DNA of 64,000 nt from Granulicella arctica (GTDB lineage: Bacteria > Acidobacteriota > Terriglobia > Terriglobales > Acidobacteriaceae), in contig NZ_JACCCW010000002.1 in assembly GCF_013410065.1 (NCBI RefSeq), forward strand, positions 1,054,001 to 1,118,000, written 5' to 3'. The translations under genes and the position numbers were made by a program. Below are positions 1 through 64,000 of the stretch, piece after piece; the first letter of the stretch is position 1; each line of letters begins with the position of its first letter. The notes beneath the pieces are model-generated. The model had not been told where the DNA came from and did not search any database. It was given only the letters and a program-made list of their open reading frames with translations.

Positions 1-2946
1 AAAGCCAGCCGATAAGGCGGCTTCCACAGCGGTCATCCCTTCTGCCATCTGCTCTTGCGCAAAGCTGACTACGAGAATGCTGTTTGCCGTTGCCACGCCC
101 ATGCACATGATGGACCCGGTGAGGGCCGGCACGCTGATGCGCGTATGGGTGAGGAAGAGAAACCATACGATTCCGCACAACGCAGCGGGCAGCGCGGCGA
201 TGATGATGAATGGATCAAGCCATGATTGGAAGTTCACGACGATCAGCAGATAGACCAGGACGATCGAGAAGAAGAGACCACCTACAAGACCGATGAAGGA
301 CTCGCGCATCGTCTGAATCTGGCCGCGAACGATAACCTGCGCACCACGCGGCAGCGACTTCTTGTTGTTTGCGATGATCTTGTCGATCTCTTTCGCTACG
401 CTCGCGAGATCGGTGTTCTCGACCGATCCATAGATATCGATGACTGGTTGAACGTTGTAGTGGCTTACTGTGCCTGGCTCCGTGCCTCGCGTGATCGACG
501 CCAGATTGCCGAGGATCTGTGGAGGCGCACCATTTGTACCCGTGACAGGGATATTGCGAAGGTCCTGCAAATTTTGCAGGTCGTACTGAGGCTCCTGAAT
601 GGCAATGTTGTAGGTGACTCCGTTCTGCGGATTGAGCCAATAGGAGGGAGCCGTCTGGAAGCTGCCGCTGAGCGTGACGAGCAAGTTTCCTGCCACATCT
701 CTCTGCGTATATCCAACTTGTTGTGCCTGTGTACGATCGACAGCCACGGTAAATTTCGGTGCGTCGAAGGGCTGCTGAATACGGAGGTCGGTTGTTCCTG
801 CGACTTGGCGTATTTGTGCAAGGAGCTTCTGGGCGTAGTCGCGGTCTGCCTGAATATCGCTGCCGACCACCTGAACATCGAGCGGGGCCGGCAGGCCGAA
901 GTTCAGGATCTGACTGACGATATCGGTTGGAAGATAGTAGAACGTTGTTCCGGGGAACTTCGTCAGCAGGCGACGACGCAGCTCCTGCATATAGGGGGCA
1001 GTGGGATGATGGTCCTCGTTCAATGTGACAAGGATGTCCGCGTCCCCGGTGCCTACCGGTGCGGAGTTGCTGTAGGACAGGTTGAGTCCGCTGTAGGGGA
1101 GGCCGATATTGTCGATGATCGTCACCAGCTCAGACTTCGGGATGAGCTCGCGAACCGTCTGATCGATCTCGTCACAGAGCTTGGCCGTCTCTTCGATTCG
1201 CGTCCCCATTGGTGCGCGCACGTGAAGCTTGAACTGACCACTGTCTACAGTGGGGAAGAAATCCTGTCCAAGCCATGGATACAGGACCCCCATGGATACG
1301 AGGCAGAAGCCGAAGAAGCACAGCAGGAATATTGCTCGGCTCTCGACGCAGATCGCGAGAAAACTATGGTATGCGGAGCGGAGGCGTTCAAAGTTGCGCT
1401 CGAAGACTCGCTGGAAGACGATGAAGGGATTCCGGCTCGTCTTCTTTGCCTCCTCTGCTGCTTCAGAGTGCGGCTTTAGCAAATACTTTGCCATGGTGGG
1501 CACGATGGTTCGGGAGAGGAAGTACGAGGCGAGCATGGCAAAGACGACGGCCTCTGCGAGGGGCACAAAGAGGTACCGAGCGACGCCGCTCAGGAAAAAC
1601 ATGGGTACAAAGACGATGCAGATCGACAGGGTCGAGACGAAAGCTGGAATGGCGATCTGCGCGGCTCCATCGAGGATTGCCTGCTCTGTCTCTTTTCCGA
1701 GCTCGATGTTGCGATTGATATTTTCGATTTCGACTGTGGCGTCATCGACAAGGATGCCGACGGCCAGTGCGAGGCCGCCGAGCGTCATGATGTTGATCGT
1801 CTCGCCGAGCGCGCTCATGGTGATGATTGAAACTAAGATCGAGAGAGGGATGGAGACGGCGATGATGATGGTACTGCGCCAGCTTCCCAGGAACACAAGG
1901 ATCATGATGGCGGTGAGGCAAGCGGCAATCAGCGCCTCGCGAACGACTCCATTGATGGCACCGCGGACGAATACGGATTGGTCCGCCAGCGGCTGAATTC
2001 TCAATTGAGGAGGCAGGGCTGCGGAGATTTGCGGGAGGCGATCGCGGACGCGTCGGATGATATCGAGCGTGGAGACACTGCCGGACTTTTGAATTGTAAC
2101 CAGCGACGATCGTTGCCCGTCTACTCGAACGATGTTCGTTTGCGGCGGAAAGCCATCCCGGACATGGCTTACGTCATGGACGTAGATGGTGGCACCGTTG
2201 ATTGTCCGAATCGGCAGATCGTTCAGTTCCTGGATGGTTTGCGGACTACTATTCGTCTCGACCTGATACTCGTATGAACCAACCTTGGCTGTACCGGCGG
2301 GCAGAACAATGTTTTGCGCATTGAACGCATTGACGACATCGCTTGGAGAGAGTCCCTTTGCCTGTAGCGCCTGGCTGTCGATATCGACCTGGACCTGCCG
2401 CTGTTTGCCTCCGTAGGGAAAGGGGATCGATGCGCCTTGTACGGTCGCGAGCTGGGTACGGATGAAGTTAGTGCCGATGTCGTTGAACTGTTGCTCCGAG
2501 ATGCCTTGTCCTGAGAGGGAAAGCTGGAGCACCGGAACGCTCGATGCACTGTAGGTGATGATGAGCGGCGGGGTTGTGCCCGGCGGCAGTTGCCGGAGCG
2601 CCGTCTGAGCGATGGCGGTAACCTCGGCTACTCCTGCCGGAACGTTTGCATTGGGTTGAAAAAATACTTTGATGACTGCGATTCCGTTGAGCGATTGCGA
2701 CTCAATGTGTTCGATGTCGTTCACGGTCGTCGTCATATTGCGCTCAAACGGCGTGACGATCCGATTCGCCATCTCCTGGGGAGACAGCCCCGCATAGTTC
2801 CAGACGATGGAGACTACGGGGATATTGATGTTGGGAAAGATGTCTGTGGGCGTGCGGAGAATCACGATCGGGCCCAGGATCAACAGCAGCAGCGAAAGTA
2901 CAACAAACGTGTAAGGCCTGCGCAAGGCAAGTCGAACAATCCACAT
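1..2946 (-). CDS. RND efflux permease, partial (C-terminus outside window)
   Basis: Inner-membrane proton-driven efflux pump subunit of the AcrB/HAE1 superfamily. The reading frame begins at an ATG at 2946 and stays open to base 1, so about 982 codons are visible and the last transmembrane part is missing. The N-terminus (MWIVRLALRRPYTFVV) is the usual cytoplasmic helix plus TM1, followed by the porter-domain motif DIFPNINIPVVSIVW. Around 1744-1755 the complement encodes GILVDDATVEIEN, the TM4 segment with the paired aspartates of the proton relay. No adaptor or TolC gene lies beside it in this window; partners may lie beyond base 1. It is a different protein from the pump at 8946-12074. Substrate unknown. 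Confidence 0.9.
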   Translation of the reverse strand, partial: MWIVRLALRRPYTFVVLSLLLLILGPIVILRTPTDIFPNINIPVVSIVWNYAGLSPQEMANRIVTPFERNMTTTVNDIEHIESQSLNGIAVIKVFFQPNANVPAGVAEVTAIAQTALRQLPPGTTPPLIITYSASSVPVLQLSLSGQGISEQQFNDIGTNFIRTQLATVQGASIPFPYGGKQRQVQVDIDSQALQAKGLSPSDVVNAFNAQNIVLPAGTAKVGSYEYQVETNSSPQTIQELNDLPIRTINGATIYVHDVSHVRDGFPPQTNIVRVDGQRSSLVTIQKSGSVSTLDIIRRVRDRLPQISAALPPQLRIQPLADQSVFVRGAINGVVREALIAACLTAIMILVFLGSWRSTIIIAVSIPLSILVSIITMSALGETINIMTLGGLALAVGILVDDATVEIENINRNIELGKETEQAILDGAAQIAIPAFVSTLSICIVFVPMFFLSGVARYLFVPLAEAVVFAMLASYFLSRTIVPTMAKYLLKPHSEAAEEAKKTSRNPFIVFQRVFERNFERLRSAYHSFLAICVESRAIFLLCFFGFCLVSMGVLYPWLGQDFFPTVDSGQFKLHVRAPMGTRIEETAKLCDEIDQTVRELIPKSELVTIIDNIGLPYSGLNLSYSNSAPVGTGDADILVTLNEDHHPTAPYMQELRRRLLTKFPGTTFYYLPTDIVSQILNFGLPAPLDVQVVGSDIQADRDYAQKLLAQIRQVAGTTDLRIQQPFDAPKFTVAVDRTQAQQVGYTQRDVAGNLLVTLSGSFQTAPSYWLNPQNGVTYNIAIQEPQYDLQNLQDLRNIPVTGTNGAPPQILGNLASITRGTEPGTVSHYNVQPVIDIYGSVENTDLASVAKEIDKIIANNKKSLPRGAQVIVRGQIQTMRESFIGLVGGLFFSIVLVYLLIVVNFQSWLDPFIIIAALPAALCGIVWFLFLTHTRISVPALTGSIMCMGVATANSILVVSFAQEQMAEGMTAVEAALSAGF

Positions 2947-3145
2947 GAAACTTCTCCTGAGCCCTTACAGTTGTAAGATTTCTGCCGCCAGCAAATGCGC
3001 GTTATTGTTCGCCGCTCTGCTGCGCCTGTTCTTTGGACGCTTCAGGTCGCCGCCAAGCCTCATTTTTTATATGCCCTCATTTTAGAGAAGGAATACGCTG
3101 TTGGCGACCCGGTGTAAAAAAGCCAGTGTTTACCTGCGAAGCGAC

Positions 3146-3922
3146 TTACCAGGCATGATAAAAACCGTCTCTCTGATGGAGCTGCACTTCGGTTTCAAAG
3201 AGGCTGGACAGCCTCGAGGCTGTCAGTAACTGCTCCTTCGGTCCGTCAGCGACGATGCGCCCTTCGCGCATCATCAGCACACGGTTCATCTCGGGTAGAA
3301 TGTCGGCGATGAGATGGGTGATGAGCAGGATACCGGTTCCCTGACAGGCAAGGCGCTGGAGCAGCAGGCGCAGGTCGCGTTGGGCTGACAGGTCGAGTGC
3401 GTTCGAAGGCTCGTCCAGCAGAAGCATATCGGCAGAACCTACGAGGGCGCGACCGATCATGATGCGCCGCTGCTGTCCGGCGGACATCTCTCCGACCTCT
3501 TTGTTCCGCAAACTCAGGGCATCGATCTGCTCGAGCACCTCGTTTGCCCGGTCTTTCATCTCGGGCGTTATGGTGAGATTTGGCCAGAGGGTACTGCTCG
3601 AGAAGAATCCGGAGAGAATGGCATCGAAACCTGTGGTTCGCCGCGTCTGTTTGCCGGGCAGCTCCGCGGAGACGACGCCGAGCTTCTTTTTCAGCTCCGT
3701 CAGATCCCAACGCTCACGCCCGAAGATGCTGACACGGGTCCCTGGCTGAACCAGCGGATAGCATTCACAGGTCATGGTTTTGATGAGTGTGGATTTACCG
3801 CAGCCGTTGGGTCCGAGGATGGCTAGATGTTCGCCGCGCTGGATGCTTAGATTGATGTCATGAAGGACAACGGTGTCGCCACGGGCGACATTGACGTGCT
3901 CAAGGTGCAGAAAAGGCAGCAT
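3146..3922 (-). CDS. ABC transporter ATP-binding protein
   Basis: A 258-residue stand-alone nucleotide-binding subunit. The Walker A motif GPNGCGKST lies at about residues 37-45, the signature MSAGQQRR at about 145-152, Walker B MLLLDEPSNA at about 166-175, and an H-loop in LLITHL. The signature departs from the canonical LSGGQ but keeps the S-G-Q core. It resembles the YlmA / molybdate-type ATPases. No permease gene lies next to it, so the transported substrate cannot be told. The gene upstream on the same strand is an uncertain small frame. Confidence 0.85.
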   Translation of the reverse strand: MLPFLHLEHVNVARGDTVVLHDINLSIQRGEHLAILGPNGCGKSTLIKTMTCECYPLVQPGTRVSIFGRERWDLTELKKKLGVVSAELPGKQTRRTTGFDAILSGFFSSSTLWPNLTITPEMKDRANEVLEQIDALSLRNKEVGEMSAGQQRRIMIGRALVGSADMLLLDEPSNALDLSAQRDLRLLLQRLACQGTGILLITHLIADILPEMNRVLMMREGRIVADGPKEQLLTASRLSSLFETEVQLHQRDGFYHAW

Positions 3923-3987
3923 GATGCTACCTAGAATAACGGCTTCGGCATCGGCGAGTCAGTAGGAGGAACGAGCGTTGGCAACGA

Positions 3988-4269
3988 CTAGAACGAGGTC
4001 TTCTGCCACTCCGCCTTCTCGGACTCTGTCACCGGGCTCAGGACAGCGCTCTTGTACCAGGCGAAGAAGTTTCGAAAGGACGAGCCGACCTTCGTCGCGA
4101 GCCGCGGTCGCTGTTCCGAAGCCTGTGACACTCGAGGCAATCCAGCTTTATGAAGCGCTTTTTCTCTCGTGACTAAGGTGCCCATGAACATCCTCGGGTT
4201 GACAGATGACTCTTCAACCAATTGCTTCTCGTCGCTGCGATTCAGCAACCATACGAGCGAATTACGCAA
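3988..4269 (-). CDS. hypothetical protein (doubtful)
   Basis: A 93-codon frame with a TTG as its first start and no clear ribosome binding site; an internal ATG would give about 67 residues. The C-terminal part (FFAWYKSAVLSPVTESEKAE) looks more protein-like than the rest, and the composition is not membrane or low complexity. I do not recognise a family. It could be a small real gene, the remnant of a longer one, or a chance frame. Confidence 0.25.
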   Translation of the reverse strand: MRNSLVWLLNRSDEKQLVEESSVNPRMFMGTLVTREKALHKAGLPRVSQASEQRPRLATKVGSSFRNFFAWYKSAVLSPVTESEKAEWQKTSF

Positions 4270-4792
4270 GCAGAAGCGAAATGATCTTAGCGCAAACTTT
4301 AGTGAACATTCAACTCTTTGGTAACCATCATAAATAGGTTACTTTAATGTTGGCTGTTTTAGGTCGGAAAAGAGGAGGCATGGCCTCTGCGTTGAACTCT
4401 CCTGTGCGGATGCTCCCCAGGGCAAAGATCAGGGGAATATGGCCGACACAAGCCTGTTCACGGGAAGATCGTCCGCGCAACTTGCGGAGATGAGTTTGCC
4501 CTATCGGAGTACATATGCCTCGGGTTGATGCTGCGCTGGGGAGAAGCGACGCTTGGGTACTCTTTCTGCGCAGATGTTTAAAGCTGAGGGACTATGGAGC
4601 GGTGTGCGGGTGCAATGATTTCCTCAGCGGGTGAAGCCCCGTTTCTTTCCACTCCTTATAAGGCGTAGCTGAAGTCGTACCCTTTCACACCTCTCCTTCG
4701 ATTGCAGTCTTTAAACAGGTTTTGAGGCGGCACAACAGCTACACCCTCGATCGATTCTTTCCGGCGGACTGAGAGACGGCGCACGTGATTGC
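4270..4792. other. 523-bp intergenic stretch, possible degenerate repeat
   Basis: No convincing gene in either direction. A 37-codon frame from the ATG at 4380 sits directly against an AGGAGG with almost no spacer, so it is unlikely to be translated. Around 4621-4690 are the phrases GGGTGAAGCCCCG and GTAGCTGAAGTCGTACCCTTTC. These resemble, as I remember them, the GCTGAAGCCGTGCCCTT-type intergenic repeats scattered in Terriglobia genomes, here in decayed form. The stretch probably also holds upstream control sequence for the gene to its left. Confidence 0.4.
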
Positions 4793-5548
4793 CTATTGCA
4801 TATTGCGGAGGACGGAGCCGACCAGACCTCCGACGACGCCACCCTCTGCTTGTTGAACGCGCTCAACCTTCATGTATTCCTGAAGCTGGTGCGCAAGACG
4901 GGAGATGGGCAGGGTCTGTAGCCAGACTCGGCCGGGGCCTGTGAGGGCGGCAAGGAAGATGCCGTCGCCGCCGAAGATCATGTTCTTGATCCCGGGAATG
5001 CGAGCGATTTGGAAGGCGACGCTGGACTGAAATGCACCGACATGTCCGGGGTGAACACGGAGCGTCTCACCGGGAGCGAGGTCTTTTACGATGACTTCAC
5101 CGGAGAGTTCAAGCCATGCTATTCCCTGCCCTGAGACCTTCTGGAGGAGGAAGCCGTCGCCGCCGAAGATACCGGCTCCCAGAGACTGCTGGAAGCCGAC
5201 GCCGAGGTTGACTGCGGCGGTGGCGCAGAGGAAGCCGTGGCGATGAATCAGGTACTCCTGATTGGAGTTGACGTCGACCGGGACGATGTGGCCGGGGACA
5301 CGGGTTGCGAAGGCGACCTCGCCTGGCGCTCCGACGGCGCGGTATTCGGTCATGAACAGCGATCCACCACCGACGACGCGCTTGATGGCACCGAAGAAGC
5401 CTCCGCCGCCGCCCATCTGGGTATGCGTGGTCATCTGGACTGAGGAGGACATCCAGGAGAGTTCGCCGGCTTCGGAGACAATGGCGTCGTTGGGGCCAAG
5501 GGCGAACTCGAGGACGGGCATGGTGGTTCCGAGGATGCGGCTTTGCAT
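4793..5548 (-). CDS. AIM24 / TIGR00266 family protein
   Basis: A 251-residue protein of the AIM24 family, a beta-rich trimer-like fold found in bacteria and mitochondria whose role is not known. The repeated Gly-rich turns (GGGGGFFGAIKRVVGGGSLF, then IFGGDGFLLQKVSGQG and IFGGDGIFLAALTGPG) and the pattern LELSGEVIVKDLAPGETLRVHPGHV are typical. The frame stays open further upstream to 5671, but the ATG at 5548 has an AGGAG five bases before it and starts where the family starts. No signal peptide. It is divergent from the two-component operon at 5689, so the 140 bp between them probably holds both promoters. Confidence 0.85.
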   Translation of the reverse strand: MQSRILGTTMPVLEFALGPNDAIVSEAGELSWMSSSVQMTTHTQMGGGGGFFGAIKRVVGGGSLFMTEYRAVGAPGEVAFATRVPGHIVPVDVNSNQEYLIHRHGFLCATAAVNLGVGFQQSLGAGIFGGDGFLLQKVSGQGIAWLELSGEVIVKDLAPGETLRVHPGHVGAFQSSVAFQIARIPGIKNMIFGGDGIFLAALTGPGRVWLQTLPISRLAHQLQEYMKVERVQQAEGGVVGGLVGSVLRNMQ

Positions 5549-5688
5549 AGGTACTCCTGAATTGAACTGAATTCGACGTGTGAAGTATATCTGGCGACGG
5601 GATGGGCGGCGAGATAATCCTGTTGGATTAATGAGCCATGCCAGGAAATGCGATGCGCGTTCTCGGTACACTGCATTCGGAGAACAAG

Positions 5689-6375
5689 ATGCGGATTCTT
5701 CTGGTTGAAGACGAGCACCGGCTGGCCGAAAATGTGGCGGCGGCGATTCGTGATGGTGCTGGGTTTGCGGTGGATGTGGCGGAAGACGGAAAGACGGGGC
5801 TTGATCTGGCGGCTTATGGGCATTATGACCTGATTGTGCTCGATCTGATGCTTCCGCGGTTGGATGGTGCTTCGGTACTGAAGACGGTGCGGAGTCGTGG
5901 AGATCGGACTCCTGTGCTTGTGCTCACGGCGCGGCAAGAGATGCAGAGTGTTATTCAGTTGCTGAATCTTGGCGCGGATGACTATATCGGGAAGCCGTTC
6001 GATCTGGGCGAGTTGCTTGCTCGGGTGAAGGCTCTTGTCCGTCGAGGAAAAGGTGTAGCGACGCCGATACTGCGTTTGCGGGATCTTGAGATCAATACGC
6101 TTGAGCAGAGTGTTCTGCGTGATGGCGTTGCGATCGACCTCTCTCCGACTGAATATCGCATTTTGGAATACCTGCTTCACAAGCCGCGGATCGTGGTTTC
6201 CAAAAGGGAGTTGCTGGAGCACCTCTACGATTACAACTGGGAGCGCCACTCGAATGTCATTGAGGCGCATGTTTCCAACCTGCGCAAGAAGCTGGACTCT
6301 GCCGAAGGGCATCCTTATATCCTGACGCTGCGCGGGCGCGGCTATAAGCTTCAGCCGGATGAGACGGCATCGTGA
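5689..6375 (+). CDS. OmpR/PhoB-family response regulator
   Basis: A DNA-binding response regulator of 228 residues. The receiver domain starts with MRILLVEDE, carries the phospho-acceptor Asp at residue 52 (VLDLMLP), the Thr in VLTAR and the Lys in GKPFD. A winged-helix domain follows (LSPTEYRILEYLL ... VIEAHVSNLRKKL ... LRGRGYKL). Upstream in-frame ATGs exist at 5638 and 5653, but the ATG at 5689 has a GGAG six bases before it and matches the family start. The stop overlaps the start of the next gene (GTGA), so the pair is translationally coupled with the sensor kinase. Confidence 0.93.
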   Translation: MRILLVEDEHRLAENVAAAIRDGAGFAVDVAEDGKTGLDLAAYGHYDLIVLDLMLPRLDGASVLKTVRSRGDRTPVLVLTARQEMQSVIQLLNLGADDYIGKPFDLGELLARVKALVRRGKGVATPILRLRDLEINTLEQSVLRDGVAIDLSPTEYRILEYLLHKPRIVVSKRELLEHLYDYNWERHSNVIEAHVSNLRKKLDSAEGHPYILTLRGRGYKLQPDETAS

Positions 6376-7766
6376 AACCGTATTCCATTACTCGGCGGGT
6401 GGTTTCGCTCGTTCTTGTCGTCGAACTGATTGCTGCTATCGGCGTAACTGCTTTTGCGTTTTTCTATGAACGCCACTCCCACTTTCGCGCCTTCGATATC
6501 AGCCTACGTGGACGGGCGGACACCGTGATGGGAGCGGTTGAGGATGCGGACGATGCCAAGCTCGGAGTGATGCTCGACAAGACCGATCTGAAGATGCCGC
6601 GAAAGGATGTCTATGCGGTTCGGGAAGAGGGCGGGCAGGAACTGGGGCAGTCGCCGAACTGGAGCCCCTCTTCGGAGAACTGGGAGGGTGAGGCCGGATA
6701 TTTTCTGCTGAAGGTCAATGGGCGGAGCTATCGGGGTATCCGGTTGCGTGGCGTGCGCGTGGTCGATCCAATGGTCGGGAATGTGCGTCATTCGTTGACT
6801 GTGCTTTATGCCTCTCCTACCAAGGAGGTATGGGAGGGGGTTTTTGGAGCGGTGCAGGTTTTTGCACTGGCGAATGGGCTATTGGTTTTACTGACAGCTT
6901 TGCTGGTTCCGCTGCTTGTGCGGCGCAGCATGAATCCGCTGCACTCGCTTGCGGTGGAGGCCGGAGGCGTTACGGCGACTGCGTGGCAGTTTGCTCCGAA
7001 GGATGACGTGCGGGAGGTCGCAGAGCTCCGACCGCTTGTCGATGCGATGGAGGGAGTTATCCGCCGGCTGGAAAAGTCTTTTACGCAACAGCGGCAGTTT
7101 GTTGGGGATGCTGCGCATGAGCTGAAGACTGCTGTTGCCGTGGTCAAATCTTCGATTCAGCTTCTTGAGCTGCGTGCGAAGACGACGCTGGAGTATGAGT
7201 CTGGGTTGAAACGCTGTTATGCAGATTGCCTGCGCATGGAAGATCTTGCCCAGAAGATGCTGATGATGGCTCGCGTCGAAGAGGCAGGCAAGTCTGAGCC
7301 GACGGAGCGAACTGATCTTGCAGCCGCGGTGCACGCTGCGGTTGCCGAGCTAGCCCCTTTTGCGGCTTTGCGCAGTGTGGAATTTGTGGCAACGGGAGAG
7401 GCTGGGGCGAATGTTGGTATCGATTCAGCGATGCTGCGCAGCTTGCTCGTCAATTTGCTGACGAACGCGGTTCAGCATAGTCCGGCGGCGTCGGAGGTTC
7501 GGGTTGGCGTTGCATGCGATGGGGCGACGGTGGAGCTGCTGGTTGAGGATTTCGGGGAGGGCATCGCGGCAGAGGTGTTGCCTTTTGTCTTCGACCGCTT
7601 TTACCGGGGCGATCCTTCTCGATCCAGAAAGACCGGAGGAACTGGACTGGGGCTTGCTATCTGCAAGACGATCGTCGAACGTGCCCGTGGAAGCATCCGG
7701 ATTGAAAGCGTCCGAGGATCGGGAACGAAGGTGCTGGTCACGTTGCCGGTGTTCGGACAGATTTAA
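6372..7766 (+). CDS. membrane sensor histidine kinase
   Basis: A 464-residue sensor kinase cognate to the regulator before it; it starts with GTG inside the regulator's stop. TM1 is at about residues 10-31, a periplasmic sensor of about 125 residues follows, and TM2 is LLVLLTALLVPLLV. The dimerisation/phospho-acceptor box reads GDAAHELKTAV with His249. The ATPase domain shows the N box (LLVNLLTNAVQHSP), the G1 box (DFGEGI) and the G2 box (GGTGLGLAIC). The periplasmic part has no recognisable sensor fold, so the signal is unknown. The next gene, a secreted beta-propeller protein 89 bp downstream, may be a target. Confidence 0.93.
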   Translation: MKPYSITRRVVSLVLVVELIAAIGVTAFAFFYERHSHFRAFDISLRGRADTVMGAVEDADDAKLGVMLDKTDLKMPRKDVYAVREEGGQELGQSPNWSPSSENWEGEAGYFLLKVNGRSYRGIRLRGVRVVDPMVGNVRHSLTVLYASPTKEVWEGVFGAVQVFALANGLLVLLTALLVPLLVRRSMNPLHSLAVEAGGVTATAWQFAPKDDVREVAELRPLVDAMEGVIRRLEKSFTQQRQFVGDAAHELKTAVAVVKSSIQLLELRAKTTLEYESGLKRCYADCLRMEDLAQKMLMMARVEEAGKSEPTERTDLAAAVHAAVAELAPFAALRSVEFVATGEAGANVGIDSAMLRSLLVNLLTNAVQHSPAASEVRVGVACDGATVELLVEDFGEGIAAEVLPFVFDRFYRGDPSRSRKTGGTGLGLAICKTIVERARGSIRIESVRGSGTKVLVTLPVFGQI

Positions 7767-7855
7767 TCTCAGCCTCATCTTCCTTCAGTGTTTCTTCATG
7801 CAGACAAGCGGAGACTAAGCGTGTTGCTGTGTTTCTACTCTGAAGGAGCTTCTCC

Positions 7856-8884
7856 ATGCGTCTCAAGAATTTGGTGTACTGTCTTCCGCTTGCAGTGTGC
7901 ACGATCCTGCCGTTTGCTCATGCTCAACCAGGACCATATGCCGTCATCGATCGATGGACGATTGGCGGGGAGGGTGGCTGGGACTATCTCACAATGGATT
8001 CCGTTGCGCATCTTCTCTATGTGACTCATGGCACGCGCGTAGAGGTGATCGACACCAAGACTGGGAAGTCTGTTGGAGCTATCACTGGGCTGAAGGGGAC
8101 GCACGGAGTTGCGCTCGACAGTGATGGAAAGTATGGCTATATCAGTGAGGGTGCGGGAAATAATGTTGTTGTGTTCGATCGCAAGAGTTTTGCCAAAGTG
8201 GAGTCCATTCCAGCCGGGACGAACCCCGATGGCATCATCTTCGAGCCGGTTACGAAGACTGTCTGGGCCTTCAATGGCAAGAGCTCGGATGCGACCGTGA
8301 TCGATACGGCTGCGATGAAGGTGATCGGAACCGTGAAGCTCTCCGGCAAACCGGAGTTCCCGCAGGTTGACGGCAAAGGCACGGTCTTCGTCAACATTGA
8401 GTCAAAAAACAGCATCGTCCGCCTGGATGCGAAGAGTCTAAAGGTCGCGGCTGAGTGGCCGCTTACAGGTTGCGAGTCGCCCAGCGGCCTGACGATGGAT
8501 ACGGTGGGACGCAGGCTGTTTTCCGTCTGCGATGAGAAGGTGATGTCGGTTACAGATGCAGACTCGGGCAAGATATTGAAGCTGGTACCAGTTGGGGATG
8601 GACCGGATGCTGCCCGTTATGACGCTGTGAATCATCTGGCTTTTAGCTCCAATGGTGAGGGGACGCTTACGGTAGTCGATACATCAACGAGCGACTACAA
8701 GGTGATCCAGACGCTTCCGACGCAGAAGAGTGCGCGCACGATGGCGATGGATACGAGCACAGACACGATCTATCTTGCTGCTGCAGTGATGGGACCCAAG
8801 CCTGCGGCTACTGCTGAAAATCCGCGGCCTCGAGCTACCGTTACGCCGGGGAGCTTCACGATACTGGTCGTTGGGCGCAAATAA
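7856..8884 (+). CDS. secreted YVTN/YncE-type beta-propeller protein
   Basis: A 342-residue protein with a signal peptide (residues 1-23, cleavage near AHAQ) and beta-propeller blades of the YVTN family: repeats such as VTHGTRVEVIDTKTGKSV, ISEGAGNNVVVFDRKSF and VSVTDADSGKILKL, each ending with a turn between two strands. It is probably periplasmic. Such proteins bind ligands or partners; no catalytic residues can be assigned. An AAGGAG lies eight bases before the ATG. The gene ends just before a strong hairpin that it shares with the converging pump gene. Confidence 0.85.
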   Translation: MRLKNLVYCLPLAVCTILPFAHAQPGPYAVIDRWTIGGEGGWDYLTMDSVAHLLYVTHGTRVEVIDTKTGKSVGAITGLKGTHGVALDSDGKYGYISEGAGNNVVVFDRKSFAKVESIPAGTNPDGIIFEPVTKTVWAFNGKSSDATVIDTAAMKVIGTVKLSGKPEFPQVDGKGTVFVNIESKNSIVRLDAKSLKVAAEWPLTGCESPSGLTMDTVGRRLFSVCDEKVMSVTDADSGKILKLVPVGDGPDAARYDAVNHLAFSSNGEGTLTVVDTSTSDYKVIQTLPTQKSARTMAMDTSTDTIYLAAAVMGPKPAATAENPRPRATVTPGSFTILVVGRK

Positions 8885-8897
8885 CTGATCGACAGAA

Positions 8898-8939
8898 GGC
8901 GAAGGGCCGAAGATGCGATTGGGTCTTCGGCCCTTTGCC
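8898..8939. terminator. bidirectional rho-independent terminator
   Basis: Bases 8902-8913 (AAGGGCCGAAGA) pair perfectly with 8924-8935 around a 10-base loop, and G-U/GC pairs extend the stem to 8898 and 8939. It lies between two converging genes (ends at 8884 and 8946), so it can serve both. Confidence 0.85.
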
Positions 8940-8945
8940 TGCTTG

Positions 8946-11900
8946 CTAGTGTGCGCGCTTTCTCGTGAGTCGATAGTAGATGACCGGTGTAACGATGAGG
9001 GAGAGGAAGATCGAGACCAGTAAGCCACCGATGACGGCTATGGCCAGCGGCTGTAGCATCTGAGATCCTGCACCGAGCGCGAATGCCAGGGGCAGCATTC
9101 CGCAGACTGCGGCGATGGCGGTCATGACGATGGGTCTAAGTCGGCGTTGGGCGGCGTGGATCATGGCTTCGCGGGCGAAGTCGCCTGAGCCTGAGGGTTC
9201 TTCGGAGCGGTATTTTTCGTCGGCGTCCAGAAGCAGAATGCCGTTCTTGGCGACGATGCCGATCACCATGATCAGTCCCATGAAGCTGGCTACGTTGAAG
9301 CTGGTCTGCGTGATGAGAAGAGCCAGGATGACACCGGTCATGGAGAGGACAGAGCTGGTGAGGATGGCGATGGGGGCGGAGAGATTGCGGAACTCGGCGA
9401 GCAAGACTCCGAAGACCAAGGCGAGTGCGAGCAGAAGAACGCGGGCGAGATCGCGGAAGGATTTCTGCTGCTCCTCATAGGTGCCTCCGTACTCGACGCG
9501 GACGCTCGATGGCAGATGCATATTGGCTACTGTCTGGCGGACGCTTGCCATGGCAGAGCCGAGATCAGAGCCCTCCAAACGGCCGCTGACGAGTATCAAC
9601 TGCTGCAGGTTTTCGCGGCGGATCTCGTTCTGCGGAGGAAGCTGTGTGACCTGCGCCATGGAGCCGAGGGTTGCGGTGTGGCCTGTGCTCGAGTTGAAGA
9701 CCGTGTTCTGGATCGCATTGAGCGAGGTGCGGTTTTGCTGGGGCAGGCGCACACGGATGGTGTAGGGACGGCCATCGAGGATGAGCGGATCGTTGGTGGG
9801 AAGGCCGTCGAGGATGGCTGTCGCGTCTTCGGCAACCTCTGTGGGGGTGAAGCCGAGTCGTCCTGCGAGGACAGGGTCGATCTGGAAGCTGGTTGCTGGT
9901 CCGGAAAGGGTATTGTCTATGCCGTTCTGCGTGTCCACGACTCCGGGGATTTTGCTGATGGCGGCCTGCACGCGGGGGCCGAGGTCGTTGAGGAGGGTTT
10001 GGTCGTTTGCGAAGAGCTTGATCTGGATGGGTTCGGGTGAGTTGGAGAGGTCGCCGATCATGTCTTGCAGGACCTGCGTGAACTCTACGTCGAGTTCGGG
10101 CTCGGTGGCTTTGACCTGAGCGCGGACGTCGGCCATGACCTCGTCGATGGAGCGCGAGCGTTTTGTCTTGAGGCGCACGGTGAAGTCGCCGTAGTTTGCC
10201 TCGGTGACTGCGGCTAGTCCCATCTGGAGGCCGGTGCGCCGGGAGGTTATCAAGACCTCCGGGGTGTGGCGGAGGATCTGCTCGACGTGTTGCAGGACGC
10301 GGTTGGTTTCGGTGAGTGAGCTGCCTGCGGGCATGGTGTAGTCGAGGACGAATGCGCCTTCGTCCATCGCGGGGAGCAGGTCGGAGCCCAGGCTCTGGTA
10401 GCCCAGATATCCCACGAATATGAGGGTGAGACAGGCAAGAGCGAGATAGAACGGATGGACGAGAGCCCAGGTGAGGGTGCGCTCATGTGCGTTGAGGATA
10501 CGGCGCATGATGGGGCCGTTCTCTTCATGCTCTGTCTTTGCTGTATCTGTGGCGTGGGAGCTGCGTAATAAAGAGAGGCTTAGTGCGGGTGTCCAGGTGA
10601 GCGCCAGCAACAGAGAGGTTAGAAGTGCGGCGGTCATGGTGACGGCGAGTGCGCGGAAGAAGCTACCGGTTACGCCGCTTACGGAGATGAGGGGAAGGAA
10701 GACGACAACAGGGGTGATCGTCGAGCCGATGAGGGGAACGGTGATCTCATGAAGAGCTTTGCGGACGGCTTCGATGCGGGACTCGCCTCGGTCGCGGTGC
10801 ACGACGATGTTTTCCACGACAACGATGGCGTCGTCGATGACGAGGCCGATTGCGGCGGCGAGGCCGCCCAGGGTCATGAGGTTGAAGCTCTGCCCGATTA
10901 GCCATAGAAAGAGGATGGTGATGGCCACGGTGACTGGGATGACGAGGCCGGCAACAAGTGAAGATGTCCAATCGCGAAGGAAGAGGAAGAGGATGACGCA
11001 GGCGAGGATGAGGCCGATGAAGATGGCGTCGCGAACACTGGAGATGCTCTCGCGGACGAGTTCTGATTGATCGTAGAAGGCTTCGAGATGTACGCCGGGA
11101 GGGAGTTTGCTTTGAAGCGAACGGATCTCGCTGGCTACGGCGTTGGCGACTGTGACGGTGTTGCTTGAGGGTTGTCTTGCGATGTTGAGGAGAACGGAGG
11201 GTGCGCCGTTCGCCGTCACCATGGTGTAGACGGGCATGGTGGCGCGCTCGACGGTGGCTACGTCTGCCACTCGAACCGGTGCTCCAGCGGCGGTTGTCTT
11301 GATGACCAGATTTCCGAGTTGAGAGGCGTCGTGCGCCTGCGCACCGATCAAGCCGAGGATGAGCTGGTGATCCGCTTCGTATAGACCCGGGGAGTCGATG
11401 ATATTTGAGGCTTGGACTCCGTTGACCAGATCAAGCATGGTCACGCCGGAGGCTTGCAAACGTGCGAGATTTGGAACGAGGTGGAACTCAGGCGTCTGAC
11501 CGCCCTGGATGGTTACGGTACTGACACCTTCGACTCGATTGAGTGGGGGCTTCAGGTCGTAGGTGGCGATCTCCCACAGGCGCGTCTGCGAGACCGTATC
11601 GTTGCCTCGGTCGTCCGCTGTGAGTGCGTAGCCCAGGATGGGAAAGGTGGCGAAGGTGAGGCGGTTGGTTGTGATGCGGGCGGTTGCGGGGAGGGTTTGC
11701 TGCACCTTCGCTAGAGCTGCATCGGTGAGTTGCAGCGTGTGGAACATGTCAACGTTCCAGTTGAAGAAGAGACTGATCTCGGCGGAGCCTCGGCTGGTTG
11801 TGCTGCGAACGGTCATCAGGCCGGGAACACTGTTGACGGCGTCTTCGATGGGCTTCGTGATCGTGAGCTGCATCTGCTCGACCGGCATGACGCCGTTGTC

Positions 11901-12074
11901 GATGCCGATGACGACGCGGGGAAAGTTGGTATCGGGAAAGACGGAGATTGGAACCTGGAACGCGCCGTAGATTCCAGCGCACGTTAATACCAGCAGGAAA
12001 AAGAAGATGGTCCTGGAGGATTGCGCTAACCAGAACGGCTTCCCTGTTTTAGAGATGCTGGTGTTCGTGGTCAT
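8946..12074 (-). CDS. RND efflux permease (HAE1-like)
   Basis: A full-length 1042-residue RND pump. TM4 carries GLVIDDAIVVVEN with the two proton-relay aspartates and TM10 carries GIVAKNGILLL with the conserved lysine. Two periplasmic porter loops lie between TM1-TM2 and TM7-TM8. It starts inside the adaptor gene (ATGA overlap at 12071-12074), so it is the last gene of a TolC-adaptor-pump operon. The porter region (VFPDTNFPRVVIGIDNG) differs from heavy-metal CusA pumps; drug or lipid efflux is more likely, but the substrate is not readable from sequence. Confidence 0.93.
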   Translation of the reverse strand: MTTNTSISKTGKPFWLAQSSRTIFFFLLVLTCAGIYGAFQVPISVFPDTNFPRVVIGIDNGVMPVEQMQLTITKPIEDAVNSVPGLMTVRSTTSRGSAEISLFFNWNVDMFHTLQLTDAALAKVQQTLPATARITTNRLTFATFPILGYALTADDRGNDTVSQTRLWEIATYDLKPPLNRVEGVSTVTIQGGQTPEFHLVPNLARLQASGVTMLDLVNGVQASNIIDSPGLYEADHQLILGLIGAQAHDASQLGNLVIKTTAAGAPVRVADVATVERATMPVYTMVTANGAPSVLLNIARQPSSNTVTVANAVASEIRSLQSKLPPGVHLEAFYDQSELVRESISSVRDAIFIGLILACVILFLFLRDWTSSLVAGLVIPVTVAITILFLWLIGQSFNLMTLGGLAAAIGLVIDDAIVVVENIVVHRDRGESRIEAVRKALHEITVPLIGSTITPVVVFLPLISVSGVTGSFFRALAVTMTAALLTSLLLALTWTPALSLSLLRSSHATDTAKTEHEENGPIMRRILNAHERTLTWALVHPFYLALACLTLIFVGYLGYQSLGSDLLPAMDEGAFVLDYTMPAGSSLTETNRVLQHVEQILRHTPEVLITSRRTGLQMGLAAVTEANYGDFTVRLKTKRSRSIDEVMADVRAQVKATEPELDVEFTQVLQDMIGDLSNSPEPIQIKLFANDQTLLNDLGPRVQAAISKIPGVVDTQNGIDNTLSGPATSFQIDPVLAGRLGFTPTEVAEDATAILDGLPTNDPLILDGRPYTIRVRLPQQNRTSLNAIQNTVFNSSTGHTATLGSMAQVTQLPPQNEIRRENLQQLILVSGRLEGSDLGSAMASVRQTVANMHLPSSVRVEYGGTYEEQQKSFRDLARVLLLALALVFGVLLAEFRNLSAPIAILTSSVLSMTGVILALLITQTSFNVASFMGLIMVIGIVAKNGILLLDADEKYRSEEPSGSGDFAREAMIHAAQRRLRPIVMTAIAAVCGMLPLAFALGAGSQMLQPLAIAVIGGLLVSIFLSLIVTPVIYYRLTRKRAH

Positions 12075-13333
12075 TTGCTGTCTGCATCCTTGCCGGCAGC
12101 GCTGTCTGGCGGGGTACCGATCTTGACCTTCGTCTTGTCATCGAGCGCATACGAACCGGTTGTGATGACCATGTCCTGTTGCGTGATTCCTGAGAGCACC
12201 TGTACTGTTTCGGCTGTCTGGGTGCCTATGGTTATCGGCTTCTTGCTCGCTGTGCCGTCGGATGCGATTACCATAACAAACTTTGTTCTGCCGTCGGTTG
12301 CAGTCTGGACTGCTTCTGCTGGGACGAGGAGGGCTTCGGGAGTTGTGCGGCCAGTGATGGAGGCGTGGACCGGAGTTCCGACCTTGAGGTTGCCTCCGGT
12401 ATTTTCAACCCGTAGCCAGACCTCTACTGTGGTGCTGCCCGGGTCGAGGGCTGGGCTGATGAGGGAGACCTTTGCCGGGATGGGTTCGCTGATACCGGGG
12501 ATTGCGATCGACGCCTCGGCTCCTAAAACGAGCTGCTGGGCCTGCATCTGTGCGATGTGCAGCTTGGCGATCAGGGCTGAGGTGTCCATCACGGTGAGGA
12601 GGGTTGTTCCGGCTGAGGCGGTCTCTCCGGCGAACAGAGGTCGATCCGTGACGACGCCGTCGATGGGGCTGCGGATCTCGGTGTAGCTGAGCTGTGCCTG
12701 GGCTCCCTGGTACTTCCCTTCTGCTGAGGAGAGTTGGCCTTGCGCGGTCTGGAGGGCGGCTTTGTGATTTATTTGTTGTACGAAGTCGAGGTGTTGCTTT
12801 GCTATCTCGTAGGCGGACTGTGCCTGTACCAGTGCGGCTTTGGCGGTATCGAGGTCGCGGCCGGGGATGGCTCCCTGCGCAAAGAGTTGGGCACGACCAT
12901 TGACGATGCTCTTGCTTAGATCGAGATTAGCTTTGGCTTGCGCGAGATCGGTCTGGGCTTTGGTTGTGTCCTCCGGGACCTGGGCACGAGTGGTGGTTTC
13001 GAAGGTTCCTTGAGCGGCTGTGTAAGCACCTTTGCTGTCGAGAGCTGCTGCTGCGAGATCGCTATTCTCAAGCGTCGCCAGAAGCTGACCTGCTTTGACG
13101 CGGGAGCCGCGCTGTACCATGAACCGCTTTACCGGTGCTGTGACGCGCGGAGAGATGGCGGCCTGTGCCAGCGGTGCGAGGGTCGCGTCGGCGGTGATCT
13201 GCTCAGAGATGCTTCCTCGGGTTGGATGGGTGGCTTGAACGTAAACCTCGGGCTCTGGGAGCGCTTCTTTTTTGTTGCAGCCCAACACCGACAGGAGGGT
13301 AGCTGCGGTAAAGAGTATTCGGTGGAAGCGCAT
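12071..13333 (-). CDS. RND periplasmic adaptor (membrane fusion) lipoprotein
   Basis: A 420-residue adaptor linking the inner-membrane pump to the TolC-like channel. The N-terminus has a lipobox (LSVLGC, Cys at about residue 19), so it is probably lipid anchored. Next come half of the lipoyl motif (ISPRVTAPVKRFMVQRGSRV), a long alpha-hairpin of about residues 95-210, the second lipoyl half (IRSPIDGVVTDRPLFAGETA) and a beta-barrel plus membrane-proximal domain. Two bases separate it from the TolC gene and its stop overlaps the pump start. Confidence 0.92.
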   Translation of the reverse strand: MRFHRILFTAATLLSVLGCNKKEALPEPEVYVQATHPTRGSISEQITADATLAPLAQAAISPRVTAPVKRFMVQRGSRVKAGQLLATLENSDLAAAALDSKGAYTAAQGTFETTTRAQVPEDTTKAQTDLAQAKANLDLSKSIVNGRAQLFAQGAIPGRDLDTAKAALVQAQSAYEIAKQHLDFVQQINHKAALQTAQGQLSSAEGKYQGAQAQLSYTEIRSPIDGVVTDRPLFAGETASAGTTLLTVMDTSALIAKLHIAQMQAQQLVLGAEASIAIPGISEPIPAKVSLISPALDPGSTTVEVWLRVENTGGNLKVGTPVHASITGRTTPEALLVPAEAVQTATDGRTKFVMVIASDGTASKKPITIGTQTAETVQVLSGITQQDMVITTGSYALDDKTKVKIGTPPDSAAGKDADSK

Positions 13334-13335
13334 GG

Positions 13336-14697
13336 CTAGAGAGTTCCTGTGAGGATCTGAAGGTTGGCGAGAGCAGTCTGATAGCGAAGGACGCCGTCCT
13401 CGCGGGCTAGTTCGGCTGTGGTTAAGGAGTTTTGGGCGTCGACAATCTCGAGGACCGTGGCCTCTCCACTGGTATATCGGAGGCGGGTGAGATGGAGACT
13501 CTCGGTTGCGGTGCTTACGCTGAGGTCGAGAGATTGAAGTTGGTCGTGTGCGGCTGAGGCCTCGGCGTAGCTCTCGTCGAGTTGGGCGACGAGGCGGCGC
13601 TGTGTCGCGGAGAGGGCCACCTTTGTTGCGTCTCGGAGGATCTGGGCCTGACGGACACGGTGCTGCGTACTGAGCCAGTTCCAGAGGGGGATATCGAGCG
13701 TTGCCGAGGCTGAATACCCCAGGTTGTGTACACCTTCCGGGCCGCGTGTAGCGAGTTGCTCGGCGTCTACTCCGTAGGTGAAGTTGAGGCCGAGATCGGG
13801 GAGGTATGCGGCTCGAGCGGAGGTAATCGCAAGTGAACTGGCGCGCAGCGAGGCGATGGCGCTTTCGAGCTCGGGGTTTTTATGGGTGGCCTCGGCTTCG
13901 ATCTGGGTCTTGGTGGCCAGTGGTGCGGGATCGCTGTATGAGACAGTAAGCGTGTACGGGGTTCTTGGATCGGGAAAGAGCAGGATAGCAAGTTCGAGGC
14001 GGGATCGATCTGCCTGGAGCTGGGCATCGATTAATTCGAGGTCTCGTTGTTGTTGCTGAAGCTGGGCTTTGACCACATCGGCGTGGGCGCCCTCACGAGC
14101 GGCTTCGCGCTGCTGAGTCAGCGTTGTGAAGCTGGCAGCCTCGGTCGTGGCTCGCTCGGCTACAACTAACTTACGGTTGGCGGTAAGTGAGCCGTAGAAG
14201 AGATTGACTACGGTGGCAACGAGGCCTCGGCGAGCAATTTCCAACTCTGCGGAGGCGATGGCAGCTGCGGCTGAGGCGCTGCTTACGGCTGTCCACTGCT
14301 GTAAGCCGATGGTCTCGTTGACTACGACCTGGCTGGCGTATTCGTGTACTGCGTTGTTCGTAATGAAGCGTGGTGCGGCCTGGCTTCCGGTCGAGCCTGC
14401 CTGGTTCTTGCCTCCATTGGGCTGGGTGTAGAGATACTGGTTGTGATAGGTCGCGCTTGGGAGCAGGGCCGCTTGTGCAATGGAACGGTCTATTCCGGCT
14501 ACGCGGCTTGCGGCTGTAGAGGCGGCGAATGCGGGTTCATTTGCTTCGGCTCGGCTGAGAGCCTGAGTTAGATCGATGGAGACTGGAGTCGAGGGCGAAG
14601 GTTGCTGAGCAATAGCGCCGCATGGCGAAGCAACACAGGTGGCGAAGAACAAAACCACCATCCAACCGCGTCGCGCACTATTGAGATTCGAGTTCAC
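13336..14697 (-). CDS. TolC-family outer membrane efflux protein
   Basis: A 453-residue outer-membrane channel of the OEP family, first gene of the tripartite efflux operon. It has a signal peptide ending near AIAQQ, two long helical repeats (one with SALARAEANEP-like start at LTQALSRAEANEPAF, the second starting near ATHKNPELESAIASL), and the C-terminal YTSGEATVLEIVDAQNSL segment typical of the family. The first start is a GTG at 14697; an ATG 12 codons later is an alternative and would still leave a signal peptide. No regulator is adjacent. Confidence 0.9.
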   Translation of the reverse strand: MNSNLNSARRGWMVVLFFATCVASPCGAIAQQPSPSTPVSIDLTQALSRAEANEPAFAASTAASRVAGIDRSIAQAALLPSATYHNQYLYTQPNGGKNQAGSTGSQAAPRFITNNAVHEYASQVVVNETIGLQQWTAVSSASAAAAIASAELEIARRGLVATVVNLFYGSLTANRKLVVAERATTEAASFTTLTQQREAAREGAHADVVKAQLQQQQRDLELIDAQLQADRSRLELAILLFPDPRTPYTLTVSYSDPAPLATKTQIEAEATHKNPELESAIASLRASSLAITSARAAYLPDLGLNFTYGVDAEQLATRGPEGVHNLGYSASATLDIPLWNWLSTQHRVRQAQILRDATKVALSATQRRLVAQLDESYAEASAAHDQLQSLDLSVSTATESLHLTRLRYTSGEATVLEIVDAQNSLTTAELAREDGVLRYQTALANLQILTGTL

Positions 14698-14761
14698 ATC
14701 GACAAATGTAGAACCGAATAGCTTAAGGAGTGATGAAGGCTGATCGGACGCGAACGTGCGA

Positions 14762-15796
14762 TCAGCTTATGTCTGCCCAGTCGAGGATGACCTTCCCGGA
14801 GTTTCCGGATCGCATCGCAGCGAAGCCCTCTTCGTAGTCGCGCCAGTTCATACGGTGCGTAATCACAGGGGAGATGTCGAGGCCGGACTCCAGCATGACC
14901 GTCATCTTGTACCAGGTCTCGTACATCTCGCGACCATAGATGCCGCGAATGGTGAGTTGGTTGAAGACGACCTGATTCCAATTGATCGAGATGTCTTCGG
15001 AAGGGATGCCAAGCATGGCGATCTTGCCGCCGTGGCTCATGTTGGCGAGCATGTCGCGAAAGGCATGAGGATTGCCGGACATCTCAAGACCGATGTCGAA
15101 GCCTTCCTGCATGTTGAGCTGCTGTTGCGCCTGCTTGAGCGTTGTGGCGCGTGGGTCGACGGCGAGCGTTACTCCGATCTTCTCCGCGAGGGCTCGACGA
15201 TAGGGGTTGGGGTCGGAGATAACAACGTAGCGTGCCCCTGCATGACGCGCGACGGCAGCGGCCATGATACCGATTGGGCCTGCTCCGGTGACGAGGACAT
15301 CTTCTCCGAGGACCGGGAACTCAAGCGCGGTGTGAACTGCATTGCCGAAGGGGTCGAAGATCGAGGCGACGTCGCGATCGACGGTCGCAGAGTGTTGCCA
15401 GATGTTGGTCGTAGGCAACACGATGAATTCGGCGAAGGCACCATTGCGATTGACACCGACTCCGCTGGTGTGAGCGCATAGGTGACGGCGACCGGCGAGG
15501 CAGTTGCGGCAGCGACCGCAGACGACGTGGCCTTCTCCGCTGACGAGTTGTCCGAGCGTGACATCGGCGACATTCGAACCTATCGCGACAACCTCACCAA
15601 CGAATTCATGACCAATGGTAAGGCCAATGGGGATCGTTGCACTGGCCCACGCATCCCACTCATAGATGTGGAGGTCAGTTCCGCAGATACCGGTCTTCAG
15701 CACTCGAATCTTGACGTCGTTGATGCCCATCTCTGGCTCGGGAACGTCCTCAAGCCAAATGCCGCGCTCGCTGCGGCTTTTTACCAATGCCTTCAC
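14762..15796 (-). CDS. tdh: L-threonine 3-dehydrogenase
   Basis: A zinc-dependent NAD enzyme of the medium-chain dehydrogenase family that oxidises L-threonine to 2-amino-3-oxobutanoate. The 344 residues match the family length. Catalytic zinc ligands are Cys38 (TGICGTD) and His63-Glu64 (IGHEFVGEV); the structural zinc Cys cluster is [19 protein letters not shown]; the NAD site is [10 protein letters not shown]. The start is a GTG with AGGAGAGG nine bases upstream. The partner enzyme KBL (glycine C-acetyltransferase), often adjacent, is not in the window. It stands alone between the efflux operon and the kdp locus. Confidence 0.92.
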
Positions 15797-15872
15797 GGTT
15801 GCTTACCTCTCCTATGAGCTTAGTTCAGCCCTTATGTATGCTACGTCACCCTTATGCTTAATTTTGACTTCC

Positions 15873-17384
15873 TTATTTGGCCAAGGGCAGGCATAGGGTG
15901 AACACCGAGCCGTTTCCGAGTTGACTGGTCACTCGAATCGATCCGCCGTGCGCTTCCATGATGGCCTTCGAGATGGCTAATCCCATGCCGGAGCCGTGAC
16001 TGCTGTGACGCTGGCCTCGGCCGCGGTAAAACTTATCGAAGATCATCTCCTGCTCCAGTAGTTCGATCCCAATGCCGCGATCGGCGACGTTTACGGCGAG
16101 TTGAGCATCCTCTACCTCGGCTGAGATGTAGAGGGGGCTATCGGACGGGGAATATTTGGACGCGTTCTCAAGCAGATGTCCGAGGACCTTTACGATGAGA
16201 TCGAGATCGACCATCACCTGCGGCAGGGTGTCGGTGAGGCGAAGCTGCACGGTGCGGCCCGTTAGCGCAACACTACATTCGGATAATGCCTGCTCCACGC
16301 ACTCTCGTATGGAATGGGGGGCTGGATCAAGGTGGACCTCGCGGGCGTCGAGCCGAGCCATCTCTGTCGCTTCTGCGATCAGTCGATTCAGACGATCGCT
16401 CTCTTCGTCGATGACGGTAAGGAGCTCTGTACGCTGTTGTTTGTCCAACGGAAGCGGGGATAGGAGGCTGGTGACCGAGGCTTTGATAGAGGTAAGCGGA
16501 GTGCGGAGGTCGTGGGTCACGGAGTCAAGCAGGGCGGAACGAAGCCTTTCGCTTTCGTGTGCGGCGTCGGAACGAGCAAGTTTTTCGACGGCGGTTGCAC
16601 TCTCGATCCTGATGGCGATCAGACTGCTCATCGCCTCAAGAGTTTCTTGTGAGGGGAGATTTCCTTCGATTGCAATCGAACCGATGGGCCGCACGCCGAC
16701 CGAGAGCGCAAGAAGGGCTCTCGGGGGCGACGAGGCATCATAAAGATTCGACGAATGCATCGCGTGCCGGAGGCTTTCCAGATTAAACTGCACCTGCTGC
16801 TGGTCCGACAGGTATACACGATCTCCATTGGAGAGATAGAGTGCGGCACTACGGGTTCCGAAGACGGAGACGATGTTCTGGGGAATGGCTTTGAGCAGAT
16901 CGCTTGTGCTTTCGGTCATCAGGAGCCGCTGCCCGAGGTCATATAAGAGTTCGAGCTCTCGTCGACGGCGGTTGGAGACGGCTATTTCTGTTTTAATGCG
17001 ATTGGACAGATTACTGCCGATCAGCGCGGTTGACAGAAATGCGAAGAGTGCGATCCAGTTCTGACTATCCGCGATGGTCAAAGTACCGATCGGTGGAAGA
17101 AAGAAGAAGTTGAAGCATAGCGCTGAGGCGAAAGAGGCTACGACCGCATAACGAAACCCCCAGTAGGCGGCAAGCAGTAGGATGTAGAGGAGAAGCGTCA
17201 TCGCGACGGTGGTCGGATTGGGGTGGAGTAGCCGGACGTAAAGCCCGACTATAACTGCGAGCAAGATGCCCGAAGTTGTCCACCGAACTGTTGCTCGCGT
17301 TACGCTTGATGTCACGAAACGATTGTACTCATGCCAAACGATTCTCAAAACTCGACGAAAACGCCTGAGCAATGGCTGGAGCAT
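15873..17384 (-). CDS. KdpD C-terminal half: membrane sensor histidine kinase
   Basis: This gene encodes only the membrane and kinase half of a KdpD sensor: a four-helix DUF4118 membrane domain (about residues 30-130), a GAF-like domain, then the His box (VTHDLRTPLTSIKASV), N box (ENASKYSP), and G boxes (DRGIGIE, GSGMGLAISKAI). The KdpD and Usp domains that normally precede it are encoded by the next gene on the opposite strand. The ATG at 17384 has a GAGG four bases before it and gives 503 residues, overlapping the divergent gene by 54 bp; a GTG at 17315 is an alternative without overlap. Together the two halves equal the length of a normal KdpD (about 890). Confidence 0.85.
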   Translation of the reverse strand: MLQPLLRRFRRVLRIVWHEYNRFVTSSVTRATVRWTTSGILLAVIVGLYVRLLHPNPTTVAMTLLLYILLLAAYWGFRYAVVASFASALCFNFFFLPPIGTLTIADSQNWIALFAFLSTALIGSNLSNRIKTEIAVSNRRRRELELLYDLGQRLLMTESTSDLLKAIPQNIVSVFGTRSAALYLSNGDRVYLSDQQQVQFNLESLRHAMHSSNLYDASSPPRALLALSVGVRPIGSIAIEGNLPSQETLEAMSSLIAIRIESATAVEKLARSDAAHESERLRSALLDSVTHDLRTPLTSIKASVTSLLSPLPLDKQQRTELLTVIDEESDRLNRLIAEATEMARLDAREVHLDPAPHSIRECVEQALSECSVALTGRTVQLRLTDTLPQVMVDLDLIVKVLGHLLENASKYSPSDSPLYISAEVEDAQLAVNVADRGIGIELLEQEMIFDKFYRGRGQRHSSHGSGMGLAISKAIMEAHGGSIRVTSQLGNGSVFTLCLPLAK

Positions 17385-18476
17385 GTCGCCTCGCAGGAGA
17401 AAACACGTGGACTGCTGAAGGTGTTTTTGGGCTATGCCCCAGGAGTGGGCAAAACTTTCAGTATGTTGAGCGAAGGTATTCGTCGGCTCGCGCGTGGCGA
17501 AGATGTCGTCATTGGGGTGGTCGAGACGCATGGCCGACGGTGTACGGCCGAGTTAGTGGACAACCTTCCGGCAATCGAGCGGAGACATCTTGAGTACAAG
17601 GGAACCGTCTTTGAAGAGATGGACCTTGATGGGATTCTCGCTCGCCGCCCGGAGGTAGTTCTCGTAGATGAGCTTGCCCATACGAACATTGAGGGCAGCC
17701 GTCATGCCAAGCGATACGAAGATGTGATGGAGCTTCTGGAAGCGAAGATCGACGTGTTGGTGACGATCAATATTCAGCACATTGAGAGTCTGACTCCGCA
17801 GGTGCAAAGCCTGACGGGCATCACCGTGCGCGAGAGTGTACCGGACTGGGTGCTTGACCGAGCCGATGAGATCGTTCTGGCCGACGTAACTCCCGAGGCT
17901 CTTGAAACGCGGATGAAACGCGGCGATATTTATCCTGCGGAGCGAATCGAGCGAGCTCTCTCCAACTTCTTCCGACGCGGCAACTTAATCGCTCTGCGTG
18001 AGATGGCATTGAAGCAGGTTACACGTGCGGTCGACCGAAACCTCGATGCTTATGTAACCAGGAAGCGGCTTGGCGGCGAGTGGTGTGTGCGAGAGAAGGT
18101 CGCAGTCTGCATCAGCGCCAGCCCGCATGCGCGACAGCTGATCGCGCGAGGCGCTCGATTGGCGGAGGGGCTTCGAGCAGAATTCTTCGTCGTTCATGTG
18201 AACCGAGGGGAGAAAACTAGTGAGAACCGCGTGCGTTCCCTCGAAACCAATATTCGCTTCGCCGAAAATGTGGGGGCCCAGGTGGTACAGCTGCACAGTA
18301 CAAGTGTCGCCCGTGCTACGGCGGAGTTTGTGTCGCAACAGCGAGTGACCCAGGTGATCTTTGGGCGGTCTGCTGTAACCGGTTTAAAGAAGTACCTTTT
18401 TTATCTGGCTATTCAGCGTTTCATGACCGGCGCTCCGCATGCGGATCTTCATATTGTTACGCAGGAGCAGGCATGA
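17331..18476 (+). CDS. kdpD: KdpD N-terminal half: KdpD sensor domain plus Usp domain
   Basis: A 381-residue protein holding the cytoplasmic input part of KdpD: the KdpD domain with Walker A-like GYAPGVGKTFSML (about residues 32-46), VVETHGR, Walker B-like VVLVDELAHTN, then a universal-stress-protein domain from about residue 245. It stops before the membrane and kinase domains, which are encoded head-to-head on the other strand. The stop overlaps kdpE by ATGA, so it is co-translated with the regulator. The ATG at 17331 lacks a clear ribosome binding site. It probably binds nucleotide and controls the separate kinase in trans; that is inference. Confidence 0.88.
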   Translation: MPNDSQNSTKTPEQWLEHVASQEKTRGLLKVFLGYAPGVGKTFSMLSEGIRRLARGEDVVIGVVETHGRRCTAELVDNLPAIERRHLEYKGTVFEEMDLDGILARRPEVVLVDELAHTNIEGSRHAKRYEDVMELLEAKIDVLVTINIQHIESLTPQVQSLTGITVRESVPDWVLDRADEIVLADVTPEALETRMKRGDIYPAERIERALSNFFRRGNLIALREMALKQVTRAVDRNLDAYVTRKRLGGEWCVREKVAVCISASPHARQLIARGARLAEGLRAEFFVVHVNRGEKTSENRVRSLETNIRFAENVGAQVVQLHSTSVARATAEFVSQQRVTQVIFGRSAVTGLKKYLFYLAIQRFMTGAPHADLHIVTQEQA

Positions 18477-19219
18477 GTCATGGAAAGATTCTCGTCGTCG
18501 ATGACGAGCCGCAGATTCTTCGGGTTCTTCGCACCTCCCTTGAAGGTAGTGGGTATGAAGTTACCTTAGCTCGAAATGGGCTGGAGGCTCTTGAGCTCTA
18601 TCAGCGATCCATGCCGGATTTGGTGATTACGGACCTTGCCATGCCAGAGATGGATGGCATCGAGTTGACACGCTGCATCCGTGAACACGGTGAGACGCCG
18701 ATCATCGTACTTTCCGTGAGAAGTGCTGAGCCCATGAAGGTCAGTGCTCTTGACGAGGGAGCGGACGATTACATTACGAAGCCCTTTGGCATTCAAGAGT
18801 TGCTGGCTCGGGTACGGTCACACCTGCGTAGAACACGCACGGGAGAGCCGTCGCATCCGGCAGTCATACGCTCCGGAGATTTCACAATCGAGGTCGAACG
18901 CCATCGCGTGTTGCGCCGCGACGTGGAGATTCACCTTACACCAAAGGAATTCTCCCTGCTTCTGTTTTTCGCGAAGAGTCCCGACCGCGTGCTTACCCAT
19001 AAGGTCCTGCTTCGCGCCGTCTGGGGAGCTGGATTCGAACACCAGCCTGAATACCTTCGAGTGCTGGTGGCGCAACTGCGTAAGAAGATTGAGCTTGGCA
19101 GCGGTGCGGCAAAGCAGGAGCCTCGCTATATTCGCAACGAGCCTTGGATCGGCTATCGTTTTACACCTGACGGAGACGCGGACGGCGGCCAGGAGTCATC
19201 CATACTTACGGAGTTTTAA
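18473..19219 (+). CDS. kdpE: KdpE response regulator
   Basis: A 248-residue OmpR-type regulator of the kdp operon. The receiver begins KILVVDDEPQILR with phospho-acceptor Asp54 (VITDLAMPEMDG) and Lys in ITKPFG; the winged-helix domain reads LTPKEFSLLLFF ... YLRVLVAQLRKKIE and ends with the wing WIGYRF. It starts within the stop of the KdpD N-terminal gene and is followed 64 bp on by a porin gene, so it probably senses potassium limitation or turgor through the split KdpD and drives the downstream genes. Confidence 0.92.
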   Translation: MSHGKILVVDDEPQILRVLRTSLEGSGYEVTLARNGLEALELYQRSMPDLVITDLAMPEMDGIELTRCIREHGETPIIVLSVRSAEPMKVSALDEGADDYITKPFGIQELLARVRSHLRRTRTGEPSHPAVIRSGDFTIEVERHRVLRRDVEIHLTPKEFSLLLFFAKSPDRVLTHKVLLRAVWGAGFEHQPEYLRVLVAQLRKKIELGSGAAKQEPRYIRNEPWIGYRFTPDGDADGGQESSILTEF

Positions 19220-19283
19220 CGTCTTTTCTACGGACTTACTACTGCTATCGGCGGTTTACTTAATGAAGGAGTAGATCGACGTC

Positions 19284-20759
19284 ATGGTTCGTAGATTCAG
19301 TTTTGTTCCTGTAGTGTTCGTAGCCGTTGCCATATGGGCCCCCTTTACCTTTGCACAATCTATCGGCAATGACGATATTGCGTCATCCGCAATTACGGCT
19401 TCGGAAATATCCCCTTCATCCGCAGCGGGTACGAGTGAAGACAACTTCTTCCTGCGCTTTGCGAATGCTTATCGTGAAGACTGGCATCCCACGCAACCCG
19501 CAGGAGCCGCTGGACCACAACGTCGCGGATATCCGGCTCCGTTGGATTCAATCCCATTTCCGAGTCCCGATTACAGCGTTGGAGGCACATCCATCATTGG
19601 TGCTCCAGATACGCAGACTTACCCCCTCATGCAGGCAATCAATCAGAACAAGAGCCGGATAAAGGTCTATGGCTGGCTGAACGCTGGCTTCAATATCAGC
19701 ACTTCTGACAAAGGCGATGGTGCCAATTCTCCAGCCGCCTACTATTACAACCCGAACCGTATCACTCCCGATCAGCAAGTCCTCTACATCGAACGGCTTC
19801 CAGACTCCGTACAGACCGACCATGTGGACTATGGGTTTCGTATCGCACAGCTTTATGGACAGGATTACCGCTATACCACCAGCAAAGGCATTTTCTCGCA
19901 GCAGTTGCTTGCGCGTAATCACGAGTATGGCTATGACCCAGTCATGTTCTACTTCGATCTTTACGTGCCTCATGTTGCGAAAGGTATGAATATTCGTGTG
20001 GGCCGGTATATATCTCTGCCGGATATCGAAGCGCAGCTTGCGCCAAACAACTACACTTACTCTCACTCTCTGCTCTACACTATCGATCCATATACACAGA
20101 CGGGTATTGTTGCGAGCATCAAGCTGTCAGACCACTGGCTTGTACAGGCGGGTTTCTCCGGTGGCAATGACGTGGCGCCGTGGACGAAAGATGTAACCCC
20201 TACAGGTACTGCGTGTGTCGACTACACATGGAGCAAGGGCGGTGATGCACTCTACACATGTGCCAACTCTTTCAACAAAGGAAAGTACGCCTACAACAAC
20301 GTACAGAGTTACTACGAGACCTGGTATCACAAGATCAATGCAACATGGCACACCGATACGGAGGCCTGGTACATGTATGAACGTCAGGTTCCCAACATCG
20401 GCGGCAATGTTGTAAACCCGATCACACCTGAGACCGGAGCGAACGGGGCTTTTTGCTCTTTCGGCGAGAAGACGTGCTTTGCCCCAGAGGTTGCAGTCGT
20501 GAACTATCTCGAGCACGAGTTCAACGCGCATAACTATCTTTCCATACGTAATGAGTTTGTAGATGACATCAAGGGTCAGCGCACTGGCTACGCCACAAAG
20601 TACTCTGAACACCTGATCGGCTACGGCCACTGGATTGGGTCCACTGTTCTTTTTCGTCCGGAGATCCGGCTCGAACACTCTTACGATTTAGCGGCCTACG
20701 ATCTTGGGACGAAAAAGACCCAATTTATTGTGGCCGGCGACATAACTTACCATTTCTAG
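19284..20759 (+). CDS. BBP2-type beta-barrel outer membrane porin
   Basis: A 491-residue outer-membrane protein with signal peptide (cleavage near TFAQ) and a disordered linker rich in Ser/Ala/Pro before the barrel. The segment KVYGWLNAGFNISTS, then RIAQLYGQDYRY, ISLPDIEAQLAPNNYTYSHS and the final aromatic residue (VAGDITYHF) match the putative beta-barrel porin-2 (OmpL-like) family. It lies between kdpE and kdpF on the same strand, so it may give the outer-membrane route for potassium or be co-regulated with Kdp; that link is inference. Confidence 0.82.
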   Translation: MVRRFSFVPVVFVAVAIWAPFTFAQSIGNDDIASSAITASEISPSSAAGTSEDNFFLRFANAYREDWHPTQPAGAAGPQRRGYPAPLDSIPFPSPDYSVGGTSIIGAPDTQTYPLMQAINQNKSRIKVYGWLNAGFNISTSDKGDGANSPAAYYYNPNRITPDQQVLYIERLPDSVQTDHVDYGFRIAQLYGQDYRYTTSKGIFSQQLLARNHEYGYDPVMFYFDLYVPHVAKGMNIRVGRYISLPDIEAQLAPNNYTYSHSLLYTIDPYTQTGIVASIKLSDHWLVQAGFSGGNDVAPWTKDVTPTGTACVDYTWSKGGDALYTCANSFNKGKYAYNNVQSYYETWYHKINATWHTDTEAWYMYERQVPNIGGNVVNPITPETGANGAFCSFGEKTCFAPEVAVVNYLEHEFNAHNYLSIRNEFVDDIKGQRTGYATKYSEHLIGYGHWIGSTVLFRPEIRLEHSYDLAAYDLGTKKTQFIVAGDITYHF

Positions 20760-20772
20760 ATTCACGAATAAC

Positions 20773-20804
20773 GGGCGGTGCCGCATGAACCGCCCAGTTT
20801 TCTC
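20773..20804 (+). terminator. hairpin with T-rich tail between porin and kdpF
   Basis: GGGCGGT at 20773-20779 pairs with ACCGCCC at 20789-20795 around a 9-base loop and is followed by AGTTTTCTC. The tail is short, and the ribosome binding site of the next small gene begins right after it, so it may be a weak terminator, an attenuator or an mRNA processing hairpin that separates the regulator/porin part from kdpFABC. Confidence 0.55.
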
Positions 20805-20815
20805 AGGAGATGCCT

Positions 20816-20920
20816 ATGTTTGATCTGCTTAGCATCATCTCAACTGTTGTTCTCTTCGGTATAGCCCTGGTTTATGTTCATGCCAGCGAAGCTCTGAAAG
20901 AGAGGCGTCCCAATGCTTGA
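20816..20920 (+). CDS. 34-residue membrane microprotein upstream of kdpF
   Basis: A small gene with AGGAG six bases before the ATG at 20816. The product is one hydrophobic helix (about LLSIISTVVLFGIALVYVHA) with a short charged tail (SEALKERRPNA). It overlaps kdpF by eight bases (ATGCTTGA), which suggests translational coupling. Small single-helix frames of this type, with a Tyr and polar C-terminus, are known to me beside kdpF in other phyla, though they are usually not annotated. It may be an extra small subunit of the Kdp pump; no experiment known to me shows this. Confidence 0.65.
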   Translation: MFDLLSIISTVVLFGIALVYVHASEALKERRPNA

Positions 20921-20999
20921 AACAGTTCTTATCCTCTTACTTTGCGCTGCGCTTCTAGTGTATTTGGTTTATGCCATGCTGCGTCCGGAGAAGTTCTAA
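20913..20999 (+). CDS. kdpF: KdpF small subunit of potassium ATPase
   Basis: A 28-residue single-helix protein that stabilises the KdpABC complex. The sequence MLETVLILLLCAALLVYLVY followed by AMLRPEKF matches the KdpF pattern (hydrophobic helix, then YLVYA, a short loop and a final aromatic residue). It starts inside the stop of the microprotein before it, and its stop is one base before the kdpA ATG, with GGAGAAG inside its own 3' end as the kdpA ribosome binding site. Confidence 0.85.
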   Translation: MLETVLILLLCAALLVYLVYAMLRPEKF

Positions 21000-21000
21000 C

Positions 21001-22776
21001 ATGACAACCAACGGTTGGCTTCAAATCGTCTTCTTTTTCGTCTCTGTCTGTCTAGTCGCAAAGCCTATGGGCTTATACATGGTCAAGGTCTTCGAGCGGC
21101 GGCGGACCCCGCTTGATTTTTTGCTCAGACCGATCGAACGCCTCCTCTATCGTGTCACCTTCGTCAAAGAAGATGAGGAGATGCGTTGGACCGAGTATGC
21201 AGCAGCAATGCTCATCTTCTCTGCTGCAACGATGCTGCTCACTTATTTGGTTGAGCGCATACAGGCGTTCCTTCCCTGGAACCCGCAGCATCTAGCTGGT
21301 GTCGCTCCGGCACTCGCCTGGAACACAGCCATCTCGTTCACAACGAATACTAACTGGCAGTCGTATGTGCCTGAGTCAACGATGAGCTATCTCACTCAGA
21401 TGCTTGGGTTGGCTACACATAACTTCTGGTCCGCTGGTGTAGGCATAGCGCTTGCAATCGCTTTCATCCGCGGTATTGCCGGACGCGAGACTAAGACACT
21501 CGGCAACTTCTGGGTTGATATGACCAGAGCGATTCTGTACATTTTGCTCCCGCTGTGTCTCATCTATGGCACGGCACTGGTCTCACAAGGTGTTATACAG
21601 AACCTTCGGCCTTACGACACTGCGAAGTTAGTTGAGCCCCAAATAGTTACCACGGCTGGTGCTGACGGAAAATCCATAAAACAAACCGTCACTACGCAGA
21701 CTATCGCGCAAGGACCTGTCGCTTCCCAGGAAGCGATAAAGATGCTTGGCACAAATGGCGGCGGTTTCTTCAACACCAATAGCGCTCATCCGTTCGAAAA
21801 TCCGACTCCCTTCACCAATTACCTACAGATGCTTTCTATCTTTCTAATACCTGCAGGACTTACGGTGACGCTTGGCCACATGGTTGGGGCACCACGGCAC
21901 GGATGGGCCGTGTTCGCCGCCATGTCTGTTTTTTTTCTTGTGGGAGTTACGGCAGCCTATAGCGCTGAATCGCGTCCGAGCCCCCTCATTCATAATGCTG
22001 CGCAAGCTGCAACGACCACTCAGAGTGGCGGCAATATGGAAGGCAAAGAGGTCCGGTTTGGCATCGCTAACTCGGCTCTGTTCGCCACCGTTACCACAGA
22101 CGCAAGCTGCGGAGCGGTCAATGCGATGCACGACAGCTTCACTCCTCTCGGGGGCCTTATACCTATGGTCAATATCCTACTTGGGGAGATTGTCTTCGGC
22201 GGCGTAGGAGCTGGACTTTACGGCATGCTGATCTTCGTTGTATTGGCGGTATTTATAGCTGGTCTAATGGTTGGACGAACTCCGGAATACCTAGGCAAGA
22301 AGATCGAAGCTGCCGATGTTCAACTCGCTATGCTTTATCTGCTGATCTTTCCGCTCATCATTCTCTCGCTCTCGGCTATCTCGGTTCTGGCTCCAAGCTT
22401 CGGGACTTCCAGCTTGGCCAATCAGGGACCGCATGGCCTCTCCGAGATTCTGTACGCTTTTGCGTCGGCCGCTGGCAATAACGGCAGCGCTTTTGCTGGT
22501 CTCAATGCCAATACGCACTGGTACAACTCCGCGTTGGGATTCGCCATGTTTGCGGGGCGCTTTCTTATGATCGTGCCGATGCTTGCAATCGCAGGCAACC
22601 TTGCGAAAAAGAAGATCGTGCCTGCATCGCAGGGAACTTTCCCGGTCACTACGCCGCTCTTCGTAGTGCTGCTCTGCTCGGTCATTCTCATCGTTGGCGC
22701 ACTCACCTTCTTTCCGGTGCTTTCCCTTGGACCCATTCTTGAGCATCTACAGATGCATGCTGGCCACCTCTACTAA
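21001..22776 (+). CDS. kdpA: potassium-transporting ATPase subunit A
   Basis: The potassium-channel-like subunit that selects and passes K+ in the inner membrane. The 591 residues contain four pore-loop repeats: FTTNTNWQSY, GTNGGGFFNTNSAHPFENPT, CGAVNAMHDSFTPLGG and SAAGNNGSAFAGL, each with the conserved filter Gly/Asn residues. The frame opens 30 bases earlier, but the ATG at 21001 begins where the family begins and has GGAG eleven bases before it. It is followed by kdpB after 27 bp. Confidence 0.95.
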   Translation: MTTNGWLQIVFFFVSVCLVAKPMGLYMVKVFERRRTPLDFLLRPIERLLYRVTFVKEDEEMRWTEYAAAMLIFSAATMLLTYLVERIQAFLPWNPQHLAGVAPALAWNTAISFTTNTNWQSYVPESTMSYLTQMLGLATHNFWSAGVGIALAIAFIRGIAGRETKTLGNFWVDMTRAILYILLPLCLIYGTALVSQGVIQNLRPYDTAKLVEPQIVTTAGADGKSIKQTVTTQTIAQGPVASQEAIKMLGTNGGGFFNTNSAHPFENPTPFTNYLQMLSIFLIPAGLTVTLGHMVGAPRHGWAVFAAMSVFFLVGVTAAYSAESRPSPLIHNAAQAATTTQSGGNMEGKEVRFGIANSALFATVTTDASCGAVNAMHDSFTPLGGLIPMVNILLGEIVFGGVGAGLYGMLIFVVLAVFIAGLMVGRTPEYLGKKIEAADVQLAMLYLLIFPLIILSLSAISVLAPSFGTSSLANQGPHGLSEILYAFASAAGNNGSAFAGLNANTHWYNSALGFAMFAGRFLMIVPMLAIAGNLAKKKIVPASQGTFPVTTPLFVVLLCSVILIVGALTFFPVLSLGPILEHLQMHAGHLY

Positions 22777-22803
22777 GCTTCATCGTCTTTCGAGAGAACA
22801 CAC

Positions 22804-24840
22804 ATGTCCGCAAAGAAAACTTCACTCTTCAACATCGCCATCGTTCGCCGTGCGGCCCTTGATGCGCTCATCAAGCTTGATCCAAGAAGCATGATGAAAA
22901 ACCCTGTCATGTTCATCGTGGAGGTAGGGAGCATTCTTACGTCCCTCCTTCTTCTGCTGAATACCGTCGAGCACACACGCAACTTTAGCTTCAATCTTCA
23001 GATCACACTCTGGCTTTGGTTCACCGTCTTGTTCGCGAACTTTGCAGAGGCGATGGCTGAAGGGCGTGGCAAGGCCCAGGCAGACACTCTGCGCAAGGCG
23101 AAGTCAGACACTCCAGCGCACCGCCTGCGAAAAGATGACACCGTCGAAGAGGTGTCCAGCGCCCAACTTCGTAGAGACGATATCGTCATTGTCTTGGCAG
23201 GACAGATGATCCCGGGAGATGGCGAAGTTATCTTTGGTGTGGCATCTGTCGATGAGTCGGCAATCACGGGTGAGTCGGCACCTGTGATCCGCGAGGCAGG
23301 CGGTGACCGAAGTGCCGTGACCGGCGGAACGCGCGTGCTTTCGGACGAGATTCGCGTTCGCATCACATCGAACCCTGGTGAGACCTTCATCGATCGTATG
23401 ATTGCGCTCGTCGAAGGCGCCAAACGTCAGAAGACTCCGAATGAGATTGCTCTTAATATCTTGTTGGCTGGATTGACTATTATCTTTCTACTGGCAGTAG
23501 TTACATTGCAACCGTTCGCAATGTACTCTGGAGCACCTCAAACTATTTTTGTGCTTGTATCGCTGCTCGTCTGCCTGATCCCCACGACCATAGGCGGTCT
23601 ACTTTCGGCAATCGGCATCGCGGGTATGGACCGGCTCGTGCAACACAATGTTCTTGCTATGTCTGGCCGCGCAGTGGAGGCAGCCGGAGACGTGAACACA
23701 CTCCTACTCGACAAGACCGGCACCATTACAATTGGCAACCGCGAGGCGACGGCATTTCTTCCCGCGCCGGGTGTCAGCACCGACCAACTCGCTGATGCCG
23801 CGCAGCTCTCTTCCCTGCCCGATGAGACGCCGGAAGGACGGTCGATTGTCGTGCTTGCCAAAGAGAAGTTTGGCATTCGTGGCCGAGAGCTCGCTAGTCT
23901 CAACGCGGTCTTTATTCCATTCAGCGCTGTTACCCGCATGTCCGGAGTCGATCTTGACGGACGTACAGTGAGAAAGGGTGCGGCCGATGCCATCGAGAAG
24001 TATGTCACTAGCCTTGGTGCATCCATGCCTCGTGAGGTGCGCGAGACTGTAGACGAGGTTGCTCGTTCCGGCGGAACTCCTCTGGTTGTCGCGGATGGAA
24101 GCCGAACCCTCGGGGTCATCCATCTCAAAGACATCGTCAAAGGCGGCATGCGTGAGCGTTTCGCCGAACTTCGCCGCATGGGTATCCGTACCATCATGAT
24201 CACCGGAGACAATCCTCTTACTGCCGCAGCCATCGCGCGTGAGGCCGGAGTAGACGACTTCCTCGCTGAAGCCAAGCCCAAGGACAAGATGGACCTTATT
24301 CGTCGCGAGCAGGCTGAGGGCAAACTCGTCGCCATGACCGGCGACGGGACCAACGATGCACCGGCGCTTGCTCAGGCTGATGTAGGTGTCGCCATGAATA
24401 CGGGCACCCAGGCAGCGAAGGAGGCCGGCAATATGATTGATTTGGACTCCAATCCCACCAAGCTTATCGAGATCGTCGCCATTGGTAAGCAGCTCCTCAT
24501 GACCCGAGGTGCACTTACTACGTTTTCGATTGCCAATGACGTCGCTAAGTACTTCGCTATTCTTCCGGCGATGTTCGCTGGTGCCTTCCCTGTTTTGCAG
24601 GTGCTCAACATTATGCACCTACATACGCCACAGTCTGCTGTGCTTTCGGCCGTCATCTTCAATGCGCTGATCATCGTCGCGCTCATTCCACTTGCGCTAC
24701 GTGGTGTTGGGTATAAGGCAATGTCAGCAGAGGCTCTATTGCAACGCAATCTTCTAATCTATGGTCTCGGCGGTATCGTTGTTCCGTTTTTAGGAATCAA
24801 GCTGATCGACATACTGATAACTGCTGTTCATCTTGCATAA
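22804..24840 (+). CDS. kdpB: potassium-transporting ATPase subunit B
   Basis: The P-type ATPase subunit that couples ATP hydrolysis to K+ uptake. 678 residues. Visible motifs are the actuator TGES ([18 protein letters not shown]), the phosphorylation site [12 protein letters not shown] with Asp303, the nucleotide-binding Lys region ([13 protein letters not shown]) and the hinge [20 protein letters not shown]. Full length with no missing motif. The ribosome binding site is GAGAGA before the ATG. Confidence 0.96.
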
Positions 24841-24855
24841 AATTTAAAGGTTGAT

Positions 24856-24897
24856 ATGACGAATTACGCAGACGTAAGCCGTCAGGAGCATATATGA
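24856..24897 (+). CDS. possible 13-codon leader ORF overlapping kdpC start
   Basis: In the 53-bp gap between kdpB and kdpC an ATG at 24856 is preceded by AAAGGTTG and reads MTNYADVSRQEHI, ending in a TGA that overlaps the kdpC ATG (ATGA). The overlap and usable ribosome binding site would allow coupling of kdpC translation to this tiny frame. It could equally be chance, since kdpC has its own CAGGAG upstream. Confidence 0.25.
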   Translation: MTNYADVSRQEHI

Positions 24898-25463
24898 AAC
24901 GCGTCCTTGTTACTTCGATTCTTTATACTGCGATCACTGCTCTCATTCTTGGTATTGGCTACCCGTTGGCGATGACGGGCATTGCCCAGGTCTTCTTCAA
25001 AGACAAAGCGAACGGTCAGCTCATTGTCAAAGATGGCCAGATAATCGGCTCACAGTTGATAGGGCAATCTTTTACAGGGGCGAGCTACTTCCACTCACGC
25101 CCTTCAGCTGCTGGCACCGGATACGATGCTTCTTCGTCTTCCGGATCAAATCTTGGCCCTACCAGCAAAGCGCTCATCGACCGTGTAACTACCTCAACTG
25201 CTACAGAACAAGGCATAGGTCCAGTGCCGATTGATTTAGTAACAACATCTGGGTCTGGGTTAGATCCAGATATTACGCCGGATGCCGCGTTCTATCAGAT
25301 TCCGCGGATATCTCGCGAGCGGAGAATCCCAGTCGCAGTGCTGACACAACTGGTCCAGGCACATGTGCAGATGAGACAGTTCGGCCTGCTTGGAGAGCCT
25401 CATGTGAATGTGCTCGATCTCAACCTTGCTCTGAACGACTTAGGTCAGAAGAATAGCAACTAA
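24894..25463 (+). CDS. kdpC: potassium-transporting ATPase subunit C
   Basis: The small subunit with one N-terminal membrane helix (ILYTAITALILGIGYPLAMT) and a periplasmic domain that stabilises KdpB-ATP interaction. 189 residues with family motifs GQSFTGASYFHSRPSAAG, GSNLGPTSKALIDRV, TTSGSGLDPDITP and VLDLNLALNDL. It is the last gene of kdpFABC and is followed 28 bp on by a terminator. Confidence 0.95.
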   Translation: MKRVLVTSILYTAITALILGIGYPLAMTGIAQVFFKDKANGQLIVKDGQIIGSQLIGQSFTGASYFHSRPSAAGTGYDASSSSGSNLGPTSKALIDRVTTSTATEQGIGPVPIDLVTTSGSGLDPDITPDAAFYQIPRISRERRIPVAVLTQLVQAHVQMRQFGLLGEPHVNVLDLNLALNDLGQKNSN

Positions 25464-25491
25464 CTTAACAGCAGTGATTGACGGGATTCCG

Positions 25492-25529
25492 TAGAGTGTG
25501 GGAGAGCTCCTCTCACACTCTATTTTTTT
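25492..25529 (+). terminator. rho-independent terminator of kdpFABC
   Basis: TAGAGTGTG at 25492-25500 pairs with CACACTCTA at 25514-25522, with further partial pairing inside, followed by seven T. It ends the kdp operon. Confidence 0.88.
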
Positions 25530-25856
25530 AATTCAACCTACCTCCCAGTACGCCTAGCGACTTAGTCTCTCTATCCGGCTATTCTTCGATCCCGACGGGT
25601 GCTCAGAGCTACTGCGTGATAACTCATCATGCAGTGGAGCAGGCGAGGGGTGATCAGTCACGGAATTTTGAACTGGGAAAGATCCACGGCATGAGCAAGG
25701 CAGATGCTGAAAATGATCCCAGGGTAATTCGAGTCCCAGGAAGACTCTATAGTTGATTTCTACTATAAAATGAATGCGTTACGTCTATCACGCATGTGCT
25801 ATTTTGCATTTTTTGTACGATCAATCATGTAGAAAACCCATCCTTGGAGGCAAGGC
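25530..25856 (+). promoter_or_regulatory. intergenic region upstream of DeoR gene, possible operator
   Basis: A 327-bp gap with no ATG-started gene that I can support. An open frame without a good start runs to a TGA at 25754-25756; its end (GKIHGMSKADAENDPRVIRV) looks protein-like but I do not recognise it. ATGCGT at 25774-25779 and ACGCAT at 25790-25795 form an inverted repeat with a 10-bp spacer, about 60 bp before the DeoR-type start, where an autoregulatory operator could lie. Confidence 0.3.
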
Positions 25857-26702
25857 TTGAAAGAAAAAAAAGACCGTTCCGGTGGGGCAAAACGTGCTGA
25901 AAACAAGGTGGCGGAACCAGTAATCCATGAAAACGGAACCATGCTGATAGGGGAGCGGAGACAACATGAGCTCTCTATCATTCAACGCGACGGTCGCGTT
26001 TTGGTTTCTGAGCTTTCAGAGTCTCTTGGCATCTCTTCGATTACCATTCGTAAAGATTTGGACTACCTGAACTCCAAGGGACTGGTAACAAGGACCCATG
26101 GCGGTGCTCTTGCCCTGCAAAGCACCTCGATGCTTGACCCTTCACTCAAAGAAAAAGAACAACATCAGTTCAAAGAGAAGCAACTCATTGCCGCTGCTGC
26201 AATCAAGCTAGTCAAAGAGGGGCAGTGCGTTCTGCTTGATTCTGGCACCACGACAACGACAATTGCCCGCGCCCTGCGTAAGTTTTCGCATCTCACCATC
26301 GTTACGAACGGGCTGAACATTGCTGCCGAGCTGAGCGACACGGATTTCGACATTATTCTTATCGGCGGAGCCTTACGAAGAAATTCCTTTTCGCTCGTAG
26401 GACCATTGGCCGAAGATGTTCTTCGAGAGGTTCATGCAGACATTCTCTTTCTGGGCGTTGATGGCTTTGATATTCAGATAGGGCTGACGACCCCCAATAT
26501 TTTAGAGGCCCGTGCCAATCGGGCTATGGTAAAAGCTTCTAAAAGGGTCGTCGCTGTTTGCGACTCCACCAAGTTCCACCGTCGCAGTCTGGCGTTGATT
26601 GTGCCTCCCACCGCGATTCATACGGTCATTACCGACTCGCAAATATCCGATAGTGACGCTGAGGCACTCAAAAATATCGGTATCGAAGTCATCCTCGTCT
26701 AG
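25857..26702 (+). CDS. DeoR/GlpR-family transcriptional regulator
   Basis: A 281-residue sugar-metabolism repressor. An N-terminal helix-turn-helix (VLVSELSESLGISSITIRKD) is followed by a DeoR sensor domain of the ribose-isomerase-like fold with LLDSGTTTTTIARAL, LIGGALRRNSFSLVGPLAE and LFLGVDGFD, which bind a phosphorylated sugar. The start is a TTG with GGAGG six bases before it; the next ATG at 25941 has no ribosome binding site. The N-terminus carries an unusual Lys/Arg-rich extension of about 25 residues. No sugar gene is adjacent, so the regulon is unknown. Confidence 0.9.
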   Translation: MKEKKDRSGGAKRAENKVAEPVIHENGTMLIGERRQHELSIIQRDGRVLVSELSESLGISSITIRKDLDYLNSKGLVTRTHGGALALQSTSMLDPSLKEKEQHQFKEKQLIAAAAIKLVKEGQCVLLDSGTTTTTIARALRKFSHLTIVTNGLNIAAELSDTDFDIILIGGALRRNSFSLVGPLAEDVLREVHADILFLGVDGFDIQIGLTTPNILEARANRAMVKASKRVVAVCDSTKFHRRSLALIVPPTAIHTVITDSQISDSDAEALKNIGIEVILV

Positions 26703-26871
26703 ATGGAATGGCTCACCGGGTCACCCAGACGTCCCAGAGCGCTATGGCGCACCTTTTCTGTGCAAAGCTTAGCCATCATTTAGGCATTTGCGCAGTTGGA
26801 GGCAAGTTTTCAACTTTGGGCACAATCGGGAGACAGTCGCCAACAGAACTTCTGTATAACCTAATAATTCA

Positions 26872-26958
26872 TGGTGCCCGGAGGGGGACTTGAACCCCCA
26901 TTCCCTAAAGGGCGACGGATTTTAAGTCCGCTGTGTCTGCCGATTTCACCATCCGGGC
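26872..26958 (-). tRNA. tRNA-Leu (anticodon UAA)
   Basis: On the complement the acceptor stem GCCCGGA (26958 inward) pairs with TCCGGGC, discriminator A, then an encoded CCA at 26874-26872. The anticodon arm is GCGGA-CTTAAAA-TCCGT, anticodon TAA, reading UUA. A long variable arm and the GGGGGTTCAAGTCCCCC T arm identify a class II leucine tRNA. No integrase or repeated copy of its 3' end is seen nearby. Confidence 0.95.
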
Positions 26959-27078
26959 ATTCAGACTGAACGCATCCCTTTATCTTAGTGCATCTCTCAA
27001 ACGTATTCTCAAGATTGGGGAACGAACTCTCACCATATTGCGTACAGACTGAGGGAATGGAAGTTTAATCCCTCAATC

Positions 27079-28335
27079 ATGCCTATACATGAACTCCTCA
27101 TCCAGACTTTATCCGCACTGTGGGAGACGAAGCTTCGCAGCTTCCTCACCATGTTTGGGATCGTATGGGGGATCACCTCGGTCATTCTACTGGTCGGCCT
27201 CGGGATCGGCTTCAGCGTCGATCAGAGGGAGCATCTGAGGACGATCGGAACCGATATCGCCATTATTTTCGGTGGTAAAACCGGCGCCCAGGCTGGCGGC
27301 TATGCTGCTGGTCGCGATATTCGACTGACGGTGGACGATGCTACGGCAATCCAGGAGCGGGCCAGTCTCATCAAGACGGTTAGTCCTGAGGTAATTCGCA
27401 CCGTGAGCGAGGTGAGCGAGTGGAATGCATCCAGTCGTCCTGTGCGAGGAGTCTGGCCACAATATCAGCAGTTTCGGTCGCTGACTGCGGATCAGGGGCG
27501 CATGATGACCCAAGAGGACGAGGACAATGCAGAGCGGGTCATCATCCTCGGGGCTGAGTCCAATCGCCAGCTCTTTCCAGGAAAACCGGTCATCGGCCAA
27601 CCCTTGATGGTCGCAGGATACCGTTACACCGTAATTGGCGTTCTTCAGAATAAAAAACAGAACGGCAGCTACGGAAGTGGCCCAGATAACACGCAGCTTT
27701 TCGTGCCCTATTCCTCTCTGGCGAGAGACTTCCCTCCTCCCGACGGCCCGGGCGTCGTCCGTGGCTCCCTTCATGACATCGTCGTCCAGCCCGTCTCCCC
27801 TGATCTGCATGAGAAGGCACTCGTTCAGGTGCAGCACATTCTTGCCGAGCGTCACCACTACGACGCCGATGACAAGGAGGCACTCTGGATCTGGGATACG
27901 CTCGACGGAGCCAAGTTTACCGAACGCATCTTTGGCGTGATGACTCTTTTCTTCGGGGCGGTTGCTGTTCTTACACTTGCCCTCGGTGGTATCGGCGTTA
28001 TGAACATCATGCTCGTTGCAGTGACCGAGCGGACCCGGGAGATTGGCGTTCGCAAGGCTCTTGGTGCCACGGCCAGAGATATCCGAAGACAGTTTCTCGT
28101 CGAGTCCGCCATTATTACGCTTGTCAGCGGGATTGCGGGCCTGGTGCTTGGCATCGGTACGTGTCTCGCCATGCGCTTTATTCCGCTGCCTGACTTCGTG
28201 CCGCATCCGGTCATATCGCCTGTTGCTATCATTGCTTCGCTATCGACCCTTACGCTCATTACGTTGCTCGCAGGAACATACCCTGCGTTGCGTGCCGCTA
28301 AACTAAGCCCAATCGAATGTCTCCGGACTGAGTAG
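27079..28335 (+). CDS. ABC transporter permease, MacB/FtsX type (first of pair)
   Basis: A 418-residue permease with TM1 near the N-terminus (FLTMFGIVWGITSVILLVGL), a MacB periplasmic core domain of about residues 45-260, and three C-terminal helices with the FtsX signature GGIGVMNIMLVAVTERTREI followed by the coupling segment GVRKALGATARDIRRQFLVE. It may export lipids, peptides or drugs or act as a mechanotransmitter. It pairs with a homologous gene two bases downstream. Neither an ATPase nor an adaptor gene is adjacent, so it must borrow them from elsewhere. Confidence 0.9.
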   Translation: MPIHELLIQTLSALWETKLRSFLTMFGIVWGITSVILLVGLGIGFSVDQREHLRTIGTDIAIIFGGKTGAQAGGYAAGRDIRLTVDDATAIQERASLIKTVSPEVIRTVSEVSEWNASSRPVRGVWPQYQQFRSLTADQGRMMTQEDEDNAERVIILGAESNRQLFPGKPVIGQPLMVAGYRYTVIGVLQNKKQNGSYGSGPDNTQLFVPYSSLARDFPPPDGPGVVRGSLHDIVVQPVSPDLHEKALVQVQHILAERHHYDADDKEALWIWDTLDGAKFTERIFGVMTLFFGAVAVLTLALGGIGVMNIMLVAVTERTREIGVRKALGATARDIRRQFLVESAIITLVSGIAGLVLGIGTCLAMRFIPLPDFVPHPVISPVAIIASLSTLTLITLLAGTYPALRAAKLSPIECLRTE

Positions 28336-28337
28336 CC

Positions 28338-29594
28338 ATGAACCTGATCGAGATCGTTCGGCAAAGCATCGATTCTCTACTGCGAAACCGCCTTCGCTCA
28401 GGCCTCACCATGCTGGGCATCGTCTGGGGTCTCGTAACAGTAGTACTTCTGCTCAGCTACGGACAAAGTCTAGGAACTGGTGTTCTCAATGGCTTTCTCG
28501 GTATCGGAAACAACGTCATCATGATCTGGGGAGGGCAGACCAGCATGCAGGCAGGTGGCGAGCGCGCTGGGAAACCAGTCAAATTTCTCGATGGCGATGT
28601 CGAAGCGGTGCGGGATGCGGTTCCTTTCCTGAAAGCTGTTAGCGCGGAGACGGATGATGGCTTCAGCTTCAAGTACGGCTCAAAGGTCGTCAACATCTCG
28701 AGCAAAGCGATCGACTATCCGTATGGTGGAATGCGCAAGCTGAATGTTGAGACGGGCCGTTATTTCGAGCCCGCAGATTTTACGGAACATCGACAAGTTG
28801 TTATCTTTGGCCCTCACGCCGCACAGAAGCTCTTCAATGGGTTCCCTCCGGTTGGAGAATTGGTGGAGATCGAAGGGCACAGCTTTCAGGTAATCGGTGT
28901 ATTGAAGAACAAAATTCAGGATTCTTCAAATAATGGTCCTGACAATGAAAACGCCTTTGTTCCATTCGACATGATGCGCGAGTTGCGCAACGAGCGCAAT
29001 CCGAATTCTATTGTCTTTCAACCGGCATCGCCAGAGTTGCATCTCAAAGCTATTCAGGCAGTGCGTGCTGTTCTCGCCGACCGGCATCACTTCGATCCAA
29101 AAGACGATAAGGCAATTGGAAGCTGGGACACGATTGAAGACTCCGCCGAGATGATGCAGTTCAGCACTGCACTGGAGCTGCTACTCGGCATCATTGGGGC
29201 TATGACGCTTGGAGTCGGAGGCGTCGGCGTGATGAACATCATGCTCGTCTCGGTGACCGAGCGAACGCGAGAGATTGGCCTTCTAAAAGCGCTGGGCGCG
29301 CATCGCCGAGACATTATGACCCAGTTCCTGCTTGAGAGCCTGACTCTGACTTTCATCGCGGGAATCGTTGGGATGCTTGTCGCTGTGGCTGTTGCCTATA
29401 TTGTTCCGCCCATGCCGCTCTACTCCGATATTTACAAGACCGCGAATCATGAAGGAGACATCATCCTGCATCCATCACTCACTGTGATGCTCGTCTCCTT
29501 TGGCATCCTTGCCATCGTAGGGATTGTCTCGGGCTTAATTCCCGCTCTACGCGCTGCACGGATGGATCCGGTCGTTGCACTTCGACACGAATAG
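28338..29594 (+). CDS. ABC transporter permease, MacB/FtsX type (second of pair)
   Basis: A 418-residue paralogue of the gene before it with the same layout: TM1 (LTMLGIVWGLVTVVLLLSYG), periplasmic MacB domain, then GGVGVMNIMLVSVTERTREI and GLLKALGAHRRDIMTQF near the C-terminus. The equal length and two-base spacing suggest that the pair arose by tandem duplication and forms a heterodimer. The periplasmic domains differ clearly between the two. Confidence 0.9.
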   Translation: MNLIEIVRQSIDSLLRNRLRSGLTMLGIVWGLVTVVLLLSYGQSLGTGVLNGFLGIGNNVIMIWGGQTSMQAGGERAGKPVKFLDGDVEAVRDAVPFLKAVSAETDDGFSFKYGSKVVNISSKAIDYPYGGMRKLNVETGRYFEPADFTEHRQVVIFGPHAAQKLFNGFPPVGELVEIEGHSFQVIGVLKNKIQDSSNNGPDNENAFVPFDMMRELRNERNPNSIVFQPASPELHLKAIQAVRAVLADRHHFDPKDDKAIGSWDTIEDSAEMMQFSTALELLLGIIGAMTLGVGGVGVMNIMLVSVTERTREIGLLKALGAHRRDIMTQFLLESLTLTFIAGIVGMLVAVAVAYIVPPMPLYSDIYKTANHEGDIILHPSLTVMLVSFGILAIVGIVSGLIPALRAARMDPVVALRHE

Positions 29595-29599
29595 GCGCG

Positions 29600-29863
29600 C
29601 TAATGAGGACGTCGGTAGCGAATCGATTTCTCTCCTAAGACATACTCTGCGGAACAGGTATCCGAACCGCAGATCATCGCTTCGTGGCCTGCGTATTGTC
29701 GTTTGGTAATCAACCCCAGACAGCCGCACTGCGGACAAGCTAAAACCGCCCAGTAGGGATTTTGCGCCTCTCCCAGATCCCCCGGTCTCTCCAGCAAAAA
29801 CATCGTTCCCGGCTCCATCTGCTCCGGAATCCACTCTTCCAGAAAATCCAGCTCCGCCACCAT
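29600..29863 (-). CDS. small zinc-ribbon-like protein
   Basis: An 87-residue cytoplasmic protein with CPQCGC at about residues 43-48 and CGSDTC near residues 65-70, a spacing that can bind one zinc ion. The N-terminus is acidic (DFLEEWIPEQMEPG). A GGGGA lies six bases before the ATG. I do not recognise a named family; a nucleic-acid or protein-binding role is possible. It converges with the permease gene, whose end is only five bases away. Confidence 0.7.
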   Translation of the reverse strand: MVAELDFLEEWIPEQMEPGTMFLLERPGDLGEAQNPYWAVLACPQCGCLGLITKRQYAGHEAMICGSDTCSAEYVLGEKSIRYRRPH

Positions 29864-30027
29864 GTCTATCCCCTTGGTTCCTGGTTAGGTCTCACGGTTG
29901 AACTATTTTGGCTGTGTCGTCGGTCTGCCGGCTCCCCCCTCTAATGGATCAAAATGCACAGCTTCTGGTGCAAAGCATATCCGATTTTTCTGCGCTGTCA
30001 ATCGTTTCCGGATTAAATCTTCCGCCG

Positions 30028-32409
30028 CTAGCGTGCCGAGGAGAGCACTCGGTACATCTCTCGATTCCGAAGGATAGCCTGGACATACTCGCGGGTCTCC
30101 GTATAGGGGATAGACTCGACAAACTCTGGAACGTCTTTGTAATCTCCACTGGCCAGCCATTGCCGGATGGGAACGTCACCTGCGTTGTAAGCAGCGAGCG
30201 CGTACTCTTTCTGACCGCCAAAGCGGTCGAGGACCTGCTTCAAGTTCAGAGTGCCCAGTTGCAGGTTGGTAGAGGGATTCAGAAGCTGATTTGTGTTGAA
30301 GTGGCTGATCCCCTCTTTCTTCGCCATGCTCTTTCCAACAGAGGGCAGCAATTGCATCAATCCATACGCATTCGCATGGCTGACCGCCCCTGCATTGAAC
30401 TCCGACTCCTGCCGAATGAGCGATGCAACGAGGTAAGGATCAAGACCGTTCCTTTGCGAGTCCGACACCAAATCCGCCCAATAAGGCTGCGGGAAAAGCA
30501 GTTTCCAGTAGACGACAGGAACCTGATCGAACGGCTGTGCAAAGAAAGAGATGCCACTGTGCTTCATCGCCTGAAGAGAGCGCGTGTACTCGCCGAAGGA
30601 TGCATAGATCTCAGCCTGAGCGAGAGCTCCCCATTGTTCCGAGGTAGGGCTCGCCATGATCTCAGGGCCGATGTATTCATTGAGTGCCGCATTTGCAAGG
30701 AGGCGAGCTTTGATGAGGTGCGTATCGTTCTCTGGCAGATCTCCTGTCAATTCGGGCACGACAGGAGGCTTCACCGAAGCAAGTACAGGCGATGGAGCTG
30801 ATGGCTGCTGGTTATTCAAGACAGCTAGACGCTGTCGCGCAAGATTTGCATAGTAGAAGTTCACATAGGCTTCCGATAGCGCGTGATAGTAGTTCACGGC
30901 CTGTCCAAAGTTATGCTCTTCCTCTTCATAGATCCTGCCACGCCAGTAAAGTGCGCTGGGGACTTCGATCCCAGCGGTGTACTGCTGTATCTGTTCATCC
31001 ATTAGGCGTGCCGCATCCGCATACTTCCGCATCCGGTAACTCATCCATGCAGCACGCCAGTGCGCCGATGGAGCGTACGTGCTATTCGGAAATAGCTTTA
31101 CCAGAAGCAGATAGTCATACGTTGCCTTGGCTGAATCATGCTTCAGAATGTACATATTCCCGCCCGAGTAGAGAGCCTCTTCAAGCCACCGGCTTTGAGG
31201 GAAACGCTGCACCATCTGCGCGATCAAGGCATCGTGTCCTGATCGGTTATCTTCGTTGCGGTCGAGCTCAGACTCCAGATAGAGCTTGAGGGCTGCACTA
31301 TCGTCGCCTGTCTGAGGTAGTTGCTCGACATCGCGACGACTGAGACGCTTAAGCTTTAGATCACACACGGCCGCATAGATCTCGAGCGCGCTGCGGTCAG
31401 AAACACTAAGAGCGCTGTCGTTCTTCCGAATCGCGTGGTATTCCTCACCGGCTTCTGCATAATGTTTTGCGTTGAAGAGCTGATCTGCATGAGACTTCTG
31501 CTCCGCTGCGCTCAACTGGATGCCCATGACCTGAAGTTGGCTGCGAGCCTGCCCAGCCTCGAAGCTCAAAGGCATCGTTAGATAAAGACTGCGGAAGAGG
31601 GGAGCCGCGTGGCCCGTATCTCCTGCAAGCTGATATGCTCGGCCGAGCGCGTAACGAAAGTCTGGGTGCTTTGCCTGAGGAGTCTCCGAAAGAGACTGTA
31701 GAACTCGCAAAGCACCTTGTGGGTTGCTCTGTTGCAAATAAGCGTTCGCAAGCAGAACTGGAGCCTGAGTGTTGAAGATGCTATCGGGATGGCGTTCCGC
31801 AAAACGATCGAGCAACGCATAGGCATCGGCCCCACGTGAACCCTGCAAGGCAGCCTGAGCGCCAAGATAATCGGCATAGTCATCGAGTGCATTCCCTGCA
31901 ACGCCTGCCTGCTTGAATGCGATCTCGGCGTCTGCGTAACGATGGTCCAGCATGTATGCATGGCCCAGTGCGAGGTACGCGGTGGCCGCTCCATCACCAG
32001 GATGTATATGGGCATAGCTAAGAACACCGCCATACGCCGATACCGACCGCGTCGAAGCAAGCTGCTGCGCCATCGGACGTAGTTGGGACGATGCGATAAA
32101 CGCGCTCGTCAGCTTTCTGCTTTGTGGCGTCTCGGGAACTGATATAGCCCTGGCACGAATTCGTGTACCGCTCTTCGAATGTTTAGGACTTTTGCTGGAG
32201 ACGGCTCTACTCCCTGAGCTTGCCTTGGAGTGGCCCGCTCGTGGCGATACTTTTCCGCTACTGGCTTTGCCAGTTTTCGCGGGACCCTTCTTCCCGCTTT
32301 TTGTTGTCGTTGCATGCCTGGTTGGTACGACATTGTTCAAAGCTGCATGAACTGTCCCATTGCAGGTCGCAACTATCACGATCAAGCACAGCATCGCTCT
32401 CATCCGCAT
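30028..32409 (-). CDS. periplasmic lytic murein transglycosylase with TPR domain
   Basis: A Slt70-like enzyme that cuts the MurNAc-GlcNAc bond with anhydro ring formation. The ATG at 32409 gives a clean signal peptide (MRMRAMLCLIVIVATCNG, cleavage near VHA) and 793 residues; the frame opens farther upstream, with weaker starts at 32448 and 32523. A Lys/Ser-rich linker of about 60 residues follows, then tetratricopeptide-like helices (residues about 100-600), and a GH23 catalytic domain with Glu in LIRQESEFNAGAVSHANAYG, GLMQLLP and ALAAYNAG. The basic low-complexity linker may bind peptidoglycan or simply be a tether. Confidence 0.9.
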   Translation of the reverse strand: MRMRAMLCLIVIVATCNGTVHAALNNVVPTRHATTTKSGKKGPAKTGKASSGKVSPRAGHSKASSGSRAVSSKSPKHSKSGTRIRARAISVPETPQSRKLTSAFIASSQLRPMAQQLASTRSVSAYGGVLSYAHIHPGDGAATAYLALGHAYMLDHRYADAEIAFKQAGVAGNALDDYADYLGAQAALQGSRGADAYALLDRFAERHPDSIFNTQAPVLLANAYLQQSNPQGALRVLQSLSETPQAKHPDFRYALGRAYQLAGDTGHAAPLFRSLYLTMPLSFEAGQARSQLQVMGIQLSAAEQKSHADQLFNAKHYAEAGEEYHAIRKNDSALSVSDRSALEIYAAVCDLKLKRLSRRDVEQLPQTGDDSAALKLYLESELDRNEDNRSGHDALIAQMVQRFPQSRWLEEALYSGGNMYILKHDSAKATYDYLLLVKLFPNSTYAPSAHWRAAWMSYRMRKYADAARLMDEQIQQYTAGIEVPSALYWRGRIYEEEEHNFGQAVNYYHALSEAYVNFYYANLARQRLAVLNNQQPSAPSPVLASVKPPVVPELTGDLPENDTHLIKARLLANAALNEYIGPEIMASPTSEQWGALAQAEIYASFGEYTRSLQAMKHSGISFFAQPFDQVPVVYWKLLFPQPYWADLVSDSQRNGLDPYLVASLIRQESEFNAGAVSHANAYGLMQLLPSVGKSMAKKEGISHFNTNQLLNPSTNLQLGTLNLKQVLDRFGGQKEYALAAYNAGDVPIRQWLASGDYKDVPEFVESIPYTETREYVQAILRNREMYRVLSSAR

Positions 32410-32650
32410 CTTCGTCCAGCAGCTCAACACGTCCCCACTCATACTCATGCTCACATTACGACTGTAAGCTGCATTTGAGATTGAAGAGTACCCAAGGCAG
32501 CATGGGAACCTTGGCAGATACATCTTCCGCGAAACAAACAGCCCGGTAACAGAGGGGACGTTGCTCCTGAGCTTCCAGGCATTTACACTAGCAATGGCCT
32601 CGTTGTGTGTTTAAGCACCTTATCTGGCTTGCGAATGTTGCGCCTTAATT

Positions 32651-33268
32651 ATGCCTGCCATCCAGTCCCCAGTCACGGAAGAGATTCACCCGGATGTAGC
32701 GCTGGTCGCTCGCGCGAAAGAGGGGGATACTGCGGCTTTCGAGCAGCTTGTCCGCCAGTACGACCGGCAGATCTTCCGCGTCGCTCAGCACATCACACAA
32801 AATCGTGAAGATGCAGAGGATATAACGCAAGATGCCTTTTTGAAGGCGTATGAGAAGCTCGATCAATTCCAGGGCAACTCCAAATTTTCGACATGGCTGG
32901 TCCGTATTGCCGTCAACGAGAGCCTGATGCGGCTCCGAAAACGCAAAACCAGCAAAACAGTCTCGATGGATGAGGATGTTCAGACTGAAGAGGGGTCAAT
33001 TCCCCGAGATTTTGCCGAGTGGAGACCAAACCCTGAGCAATTGTACGGCCAATCGGAGCTTGGGGATATCCTCCGGAAGACAATTCAGGGGCTTCCTCCA
33101 GGATTTCGAACCGTTTTCACTCTCCGAGACATCGAAAACTTATCGACGGAAGAGACTGCAGAGGCGCTCGGCTTGAGCGTTCCGGCAGTCAAGTCGAGGC
33201 TATTACGGGCGCGACTTCAACTTCGCGAGCGGTTGAGCCGATACTTCCGGCAGAAGAAGGAGGTCTGA
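32651..33268 (+). CDS. ECF-type RNA polymerase sigma factor
   Basis: A 205-residue sigma-70 family factor of the RpoE/SigW type. Region 2 is AFEQLVRQYDRQIFRVAQHI ... DAEDITQDAFLKAYEKL and region 4 is LPPGFRTVFTLRDIENLSTE followed by EETAEALGLSVPAVKSRLLR. Region 3 is lacking, as in ECF factors. A zinc anti-sigma gene follows four bases after the stop, so activity is probably set by that partner. No clear ribosome binding site precedes the ATG. Confidence 0.93.
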   Translation: MPAIQSPVTEEIHPDVALVARAKEGDTAAFEQLVRQYDRQIFRVAQHITQNREDAEDITQDAFLKAYEKLDQFQGNSKFSTWLVRIAVNESLMRLRKRKTSKTVSMDEDVQTEEGSIPRDFAEWRPNPEQLYGQSELGDILRKTIQGLPPGFRTVFTLRDIENLSTEETAEALGLSVPAVKSRLLRARLQLRERLSRYFRQKKEV

Positions 33269-33272
33269 ACCC

Positions 33273-33509
33273 ATGACCTGCACTGATTTTCTTAGCAAGT
33301 TAACGGACTACTTTGACGGCCAGATCGATGCGGACCTTCTCGTCAAAGTGAAGCAGCACATTGCAGAATGCCACCACTGCGAGGTCGTACTCGACACGAC
33401 CTCGCAGACGATTGCGATCTATCGGGACAGCGAGATCTATGAATTCCCTTCCGACCTGCGAGAACGGCTCCATGCCTCAATTATGAGCAAATGCCAGCCC
33501 AGACGCTAA
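33273..33509 (+). CDS. small zinc-finger anti-sigma factor
   Basis: A 78-residue protein with the ZAS motif HIAECHHC (His-x3-Cys-x2-Cys) near residues 30-37, the mark of zinc-binding anti-sigma domains. It has no membrane helix or sensor domain, so it is a soluble short form, which suggests redox or zinc sensing in the cytoplasm. It follows its sigma gene by four bases with AGGAGG inside the sigma 3' end. Confidence 0.87.
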   Translation: MTCTDFLSKLTDYFDGQIDADLLVKVKQHIAECHHCEVVLDTTSQTIAIYRDSEIYEFPSDLRERLHASIMSKCQPRR

Positions 33510-33536
33510 TAATATTGGCTACCGCAATTGTTACTG

Positions 33537-33707
33537 TCAATGAGCCAGGTGGCGAATTCCCCAAAAGACCATACTGAAAAACCCTAGAAGGACAAGAAGA
33601 AGAAGCAACCCGATAAACAGGTTTGCCCTTTGTCTCTTTTCGGGGCTCGGCTCGGTGATGCCGAAGGTCATGATGAAGCTGTGAACTATCCGGTCAAGCC
33701 ACTGCAT
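33537..33707 (-). CDS. 56-residue single-pass membrane protein
   Basis: A small gene on the complement with CGGAG eight bases before the ATG at 33707. The product has an N-terminal amphipathic part (MQWLDRIVHSFIMTFGI), a short charged linker (EPSPEKRQRAN) and one membrane helix (LFIGLLLLLVLLGFFSMVFW) with a basic tail. It converges with the anti-sigma gene. I know no named family; the good start site and sensible membrane topology argue that it is real. Confidence 0.6.
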   Translation of the reverse strand: MQWLDRIVHSFIMTFGITEPSPEKRQRANLFIGLLLLLVLLGFFSMVFWGIRHLAH

Positions 33708-33753
33708 ATGTTTACTCCGTCTGACAAAAAATCATCCTCTACAATTCCAGAAC

Positions 33754-34090
33754 CTACTTCGGCAGCTGCTTCAAAACGATGGCTTGTCCAGACTTCGCTG
33801 GCTCGTTAGCGGCACCGAGAATTTGCATCATAACAATATTCGTGTCGAGGGAGAACCTTCGTGCCCGGCTCGGCGATACCAACGAGCTGAACATTCTTGT
33901 TCCTGGGAAGAACTTCCATAAGACCGAGAGCGTGCCCGTGGACAAGACCTACGATCGCAAGGCGGATCGGCGGGAGTTGGGCATATGCGTTCTTATTCAG
34001 ACAGGCTGACGCAAAAGCAAAAAGGAGCAAAAGCTGAATAACCTTCAAGGCTAAAAAGTTTGATCTCACCTGCTGCTCCTTTGAGCGCAT
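33754..34090 (-). pseudogene. decayed Gfo/Idh/MocA-type oxidoreductase (internal deletion)
   Basis: Two pieces of one gene are seen. The first 75 or so codons from the ATG at 34090 encode a signal peptide (FASACLNKNAYAQ) and the start of a Rossmann domain (LPPIRLAIVGLVHGHALG, then NVQLVGIAEP). After about 33860 the frame breaks, and the piece ending at 33754 in another frame (NIVMMQILGAANEPAKSG, then AIVLKQLPK) looks like the C-terminal end of such a protein. A normal gene is about 1.1 kb; here only 337 bp remain, so the middle has been lost. Confidence 0.7.
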
Positions 34091-34218
34091 TGGTCCGCCA
34101 CAATGGTAGTCATTTACTTCGTGGCTGGGAATCTAAGCTCCAACTTCATCACAGAATGAGGGACTTGAACAAACATTCTTAGGATCGCGAATACAGGTCT
34201 TTCCTTTTCTGTAGAAAA

Positions 34219-36483
34219 TCAGGAGACCTTCCACTTCGTAGAGAGCATGGCTAGCTTTTCATTGATGGTTGGCTGCGGCTGCTGTGGTTTGGATATCGGC
34301 TGGCGTGACGTACGCTCAGCGGGCCCTTGAAGGGCTTTCATCGAGAGGGCGATACGCTTCGTTTTGATATCCGCCGTGAGCACCTTGACTTTGACGATCT
34401 GCCCAGCTTTGACGGCCTCGGACGGATCTTTGATGTAGCGATTAGAGAGTTCGCTGATATGAACGAGGCCATCCTGATGGACGCCGATGTCGACGAAAGC
34501 TCCGAACTTGGTGACGTTTGTGACGACTCCCTCAAGCACCATCTCAGGCTGAACGTCAGCAAACTCCCGAACTTTCTCGTTGAAGCTTGGAGCAATAAAC
34601 TGATCGCGGGGATCGCGGCCAGGCTTTCTTAGCTCATCAAGAATGTCCTTGAGAGTGTAGACCCCTGCGGAGAGCTCCTTTGCATCAACCTTGGCAAGCA
34701 AGGCCGGGTTTTGAATGAGTTCTGCCACCGGAGCGTTCACTGATTGCGCGATCTTTTCAACGACCGGATACGACTCAGGATGAACGGAGGTTCGGTCGAG
34801 AGGATTATCGCCATCGCGGATACGGAGGAAGCCCGCCGCCTGCTCAAAGGTCCTGGCCCCGACGCCGGGAACCTTGTTGAGCTCTGCCCGAGAGCGGAAC
34901 TTCCCATGTTCATCGCGATACGAGACGATGTTGAGCGCGGTTCGTTCGGTAACGCCTGCAACATAGCGGAGGAGCGTCCACGAGGATGTGTTCAGATCGA
35001 CGCCAACGCGATTGACGCAGCTCTCAATCGCGGTCTCAAGAGACTGCTGAAGTTGCCGCTGATCCACGTCGTGTTGGTATTGGCCGACACCAATGGACTT
35101 TGGATCGACTTTCACCAACTCGGAGAGCGGGTCCTGCAAGCGGCGCGCGATAGAGATGGCTCCACGCACGGTGAGATCAAGGTCAGGAAACTCCTGCCGC
35201 GCAATGTCTGACGCAGAGTAGATGCTGGCGCCCGATTCTGAAACTGTAACGGAGAAGATGTTGGTGAGGTTCCGTTCGCGGAGAAAATCGCGGACAAAGA
35301 AATCCGTCTCGCGCGAGGCGGTTCCGTTGCCAATCGCAATCGCGCGAACGTTGTGTTTGACAAGAAGCTTCGCCAGCGTATCCGCTGCGCTGTTGGCGGC
35401 GTTCTTGGATGTATGCAGGTAGAGAACGTCATTGGCAAGGAACTTGCCTGTCTCATCGACAACCGCAACCTTGCAACCAGTCCGCAGACCGGGATCAATG
35501 CCAAGCACGGAGATCGGACCAGCCGGCGCAGCAAGAAGAAGATGTTGAAGGTTATCCCGAAATACCTGAATCGCATCCAGATCGGATCGTTTTTTCAACT
35601 CCAGACGCAGCTCTCCTTGAATAGAAGGATTGAGGAGACGTTTCCACGAGTCTTCGATGGCCAGTTCGAGATGTGGGGTCCAGTCGCCTTCCTTGCGGAG
35701 TATGCGATTGCGCAAAAGCGAGTTGGCACGAACTGATTCAAGCTCGATGAGAAAGTAGAGGACCGACTCCGTCTCACCGCGACGGATGGCAAGCATACGA
35801 TGCGAAGGAATCGTCTTCACCGGCTCCCGGTGGTCGTAATACATCTTGAATTTTTCCTGCTCATCCACGGCATCCAGCGACTTACGGCTGACGACAATTC
35901 CCTCTTCAAACATCACATGACGCGCAGCTTTACGGAGATCGGCGTCTTCGCTGATCATCTCGGCAACGATGTGCCGTGCGCCTTCGAGAGCGTCTTCAAC
36001 TGAAGCGACTTCCTTCTCGGAGTTTATGAACGTGGCAGCAAACTCATTGAGAGGCTGGAGAGTTCGTTGCTGAGACCAGAGATAGAGCGCAAGCGGTTCA
36101 AGGCCCTTATCGCGAGCGATGGTAGCCTTCGTACGACGCTTCGGCTTGAAGGGGAGATACAGATCCTCGAGTTCGGCTTTATCGATGGCAGCCTCGATGC
36201 GTGTCTTGAGCGCATCGGTCAGCTTACCCTGCTCCAGGATCGAGGCGAGAATGGTCTCACGGCGTGCTACGAGATCGCTAAAATAGCTGACTTTCTCCTC
36301 TATGTCTCGGATCTGCACTTCATCGAGATTTCCCGTAGCCTCCTTGCGGTAGCGCGCGATGAAGGGCACGGTTCCTCCCTCGTTGAGCAGGTCGATAACC
36401 GCCATCAGCGAGTGCAGAGGAATATTCAAAGACTGAGTGATGTGTAGAAGAATTTCGGGTGAGAGATTTTTTTTGTCGGCCAT
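34219..36483 (-). CDS. tex: Tex-family S1 RNA-binding transcription accessory protein
   Basis: A 754-residue cytoplasmic nucleic-acid-binding protein related to eukaryotic Spt6. The N-terminal helical part includes VPFIARYRKEATGNLDEVQI, the YqgF-like nuclease fold contains VLGIDPGLRTGCKVAVVDET, the helix-hairpin-helix part is LNKVPGVGARTFEQAAGFLR, and an S1 domain lies near the C-terminus (GVVTNVTKFGAFVDIGVHQD). The open frame extends to 36699, but the ATG at 36483 begins where the family begins and has an AGGA upstream. It is divergent from the S1 gene. Confidence 0.93.
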   Translation of the reverse strand: MADKKNLSPEILLHITQSLNIPLHSLMAVIDLLNEGGTVPFIARYRKEATGNLDEVQIRDIEEKVSYFSDLVARRETILASILEQGKLTDALKTRIEAAIDKAELEDLYLPFKPKRRTKATIARDKGLEPLALYLWSQQRTLQPLNEFAATFINSEKEVASVEDALEGARHIVAEMISEDADLRKAARHVMFEEGIVVSRKSLDAVDEQEKFKMYYDHREPVKTIPSHRMLAIRRGETESVLYFLIELESVRANSLLRNRILRKEGDWTPHLELAIEDSWKRLLNPSIQGELRLELKKRSDLDAIQVFRDNLQHLLLAAPAGPISVLGIDPGLRTGCKVAVVDETGKFLANDVLYLHTSKNAANSAADTLAKLLVKHNVRAIAIGNGTASRETDFFVRDFLRERNLTNIFSVTVSESGASIYSASDIARQEFPDLDLTVRGAISIARRLQDPLSELVKVDPKSIGVGQYQHDVDQRQLQQSLETAIESCVNRVGVDLNTSSWTLLRYVAGVTERTALNIVSYRDEHGKFRSRAELNKVPGVGARTFEQAAGFLRIRDGDNPLDRTSVHPESYPVVEKIAQSVNAPVAELIQNPALLAKVDAKELSAGVYTLKDILDELRKPGRDPRDQFIAPSFNEKVREFADVQPEMVLEGVVTNVTKFGAFVDIGVHQDGLVHISELSNRYIKDPSEAVKAGQIVKVKVLTADIKTKRIALSMKALQGPAERTSRQPISKPQQPQPTINEKLAMLSTKWKVS

Positions 36484-36603
36484 GATTCCTGTTTCTATCG
36501 TAGAGGCAAAGCTTCTGGAAATGTTCACCGGGTCCGTGAAATGGAAGGAGCTGCGACGGTGGTATGCTAGCCGGAATTGAACAAATCGAGGCCGCAACGT
36601 CCC

Positions 36604-38286
36604 ATGTCGAACGAAACCAATCCCGAAGTTGAAGCAACCGTTGAATCTACCCCCTCCTTTGGAGAGATGCTTTCCCAATATGAACAAAGCCACTCCCATC
36701 GGACCGGCGAGGGAAATAAGCAGCTCAAAGGCAATGTTGTCTCTGTCACCGCCGACTCAGTCTTTGTTGATATTGGCTATAAGACCGAGGGCGTGCTCCC
36801 ACTGACAGCATTTGCAACCGATGCGGAGCCGGTAAAGCCTGGCGACTCGTTGTTGGTGTCAGTAAAGGGTCGTAATGAGGAGGGCTATTATGAGCTCTCC
36901 AAGTTGAAGGTTGAGCAGCCCAAGGATTGGGAGTCCCTGGAGGAGGCGTTCGCCGCAAAGGCAATCATCTCTGGGACGGTAACCGGTGTCGTCAAAGGCG
37001 GGCTGACCGTCGATGTCGGAGTTCGCGCATTTATGCCGGGTTCGCGCAGCGGTGCTCGCGATGCGACGGATTTGGAGAAGCTCGTCGGCCAGCAAATTCG
37101 GTGCCGCATCACAAAACTGGATGTGGATGACGAAGATGTAGTTGTCGACCGCCGATCAGTTGTAGAAGAAGAGGAACGGTCTACTAAAGAGCAACGCCTA
37201 GCCGAGGTGAGAGAGGGAGAGACATTCTCAGGAACGGTCCGCAGCCTAGCTGCCTATGGAGCGTTTATTGACCTTGGTGGAGTGGATGGGCTTCTTCATA
37301 TCGGAGAGATCTCCTGGGCACGCGTTAACAAGGTGGAAGAGGTGCTGTCTGTCGGCCAGACTGTTGATGTGAAGGTTCTCAAGATCGATCCCGAGAACCG
37401 ACGTATTTCCTTAAGCATGAAGCAGCTTCTGCCACACCCTTGGGATACCGTCCCGGAAAAATACGTGCAGGGCCAGCGGATACGTGGCATCGTTACGCGC
37501 ACCACAGATTTTGGAGCATTCGTCGAGCTTGAACCAGGCGTGGAAGGAATGGTTCATCTCTCTGAGATGTCATGGGCGAAAAAGGTGCGAAAAGCGGACG
37601 ACATGGTGAAGGTTGGCGAGACCGTGGAAGCAGTTATTCTCGGCATCAACGTCGCAGAACGCCGCATCTCCCTTGGCTTAAAGCAGACACTTGGAGACCC
37701 CTGGGTGGAAGCCGCGGATCGGTTTGCTCCCGGATCAATAGTCGAGGGACCCATTAGCAGCTTCACCAAGTTTGGCGCTTTTGTACAGGTTGCCGAAGGC
37801 GTTGAAGGCATGGTCCACATCAGCGAGATCACCGCGGACAAGCGACTCAACCATCCGCAGGATGTGCTGCGGAACGGACAAGTAGTACAAGCGAAGGTAC
37901 TCGAGTTTGATAAGGAAAAGCGCCAGCTTCGCCTAAGTATCAAGCAGATGGTACCAACAGGAGCGGAGGAGTTTTTTGCCGAGCATCACGTGGGTGATCT
38001 CGTAACCGGACGTGTAATTGAGGCAACAGGCGAACGCGGGCGCGTGGAGTTGGGCGAAGGCGTCATAGCCAGTTGCCGATTCGCTGCTGAGGCTCCTGCA
38101 ACGGAACAAAGCACGAATAGCAGCCTCGACCTTTCGGCGCTCACAACATTGCTGAATGCAAAGTGGAAAGGTGGACCTACTGCGTCCTCTCAAAAAACAG
38201 AAAGCGTTAACGCTGGACAAATTAGAAGCTTCAGAATTGTGAGACTCGAGTCAGAGTTGAAAGAGATCGAACTCGAACTCGCGTAA
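36604..38286 (+). CDS. rpsA: 30S ribosomal protein S1
   Basis: A 560-residue protein with tandem S1 (OB-fold) RNA-binding domains: five full ones at about residues 38-105, 120-190, 205-275, 290-362 and 378-448, for example GTVRSLAAYGAFIDLGGVDG and GIVTRTTDFGAFVELEPGVE, and a sixth degenerate one near 465-500. It binds mRNA leaders on the 30S subunit. No ribosome binding site precedes the ATG, as is common for rpsA genes; a TTG at 36577 is an alternative start. The C-terminal tail (about residues 500-560) is not a known domain. A terminator follows. Confidence 0.9.
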   Translation: MSNETNPEVEATVESTPSFGEMLSQYEQSHSHRTGEGNKQLKGNVVSVTADSVFVDIGYKTEGVLPLTAFATDAEPVKPGDSLLVSVKGRNEEGYYELSKLKVEQPKDWESLEEAFAAKAIISGTVTGVVKGGLTVDVGVRAFMPGSRSGARDATDLEKLVGQQIRCRITKLDVDDEDVVVDRRSVVEEEERSTKEQRLAEVREGETFSGTVRSLAAYGAFIDLGGVDGLLHIGEISWARVNKVEEVLSVGQTVDVKVLKIDPENRRISLSMKQLLPHPWDTVPEKYVQGQRIRGIVTRTTDFGAFVELEPGVEGMVHLSEMSWAKKVRKADDMVKVGETVEAVILGINVAERRISLGLKQTLGDPWVEAADRFAPGSIVEGPISSFTKFGAFVQVAEGVEGMVHISEITADKRLNHPQDVLRNGQVVQAKVLEFDKEKRQLRLSIKQMVPTGAEEFFAEHHVGDLVTGRVIEATGERGRVELGEGVIASCRFAAEAPATEQSTNSSLDLSALTTLLNAKWKGGPTASSQKTESVNAGQIRSFRIVRLESELKEIELELA

Positions 38287-38313
38287 CCCAAATTCCCTTT
38301 CTCTTTTCTGCGC

Positions 38314-38348
38314 AATTCCCCCGGCCTCCTGAAGAAGCCGGGGGAATT
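38314..38348. terminator. bidirectional rho-independent terminator
   Basis: AATTCCCCCGGC at 38314-38325 pairs perfectly with GCCGGGGGAATT at 38337-38348 around an 11-base loop, with T or A tracts on both sides. It separates the converging S1 and hexosaminidase genes. Confidence 0.85.
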
Positions 38349-38388
38349 TGCGTTTGGAGCATATATCAAACTGCCGTGCTTGCGGAAG

Positions 38389-40461
38389 TTACTCCGAAAC
38401 AGCATTCACAAGTGCCGTAAGCGAGTCGAGGAAGGTGAAACGTACGATCCCTGCCGGCTTCTTTGCGTCATCAATCATGGACAGCTTGCTCTGCTTCCAT
38501 CCCGCGGCCGCTTTTTTCCCCGAACTCAAGTAGCTGATCGCTTCCAAACCTGCCTGAGCCAGCCTTGGGAGTTGCTCAACCCGCGTCTGCACCTCGCTAA
38601 GCCGAGGAGAGACGGCCATCTGCTGTTTGACGATCGGCACTGTAGCCAGCATCCCATGAAATAAGCCTTCTAGTTGTTGACGATCTGCCGAGTCCTCACG
38701 CGGAGCAAGCAGAAAATCTCGCGTTAGGCGCTCGATTTTATACCGTGATGGTGGATCAGGGCGAACAGCATCGACGAAACGATCGAGCACAGTAAGCTGC
38801 GAGGTATGCTGCTGCTGATAGCGTTCTCCAAAGCTGACAGGCTCAAGTACAGAGGCGAAGATACGTAGCTGCTCGATGGTCTCTGTTCCGGCTAGATCGC
38901 GAAGGCTGGCGTCCTCCTGGCTAATGTGTTGAAGACCTAGCGCCTCCAGTTGAACCGAAATGTAGTCCAGACGCCGATACATATCATCCACGTCCGTGAC
39001 ATTTTCCGGCGACCAAAACCTTTCGGCGATAGCGGCTGTGCGCGGCCAGATCCGGGAGTCAATCGTGTGATCATTGATCTGCTCTCCCCACATTGCCACC
39101 TCGCCTCCGAGGATCAACTTACGCTGGTCCGGGGTTAGTTCTGTATTCGATGGGGACGGATCGACCAGATAATGCTTGCCTGCTGGTTGCATCCCATCGA
39201 GATAATATCCGGCCGAGAGCAGGCCCTGATACCCCTCTCGTGCTCCTTTGGCAAGCGACTCTTGCCCTCGCCAGGACTGCACGATAACATCCTTCGGAAG
39301 TGCGGGGTTGAGAATTTCGTCCCATCCGATCATGTGCCTGTGTAGACGAGTGAGGATCTTCAGAACGCGTTGGTTGAAGTAGGCCTGTAGTGCATCGGGG
39401 TCCTTCAACTGGTGAGCAGTCATGAATGCCCGGATACGCGGGTCGGTCTTCCACTCCGGCGAGACAGTTTCGTCGCCTCCAATGTGGAGGTAGGGATCCG
39501 GGAACAGCGTGGCCATTTCAGAGAGGAAGCGGTCTATGAATCGATATGTCTCCTCGCGCGTGGGATCGAGCGCGAAATCCGAGACGCCAAACTGGCGGCG
39601 AATGCCCGTTGGTGCTCGACCGCTGGCTAGCTCTGGATAGGCTACGAGCCACGCAGTGCTATGGCCGGGCATCTCGAACTCAGGTACGACACGAATACCG
39701 CGCGCGCGGGCGTATTCGACAATCTCCTCTACTTGCTTTTGCGTGTAAAAGAGTCCATCCGAGCCCATACTGGTGAGCTTTGGAAACACCTTGCTTTCGA
39801 TACGGAAACCCTGATCTTCGGTGAGGTGCCAATGGAAGACATTGAGCTTCACGGCAGCCATTCCATCGAGAGTGCGCTTGATTACTTCTACCGGCTCGAA
39901 GTGGCGGCCACAATCAATCATGAGTCCGCGCCATGGAAAACGAGGCGAATCATGAATGGTCACAGACGGAAGAACATAATTTTCCCCGGCAGGTTGGACG
40001 AGTTGGAGCAGCGTCTCCAAACCTCGCATCGCACCGACCACAGTCGCAGCATCGAGCTGAACATGTGTAGAGGTTACGGTGAGGGAGTAGGATTCATCCT
40101 CATCAACAGATTGGACTGCCTCTCCAGGGCCATGGACTGCCACAGAAAGCACAGCGTTGTTGCTGGCCGCGACGTCATGCAGGCTAATCTCGAGCCCCGT
40201 TCTCTGCTTTATCTGAAGCAGTGCGTCACGAATAGCTAAGCCGAGACGAGCATCGGTAAAACCGGTAGAGTTAGCCGCGAATTGGGGCGAGAGAACAAGT
40301 TGTCCCTGGGCTACAGTAAGGCTTGCAGGCTGTGGCATCAGGTTGTTAACAAACCCATTGCCTACCGGCTGTTGCTGGCAGATCATCACATTCGTAAGGG
40401 GGATAGCCATTGCAAACACAGAGACAACACCGGACCAAAAAGCAGGCTTCATCATCTTCAT
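38389..40461 (-). CDS. GH20 beta-N-acetylhexosaminidase
   Basis: A secreted glycosidase that removes terminal N-acetylhexosamine, probably in chitin or peptidoglycan recycling. 690 residues: a signal peptide (SGVVSVFAMAIPLTNVMICQ), an N-terminal GH20b domain, then the TIM barrel with RGLMIDCGRHFEPVEVIKRT, FHWHLTEDQGFRIESK, EFEMPGHSTAW and the catalytic Asp-Glu pair in LHIGGDETVSPEW. WGEQ near residue 470 is the conserved substrate-binding segment. The ATG at 40461 has AGAGAG before it; upstream in-frame starts are less likely. Confidence 0.93.
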   Translation of the reverse strand: MKMMKPAFWSGVVSVFAMAIPLTNVMICQQQPVGNGFVNNLMPQPASLTVAQGQLVLSPQFAANSTGFTDARLGLAIRDALLQIKQRTGLEISLHDVAASNNAVLSVAVHGPGEAVQSVDEDESYSLTVTSTHVQLDAATVVGAMRGLETLLQLVQPAGENYVLPSVTIHDSPRFPWRGLMIDCGRHFEPVEVIKRTLDGMAAVKLNVFHWHLTEDQGFRIESKVFPKLTSMGSDGLFYTQKQVEEIVEYARARGIRVVPEFEMPGHSTAWLVAYPELASGRAPTGIRRQFGVSDFALDPTREETYRFIDRFLSEMATLFPDPYLHIGGDETVSPEWKTDPRIRAFMTAHQLKDPDALQAYFNQRVLKILTRLHRHMIGWDEILNPALPKDVIVQSWRGQESLAKGAREGYQGLLSAGYYLDGMQPAGKHYLVDPSPSNTELTPDQRKLILGGEVAMWGEQINDHTIDSRIWPRTAAIAERFWSPENVTDVDDMYRRLDYISVQLEALGLQHISQEDASLRDLAGTETIEQLRIFASVLEPVSFGERYQQQHTSQLTVLDRFVDAVRPDPPSRYKIERLTRDFLLAPREDSADRQQLEGLFHGMLATVPIVKQQMAVSPRLSEVQTRVEQLPRLAQAGLEAISYLSSGKKAAAGWKQSKLSMIDDAKKPAGIVRFTFLDSLTALVNAVSE

Positions 40462-40566
40462 ACTCTCTCTTAAGCAGCACTGTCGTACATCACTCATCTT
40501 AATGGTTTAACGCCCAGAATCTTTTAGATAAGGTTTTCTATTGGTCCAAGCAGTTCTCGTCTCCGC

Positions 40567-42093
40567 TCAGCTTTCGGTCGTGAGCGAGGGATCTATTTCT
40601 GTGGGGATAAAGAGGGTAAAAACAGTCCAGCCCTGCCGACTTGACGAAGCCTGACGACTACGCGTGCGAAGAGATCCCTGATGCTTGTCAACTATCTCGC
40701 GAGATACCCAAAGCCCCAGGCCTGCACCGGTAATACCCTTTGTAGAAAAAAATGGTTCGAAGATGTGAGATTGAGTCTCTGCACTCATCCCCATGCCATC
40801 ATCGGCTACAGTAATTCGTATGCCGTCTCGCCCGGAACGCCAGTGGCGAGCTGTAGTTGTACGGATCAGAATATGCCCTCCTTTCGATAGGGCATCGATT
40901 GCATTTCCAATAAGATTGACGATTACCTGGCGAATCTCTCCATCGTGTGCCAACACCAAAACGTTGGTCTCAAACTCACGAATCACTTTGATCTGGAGTG
41001 CAAGCATACGCGATTCGAACAGCGCGATGACCGTCTCAATCAACTCACGCACATCCATCTGTGAGGGATGGGTAGAGCGCCGGTAGAATCGCAGTGTTTG
41101 AACAGTAATCTGCGCTACCCTATCCAGCTCCTTTTGCGCAAGTTCAAGAAAGCCGCGAGACTCGGCCGACAGTTCGGCCGTGGATAACAGAAAAAGGCAG
41201 TTTGTGACCGCTTCCAATGGGTTATTGATCTCATGAGCGATGGAGGCGGCGAGACGACCCGTTACAGCGAGCTTCTCCGTGCGACGAAGTAACTCTTCGC
41301 TCTTCTTTTGTAGTGTAAGGTCCGCGATAAACGCAGCGACTTGTTGATCTTCAGTTGCACTCTCGGGGTTCAACAAGGCCACCCCGATGAGAACATCTAC
41401 CTTCTGCCCGCTGGTCGTCGTACAGACCGTCTCAAATGGCTCGATAGAAACTGCGTGACCTTTCAAGGCGCTGTACGTTTCATTCAACGTTGGACAAATG
41501 GAATCGAGTGTAACGATTCCGGAGGGAATATCCCCTGGCGCGTATCCGAGCAGACGCTCGGCTGCACCATTTGCGTAGAGGATTCGGCCGGAAGCCGCGC
41601 TGATTAAGAGGCTTAACGGCATCGCTTCGACAAGCCGATGAAAGCGTGCCTCGCTCGCTCGAAGAGCCAACTCCGCCGCGACTCTTCGGCGCCGTGCGAA
41701 CGCCTCTTTCAGCTCCCGTTCCAAGGCTGGAATAAGGCGTGTCAGATTTTGCTTGCTGACGTAATCCTGGGCACCTGCGCGCATCGACTCCACTGCGGTT
41801 TCCTCAGAGACCGCGCCAGACATCATGATGAAGGGAATATCTATTCCAGCAGACTTCAGGAGCTGGAGTGCCGCAGGACCACTGAAATTGGGCAGATTGT
41901 AGTCGGCGAGTACAACATCCGGCGATGTCGCTTCTTCCAAAACAGCCAACATCTCTCCGGTCGTCTCAACGCGGGTCACTTCAGGAGTGAAGCCGTTGCG
42001 ACGCAGATGCCGTTCAAGCAAGAAGGCATCATCGGGATTGTCCTCAATCAACAGGACTTTAAGGTGCCTGGGTTCTAGCTCTTCGGCGGACAT
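40567..42093 (-). CDS. receiver-PAS-histidine kinase hybrid
   Basis: A 508-residue cytoplasmic protein with an N-terminal receiver (VLLIEDNPDDAFLLERHLRR, phospho-acceptor in VLADYNLPNFSG), a PAS domain from about residue 145 (FHRLVEAMPLSLLISAASGR), the His box (LAASIAHEINNPLEAVTNCL) and an ATPase domain (NLIGNAIDALSKGG, DDGMGMS, GAGLGLWVS). A receiver before the kinase, without output domain, suggests that it is controlled by another kinase in a relay. It is the third gene of an operon with the kinase and regulator upstream and overlaps the regulator gene by 19 bp. Confidence 0.9.
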   Translation of the reverse strand: MSAEELEPRHLKVLLIEDNPDDAFLLERHLRRNGFTPEVTRVETTGEMLAVLEEATSPDVVLADYNLPNFSGPAALQLLKSAGIDIPFIMMSGAVSEETAVESMRAGAQDYVSKQNLTRLIPALERELKEAFARRRRVAAELALRASEARFHRLVEAMPLSLLISAASGRILYANGAAERLLGYAPGDIPSGIVTLDSICPTLNETYSALKGHAVSIEPFETVCTTTSGQKVDVLIGVALLNPESATEDQQVAAFIADLTLQKKSEELLRRTEKLAVTGRLAASIAHEINNPLEAVTNCLFLLSTAELSAESRGFLELAQKELDRVAQITVQTLRFYRRSTHPSQMDVRELIETVIALFESRMLALQIKVIREFETNVLVLAHDGEIRQVIVNLIGNAIDALSKGGHILIRTTTARHWRSGRDGIRITVADDGMGMSAETQSHIFEPFFSTKGITGAGLGLWVSREIVDKHQGSLRTRSRQASSSRQGWTVFTLFIPTEIDPSLTTES

Positions 42094-42500
42094 TCGTTCA
42101 GCACCAACCAATACATTCCCAACTGCCTTGTTGCTTCTGCGAAATCATTGAAGTTGACTGGCTTGCGGATATAGCTGTTAACGCCAATTTGATAGCTACG
42201 CACCAGATCCCGTTCCTCATCGGAAGAGGTAAGAATAACAACAGGCAACATACGCGTCTGATCGCTCTCGCGGATGCGGCGAAGAACCTCCAGGCCATCC
42301 ACCTTCGGGAGTTTTAGGTCGAGGAGAATAACCTGCGGCTGAATCCTCTCTGGGCCAAAAAGCATGCCCAATGCCTCCTCGCCGTCGTGCGCGACGCGTA
42401 CATCATTCACGATGTTCGATTTCTGCAATGCGCGAATTGTAAGTAGTTCATGGTCGGGGTCATCCTCAACCAAAAGAATCAATCTTGAACCATCTGCCAT
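42075..42500 (-). CDS. single-domain response regulator (Rcp1-like)
   Basis: A 141-residue stand-alone receiver: LILLVEDDPDHELLTIRALQ, phospho-acceptor Asp in VILLDLKLPKVDGLEVLRRI, Thr/Ser in ILTSSDEE and Lys in IRKPVNFNDF. It has no output domain and is of the Rcp1 type that pairs with phytochrome-like kinases. It lies five bases after the CHASE3 kinase gene and overlaps the hybrid kinase gene, so it probably shuttles phosphate between them. The ATG at 42500 is preferred to the earlier in-frame start at 42524. Confidence 0.9.
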   Translation of the reverse strand: MADGSRLILLVEDDPDHELLTIRALQKSNIVNDVRVAHDGEEALGMLFGPERIQPQVILLDLKLPKVDGLEVLRRIRESDQTRMLPVVILTSSDEERDLVRSYQIGVNSYIRKPVNFNDFAEATRQLGMYWLVLNECPPKS

Positions 42501-42505
42501 GCGAG

Positions 42506-43936
42506 TTATCCTAACGTAAACCAAAACGTAGCGCCATGACCGACCACGCTATCGGCCCATATATTCCCATGATGTCGTCGGATAACACGTGCGACGGTAG
42601 CAAGTCCAATTCCGGAACCTTTAAAGTCCTTATCTCCATGCAAACGGTTGAATGCGTTGAATAATTTTTCAGAATAATACATGTCAAACCCTGCGCCATT
42701 GTCGCGGACAAACCATGCATTCTGTTCTGCGTCCCAACCGAACTCGATCACCGCATGTGAGACCTTCGCCGAAAATTTCACAGCGTTTCCAAGAAGGTTC
42801 TCAAGCGCCACACGCAGAAGCTTTGGGTCGGCATCCGCCTCGAGGCCATTCTGGATACGAAAGGCTATCTCCCTCCCCTCGTTCTGTTCTCGCAGGTCGG
42901 CAGTGACAGAAAAAGCGATTGCGCTGAGATCGAAGTGTTCCCGAACGATCGCCGCTCGGGTAATGCGAGAGAGCTGCAACAGCGCATCGATTAGTTCGCC
43001 CATACGCTGAACGCCACCGCGGACGCGTTTGATGTAGTCCCTTCCTGCCGCATCTACTGCTGAAGCGTAGTCTTCTTCGAGGGCAAGGCTGAACCCGTCG
43101 ATCGTACGTAGGGGAGCGCGCAGATCATGGGAGACCGAGTAGCTGAAGGCCTCCAGTTCGCGATTTGTCGTCTCCAGTTCAGCGGTGCGGGCTCTGACCC
43201 GCTCCTCGAGCGTTGTGTTGAGTGCCTGCACCTCAGCGGCATTCGCCTCCGCTTCCGCACGAGCGATTGCGAGGCGTTCGCCGGTATCCTCAGCAACCAG
43301 ACGCATCGCCCGTTCGTGCGCGAAATAGCGGAACATGAGAATAATTAAAAGAAAATCGATAAAGCTGGCGATCCCAAGCGTCGCCCTTGTACGGCGACTG
43401 CTGGATTTTGCTTGAGCAGTGCGGACAGCAAGAGTCCTTTGCTCTTCACCCTCCATCGTATCGGCGATTTCGCGGAGGTGGTCCATTTGCATTTTTCCAG
43501 TACCGCTCAGAACAATGGCGTGAAGGCTATCGGCACGACCGCTACGACGTAGATTGATTCCCTGCTGGAGCAATGAGATCCGCTGCTCCAACACCGCATG
43601 CATCTCGATAATCCTCATTTGCTGGTTGTGGTTGTCCAGTGTCAGTGCATTGAGATGGTCTACCTCCTTCGGCAGCTCCTGCAACGCTGAAAAATACGGA
43701 TCGAGGTAAGCATCATCCCCTGTAACAAGGAATCCCCGGTTCCCTGTCTCGGCATCCTTTGCCGAACTCATAATGCGCTCTACCTGGTTGATGACCTGCC
43801 ATGTGTGCTGCACCAGGTTTTCTTCATGAACCAGTACATCGATGGAACGGAAGGCAAACCAGGCATTGAGTGAAACGATAAGAATAGCGGCGATGAGAAG
43901 CGAAGGAACGAGGATGCGATTAATCTGGGACTTCAT
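42506..43936 (-). CDS. CHASE3-domain sensor histidine kinase
   Basis: A 476-residue membrane kinase, first of the three-gene relay. TM1 is SLLIAAILIVSLNAWFAF, followed by a CHASE3 extracytoplasmic domain of about 150 residues with the motif DAETGNRGFLVTGDDAYLDP, TM2 (LGIASFIDFLLIILMF), a coiled coil (ALNTTLEERVRARTAELETT) and the kinase: AFSYSVSHDLRAPLRTIDGF, NLLGNAVKFS, VRDNGAGFD and GSGIGLATV. There is no chromophore domain, although the kinase core is of the phytochrome type. The ligand is unknown. Confidence 0.92.
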   Translation of the reverse strand: MKSQINRILVPSLLIAAILIVSLNAWFAFRSIDVLVHEENLVQHTWQVINQVERIMSSAKDAETGNRGFLVTGDDAYLDPYFSALQELPKEVDHLNALTLDNHNQQMRIIEMHAVLEQRISLLQQGINLRRSGRADSLHAIVLSGTGKMQMDHLREIADTMEGEEQRTLAVRTAQAKSSSRRTRATLGIASFIDFLLIILMFRYFAHERAMRLVAEDTGERLAIARAEAEANAAEVQALNTTLEERVRARTAELETTNRELEAFSYSVSHDLRAPLRTIDGFSLALEEDYASAVDAAGRDYIKRVRGGVQRMGELIDALLQLSRITRAAIVREHFDLSAIAFSVTADLREQNEGREIAFRIQNGLEADADPKLLRVALENLLGNAVKFSAKVSHAVIEFGWDAEQNAWFVRDNGAGFDMYYSEKLFNAFNRLHGDKDFKGSGIGLATVARVIRRHHGNIWADSVVGHGATFWFTLG

Positions 43937-44039
43937 GATTTTGGCTCGATGGACCCATTCATAGACTCATTCTAAGATGCCCTTCTAGGCGATGGCAGTC
44001 TCATCGCAAGAGTTTATTCCAGGTCTGGATGTTTCTATG

Positions 44040-44549
44040 TCAGAGCTCTTGCAATCGGAAGATGTGCTGATGATAGATATTGGCAGGGGATGATGGACAG
44101 GAACTGGTCGTTATCGCGGCAGCATCAATATAGGTCGGCTTCCGATCACAGGAATTGTCGACAGCGTTCGCTGGGCTTAGCCGGTCCCAGAAGAATTGAA
44201 TGCAGACCCAACCCAGCTTATCGAGATGAATCTCCTCACCCGATGCAGCCACAACAGTTGCTGTCTGCGGACCATAGATCAACGGTCGCGGCGTAATTGC
44301 GAGCGGCCGGTGTTCCAGATCGCTGGAGATCGCAGAGAATCGATTGGCGTAGTCATCTCTTCTTCCATCACCCGAACTGCGGTACGGAAGAACCTGATCG
44401 ACTCGATGGATCACCTCTGTCAAAAGATCCTTGCGATTCCAATCGTCTCTCGGATGCTCCGTCATGCTGAACATATATCCTTGCTCGCTCCCGCTGAACA
44501 TCCAACCCCAAACGTGATACCTTGCCTCCAACCGCGCCATGCCAGCCAC
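44040..44549 (-). pseudogene. VgrG (type VI secretion spike) remnant
   Basis: A 169-codon frame whose first two-thirds match the middle of VgrG/Rhs-tip proteins: GYMFSMTEHPRDDWNRKDLL, then ANRFSAISSDLEHRPLAITP and PLIYGPQTATVVAASGEEIH, ending with LGWVCIQFFWDR (WDR at about 44183-44191). After the WDR the rest (to 44040) has no resemblance. A full VgrG is over 600 residues, so both ends are missing. No T6SS gene is nearby. The 5' end overlaps the alginate lyase start on the other strand, so a rearrangement may have joined the two. Confidence 0.75.
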
Positions 44550-45693
44550 TCATCCAACCCGACGAACCTTTTGCACCGCCGCCGCTCTCACCTTCTTTGG
44601 CCATCACCTGGGAAAAGCCCAGCAGCCAACGCTCTACGCCTCCGCACGCCCCGATGTAGCCGCCATCGACCATGACCGTATCCTCGCCGCAGCCAACAAA
44701 GCGCTCACCATCAGCACCACCCCACTCACCGCCCTCAAATCTCCCGGCAACCCACACGATTTTTACTCCGAAGCCGAAGGCCTCACCGCTTTCACAGCCC
44801 ACCGCGACGCCGTCTTCAACTTCAGCCGTCGGATCGCCGATCTTGCGGCCGCCTTCCATCTCACGCACGATGACCGCTATGCCGCGCACGCCGCTCTCCA
44901 TCTCCACGCCTGGTTCATTGATCCGGCCACCCGCATGACCCCCGACCTCACTCACGCCGCGACCATCCCCGGCGATCCTAAGCCCCACTTCGAAGGCATC
45001 CTCGACACCGTCTTCTTCGCAGAACTGGCCCAGGCCATTCCCTTTCTTGCCAGCTCCAACTCACTCTCCACAGAGCATCTCTCCCAGATCAAAGCCTGGT
45101 TCGCCGCCTATCTTCAGTGGCTCACCACATCACGGCTCGCCGCCCTCGCTCGCGAGCAAAAGGATCACCACGGCACCTCGTGGCTTCTGCAATCCGCCGC
45201 CTATGCCCGCCTCACCCAAAACGAAGCCGTCCTCTCAGACCTTCGTCACCAATTCAAAACAGTCACCCTCCGCGCCCAGATCGTCACAACCGGCACCTTT
45301 CCCCATGAACTCACCACGCCCTATCCCTATCGCAACTCGCTCTTCAACCTCGATCTGCTTGCCGCCTCCTGCCTGCTCCTCTCCTCGCAGTTCGAGAGCT
45401 TATGGGAGTTCGAGCTACAGGACGGCCCTGGTCTCCGCATCGTCATCGCCCGCCATGTCCCCTACATTCAGAGCCGCGGCACGTGGCCCTACCGTGCCGA
45501 CCTTGACCACTTCGACGACCTGCCTGTCCGCAATCCCAGCCTGCTCTTCGCTGCCCGCGCCTACACCCGACCCGAGTACGCCGAGCTCTGGAAGACCCTC
45601 AACCCCGACCCCACCATTCCCGAGATCGCGCGTACCTTCCCTATCTCACAGCCACTGCTCTGGACCACCAGACCGCACCTGCCTAAGGCTTGA
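44539..45693 (+). CDS. secreted alginate lyase family protein
   Basis: A 384-residue protein of the PL5-like alginate lyase family, an alpha/alpha-barrel that cuts uronate polymers. The N-terminus is a twin-arginine-type signal (THPTRRTFCTAAALTFF). Core segments include LKSPGNPHDFYSEAEG, DDRYAAHAALHLHAWFIDPA, KDHHGTSWLLQSAAYARLTQ (with the conserved Asn/His/Trp region) and FPHELTTPYPYRNSLFNLDL. The family breaks alginate, giving 4-deoxy uronates. It opens the sugar-acid region and converges with the next gene with an 11-bp overlap. Confidence 0.83.
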   Translation: MPATHPTRRTFCTAAALTFFGHHLGKAQQPTLYASARPDVAAIDHDRILAAANKALTISTTPLTALKSPGNPHDFYSEAEGLTAFTAHRDAVFNFSRRIADLAAAFHLTHDDRYAAHAALHLHAWFIDPATRMTPDLTHAATIPGDPKPHFEGILDTVFFAELAQAIPFLASSNSLSTEHLSQIKAWFAAYLQWLTTSRLAALAREQKDHHGTSWLLQSAAYARLTQNEAVLSDLRHQFKTVTLRAQIVTTGTFPHELTTPYPYRNSLFNLDLLAASCLLLSSQFESLWEFELQDGPGLRIVIARHVPYIQSRGTWPYRADLDHFDDLPVRNPSLLFAARAYTRPEYAELWKTLNPDPTIPEIARTFPISQPLLWTTRPHLPKA

Positions 45694-46537
45694 GAAACCA
45701 ACCATTCAGTACCATCCGGCTACACAGCACATCGCTCACCGTCGACTCCACCGGTGTCACCTCATGCAGGCAGTTCGACGGAAAGAACACCGCACTATTC
45801 CGCACCGGCACGATCCGTGTAAACCCCTGTCCCGCAGGCGGTTCATCATGCAGCAGCAGGTCGCCTCCCGAAAAGCCCTTCGGCTCATCATGGATGAACC
45901 ACACCACCGTCAACACCCGCCCGTTATCCACCTTGGGAGCGTTGTCGCGATGGACCGCATACTTGCCCCCCGATGCATACGCAATCGCCTCCACCTCTTC
46001 TCGTGTCTCGGAGATCGACTCCAGCCCCAGCCGTTCCAGCACTCCTTGCGCGCGAATCGTCTCCCGCAAAAGCCCCTGTGTCATCCCATGAAGCTCCTCA
46101 TCTCCGCGGAAGAAAACCGCCGCACGCGTATCCAGGTCAACGCGCTCCAGCTCGCGATGCCCGATCTTCGCCACGGCAAACTGCTCTCTCTTCCTCTCGA
46201 GCGTCCTGCGTATCTCCTTCAGGATAATCTCCGGAGCAAGATCCTTCACCAGCACAAATGGAATCACTCCATCGGCATCTTCCACCAATCCCGCCGCCGT
46301 CCCCGCCATCAGCGCACCCAGCACCTGCGCCTTTTTTTCTTCAGGATGGAGCACCGCATACTGTTGATATTCCGCAGCGGCGACGGGAAGATTCCCTAGT
46401 GCCCGATCCAGCTCCGCCAATCGCCACAACACGCGGCTATCCTGCTGCGCCTCGTATGCTGCATGCGTCGCCTCACGAAACCGGTTCAGGAAAGCAACGG
46501 AGGTCAGTAGATTCGCCGGAGAGGAGGAAACAGTCAC
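45683..46537 (-). CDS. 2OG-Fe(II) oxygenase with TPR-like N-terminus
   Basis: A 284-residue enzyme of the prolyl-4-hydroxylase family. The iron ligands are in YAVHRDNA (His-x-Asp) and NCLHEVTPV (second His), and the 2-oxoglutarate-binding Arg is in CSRMVLNGWF at the C-terminus. The N-terminal 90 residues are helical with a TPR-like stretch (LAELDRALGNLPVAAAEYQQ). No signal peptide. The substrate cannot be read; it may modify a protein or small molecule. It converges with the alginate lyase gene. Confidence 0.87.
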   Translation of the reverse strand: MTVSSSPANLLTSVAFLNRFREATHAAYEAQQDSRVLWRLAELDRALGNLPVAAAEYQQYAVLHPEEKKAQVLGALMAGTAAGLVEDADGVIPFVLVKDLAPEIILKEIRRTLERKREQFAVAKIGHRELERVDLDTRAAVFFRGDEELHGMTQGLLRETIRAQGVLERLGLESISETREEVEAIAYASGGKYAVHRDNAPKVDNGRVLTVVWFIHDEPKGFSGGDLLLHDEPPAGQGFTRIVPVRNSAVFFPSNCLHEVTPVESTVSDVLCSRMVLNGWFLKP

Positions 46538-46625
46538 AAAGCCACCATGAGTCAGGAGTTAGGTTTTCAGGACGACCATACCACACACCGAGGCACCCAT
46601 TCGCATTGCGCCACAGCCCCGTCCG

Positions 46626-47708
46626 TCACCAACCAAGCTCCGGCAACGCTACCCCGCCGCGCTCACTCGACAGATAAGCCGCCTCGACCGTCCGCATCGT
46701 ATCGATCGCATCCTCGACACTCGTCGGCAACATCGTCGCCTCGCCCTGCACAAACGCCTGCAAGCTCCCCATCGATCCCATAAACGCGTCCGGAAACCAG
46801 TTACCCCTCACCGGGCTTTCACTCCACTCCGTATCGCCCCGCAGAATGTGCTCGAAGGTATCTGGTTTCCCCTTGGGATAGTCGAGATTAACCCCCATCT
46901 GAGCTCGCATCGCTCCATCCATCCCCTGCCACTGGACGAAACTCTCCTGCCGCTTCGGATGGAAGCCGTGACTATGGTTTGTCGTGATGAAGACCCGCTT
47001 ACTGTCGCCATAATCCAGGACGATCACGCTCTTTGTCGCCGCCAGATCCGGTGTCGTTGGACTCCTCACCGTCTTTGCCCACACTCCCAGCGGATTGCCG
47101 AACCACGACCGCACCAAATCAACGTAATGGATGCTGTGATACAGGATCTCCAGCCTCGGCGCCGTCGCCAGAAAGCTCCATAGCTCCCACGGCTGATGCG
47201 TCGAGATCTTCACCTCCATGTCGTGTATCTCGCCTAGAGCCCCCGTAGCATGCAACGCCCGCGCAGCCAGCATATTCGGAGCCCAACGTAACTGAAAGTT
47301 CACCGCTGCCGTCAGCCCTTTCGTGCGGCAGAGGCGCAGAATCTCCGTCGCCTCGGCCAACGTCTCACCCATCGGCTTCTGGAGCAGCGCCGGAACTCCA
47401 TCCGGTAACTGTGCCAGCACCGTCGTCAGCGCCGGAGCCGGCACCGTCACATCGAACACCGCGTCAGCCGGAGCATACGCAACCGCCTCACCGATCGTCG
47501 ACGCAACATACGGGATGCCGAATCGTTTCGCCAGCGCCTCTGCCTGCTCACGATCCAGATCGACGATCGCCGCTACAGGAAACCCCGCCTTCGCATACGC
47601 AGGCAGATGCGCATCCCGCGCAATCCCGCCCGAACCCACCATCACAATCGGCCGCGCCACCTTCGGCCTCGGAGCAACCGCCTCCTGCACCACACTCTGC
47701 AAATCCAT
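46626..47708 (-). CDS. Gfo/Idh/MocA-family oxidoreductase
   Basis: A 360-residue NAD(P)-dependent sugar oxidoreductase. The Rossmann motif is MVGSGGIARDAHLPAYAK and the sugar-binding half has LQKPMGETLAEATEILR (the EKP-type lysine here in QKP) and HSIHYVDLVRSWFG. The ATG at 47708 has GGAGG four bases before it and follows a short upstream extension that is open to 47750. It is divergent from the YiaK-type gene, 67 bp apart, so both probably share a control region. The substrate is probably a sugar or sugar acid. Confidence 0.88.
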   Translation of the reverse strand: MDLQSVVQEAVAPRPKVARPIVMVGSGGIARDAHLPAYAKAGFPVAAIVDLDREQAEALAKRFGIPYVASTIGEAVAYAPADAVFDVTVPAPALTTVLAQLPDGVPALLQKPMGETLAEATEILRLCRTKGLTAAVNFQLRWAPNMLAARALHATGALGEIHDMEVKISTHQPWELWSFLATAPRLEILYHSIHYVDLVRSWFGNPLGVWAKTVRSPTTPDLAATKSVIVLDYGDSKRVFITTNHSHGFHPKRQESFVQWQGMDGAMRAQMGVNLDYPKGKPDTFEHILRGDTEWSESPVRGNWFPDAFMGSMGSLQAFVQGEATMLPTSVEDAIDTMRTVEAAYLSSERGGVALPELGW

Positions 47709-47749
47709 CTGTCCTCCAACAACGCTTACTTTACCGAAAATCATAGCCA

Positions 47750-47769
47750 AGTTTACTTATGCTTAAACT
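47750..47769. promoter_or_regulatory. palindrome between divergent sugar-acid genes (candidate operator)
   Basis: AGTTTA at 47750-47755 and TAAACT at 47764-47769 form an inverted repeat with an 8-bp spacer, in a 67-bp gap between the divergent starts at 47708 and 47776. Its place, straddling both promoters, suits an operator for a repressor of sugar-acid genes, but no regulator gene is seen beside it. Confidence 0.35.
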
Positions 47770-47775
47770 AAACAT

Positions 47776-48798
47776 ATGCTCCGCGTTCCCTTCGCCGACC
47801 TTTACGCCGCCCTCCATCGTGGCATGCTCGCCCTCGGCCTCACCGGCGAACGCGCCGAACTCTGCGCCCGCCTCTTCGCCGAAACCACTCGCGACGGCGT
47901 TTATACCCATGGCCTCAACCGCTTCCCTCGCTTCACCTCGATGGTGAACAACGGCAGCGTCGACGTCCATGCTCAGCCCGAGCGCATCGCCAGAATCGGT
48001 GGCCTCGAGCGCTGGGATGCCCACCTCGGCCCCGGCAATCTCGCCGCCTACGCCTCCATGAACCGCGCCATTGAGCTCTCCCGCCAGCATGGTCTCGGCG
48101 CCGTCGCCCTCGCCAACACCACCCACTGGATGCGCGCAGGAACCTACGGCTGGCTCGCCGCGGAGGCAGGCGTCTTTGGCATCTGCTGGACCAACACCAT
48201 GCCCAACCTTCCGCCCTGGGGAGCCACCACCGCAGCCCTCGGCAACAACCCCATCGTCCTCGCCGTGCCCCGCCTCAACGACAACGGAGAGCCTGCCCAC
48301 ATCGTCCTCGACGTCGCCATGTCCCAGTTCTCCTATGGAGCCATCGACTCCTATCGCAAGCGCGGCGAGCTTCTCCCCGTCGACGGTGGCTTCGACACCG
48401 CAGGCAACCTCACCCGCGACCCAGAAGCCATCCACGCCTCGCAGCGCGCTCTGCCCATCGGCTACTGGAAGGGCTCCGGTCTCTCCATGACGCTCGATCT
48501 CTTCGCCGCCATGCTCTCCGGCGGGCAGGCCACCAATCAGATTCCCCGCGACCCCACCCGCGAATCCGGCGTCTCTCAATTCTTCCTCGCCATCGATCCG
48601 TCCAGCTTCGCCTCCTCCACAGAGCTCAAGCGCATCGCCGACGGCGTCCTCGCCTCCGTCCACGACGCAACACCAGTAGAACCCGGCAAACCGGCCCGCT
48701 ATCCCGGCGAGCAAACGCTCCTCATCCGCGAAGAGAACATGCGCCTCGGAGTACCCGTCGATCCCGATATCTGGCATCAGCTCACGGTGTCCGATTAG
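47776..48798 (+). CDS. malate/L-lactate dehydrogenase-family enzyme, YiaK-like
   Basis: A 340-residue NAD(P)H-dependent enzyme of the malate/ureidoglycolate/YiaK family, best matching 3-dehydro-L-gulonate 2-dehydrogenase. Family segments are TRDGVYTHGLNRFPRF (catalytic His), GPGNLAAYASMNRAIELSRQ, ANTTHWMRAGTYGWLAAEAG, GNNPIVLAVPR and GYWKGSGLSMTLDLFAAMLS. The role is reduction of a keto sugar acid. The ATG has no strong ribosome binding site. Its neighbours (alginate lyase, Gfo/Idh, lar and uxa genes) support work on uronates or their keto acids. Confidence 0.88.
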   Translation: MLRVPFADLYAALHRGMLALGLTGERAELCARLFAETTRDGVYTHGLNRFPRFTSMVNNGSVDVHAQPERIARIGGLERWDAHLGPGNLAAYASMNRAIELSRQHGLGAVALANTTHWMRAGTYGWLAAEAGVFGICWTNTMPNLPPWGATTAALGNNPIVLAVPRLNDNGEPAHIVLDVAMSQFSYGAIDSYRKRGELLPVDGGFDTAGNLTRDPEAIHASQRALPIGYWKGSGLSMTLDLFAAMLSGGQATNQIPRDPTRESGVSQFFLAIDPSSFASSTELKRIADGVLASVHDATPVEPGKPARYPGEQTLLIREENMRLGVPVDPDIWHQLTVSD

Positions 48799-48854
48799 CG
48801 ACACCAGTTGTGACGTTTCAGCCCTCTACACATCTAAACGATGGAGGTTTTGAT

Positions 48855-49829
48855 ATGCTAAGGCTGAATGTAGCTCTCCTGCTTTCCCTGGCGACTCTGT
48901 GCGCGCCCGTCTTCGGACAAGGCGCGAGCCCAGCTCGTCCAGGTACATTAAATTACGTGGAAGGTCAGGCCTCGCTAGAGGGCCGACAGCTTTCACCCCG
49001 CGCCATCGGTCACGCCGAACTGCATCCCGGAGAGTTTCTCGCTACCGCGAATGGCAAGGCAGAGATTCTGCTGACGCCCGGTGTCTTCCTTCGTCTCGGC
49101 AACGACAGCACCGTCAAGATGATCGCGCCGGACCTCACCCACACTGAAGTACAACTCACCCGCGGACGCGCCAGCGTCGAAGCCGACCAGCTCTACCCGC
49201 AGAACGACATCCTGATCAACCTGAACAATGGACAGGTCCAGCTTCTGAAGAACGGCCTCTACGAATTCGACGCAAGCAACGGCACCGTACGCGTCTTCGA
49301 TGGCAAGGCCGCCGTATACAAAACCATTGCACCACAAGCAAATGAGAAACCAATCGACGTAAAGAGCGGCAAACAACTCACGCTTGCGAATGCGTCGATC
49401 AAGCCGATCAGCTTCGACAGAAAACGCTCAGAGGACGACCTCTATAACTGGAGCAGCCTCCGTTCCGAGTATCTTGGCGAAGACAATATCGATCTCGCCT
49501 ATCAATACGCTGGCGCACCTGGCTTTGCCCCAGGCTGGTTCTGGGATTCGGCAGCATATGACTACACATGGCTCCCCGGTGACGGACTCTTCTGGAGCCC
49601 CTTCGGCTATGGCTTCTACTCGCCCTACTATATCTATGGCGGAGGCTACATCTACGGCGGCTATCATGGCGGCTACGGTGGTCGTCCCGGCTACCCCAAT
49701 CGTGGTGGCATCGCTCGCGGTTCAGTCACCAGCAGCCACAGCGCCGGAAACTTCGGCGGCGGCGGTTTCCATGGCAGCGCTGTCGGCGGTGGCTTCCACG
49801 GCGGTGGTGGCGGCGGCGGCCATCGCTAA
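48855..49829 (+). CDS. FecR-domain protein with Gly-rich tail
   Basis: A 324-residue exported protein: signal peptide (LRLNVALLLSLATLCAPVFG), a FecR-like beta domain of about residues 30-190 (RLGNDSTVKMIAPDLTHTEV, YEFDASNGTVRVFDGKAAVY), a Trp/Tyr-rich part (GWFWDSAAYDYTWLPGDGLF) and a C-terminal Gly/His-rich tail (FHGGGGGGGHR). The tail could bind metals or glycans; function unknown. A GGAGG lies seven bases before the ATG at 48855. No iron-uptake or sigma gene is nearby, so it is not a standard FecR regulator. Confidence 0.8.
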   Translation: MLRLNVALLLSLATLCAPVFGQGASPARPGTLNYVEGQASLEGRQLSPRAIGHAELHPGEFLATANGKAEILLTPGVFLRLGNDSTVKMIAPDLTHTEVQLTRGRASVEADQLYPQNDILINLNNGQVQLLKNGLYEFDASNGTVRVFDGKAAVYKTIAPQANEKPIDVKSGKQLTLANASIKPISFDRKRSEDDLYNWSSLRSEYLGEDNIDLAYQYAGAPGFAPGWFWDSAAYDYTWLPGDGLFWSPFGYGFYSPYYIYGGGYIYGGYHGGYGGRPGYPNRGGIARGSVTSSHSAGNFGGGGFHGSAVGGGFHGGGGGGGHR

Positions 49830-49846
49830 ATCAACCGCAGCGATAA

Positions 49847-49890
49847 ACAAACGGCTCAGAGATGCAGCATTCCATCTCTGAGCCGTTTGT
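49847..49890 (+). terminator. rho-independent terminator, 18-bp perfect stem
   Basis: ACAAACGGCTCAGAGATG at 49847-49864 pairs perfectly with 49873-49890 around an 8-base loop (CAGCATTC), followed by CTTTCTCC. It ends the FecR-domain gene before the lar operon. Confidence 0.88.
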
Positions 49891-49931
49891 CTTTCTCCAC
49901 CTGATCGATCATTCTTCTACAATCTCTCCAG

Positions 49932-50765
49932 ATGCCTCTGAGAGAAAAATCCGCTGCCCTGCACAACACCCTGCTAGAACTCGGCTCGGTGTTGGTCGCC
50001 TACTCAGGAGGCACCGACTCAGCCTTCCTTGCCTATGCTGCGCATCGCGCCCTCGGCGACAAGATGCTCGCCGTCATCGCTGACTCCGCTTCTCTCCCCC
50101 GCACCGAGCTCGCCACCGCTCTCGCCTTCACCGCCGAGCACAACATCCCCACCCATATCCTCACCACCAACGAACTCGATAACCCCGACTACCAGCGCAA
50201 CGACAGCCAGCGCTGCTACCACTGTAAAGACGAGCTCTTCACCCAGATGGAAGCCTTCCGCGTCGCCAGCGGCTTCGCACACCTTGCCTACGGCATGAAC
50301 CTCGACGACCGCAGCGAGTTCCGCCCCGGCCAACAGGCCGCCGCACTCCACCACGCCGTCGCTCCCCTCGTCACCGCGCAGCTTACCAAGGGCGAAATTC
50401 GCACCCTCGCTCGCGAAGCCAATCTCCACGTCTGGGACAAACCAGCCTCCGCCTGCCTCGCCTCGCGCGTCGAGTATGGTCGCCCCGTCACCCGCGAAAA
50501 CCTTAACCAGGTCGAGCAAGCCGAAGAAGCCCTGCGCGCTCTCGGCTTCCGCCAGCTTCGCGTCCGCTACCACGGCGATCTCGCTCGCATCGAGATCGAC
50601 CGCACCGAGCTTCCCGCTGCCCTCAACCTCGACGCACTCGACCGCATCACCGCGGCCCTCCGGTCCCTCGGCTTCCTCTACGTCACCCTCGACACCCAAG
50701 GCTATCGCTCCGGCTCCATGAACGATGTCCTCCCCACCTCCGCCATTCTCCCGGCGGCAAAGTAA
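49932..50765 (+). CDS. larE: LarE: ATP-dependent sacrificial sulfur insertase
   Basis: Makes the thio groups of the nickel-pincer cofactor by giving up the sulfur of its own cysteine. 277 residues with the PP-loop SGGTDS at 25-30, and the sacrificial cysteine Cys175 in KPASACLASR, so it is the single-Cys type rather than the iron-sulfur type. NDSQRCYHCKDELF is the other conserved segment. First gene of a larE-larC-larB operon; no ribosome binding site is clear, and a TACAAT at 49918-49923 close to the ATG may be a -10 box of a nearly leaderless transcript. Confidence 0.93.
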   Translation: MPLREKSAALHNTLLELGSVLVAYSGGTDSAFLAYAAHRALGDKMLAVIADSASLPRTELATALAFTAEHNIPTHILTTNELDNPDYQRNDSQRCYHCKDELFTQMEAFRVASGFAHLAYGMNLDDRSEFRPGQQAAALHHAVAPLVTAQLTKGEIRTLAREANLHVWDKPASACLASRVEYGRPVTRENLNQVEQAEEALRALGFRQLRVRYHGDLARIEIDRTELPAALNLDALDRITAALRSLGFLYVTLDTQGYRSGSMNDVLPTSAILPAAK

Positions 50766-50788
50766 TCCCGAACAAAGGAATTCACCCC

Positions 50789-52120
50789 ATGCGCATCGCC
50801 TATCTCGACTGCTTCGCCGGAATTAGCGGCGACATGTTCCTCGGCGCACTGATCGACGCCGGAGTCGATCCAAACGTTCTTCACGACGCCGTCGCCGCCC
50901 TCAACCTCGGCGCAACCCTCCGCATCGAAACCGTTGACCGCAGCGGCATCTCCAGCACTAAAGTCCACGTTATGGAAGGCACCCGACTAGCCGAAACAAC
51001 CCAGTACGAGCATGGCCACACTCACCAGCATCATCCCCGCACCCAGCACCAGCACAAGGCTGGCCATCCCCACACGCACGACGAGCACCAACACGCACAT
51101 GGCCGCTCCCTCAGCGTAATCCGCAACCTCATCCAATCTGCCTCACTCGACGCGCCGGTCAAACAGACTGCCATCCGTGCTTTCGAGCTCCTAGGAGCCT
51201 CTGAAGCCAAGATCCACAACGTCCCCGTCGAGCAGATCCACTTCCACGAGGTCGGTGCCGTTGACGCCATCGTCGATATCGTCGCGGCCTCCGCAGGCAT
51301 CCACGCACTCCACGTCCAGCAGTGGTTTGCGAGCCCCCTCAACGTAGGCGGCGGCATGGTTGATTGCGCCCACGGCCGCTTCCCTGTCCCCGCGCCCGCC
51401 ACCGCCGACCTCCTCAAAGGCATCCCCACCTACTCCGCCACCGTCCAGATGGAGCTCGTCACGCCCACCGGAGCCGCGCTCCTCCGCGCCCTCGACTGCA
51501 CCTTCGGCCAACAACCCCTCATGCGCGTCGAACGCATCGGTTACGGCGCAGGCTCCCGCAATCCGAAGAACTTCCCCAACGTCCTCCGCCTCTCCATCGG
51601 CGATTCAGCCTCCGTCCCCGAAACTCCGGGTGCCCCATCCTTCGCGCTTTATGCGGAGGGTGGGATCGACGGAACCGAGACCGTCACCATCCTTGAAACC
51701 GCCCTCGACGACCTAAACCCGCAGATCCTGGCCTACGTCACCGAGTCCGCCTTAGCCCTCGGTGCCTGCGACGTCATGTGCACCGCCGTGCAGATGAAGA
51801 AAGGCCGCCTCGGCACTCTCCTCACCATCCTCACCGACAGCGCCCACGCCGCAGCCCTCGAGCGTCTCCTGCTCCGCGAAACCAGCACCCTCGGCATCCG
51901 CATCCACCACGAGCACCGCTCCTGCCTCGATCGCACCCACGTCCCCGTTGCCACGCCCTACGGCGAGGTCCGCATCAAAGTCGGCTCCCTCCGCGGCGAA
52001 GAACTCAACGCGCAACCCGAGTTCGAAGACTGCTGCGCCGCTGCCGCCACGCACAACGTCCCTATAAAACAAGTCCTCCAGGCCGCCACCGCCGCCTACC
52101 TCAACGGTAAAGCCCAATGA
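50789..52120 (+). CDS. larC: LarC: nickel insertase for the pincer cofactor
   Basis: Cyclometallates the pincer with nickel (CTP-dependent). 443 residues. The N-terminus IAYLDCFAGISGDMFLGALI is diagnostic, followed by a His-rich segment at about residues 74-105 (HGHTHQHHPRTQHQHKAGHP) that may store nickel, HFHEVGAVDAIVDIVAASAG, and a C-terminal LarC2 half (ETALDDLNPQILAYVTE). In Lactiplantibacillus the gene is split and joined by programmed frameshift; here it is a single uninterrupted frame. It overlaps larB by ATGA. Confidence 0.95.
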   Translation: MRIAYLDCFAGISGDMFLGALIDAGVDPNVLHDAVAALNLGATLRIETVDRSGISSTKVHVMEGTRLAETTQYEHGHTHQHHPRTQHQHKAGHPHTHDEHQHAHGRSLSVIRNLIQSASLDAPVKQTAIRAFELLGASEAKIHNVPVEQIHFHEVGAVDAIVDIVAASAGIHALHVQQWFASPLNVGGGMVDCAHGRFPVPAPATADLLKGIPTYSATVQMELVTPTGAALLRALDCTFGQQPLMRVERIGYGAGSRNPKNFPNVLRLSIGDSASVPETPGAPSFALYAEGGIDGTETVTILETALDDLNPQILAYVTESALALGACDVMCTAVQMKKGRLGTLLTILTDSAHAAALERLLLRETSTLGIRIHHEHRSCLDRTHVPVATPYGEVRIKVGSLRGEELNAQPEFEDCCAAAATHNVPIKQVLQAATAAYLNGKAQ

Positions 52121-52866
52121 ACCGCACCACCCTGCTCGATCTGCTGGCTGAAGTCCAGCGCGGAACAATCACAACCGAGCAAGCCACGGCCCAGCTCGCC
52201 AACCTCCCCTTCGAAGACCTCGGCTACGCCAAGATCGACCACCATCGCAGCCTCCGTACCGGCCTGCCCGAGGTCATCTACGCCGCCGGTAAGACACCTG
52301 CGCAGACCGCCGAAATTTTTAGCCGGATGGCCGCTACCGGCGTAGCCGTCCTCGCTACCCGAGCCACCTCCGAAACCTTCGAAGCCGTCCACACCCTTAC
52401 CCCAGAAGCAACCTATCACCCCATCGCCCGCGCCATCACCCACGGCTCCGCTCTCACCACACAGGGTAAGATTGCCGTCCTCTCGGCAGGTACCAGCGAC
52501 CTCCCTGTCGCCGAAGAAGCCGCCGTCACCGCCGAACTCTTCGGTGTTCGCGTCACCCGCATCACAGACGTCGGCGTCGCCGGCGTCCACCGCCTCCTCG
52601 CCCATCGCGACACCCTTAGCAACGCCGATGCCATCATCGTCTGCGCCGGCATGGAAGGCGCGCTCCCCTCCGTCGTCGGCGGTCTCGTCGGCGTCCCCGT
52701 CATCGCCGTCCCCACCAGCGTAGGCTATGGAGCCTCCTTTGCTGGAGCAGCAGCTCTCCTCGGCATGCTCAACTCCTGTTCTCCCAACGTCACCGTCGTC
52801 AACATCGACAACGGCTTTGGCGCAGCCTACACCGCAACCCTCATCGCCCACGCCGCCCACAGGTAG
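52117..52866 (+). CDS. larB: LarB: pyridinium dicarboxylate synthase of the pincer cofactor
   Basis: Carboxylates and hydrolyses nicotinic acid adenine dinucleotide in the first step of pincer synthesis. 249 residues of the PurE-like AIR carboxylase fold: GLPEVIYAAGKTPAQTAEI, VLSAGTSDLPVAEEAAVTAE, DVGVAGVHR and MEGALPSVVGGLVGVPVIAV. It starts inside the larC stop. The three lar genes are in the order E, C, B and lack a larA or nickel transporter within the operon; a LarA homologue lies 4 kb on. Confidence 0.95.
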   Translation: MNRTTLLDLLAEVQRGTITTEQATAQLANLPFEDLGYAKIDHHRSLRTGLPEVIYAAGKTPAQTAEIFSRMAATGVAVLATRATSETFEAVHTLTPEATYHPIARAITHGSALTTQGKIAVLSAGTSDLPVAEEAAVTAELFGVRVTRITDVGVAGVHRLLAHRDTLSNADAIIVCAGMEGALPSVVGGLVGVPVIAVPTSVGYGASFAGAAALLGMLNSCSPNVTVVNIDNGFGAAYTATLIAHAAHR

Positions 52867-52982
52867 CCTCCGACCCACATAAATCCCTGTACCTCTTCAG
52901 GTTCTGATCCATGCAACCGAATGCTTGCATCTCATAAGTGCGGAAGAGTATGGTTTTCTCCGCGTAGTAAAGAGGTGTAATC

Positions 52983-53240
52983 ATGCTTCCCTTCGACCGA
53001 AAACCCTTTGCCAGACCTCTCGCGATCACAGTAATTGCTTTGTCTTTCATCGGAGCTGCCTGCCTTGCGTTCTACTTTTACATCAACGATTCGCTGCATA
53101 TCTCCGAGGTAGTCGGCATCTTTCTGCTCCTCCTCACCATCGTGCCTCCCAACGTAGCCATCGTCATGCGTAAACCAGGCGACATCGAGGCGTTCGACTC
53201 GCACCCTCCTTTGGGACACAGACGCTCCACCATTCGGTAA
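52983..53240 (+). CDS. small two-helix membrane protein
   Basis: An 85-residue protein with two hydrophobic helices (ITVIALSFIGAACLAFYFYI and VVGIFLLLLTIVPPNVAIVM) and short hydrophilic ends. AAGAGGTG precedes the ATG. It is not a family I recognise. It stands alone between the lar operon and a strong terminator that it shares with the converging SDR gene. Confidence 0.6.
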   Translation: MLPFDRKPFARPLAITVIALSFIGAACLAFYFYINDSLHISEVVGIFLLLLTIVPPNVAIVMRKPGDIEAFDSHPPLGHRRSTIR

Positions 53241-53250
53241 TCACCTAACT

Positions 53251-53290
53251 AAGAGAGCGGGAATGGGAGCCATCCCATGCCCGCTCTCTT
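53251..53290. terminator. bidirectional rho-independent terminator
   Basis: AAGAGAGCGGG at 53251-53261 pairs with CCCGCTCTCTT at 53280-53290, and ATGGGA pairs with TCCCAT inside, with one mismatch and a GCCA loop. It serves the converging genes ending at 53240 and 53306. Confidence 0.87.
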
Positions 53291-53305
53291 CTGCCTTAGC
53301 TCGTT

Positions 53306-54082
53306 CTACTGGTTGACACCACTCGCCAGAAATCCTCCATCGACCACCAGAATCTCCCCGGTAATAAACGCCGAAGCGTCGCTCGCCAGAAAGATCGCCG
53401 CCCCTACCAGCTCCTCCGTCTTACCGAACCGTCCCATCGGCGTGCGCATACGCAGCTCCTTGCCTCGTTCGCTCTTATCCAGCAAATCCGCGTTCAGAGC
53501 CGTCCGAAAGACACCCGGAGCAATCGCATTCACCGTCACTCCCAGCGAACTCCACTCCACCGCCAGTGACTTCGTCAACGCCCCCACAGCAGCCTTGCTC
53601 GCCGCATACGCGGTCACTTCTTTCAATGAGACAAACGTGTTCAACGAAGCGATATTGATGATCCGCCCATAACCCCGCTCAAGCATATGCCTGCCGAATA
53701 TCTGGCACGCTCGCAGCGTCCCCGTCACATTCGTATCCATAATGTCGTTCCACGTCTCTTCGGGAAAATCGACCGTCGGCGCTCGCTTGATCTTCCCCGC
53801 GCAGTTGATGAGGATATCAACCTTCTCCAACTCCTTCACCGTCTCATCCAGCAACGCCTGCAACGAGGCGCGATCTCCTACATCCGAGGTCAGCCGCAGC
53901 GACTTCACGCCCTTCGCTTCAATCGCGCTCGCCGCCTCGTCCACCTGCTCCGCGCGGCGCGAGCTCGCAACGACATTGGCCCCAGCCTCAGCCAGACCAA
54001 CCGCCATCGCCAGCCCAATACCCGACGTCCCGCCCACAACCACAGCCGTCTTGCCGCTCAGATCAAACAAGGGATGTCCCAT
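53306..54082 (-). CDS. SDR oxidoreductase, gluconate 5-dehydrogenase / KduD-like
   Basis: A 258-residue NAD(P)-dependent short-chain dehydrogenase. The Rossmann motif is VVVGGTSGIGLAMAVGLAEA, the catalytic Ser is in IINIASLNT, and Tyr-x3-Lys is in YAASKAAVGALTKSLAVEW; NAIAPGVFRTALN and GEILVVDGGFLA close the fold. By family it acts on a keto sugar acid such as 5-keto-gluconate or a deoxy-uronate. In this operon (after GntK, UxaE and a LarA homologue) it is the only reductase and could reduce fructuronate to mannonate; that is inference. The ATG at 54082 has an AGGAT upstream; a TTG at 54100 is an alternative. Confidence 0.88.
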   Translation of the reverse strand: MGHPLFDLSGKTAVVVGGTSGIGLAMAVGLAEAGANVVASSRRAEQVDEAASAIEAKGVKSLRLTSDVGDRASLQALLDETVKELEKVDILINCAGKIKRAPTVDFPEETWNDIMDTNVTGTLRACQIFGRHMLERGYGRIINIASLNTFVSLKEVTAYAASKAAVGALTKSLAVEWSSLGVTVNAIAPGVFRTALNADLLDKSERGKELRMRTPMGRFGKTEELVGAAIFLASDASAFITGEILVVDGGFLASGVNQ

Positions 54083-54096
54083 CGAAGATAATCCTC

Positions 54097-54594
54097 TCAA
54101 TCCTCATCATGAATATGTAACAGTATCTGTTGCACAATCTCTTCCGGCGACCGGTCATTCTTTATCCGCAACGCATCCTTCGGGACCTCCAGCGTCGCAA
54201 GTTGGCTATCCAGTAATGCTGGGTTCATGAACTCGTGATGCCTGGCCTTCATCCGCTCCGCGATCTGCTCCTTCGACAATTCCAGCAGCACGAAGTCTAC
54301 CGCACCCGCAGGCATCCCCGACACCAGCGTCGCCCGGTACTTATCCTTCAGGGCTGAGCACGCCAGCACACCGCCGATCCCAGCCTCGAACCATCCGCGC
54401 ATCACTCCGTTCAGCGTCTCCAGCCATGGCTGCCGATCCTCATCATTCAGCGGATGGCCTGCCGCCATCTTCTGCTTATTCGCAATCGGATGATAATCAT
54501 CTGCATCAGCGAAGACAACGCCCTCACGCTCGGCCAGCAACGCGCCAATCGTCGACTTCCCCGATCCGCTTACCCCCATCAAGACAACGATCAT
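54097..54594 (-). CDS. gntK: gluconokinase
   Basis: Phosphorylates D-gluconate to 6-phosphogluconate with ATP. 165 residues with Walker A MGVSGSGKSTIGALLA, the substrate-binding ADADDYHPIANKQKMAAGHP-type segment (DDYHP, then LNDEDRQPWL), and the C-terminal RHHEFMNPALLDSQLATLE. Full length for the family. It lies five bases after UxaE and 14 bases before the SDR start, in one operon with a LarA homologue. This kinase needs gluconate as substrate, which is a clue to the pathway. Confidence 0.94.
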   Translation of the reverse strand: MIVVLMGVSGSGKSTIGALLAEREGVVFADADDYHPIANKQKMAAGHPLNDEDRQPWLETLNGVMRGWFEAGIGGVLACSALKDKYRATLVSGMPAGAVDFVLLELSKEQIAERMKARHHEFMNPALLDSQLATLEVPKDALRIKNDRSPEEIVQQILLHIHDED

Positions 54595-54599
54595 TGGAA

Positions 54600-55862
54600 T
54601 CAGAGCCCCAGGAACACCGGTTTGATGTGCCGCTCGAACAGGTTCGTGGTCACATTCTTTGCCACAATTTCCTCGTTCGCTTCAAGCGCTTTCAGATACC
54701 GGTCGCCCATCTTCGCAGCAACCTTGAAGCCCACATGCAGCAGTTGCCGGAAGCTCTGGTTATACGCCTTGTTCGATTGGTCATGCCGCAGCGCCGAGGT
54801 GAACTGCTCGCTCGTCCAACTATTGACTACCTCAGGCGTCGGCAGCTTCGCCGGATCGATGTCGATCACCGTCGCATACGGCGCACAAAGCTCCTCACTG
54901 TGCGCATACGCGTCGGCATACACCTCCTTCGCGATCTCAAGTCCCGATCCGCCGGCCTCCGCCAGCCCAATCAACTCCTCGAGCCACGTCGTCCCCGCCG
55001 TCTTCACATGCACGCCCGCGCCGAACTTCTTCACGCCATCGTGGATCGCCTTGTAGATCGAAAACTTGTCCGAGCCGGAGTGCACACTGAGCTTCAGATT
55101 CTCCGGCAACCCGTATGTCCTGATCGCAAACGCAATCGCCGCCAGGTCTTCTTCAAACTCCTTCGTGAACTGCGCCACGTCTCCCACATAGTCCACGCCC
55201 TTGTTGAAGCGGCCGGTAAACTTCGGTGCAATCGTCTGGATCGGGATCTTCTCGTCCGCAATCGCTGCCAGAATAATCAGTAGCTCCACCGGCGTCTGCG
55301 GCGAATCCGTCTCGTCCATTGACACCTCAGGCACGAAGTTCCCCGCGCCCTTCTTCTCCACCAGCAGACGATAGATCTCCCCCGCATGTTGCACCGCCGC
55401 GAGGAACTTGTTCGCCACTCCGGTAACAAATGTCTCATCTGTCTTAAACGGCTCGGCGATATGCGGAATCGTCACCGTCCCCACCAGCTCCGGATGCCGC
55501 TTTACAAACGCCGCTACCGCCTCCGGCTTCGCCGGCTGACCGATCAGGTCTGCCACATCGAGCGTAAAGAAGTCGCACGGCGCAAGAAACCGTTCCACCG
55601 TCTTCAGGTTGATATGGTCCGCATCGAGAAAGTACGGTTTGGTCCAGCCAAGCTCCTTCACTGCCACATCCGCCGCCTTACGCGTCTGACTCGGCTCCGA
55701 ACCTATAATCATGTGCTCGCGGTTCGACTTGTTCCATACCGGAATAACCTCAACACCTGCATCAGCCGCCAACACGCACGCCGCAAGCTGAGCTTTTGCC
55801 TGATGAGCGAAACGATCACCCACGCCCACCGAAAACTTTGGAAGCCTCAATCCATCACTCAT
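54600..55862 (-). CDS. uxaE: tagaturonate/fructuronate epimerase UxaE
   Basis: A metal-dependent epimerase that interconverts D-tagaturonate and D-fructuronate. Family motifs are SVGVGDRFAHQ near the start, FTLDVADLIGQ, VSMDETDSPQTPVELL, APKFTGRFNKGVDYVGDV and LSVHSGSDKFSIY. The ATG at 55862 gives 420 residues and has GGAG ten bases before it; the frame is open to 55940 but that part does not match. It links the galacturonate and glucuronate branches without UxaA/UxaB. It lies 101 bp after the LarA homologue and five bases before gntK. Confidence 0.9.
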   Translation of the reverse strand: MSDGLRLPKFSVGVGDRFAHQAKAQLAACVLAADAGVEVIPVWNKSNREHMIIGSEPSQTRKAADVAVKELGWTKPYFLDADHINLKTVERFLAPCDFFTLDVADLIGQPAKPEAVAAFVKRHPELVGTVTIPHIAEPFKTDETFVTGVANKFLAAVQHAGEIYRLLVEKKGAGNFVPEVSMDETDSPQTPVELLIILAAIADEKIPIQTIAPKFTGRFNKGVDYVGDVAQFTKEFEEDLAAIAFAIRTYGLPENLKLSVHSGSDKFSIYKAIHDGVKKFGAGVHVKTAGTTWLEELIGLAEAGGSGLEIAKEVYADAYAHSEELCAPYATVIDIDPAKLPTPEVVNSWTSEQFTSALRHDQSNKAYNQSFRQLLHVGFKVAAKMGDRYLKALEANEEIVAKNVTTNLFERHIKPVFLGL

Positions 55863-55963
55863 CGCAATACCACTCCAATTTCCATGCAAGATTGGTCTAA
55901 CCACTTTGCCGTTACCCAGCATACTGACTCCCCAGCGCAACGGGCAAATCTAGCAGGTCCCAA

Positions 55964-57241
55964 TCAGTCCTTGAAGCGCCCCTCATACGCCCAGAGCCCC
56001 AGCCCCGGGTTCGAAATGTAAAAGATCTCCTCACCATCGACCATGTTCCAACCGTCCGCCAGCACCTCCGGGTTGTACTTCGCTGTCATTGACGCCAGGT
56101 CGCCATACTCGAAGTGCACGCTCTCAATCTCCGCCCGCGTCAGGTGTCCCGGACAGTACCGGATCGTAAACCGCCCCTCGCTTGAGCCATGGATCAGGTG
56201 CGCCGCCGCACTCAGGTTCCCTGCCAGATCAGCATCGTGCTTCACCGCCTCGAGCGTCGCCGGCGTCCCACAATACCCATACTTACGGATCAGCCTGTCA
56301 ATCGCCGCATCTTCTCCGAACTCATGCACACCGGGAGCCAGCACGATCAGCTCAGCGTTATCGGCCAATGCCATGCGAGTGCGGTACACACTCTTGTTCC
56401 CCAACCAGGTACTTCGAAACTCATGCGGATCAAGAAACACGACCGCCTTCTTGATCTCCCGCTTCATTATCAGGAAGTTGACCTTTAGGCTCAGCTCCGC
56501 CGCGCGCTCGAAGCACTCCGCATCATCGCCCACATACATTCCGCGGATCACCAGCTTCCCAGCAGCATTTTTGCCCACCACCGTCTGCACATAAACAATC
56601 TGCGGCATCTCGCTGCCGAAGTGCTCGCTCGCGTAGTTCAGCACACGTCGCACCGGCGTCTCCGCCCGCCCCATCATCCGCTCCATTCCATACACTGCAC
56701 CGAGAAAGTGCGAACGATGAATCCCCATCACCCCGCCCGTACCGACGAAGATATTCTTGTTCCCATTCGCCATCCCAACCACCTCATGCGGGACCACCTG
56801 CCCGATCGACAGAATCAGATCATGCCCGCCGTCCCGCAGCAACTTGTTCACCTGCGCGGGCCACGAGTAGTCGACCTTCCCCTCGCTCACCTCCCGCACA
56901 AACTCACCCGGCACCTCTCCCAGAGTCACAATATCGTTCCGCCAGTCATGCACCCGGAACAACCCACGCGGCGTACTGCCGAACATCGTCGCGATCTCGG
57001 TGTCCGTCATCGCCTTGTGCGTTCCCAACGCGGGAAGAACATCCATAAGCCTGTCGCCGTAGTACTCCCACGCCAGCTCCGTCAACACCCCGCTCTGCGA
57101 ATGCATCCGCGTAAAGTCCGGCGGAACAGCCAGTACACGTTTACGCGGCCCTACCTTGTCAAGCGCGGTGAAAAGGTTACTTTTGACCTCTTCAGGAGAC
57201 ATTTCTGTAGTAGGCGAGCCAGCGGCAAAAAATAAACTCAT
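55964..57241 (-). CDS. LarA-family nickel-pincer racemase/epimerase homologue
   Basis: A 425-residue homologue of lactate racemase. Key residues are present: GTHKAMTDTEIATMFG with His75, PHEVVGMANGNKNIF with His152 and Lys162 (the lysine that tethers the pincer), and His178 in GIHRSHFLG; the spacing of 10 and 16 residues between them equals that of LarA His174-Lys184-His200. It begins the operon LarA homologue-uxaE-gntK-SDR, so it is unlikely to act on lactate. LarA-family members are known to include a D-gluconate 2-epimerase, and this gene fits that role (mannonate to gluconate). The cofactor would come from larECB 3 kb away. Confidence 0.88.
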   Translation of the reverse strand: MSLFFAAGSPTTEMSPEEVKSNLFTALDKVGPRKRVLAVPPDFTRMHSQSGVLTELAWEYYGDRLMDVLPALGTHKAMTDTEIATMFGSTPRGLFRVHDWRNDIVTLGEVPGEFVREVSEGKVDYSWPAQVNKLLRDGGHDLILSIGQVVPHEVVGMANGNKNIFVGTGGVMGIHRSHFLGAVYGMERMMGRAETPVRRVLNYASEHFGSEMPQIVYVQTVVGKNAAGKLVIRGMYVGDDAECFERAAELSLKVNFLIMKREIKKAVVFLDPHEFRSTWLGNKSVYRTRMALADNAELIVLAPGVHEFGEDAAIDRLIRKYGYCGTPATLEAVKHDADLAGNLSAAAHLIHGSSEGRFTIRYCPGHLTRAEIESVHFEYGDLASMTAKYNPEVLADGWNMVDGEEIFYISNPGLGLWAYEGRFKD

Positions 57242-57457
57242 AGCTCCACATGGTACTCCGTGCTAGCATCCCGGATACCGGCAGATAGAGTTGCACCCTG
57301 TTTACAAGCAAGGCGCAACCCTATACGTCATGTCCCCTACTTCGGGCAGCAAGAAGTCCCTGTAGTACTGTTCTTCCTGCCCTTTTTCTGCGCCCCAAGA
57401 CAGAAGCAGCAGATTAAACAAAATCCACTCGCACCTTATTTCAAAGAGGCTCCGATC

Positions 57458-59254
57458 ATGAACCAGAAGGTAAAGTCAGCCATCCTCAGCCTGGCGATTC
57501 TCAGCCTGAGTGCGTCTTCATTCACCCTGCATGCAGCGGAGAAAGCCGTCCTGCAAAGCCGCGTGGCCGCCACCGATCAGGTCGGCTTCGATGTATATCT
57601 GCCCCTGCAACATCGTGACCAACTCGAGATCGACCTTCATAATCTGCATGATCCCAACTCCTCCACATACCAGAAGTGGCTCACACCCGAGCAGTTCCAT
57701 GCGCGCTATGGCGCAACCTCCAGCCAGCTAACAGCAATCCAGAATCAACTCACCACCTATGGCCTCCAGGCCAGCATCGTAACCCCGCAGCACATCCACG
57801 TAACCGGTTCCGCCACCTCAGTAGAGCAAGCCCTCGGTACAGTCCTGAAACATGGCATCTATCCGAGCGGCAAGACCACCATTGTCGCCGCTCAAGCAAT
57901 CAGCACGCCGAGCACGCTCAGTCAGGTCAACGCAGTCGTCACCGGCCTCTCCGGAACGATCCGCATGCGGACGCACTCACACCCAGCCGCTCTCCCCCAG
58001 AACCGCTATAGCGCGACAGGCGGCTACTTTTTCGACGATCTAAAGCAAGCCTATAGCTATCCAAGCTACAAGACCTACACCGGCAAAGGGGTCACCATCG
58101 GCATCCTGATGACGGGCGACTTCAATCCACCGGACATGACCAAATACTTCACACATGAGAAACTCGCAACCCCGAGCTACACCACCATCCAAATCGATGG
58201 CGGAGCGCCCTTCAGTGCCACAGGTTCCTTCGAAACCCATCTTGACCTCCAGCAGAGCGGCGGCATGGCCCCGGATGCCAAGGTGATCCTCTACAACCTG
58301 CCCGACCTCTCCGATGCCCACATCATGGACGGCCTGTCGCAGATCCTCGCCGATAACAAGGCCGACGTGGTCAGCATGTCCTTCGGCGCTCCCGAGCTCT
58401 TCTACACCGCGGCCTACAACGACGGAACCGACTACACCTACCTCTTTCAAGAGGAGGATGACCTGATGGCCCAGGGCAACGCTCAGGGCATCACCTTCAT
58501 CGCCTCCTCCGGAGACTCCGGCGCTCTGAGCGCCTTTCCTGTAGTCTGCTTCAACGGTGGCCCCGATTGCGGCTCCGCTGAGGCTTCGGTCCAGTTTCCA
58601 GCCTCCAGTCCCCATGTCACCGGCGTTGGCGGCACCAATCTCATCACCACCTACACCGGCAGCACCAGCGACCTCAACTCAACCTATATACGCGAGGAAG
58701 CCTACGCCGATCCGCTTTCATCGGATATCTTCTACGGCACCTCGGCCACCGGTAGCTACTGGGGCTCAGGCGGCGGGGACAGCATCCTCTACAAGAAGCC
58801 CCTCTTCCAGGGCCTGGTCAATACAGGCAATGCGAAGTTCCGCACTGTTCCCGATCTTGCGCTGCATATGGGCGGATGCCCCTATGGCGTGATCGGCACC
58901 TGCAACCCGGACGATAGCTATGACTACGAGGTGATCGGCGATGTATACGAAGGCGTCATCGGCACCAGCGCCTCCGCTCCCGATTTCGCTGGCCTCACCG
59001 CACTCAACATCCAACGGCAACATACACGGCTTGGCAACGAAAACTACTACATCTACACGCTTGCACTGCTCCAGAATATTGGGCTGCCGATCGACGTCTT
59101 CAAGACGAACATCCCTGGCTACAATGGCCTTTACCACACCACTCCAAAGGGTTATAACCGCGTACTCGGCAACGGAACACTGAACGGCGTGAACTTCCTG
59201 CTCGCGCCCTTCACCCCCGTAGCTGGAGTTCCGCAGACGCCTAGCAACCCCTAA
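57458..59254 (+). CDS. secreted S53 family (sedolisin/kumamolisin) peptidase
   Basis: A serine-carboxyl acid endopeptidase with signal peptide (ILSLAILSLSASSFTLHA), a pro-domain of about 150 residues (LQHRDQLEIDLHNLHDPNSS, then KWLTPEQFHARYG), and a catalytic domain with Glu and Asp in SFETHLDLQ, oxyanion Asp in ASSGDSGA-type segment and Ser in GTSASAPDFAGL. The end ends near 598 residues, full length. The ATG at 57458 has GAGG eight bases upstream; the frame is open to 57260 with a weaker start. The protein acts in acid surroundings, consistent with soil acidobacteria. Confidence 0.9.
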   Translation: MNQKVKSAILSLAILSLSASSFTLHAAEKAVLQSRVAATDQVGFDVYLPLQHRDQLEIDLHNLHDPNSSTYQKWLTPEQFHARYGATSSQLTAIQNQLTTYGLQASIVTPQHIHVTGSATSVEQALGTVLKHGIYPSGKTTIVAAQAISTPSTLSQVNAVVTGLSGTIRMRTHSHPAALPQNRYSATGGYFFDDLKQAYSYPSYKTYTGKGVTIGILMTGDFNPPDMTKYFTHEKLATPSYTTIQIDGGAPFSATGSFETHLDLQQSGGMAPDAKVILYNLPDLSDAHIMDGLSQILADNKADVVSMSFGAPELFYTAAYNDGTDYTYLFQEEDDLMAQGNAQGITFIASSGDSGALSAFPVVCFNGGPDCGSAEASVQFPASSPHVTGVGGTNLITTYTGSTSDLNSTYIREEAYADPLSSDIFYGTSATGSYWGSGGGDSILYKKPLFQGLVNTGNAKFRTVPDLALHMGGCPYGVIGTCNPDDSYDYEVIGDVYEGVIGTSASAPDFAGLTALNIQRQHTRLGNENYYIYTLALLQNIGLPIDVFKTNIPGYNGLYHTTPKGYNRVLGNGTLNGVNFLLAPFTPVAGVPQTPSNP

Positions 59255-59272
59255 CCAGTTGTCTCGCATTGA

Positions 59273-59301
59273 GAAAAGGCCCGGACTCTCCGGGCCTTTT
59301 C
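59273..59301. terminator. bidirectional rho-independent terminator
   Basis: GAAAAGGCCCGG at 59273-59284 pairs perfectly with CCGGGCCTTTTC at 59290-59301 around ACTCT, with T-rich tails on both strands. It lies between the converging S53 peptidase and uxaC genes. Confidence 0.9.
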
Positions 59302-59320
59302 TTGATGCTCCTCTGCTGAG

Positions 59321-60730
59321 CTACAGCTTGTAAGCCTTCCGCACCAGGTTGACCGTAAGATCCAGCACTACCTCGAACGCCTCATCCTCATCCAGACGAT
59401 GCTCCGCCACCAGCCTGCCAAGGAAGGCGCAGTCGATTCGCCGCGCCACATCATGCCGCGCCGGGATCGACAGAAACGCTCGCGTATCGTCGTTGAAGCC
59501 CACTGTGTTGTAGAAGCCCGCCGTCTCCGTTGCCTGCTCGCGGAACCGCATCATCCCCTCCGGCGAATCGTGGAACCACCATGGCGGCCCCAGCCTCAGC
59601 GCCGGATAGTGTCCCGCCAGCGGAGCCAGCTCACGCGAAAACGTAGTCTCATCCAGCGTAAACAGAATCAATGTGAACCCGGGAGCATTGCCGTACCGAT
59701 CCAGCAGTGGCCGCAGCGCCCGCACATACTCTGTCGGCGAAGGGATGTCCGCACCCTTGTCCCGCCCGAACTTCTCGTACACCAATTTGTTGTGGTTCCG
59801 CACCGAGCCCGGATGCAGTTGCATCGTCATCCCATCCTCGACGCTCATCCCCGCCATCTCTGTCAGCATCTGCGCCTGGAAGAGTTCGACTTCTTTCGCG
59901 TCCGCCTTCCCCACGTAGATCTTCGCGTACAGATCCTCTGCCTCACGCAAACTCAAGTCGGCCGTCAACGCCGTCAGATGGCCATGATCGGTCGCCGTCG
60001 CGCCCAGGCTACGGAAGAACTCCCGCCTCTTTCGCAATGCCGCCAGATACCCCTTCCAGTTCGACACATCCTCGTCCGCAACCTCTCCGAGCTTTTGGAT
60101 GTTCTCCTTGAACCCGATGTACTCCGCATCGATCACCGCATCCGGACGGAACGTCGGCACCACCCGTCCCTTCCAGCCCGACTCGCGAATCTGCTTATGC
60201 CATTTCAAATCATCGAACGCTGCATCCGTCGTTGCCAGCACCTCGATCTTGAACTCGTCGAACAGTGCCCTCGGTAAAAACTCCGGCGTCGTCAGCTTCT
60301 TCGCAATCACCTCGTAATACTCTTCCGCATTCGCCATGCTAAGACGGTTCTTCAGCCCGAACTGGTTCTGCAACGTATAGTCCAGCCATAACCGCGTCGG
60401 CGTACCCCGGAACAGATAGTAGTGCTTCGCAAAGATACGCCATACCTCCCGCGGATCGGCCTGCTCCTTCCCATCTACCTGCGGAATCCCCAACGACTCC
60501 AGCGACACGCCCTGCGAGTATAGCATTCGAAAGATGTAATGGTCCGGCTGGATCAACAGCGCCGTTGGATTCGGAAACGCCTTGTTCTCCGCAAACCAGC
60601 TCGGATCGGTATGCCCATGCGGAGAAATGATCGGCAGGTCTCGCACCACTTCGTACAGTCTTGCAGCCACCACGTGCGCAGCACCCTCAGCAGGAAACAG
60701 CCGGTTCTTATCCAACATCCACATCACCAT
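59321..60730 (-). CDS. uxaC: glucuronate/galacturonate isomerase UxaC
   Basis: Converts D-glucuronate to D-fructuronate and D-galacturonate to D-tagaturonate. About 469 residues of the amidohydrolase-like fold with ISPHGHTDPSWFAENKAFPN (metal-binding His pair), EDGMTMQLHPGSVRNHNKLV, PPWWFHDSPEGMMRFREQ and GFNDDTRAFLSIPARHDVAR. The start is uncertain: ATGs at 60730, 60724 and 60718 follow each other, and a TTG at 60739 opens the frame. It stands apart from the uxaE operon, downstream of a porin gene and its terminator. Confidence 0.93.
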   Translation of the reverse strand: MVMWMLDKNRLFPAEGAAHVVAARLYEVVRDLPIISPHGHTDPSWFAENKAFPNPTALLIQPDHYIFRMLYSQGVSLESLGIPQVDGKEQADPREVWRIFAKHYYLFRGTPTRLWLDYTLQNQFGLKNRLSMANAEEYYEVIAKKLTTPEFLPRALFDEFKIEVLATTDAAFDDLKWHKQIRESGWKGRVVPTFRPDAVIDAEYIGFKENIQKLGEVADEDVSNWKGYLAALRKRREFFRSLGATATDHGHLTALTADLSLREAEDLYAKIYVGKADAKEVELFQAQMLTEMAGMSVEDGMTMQLHPGSVRNHNKLVYEKFGRDKGADIPSPTEYVRALRPLLDRYGNAPGFTLILFTLDETTFSRELAPLAGHYPALRLGPPWWFHDSPEGMMRFREQATETAGFYNTVGFNDDTRAFLSIPARHDVARRIDCAFLGRLVAEHRLDEDEAFEVVLDLTVNLVRKAYKL

Positions 60731-60820
60731 CCACCACAAAGATTTGTTCGCACATCGAACCTAAGCAGCCTATCAAATTGGCTGGACCAGTTCCATCTAT
60801 AACTCTCCCACACCAAAGGA

Positions 60821-60848
60821 AAAAGGCACCCACAATGGGGTGCCTTTT
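60821..60848 (-). terminator. rho-independent terminator of the porin gene
   Basis: AAAAGGCACCC at 60821-60831 pairs with GGGTGCCTTTT at 60838-60848 around a 6-base loop. On the complement it is followed by TCC and lies 20 bases after the porin stop. uxaC starts about 90 bases farther on, so it needs its own promoter or read-through. Confidence 0.82.
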
Positions 60849-60867
60849 CCGCAGAACAACGTTCTGG

Positions 60868-62694
60868 TTACGGGATGTAGTAACGCATTCCGGTGAAGAC
60901 CATGTTGTTGGTCGCATTCGGAGCGCCACTGAGTCCGGTCCATGCCTCGCGCTTCAGGTAGCTGTAGACGCCTTGATACTGCAGGCGGCCAAAGCGCGGG
61001 TTGCTGTACACGCGATAGGTAAACCCAGCCGTACCTTCGAGAACCGCACGCGTAGCCGCACCGCAGCTCGCTGACGGATCGTAAGGTGCGCCGCCAGCCG
61101 TGCCGATGGAGCCCAGACCCGAGGTCGGTACCGACGGCAGCGTCTCGGTATTGCATCCCGAGGTCGCAACAGAGACAGGAGCATAACCAACTAGCTTGCC
61201 GGCATCTGTACCAACAGTGCTCAAATAGACCGTGCGCTGCGCATACTCGCCACCGGCGTAACCAAAAATATCAAGCTTCTTGGTGGGATGCAGCTCCACC
61301 GAGAAGAGACCCTGGTAAGCCTTGATCGGAGCAAGCGTGCCGTCAGGATGAACCGTTGTGTCAGGAAGCGTCGATGTGCCGTAGCGGCCTACACCCGTTC
61401 CGCCAAGGGTATGAATCCCGATATCGGCAAAGTGGGTTACCGGGAAGCGAGCGTTCGCGAGGAAGCCGCCGCCAACCTTGGTGTCGTTCTGAGCACCTGA
61501 GGCAGAGGGCGTCGCGAGTGTCTGGTTAGGATAATAGCGGTCACGGAAGAAGCGTGTGAGACCGCCGACTTCATAGTGACCGTAGTGCTTCGTATCGTAA
61601 GCAAACTTCACAATGATATCCGGGGCAATGTTATCCGAGTAATTGGCCGTCGCGTTATAGAGACCGCCGCCAGTACCTGCATTGCCCAGGAAGAAGTTGG
61701 CGTTCGCGTTCGTCGCCGAGTAGATGATCTGCGCCTCTTCGAGCGAAAGAGCCGCCGTCAACCCACCGATCTTCTGCTGCACCCGAATCGCCGGCTGACG
61801 AGCCCAGCTGAAACCAACGTGGTAGTTCGGGTCCACGGTCATCGGCAGGTTCTCCGTCCGATTGTCTGTTCCCTTCTTCGTCTCGGTCACAAGCGACCAC
61901 ATCTGACCACCGCTAACGGTGAAGCCGCTCTGTGTTGCAGCCTGACCGTAGATCACTCGCTGGCGAAGCGTATAGCTGTTGCTCTGGTTGCTGTTGCTGG
62001 TCACGCCGGCAGAGAGAAAGTCAGCCTCGAAGTATCCAGCCAGCTTGAAGGTGCCTGCATTGCCCTCGAAGAGACCACCAAGGCGGCTCTGGCGTCCAGA
62101 GAAGTTGAACTCGCTGACATGCGCCTGACCCGAGTTCATAAAGGGAGTCGAGTTGAAAGGCGTGGCAATATCCGATGCCGTTGCGCGCGAGCGGTACACC
62201 GACTCTGCCGCGAAGAAGGCAACCGGTGTAATCGTCACACCCTTATAGTGGATCGCCAACGGCGACTCGATCTTCTCCGTCAGATCCTTCTTCGTGTCGC
62301 TGATCGTCTGCGCCAGGCCCGAATTCGAAGCCTTCAAGTCATTGACCGTCGAGTTCAATGTCGAAACCGCATCCGCGTTCGCCTGTACGCTCGAGCTCAC
62401 GCTCTGTGCCGTTGCCGTCGCAGTTGCAGCAGCCGCATTCGCCGACTGTGCATCCGCCGCAGCCGTCGCCAACTTCGCATCCTTCTCCGCATTCTGTGAC
62501 TTCAACGCGTTGATCTGTGCCTGTTGGCTCTGCATCTGTTCGCGCAGCTCGCGAATCTCGCGCTCCGTTGCGGACTCAACATGCTTCACCACACGCTTCT
62601 GCGTCTTCGACGTCTTTGTCGTGGTCTGCGCCGGAACGGATACTGATCCTGCGATCAATACCATGGCAACGGCAGCCATTAATTGCTTGGTCAT
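60868..62694 (-). CDS. outer membrane porin with coiled-coil N-terminus
   Basis: A 608-residue outer-membrane protein. After a signal peptide (MAAVAMVLIAGSVSVPAQ) comes a coiled coil of about residues 45-145 rich in Ala/Gln/Asp (REIRELREQMQSQQAQINAL), which may anchor to peptidoglycan as in OprO/SLH-type porins, and then a beta-barrel with alternating aromatic residues that ends in Tyr-Ile-Pro. A GAGAGG lies five bases before the ATG. The gene is upstream of uxaC on the same strand, so it may admit oligouronides; this is inference. Confidence 0.8.
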   Translation of the reverse strand: MTKQLMAAVAMVLIAGSVSVPAQTTTKTSKTQKRVVKHVESATEREIRELREQMQSQQAQINALKSQNAEKDAKLATAAADAQSANAAAATATATAQSVSSSVQANADAVSTLNSTVNDLKASNSGLAQTISDTKKDLTEKIESPLAIHYKGVTITPVAFFAAESVYRSRATASDIATPFNSTPFMNSGQAHVSEFNFSGRQSRLGGLFEGNAGTFKLAGYFEADFLSAGVTSNSNQSNSYTLRQRVIYGQAATQSGFTVSGGQMWSLVTETKKGTDNRTENLPMTVDPNYHVGFSWARQPAIRVQQKIGGLTAALSLEEAQIIYSATNANANFFLGNAGTGGGLYNATANYSDNIAPDIIVKFAYDTKHYGHYEVGGLTRFFRDRYYPNQTLATPSASGAQNDTKVGGGFLANARFPVTHFADIGIHTLGGTGVGRYGTSTLPDTTVHPDGTLAPIKAYQGLFSVELHPTKKLDIFGYAGGEYAQRTVYLSTVGTDAGKLVGYAPVSVATSGCNTETLPSVPTSGLGSIGTAGGAPYDPSASCGAATRAVLEGTAGFTYRVYSNPRFGRLQYQGVYSYLKREAWTGLSGAPNATNNMVFTGMRYYIP

Positions 62695-62935
62695 GGAACC
62701 TCTCTAAGATGAAAAGCACAGAACAGCCCTATAAAAGCGATTCGGGCTTTCGCCCAAAACCCTGGCCACTCTTTGGTTTTATGAATCGAGCTTCCCAAAA
62801 CCAGATGAATGGACGGAGAATTCGCCCGGCTATTCACGGAAAATTGACATAATCCACCTCATCACCATCCGTCCCGCATCACCCCAGCCGTGACGAGTCC
62901 TTCCAGCGAACCTCCATCGTCATGTACCGTAGAAC

Positions 62936-64000
62936 ATGATTTCTTTCCGCTGTGGTGCCGTCCTCCCCGCCCTCATCGCGTTCTCTTCCGCATGCCTAGC
63001 CACACCATCGCACGCCCAGGCCCTGAAACTCATCCCCGTTCCCCGCGAGGTCCACTCCCTCACCACCCAATCTCTCCCAAACGGCGTCCACATCCTCTGC
63101 ACCGCTTGCAACGCTGACGACCAGTTCACCGCCGACGACCTCTCCAATACGCTCCAGTCCCGCGACATTACCGTCTCCAGCGCCTCCGGCTTCCGCATCG
63201 AACTCACCCGCCTCGCCTCCCATCCCGTCCCCCGCTTCACCGACGAGATGCGTCCTGAAGGCTACGTCATCTCCGCCTCTGGCAACACCCTCACTGTTAC
63301 CGCCGCCACCGCCGAAGGCATCTTCTACGGAGCCCAGACCGTAAAACAGCTCATCGACGGCAGCGGCTCCTCCGCCATCCTCCACACCGCCGACATCCGC
63401 GACTGGCCCGCCATGAAATACCGCGGCCTCGACGATGACCTCTCCCGCGGTCCCGTCCCAACCCTCGATTTTCAGAAAAAGCAAATCCGTACTATCGCCG
63501 CTTACAAGATCAACATCTACTCCCCTTACTTCGAGCACACGATGCAGTACACCAGCATCCCGCTCATGGCCCCTCCCGGCGGCTCCATCACCCAAGCCCA
63601 GGCCCGCGAGCTCGTAGCCTATGCCGCCAAATACCACGTCACCATCATCCCCGAGCAGGAAGCCTTCGGCCACCTCCACTACCTCCTCAACTGGGAGCAG
63701 TACACTCCTATCTCCGAAACCCCTCACGGTCAGGTCATGGCCCCCGGCCAGCCCGACAGCCTCAAGCTCACCCACGAGATGTTCGCTGAACTTGCCGCCA
63801 TCTACCCAGGCCCCTTCCTCCATCTCGGAGCCGACGAGACCGTTGAGCTGGGCAAAGGCCAGACCAAGGCCACCGTCGATGCCCAGGGCCTCGGCACGGT
63901 CTATCTGGACCACATGCAGAAGATCGTCGCCGATCTACAGCCGCTTCACCGCAAGCTCCTTTTCTGGGGAGACATCGCCATGCACGACCCCGATCTCGTC
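62936..64000 (+). CDS. GH20-like beta-N-acetylhexosaminidase, partial (3' end outside window)
   Basis: The frame starts at an ATG at 62936 and is open to the window end (355 codons). A signal peptide (LPALIAFSSACLATPSHAQA) is followed by a GH20b-type domain (LKLIPVPREVHSL) and the barrel start: AEGIFYGAQTVKQLIDGSGS, MKYRGLDDDLSRG, IIPEQEAFGHLHYLLNWEQY and the catalytic Asp-Glu in LHLGADETVELG. It differs from the enzyme at 38389-40461 in lacking the usual RGLMID pattern, having RGLDDDLSRGP instead. The remaining roughly 250 or more residues lie beyond the window. Confidence 0.85.
   Translation, partial: MISFRCGAVLPALIAFSSACLATPSHAQALKLIPVPREVHSLTTQSLPNGVHILCTACNADDQFTADDLSNTLQSRDITVSSASGFRIELTRLASHPVPRFTDEMRPEGYVISASGNTLTVTAATAEGIFYGAQTVKQLIDGSGSSAILHTADIRDWPAMKYRGLDDDLSRGPVPTLDFQKKQIRTIAAYKINIYSPYFEHTMQYTSIPLMAPPGGSITQAQARELVAYAAKYHVTIIPEQEAFGHLHYLLNWEQYTPISETPHGQVMAPGQPDSLKLTHEMFAELAAIYPGPFLHLGADETVELGKGQTKATVDAQGLGTVYLDHMQKIVADLQPLHRKLLFWGDIAMHDPDLV

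Follow-up and report, generated by a model that had tools for sequence, protein, structure and literature searches.

A gene cluster of Granulicella arctica, contained in the 64,000-nucleotide stretch of DNA analysed here (the window), probably encodes a route for hexuronate breakdown that ends in 6-phosphogluconate rather than in KDG, through the epimerisation of mannonate to gluconate by an enzyme of LarA homologue group 18 (LarAH18). In this route, UxaC would convert galacturonate to tagaturonate and glucuronate to fructuronate, UxaE would convert tagaturonate to fructuronate, and a short-chain-type reductase (SDR) would reduce fructuronate to D-mannonate. The group 18 enzyme, equipped with the nickel-pincer nucleotide (NPN) made by the products of the neighbouring larB, larC and larE genes, would then invert C2 of D-mannonate to yield D-gluconate, which GntK would phosphorylate to 6-phosphogluconate; Edd and KDPG aldolase, encoded elsewhere in the genome, would complete the breakdown. 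We infer all of the substrates, as well as the sequence in which reduction, epimerisation and phosphorylation take place. The genes concerned, with their positions in the window, are as follows.

55964..57241, minus strand: larA homologue, LarAH group 18 (NF052594, 644 bits, cut-off 500); proposed nickel-dependent hexonate C2 epimerase
54600..55862, minus strand: uxaE, tagaturonate/fructuronate epimerase, from start MSDG... (PF16257, 175.9 bits, cut-off 27.1)
54097..54594, minus strand: gntK, gluconokinase, P-loop GntK/IdnK type (TIGR01313, 149.4 bits, cut-off 113.75)
53306..54082, minus strand: SDR, from start MGHP..., proposed fructuronate (5-keto-mannonate) reductase (SDR families)
59321..60739, minus strand: uxaC, uronate isomerase, start codon uncertain (NF002794, 580.4 bits, cut-off 387)
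49932..50765, plus strand: larE, sulfur transferase of NPN cofactor synthesis (TIGR00268, 315.5 bits, cut-off 150)
50789..52120, plus strand: larC, nickel insertion protein of NPN synthesis (TIGR00299, 212.5 bits, cut-off 90; NF052512, 136.7 bits, cut-off 50)
52117..52866, plus strand: larB, NPN cofactor biosynthesis protein (NF033503, 285.5 bits, cut-off 175)
57260..59254, plus strand: S53/pro-kumamolisin peptidase gene, outside the pathway (PF09286, 76.1 bits)

The order larA homologue, uxaE, gntK and SDR on the minus strand, with gaps of 101, 5 and 14 bp, was re-derived as the original prediction had described it. The nickel-pincer cofactor genes larE-larC-larB, all above cut-off and absent from that prediction, adjoin the operon. 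The uxaC gene is parted from larA by the plus-strand S53-type peptidase gene, which was matched at the locus in one (L144) of the 99 stretches retrieved for the order Terriglobales (94 picked for a LarA homologue and five for UxaE). UxaE has solved UxaE relatives, of which 6il9 is the best (E 2.4e-28). A scan of positions 52600-57600 for promoters and terminators gave counts at chance level only.

The LarA homologue belongs to the LarA superfamily by both fold and curated-family match, and the solved structure closest to its predicted fold is 4nar, T. maritima GntE2, an assayed D-gluconate 2-epimerase (PMC7583248, available part). Its catalytic and NPN-binding set consists of D42, R45, H75, H152, K162, H178 and K283, the counterparts of D72, R75, H108, H174, K184, H200 and K298 in LarA; the first six align to LarA itself, and K283 aligns to a Lys of 2yjg and to 4nar. 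The original prediction had the His-His-Lys-His residues at LarA spacing. The residues are indeed present (H75, H152, K162 and H178), but the spacing is that of LarA for the last three only, being 77/10/16 against 66/10/16 by the LarA numbering in the available part of PMC7583248. This residue set, with E,V after the catalytic His, occurs in all 86 group 18 sequences retrieved for the order and in all eight of its remaining LarA homologues that were retrieved. The signature of GntE is given as E,V,A,H at LarA positions 175, 176, 358 and 359 (PMC11770544, in part). By alignment to LarA, E153 and V154 fill the first two of these positions; A347-H348, the tentative counterpart of the other two, is invariant in the group 18 set and pairs with A351-H352 of 4nar, the LarA alignments stopping short of this region. 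LarA W358 has been equated with N348 of GntE2 (PMC7583248, in part), and in our own reading of the alignment this residue falls opposite S344 of the LarA homologue. In the portions of the open-licence PMC literature at hand, no assay of any group 18 enzyme was found, and a hexonate substrate for this group was no more than a hypothesis in the 2020 paper (NF052594; PMC7583248).

The genome of G. arctica, which is 99.97% complete, contained no match to UxuA (PF03786) and none to Mannitol_dh_C (PF08125; the UxuB/UxaB family), although the positive controls, T. maritima among them in both searches, were matched. It is because these textbook families are lacking that we propose a nickel-enzyme route for the acid sugars of pectin. 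As neither family was matched, the complete uxuA/uxuB/kdgK set that would speak against the route was not found. The original prediction had the chain bypass KDG kinase as well as UxuA; a probable KDG kinase and a KDPG aldolase are encoded, but at a kdu locus elsewhere. This PfkB kinase is taken as KDG kinase by its position, with the KDPG aldolase gene, kduI and a kduD-like gene beside it, and the pair does not refute the route because the unsaturated-uronate branch needs both enzymes anyway. Edd is also present (969.9 bits, cut-off 708.25), which gives 6-phosphogluconate an outlet. Thus, with UxuA and the UxuB/UxaB family absent and with Edd and KDPG aldolase present, the path from hexuronate through gluconate and 6-phosphogluconate to KDPG would close, and the UxuA-bypassing chain originally suggested gains support, its chemistry being predicted from sequence.

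How general is this arrangement? We surveyed 120 genomes of the order, each at least 90% complete. Among the 73 with UxaE, 69 carried NF052594 above cut-off and all 73 carried some LarA homologue; the corresponding figure for genomes lacking UxaE was 19/47 (20 counting one weak, 44.9-bit match). GntK or a PfkB substitute was present in 72 of the 73 UxaE genomes. Full-length UxuA, for which a match of 300 bits or more was required (19 genomes that have only weaker PF03786 matches are not counted), was found in 15/73, a figure that becomes 33/73 if any PF03786 match is accepted, and UxaE, full UxuA and Mannitol_dh occurred together in none of the 73. The idea that UxuA and LarAH18 are mutually exclusive was rejected, as 18 of the 19 genomes with full UxuA also carry LarAH18; since these make up 18 of the 84 LarAH18 genomes, LarAH18 is no strict replacement for UxuA. 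In the 99 stretches, the exact order larA-uxaE-gntK-SDR was found 22 times, and twice more with a PfkB kinase added; larA-uxaE-PfkB-SDR, in which PfkB takes the place of gntK, occurred four times, larA-uxaE-SDR 11 times, larA-gntK-SDR 10 times and larA-SDR three times. The recurrence of these orders argues that the arrangement is not due to chance. Among the genes tallied, the companions of larA in these stretches were SDR (66, from a cluster built by single linkage at 38% identity that may include a few other SDRs), UxaE (50), UxaC (48) and GntK (37).

Outside the order, we considered the best 80 of 575 LarAH18 loci. This set is no census, since the scan kept 80 loci and ranked them by a query from the other LarAH18 clade. 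Thirty of the 80 belong to the clade of the window; 6-phosphogluconate dehydrogenase (Gnd) was encoded at 18 of these 30, SDR at 16 (by a loose threshold of 60 bits), PfkB kinase at 10, UxaE at eight and UxaC at seven. In the other clade, Gnd was found at 4/50 loci, giving 22/80 overall, and at one of these (L240, other clade) the Gnd gene is 6.6 kb distant and has the opposite orientation. A tblastn search of the 80 loci with the GntK of the window gave no match at 55 bits. At 43 of the 80, SDR, Gnd, PfkB, UxaC and UxaE were all missing from the fetched stretch, so group 18 also occurs outside uronate contexts. The flanking-gene tallies comprise 65/85 and 71/181 selected ORFs, which were picked by hand and are co-directional only. 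We see about even chances that the nickel-dependent, UxuA-free route is the standard one by which this order of soil Acidobacteria uses glucuronate and pectin-derived sugars, that Bacteroidota and Verrucomicrobiota have the same module, linked there to 6-phosphogluconate dehydrogenase, and that the kinase is interchangeable, being GntK in most cases and a PfkB-family enzyme in others.

The assignment of the SDR bears directly on the order of the steps. Its best curated family is gluconate 5-dehydrogenase (NF006070, 259.6 bits, below the cut-off of 279), and it scores 220.3 bits against D-mannonate oxidoreductase (NF006132, cut-off 281); it may still work like the latter despite falling short of that cut-off. 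Among the matches listed (25 of 237 families), it passes only NF005559, 'glucose 1-dehydrogenase' (218.8 bits, cut-off 215), a family that the KduD-like protein of the same genome passes too (224.3 bits), so this match cannot name the substrate. The best and third-best solved relatives, 5u9p and 1vl8, are both named gluconate 5-dehydrogenase, and we take 1vl8 to be T. maritima TM0441. These two relatives and the best-family match are what one would expect if the LarA homologue inverted C2 of fructuronate (5-keto-D-mannonate) to give 5-keto-D-gluconate, which the SDR would then reduce to gluconate. We regard this order as unlikely, although it deserves consideration for two further reasons. GntE1 and GntE2 have high KM values for D-mannonate (120 and 17 mM; PMC7583248, in part), so that the native substrate could be another, and the position of the SDR as the commonest companion of larA tallied fits successive steps in either order. 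However, the SDR lies below the gluconate 5-dehydrogenase cut-off, and no LarA homologue acting on a keto-hexonate was found in the portions of the LarA literature at hand. Furthermore, in a second distant set, mostly from Bacteroidota, the SDRs beside LarAH18 match D-mannonate oxidoreductase best (E 3.3e-118, against 2.1e-56 for the next SDR family), which favours a mannonate intermediate there.

The kinase step raises a similar question. GntK alone was found in 59 of the 84 LarAH18 genomes, a PfkB-family kinase alone in 21, both in two and neither in two; the Fisher value for this association is 1.8e-15 when relatedness is ignored. The swap kinase is represented by 26 PfkB matches of at least 568 bits (at least 69% identity), those of 322.3 bits (48% identity) or less being taken as paralogues, and such a lower-scoring paralogue is also present in 25 of the 26 swap-kinase genomes. 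On a quick LarAH18 tree of 84 rows with many weak branches, GntK changes eight times and PfkB nine times; the supported branches leave two independent pairs, too few for significance in a sign test. The PfkB kinase of relatives scores 40.3 bits against the KDG kinase model NF052444 (cut-off 400) and the kdu-linked kinase also fails, with 21.5 bits, so the KdgK model does not separate the two. Both have the KDG kinase 2afb as closest solved relative (169 and 164.5 bits, respectively). To our knowledge, and from a listing of the open-licence PMC literature, there is no known gluconokinase of the PfkB family. Judging from these distributions, an unrelated PfkB-family kinase probably replaces GntK for the gluconate step in some relatives.

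The same genes would also be needed if the kinase acted first, with GntK or PfkB phosphorylating mannonate and the LarA homologue serving as a 6-phosphomannonate 2-epimerase. That order was found in extracts of Lactobacillus suebicus by product identification, but the epimerase of that organism has no gene assigned (PMC6978723, in part). It is very unlikely here: the assayed GntE enzymes use free mannonate and gluconate (PMC7583248 and PMC11770544, in part), the cluster kinase passes the GntK cut-off, and mannonate is reportedly no substrate of E. coli GntK (as cited in the available part of PMC6978723).

Could an unrecognised dehydratase instead make KDG from mannonate or gluconate for a KDG kinase, leaving LarA and GntK to serve exogenous gluconate? 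Besides the probable KDG kinase and the KDPG aldolase, the genome encodes three members of the enolase superfamily and a second protein of the IlvD/Edd family, and full UxuA is kept in 18/84 LarAH18 genomes. However, the three enolase-superfamily proteins (176.5, 56.5 and 30.2 bits) all fall short of the cut-off for the D-mannonate dehydratase ManD (550 bits), and none of them reaches those for D-gluconate/D-galactonate dehydratases. The kinase gene adjoins kduI, the kduD-like gene and the aldolase gene, and it would remain unexplained why LarAH18 is linked with 6-phosphogluconate dehydrogenase at loci of other phyla (among the best 80 of 575). We consider this reading highly improbable. It is hardly credible that the LarA homologue racemises lactate or another small 2-hydroxyacid and is located here by chance: one source applies the label 'nickel-dependent lactate racemase' to many such proteins and genomic context is not always helpful for finding activity (Desguin et al.; PMC7583248, in part), but the lactate racemase model gives 20 bits against a cut-off of 460, E,V follow the catalytic His where lactate racemases have F,F (PMC11770544, in part), and the gene context is conserved across phyla (best 80 of 575 distant loci).

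If the preferred route, through mannonate and gluconate, is true, these soil bacteria need nickel and the NPN cofactor in order to use hexuronates, 6-phosphogluconate is the form in which the carbon enters, and a testable function is gained for LarAH group 18. An organism of this kind would be classed, from its UxuA/UxuB content alone, as unable to use galacturonate in this way, and its key enzyme is named lactate racemase in a sequence source. The kinase swap supplies a second testable prediction, namely that the PfkB protein phosphorylates gluconate; if so, a PfkB gluconokinase would at present be annotated as a KDG or sugar kinase.

The proposed route shares its first step, UxaC, and KDPG aldolase with the canonical isomerase pathway (UxaC, UxuB, UxuA, KdgK and KdgA) but differs in that this genome shows no match to either the UxuA or the UxuB family. 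In L. suebicus, galacturonate likewise reaches 6-phosphogluconate via UxaC, UxaE and mannonate, and the use of UxuA and KDG kinase is avoided; unlike in our proposal, phosphorylation precedes epimerisation, the reductase is UxuB and the phosphoketolase pathway follows (PMC6978723, in part). The original prediction was correct that a LarA-family D-gluconate 2-epimerase is known, GntE activity having been shown in 2020 (PMC7583248). Such enzymes are GntE1 of C. glutamicum (group 19), GntE2 of T. maritima (group 20) and LarAH15 of Phytophthora nicotianae (PMC7583248 and PMC11770544, in part). The LarA homologue shares with them the fold (GntE2 being nearest), the catalytic and NPN-binding residues and a Glu after the catalytic His, but forms a separate sequence group, 18 (NF052594), with E,V where GntE2 has E,S. 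A hexuronate route through UxaE, GntE2 and gluconokinase was proposed for Thermotoga maritima (Rodionova 2012, via PMC6978723 and PMC7953866), and gntE homologues had already been noted in Acidobacterium and Terriglobus (as cited in PMC6978723), so the prior art for the route is strong. For hexuronate use, T. maritima and G. arctica would share UxaE, a C2 epimerase of the LarA family and a gluconokinase. However, T. maritima has retained both UxuA and an enzyme of the Mannitol_dh family, neither of which is matched in G. arctica. It is not among the controls that match the GntK model TIGR01313, whereas the kinase here is GntK and, in some relatives, probably PfkB; and its GntE2 belongs to group 20, whereas the epimerase proposed here belongs to group 18.

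The four minus-strand genes that the original prediction had grouped as an operon were found in the same places and order and with the same gaps (101, 5 and 14 bp). Family scans place the larA homologue in LarA homologue group 18 (LarAH18), the 'putative hexonate epimerase' (NF052594, 644 bits against a cut-off of 500), and identify the other three products as UxaE, GntK and an SDR. The nickel-pincer nucleotide genes larE, larC and larB, absent from the earlier account, lie just past the SDR gene.

55964-57241, minus strand, larA homologue (LarAH18)
54600-55862, minus strand, uxaE
54097-54594, minus strand, gntK
53306-54082, minus strand, SDR
49932-52866, opposite strand, larE, larC, larB

Among the matches listed, the named proteins closest in sequence (86-87% identity) belong to Granulicella and Edaphobacter, which suggests an acidobacterium. 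An S53/pro-kumamolisin peptidase gene (57260-59254, opposite strand) stands between uxaC and larA; a match to it adjoins larA in only one (L144, genome G045) of 99 stretches from the order Terriglobales. Close to the lar genes are an alginate-lyase-family gene (PF05426, 149.1 bits; 44539-45693) and a gene for 3-dehydro-L-gulonate 2-dehydrogenase (416.3 bits, cut-off 316; 47776-48798), possibly another sugar-acid branch.

The operon had been proposed to bypass UxuA and KDG kinase, with a genome search for uxuA, uxuB, kdgK and kdgA as a check. Across the whole genome (4.31 Mb, three contigs, 99.97% complete), family searches whose controls were recovered gave no match to UxuA and none to the family of UxuB and UxaB. 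The best models of three enolase-superfamily proteins are L-rhamnonate dehydratase, L-talarate/galactarate dehydratase and o-succinylbenzoate synthase; only the last match passes its cut-off, and none of the three scores near that of ManD. A KDPG aldolase gene (TIGR01182, 207.9 bits, cut-off 156.05) adjoins kduI (387.4 bits, cut-off 250), together with a kduD-like SDR gene (333.3 bits, just under the cut-off of 338.85) and a PfkB-family kinase gene. This kinase passes none of the KDG kinase models, and is taken as the KDG kinase because of its place beside kduI and the kduD-like SDR. Edd is also encoded (969.9 bits). With UxuA and the UxuB/UxaB family unmatched and Edd and KDPG aldolase present, the chain therefore closes without UxuA, UxuB or KDG kinase. 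Hexuronates would be converted to 6-phosphogluconate by UxaC, UxaE, the SDR, the LarA homologue (inversion at C2) and GntK, and Edd and KDPG aldolase would follow. It is very likely that, whatever the sequence of steps, hexuronates reach 6-phosphogluconate through C2 inversion by the LarA homologue; the order originally predicted is the best explanation and probably the right one.

Every family was searched in 120 Terriglobales genomes, each at least 90% complete. UxaE occurs in 73, of which 69 hold LarAH18 over the cut-off and 15 full UxuA (PF03786, at least 300 bits); a LarA homologue of any kind is present in all 73, against 19 of the 47 genomes without UxaE (20 counting one weak match). 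UxaE, full UxuA and Mannitol_dh occur together in none of the 120, and the latter two in only two, both without UxaE. Eighteen genomes carry both LarAH18 and UxuA, which means that the LarA route does not stand alone everywhere. Among the 99 stretches, the commonest companion of larA is the SDR (66), followed by UxaE (50), UxaC (48) and GntK (37); larA and SDR share a strand in 62 of the 63 stretches with both, and the exact order larA-uxaE-gntK-SDR recurs in 22. All three loci with larA-SDR alone have uxaC, which would fit glucuronate use, for which UxaE is not needed.

GntK exceeds its cut-off in 73 of the 120 genomes. Four genomes from the genus of the window lack any GntK match and have a PfkB-family kinase in the slot between uxaE and SDR.

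L101, 4455-5561, PfkB kinase in the gntK slot (genome G029)
L099, L100 and L110, PfkB kinase in the same slot (genomes G054, G008 and G094)

This kinase is a candidate gluconokinase of an unexpected family. In L118 (G079) and L132 (G048) it stands beside GntK in one operon, as if replacement had been caught midway. A search with the slot kinase falls cleanly into two groups: 26 genomes score at least 568 bits, and paralogues reach no more than 322.3. By kinase, the 84 LarAH18 genomes comprise 59 with GntK only, 21 with the PfkB kinase only, two with both and two with neither. A LarA homologue is present in 26 of 26 PfkB-kinase genomes against 66 of 94 others, but the kinase-swap association is weakened by relatedness, few switches falling on well-supported branches. 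The slot kinase may instead be a second KDG kinase, since in sequence it and the kdu-linked kinase resemble the solved KDG kinase 2afb about equally (169 and 164.5 bits). Outside the order, the candidate gluconokinase (71-76% identity) lies beside LarAH18 in four loci among the best 80 of 575, directly after 6-phosphogluconate dehydrogenase in two (L290, L299).

In that scan of genome contigs, 30 of the best 80 of 575 loci, titled Bacteroidota, Verrucomicrobiota and relatives, Bacillota, Spirochaetes and Acidobacteria, belong to the same LarAH18 clade as the window's protein, at 55-68% identity. In the fetched stretches they carry 6-phosphogluconate dehydrogenase (18), SDR (16), PfkB kinase (10), UxaE (8), UxaC (7) and UxuA (1); in 24 of the 30, one or more of SDR, 6-phosphogluconate dehydrogenase, PfkB, UxaC and UxaE is present. 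Several of the distant stretches are short, so that little can be read from gene absences. In the other clade, many of whose loci bear planctomycete titles, one of these five gene types appears in 13 of 50; the members of group 18 may therefore not all share one role. 6-phosphogluconate dehydrogenase occurs in this other clade in 4 of 50 against 18 of 30 (Fisher 7.8e-7, relatedness ignored). In a second set of distant loci, the SDRs adjoining LarAH18 best match D-mannonate oxidoreductase (best E 3.3e-118). Six Bacteroidota loci (L288, L296, L300, L306, L311, L312) have another PfkB subfamily, about 33% identical to the acidobacterial one, directly before LarAH18; 6-phosphogluconate dehydrogenase is downstream in five.

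Within Terriglobales, a second LarAH18 clade (L165-L184, 44-48% identical), to which many of the planctomycete loci belong, adjoins larE and larB in 10 of 20 loci and uxaE and SDR in only four. In eight genomes of the order (L185-L192) the LarA homologue is of another kind, sharing 28-30% identity with that of the window, and in seven of them a gene for an SDR, UxaE or an MFS transporter is close by; the one tested (L185) matches the solved T. maritima GntE2, 4nar (238.8 bits). These are apparently a second LarA group in the same role.

Searches of open-licence PMC papers found no report of the missing UxuA and UxuB here, of order-wide co-occurrence of UxaE and LarA, of a link between group 18 and 6-phosphogluconate dehydrogenase, or of a PfkB-for-GntK exchange. 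According to PMC6978723, Rodionova et al. (2012) proposed that T. maritima epimerises mannonate to gluconate, and pointed out gntE homologues in Acidobacterium and Terriglobus; GntE activity was demonstrated in vitro (PMC7583248). The idea that hexuronate use involves a LarA-type step thus has precedents, this bacterial group included. In Thermotoga, a single regulon comprises uxaE, uxaR, uxaD and gntE (PMC7953866), and L. suebicus is reported to have a kinase-first variant of the route (PMC6978723).
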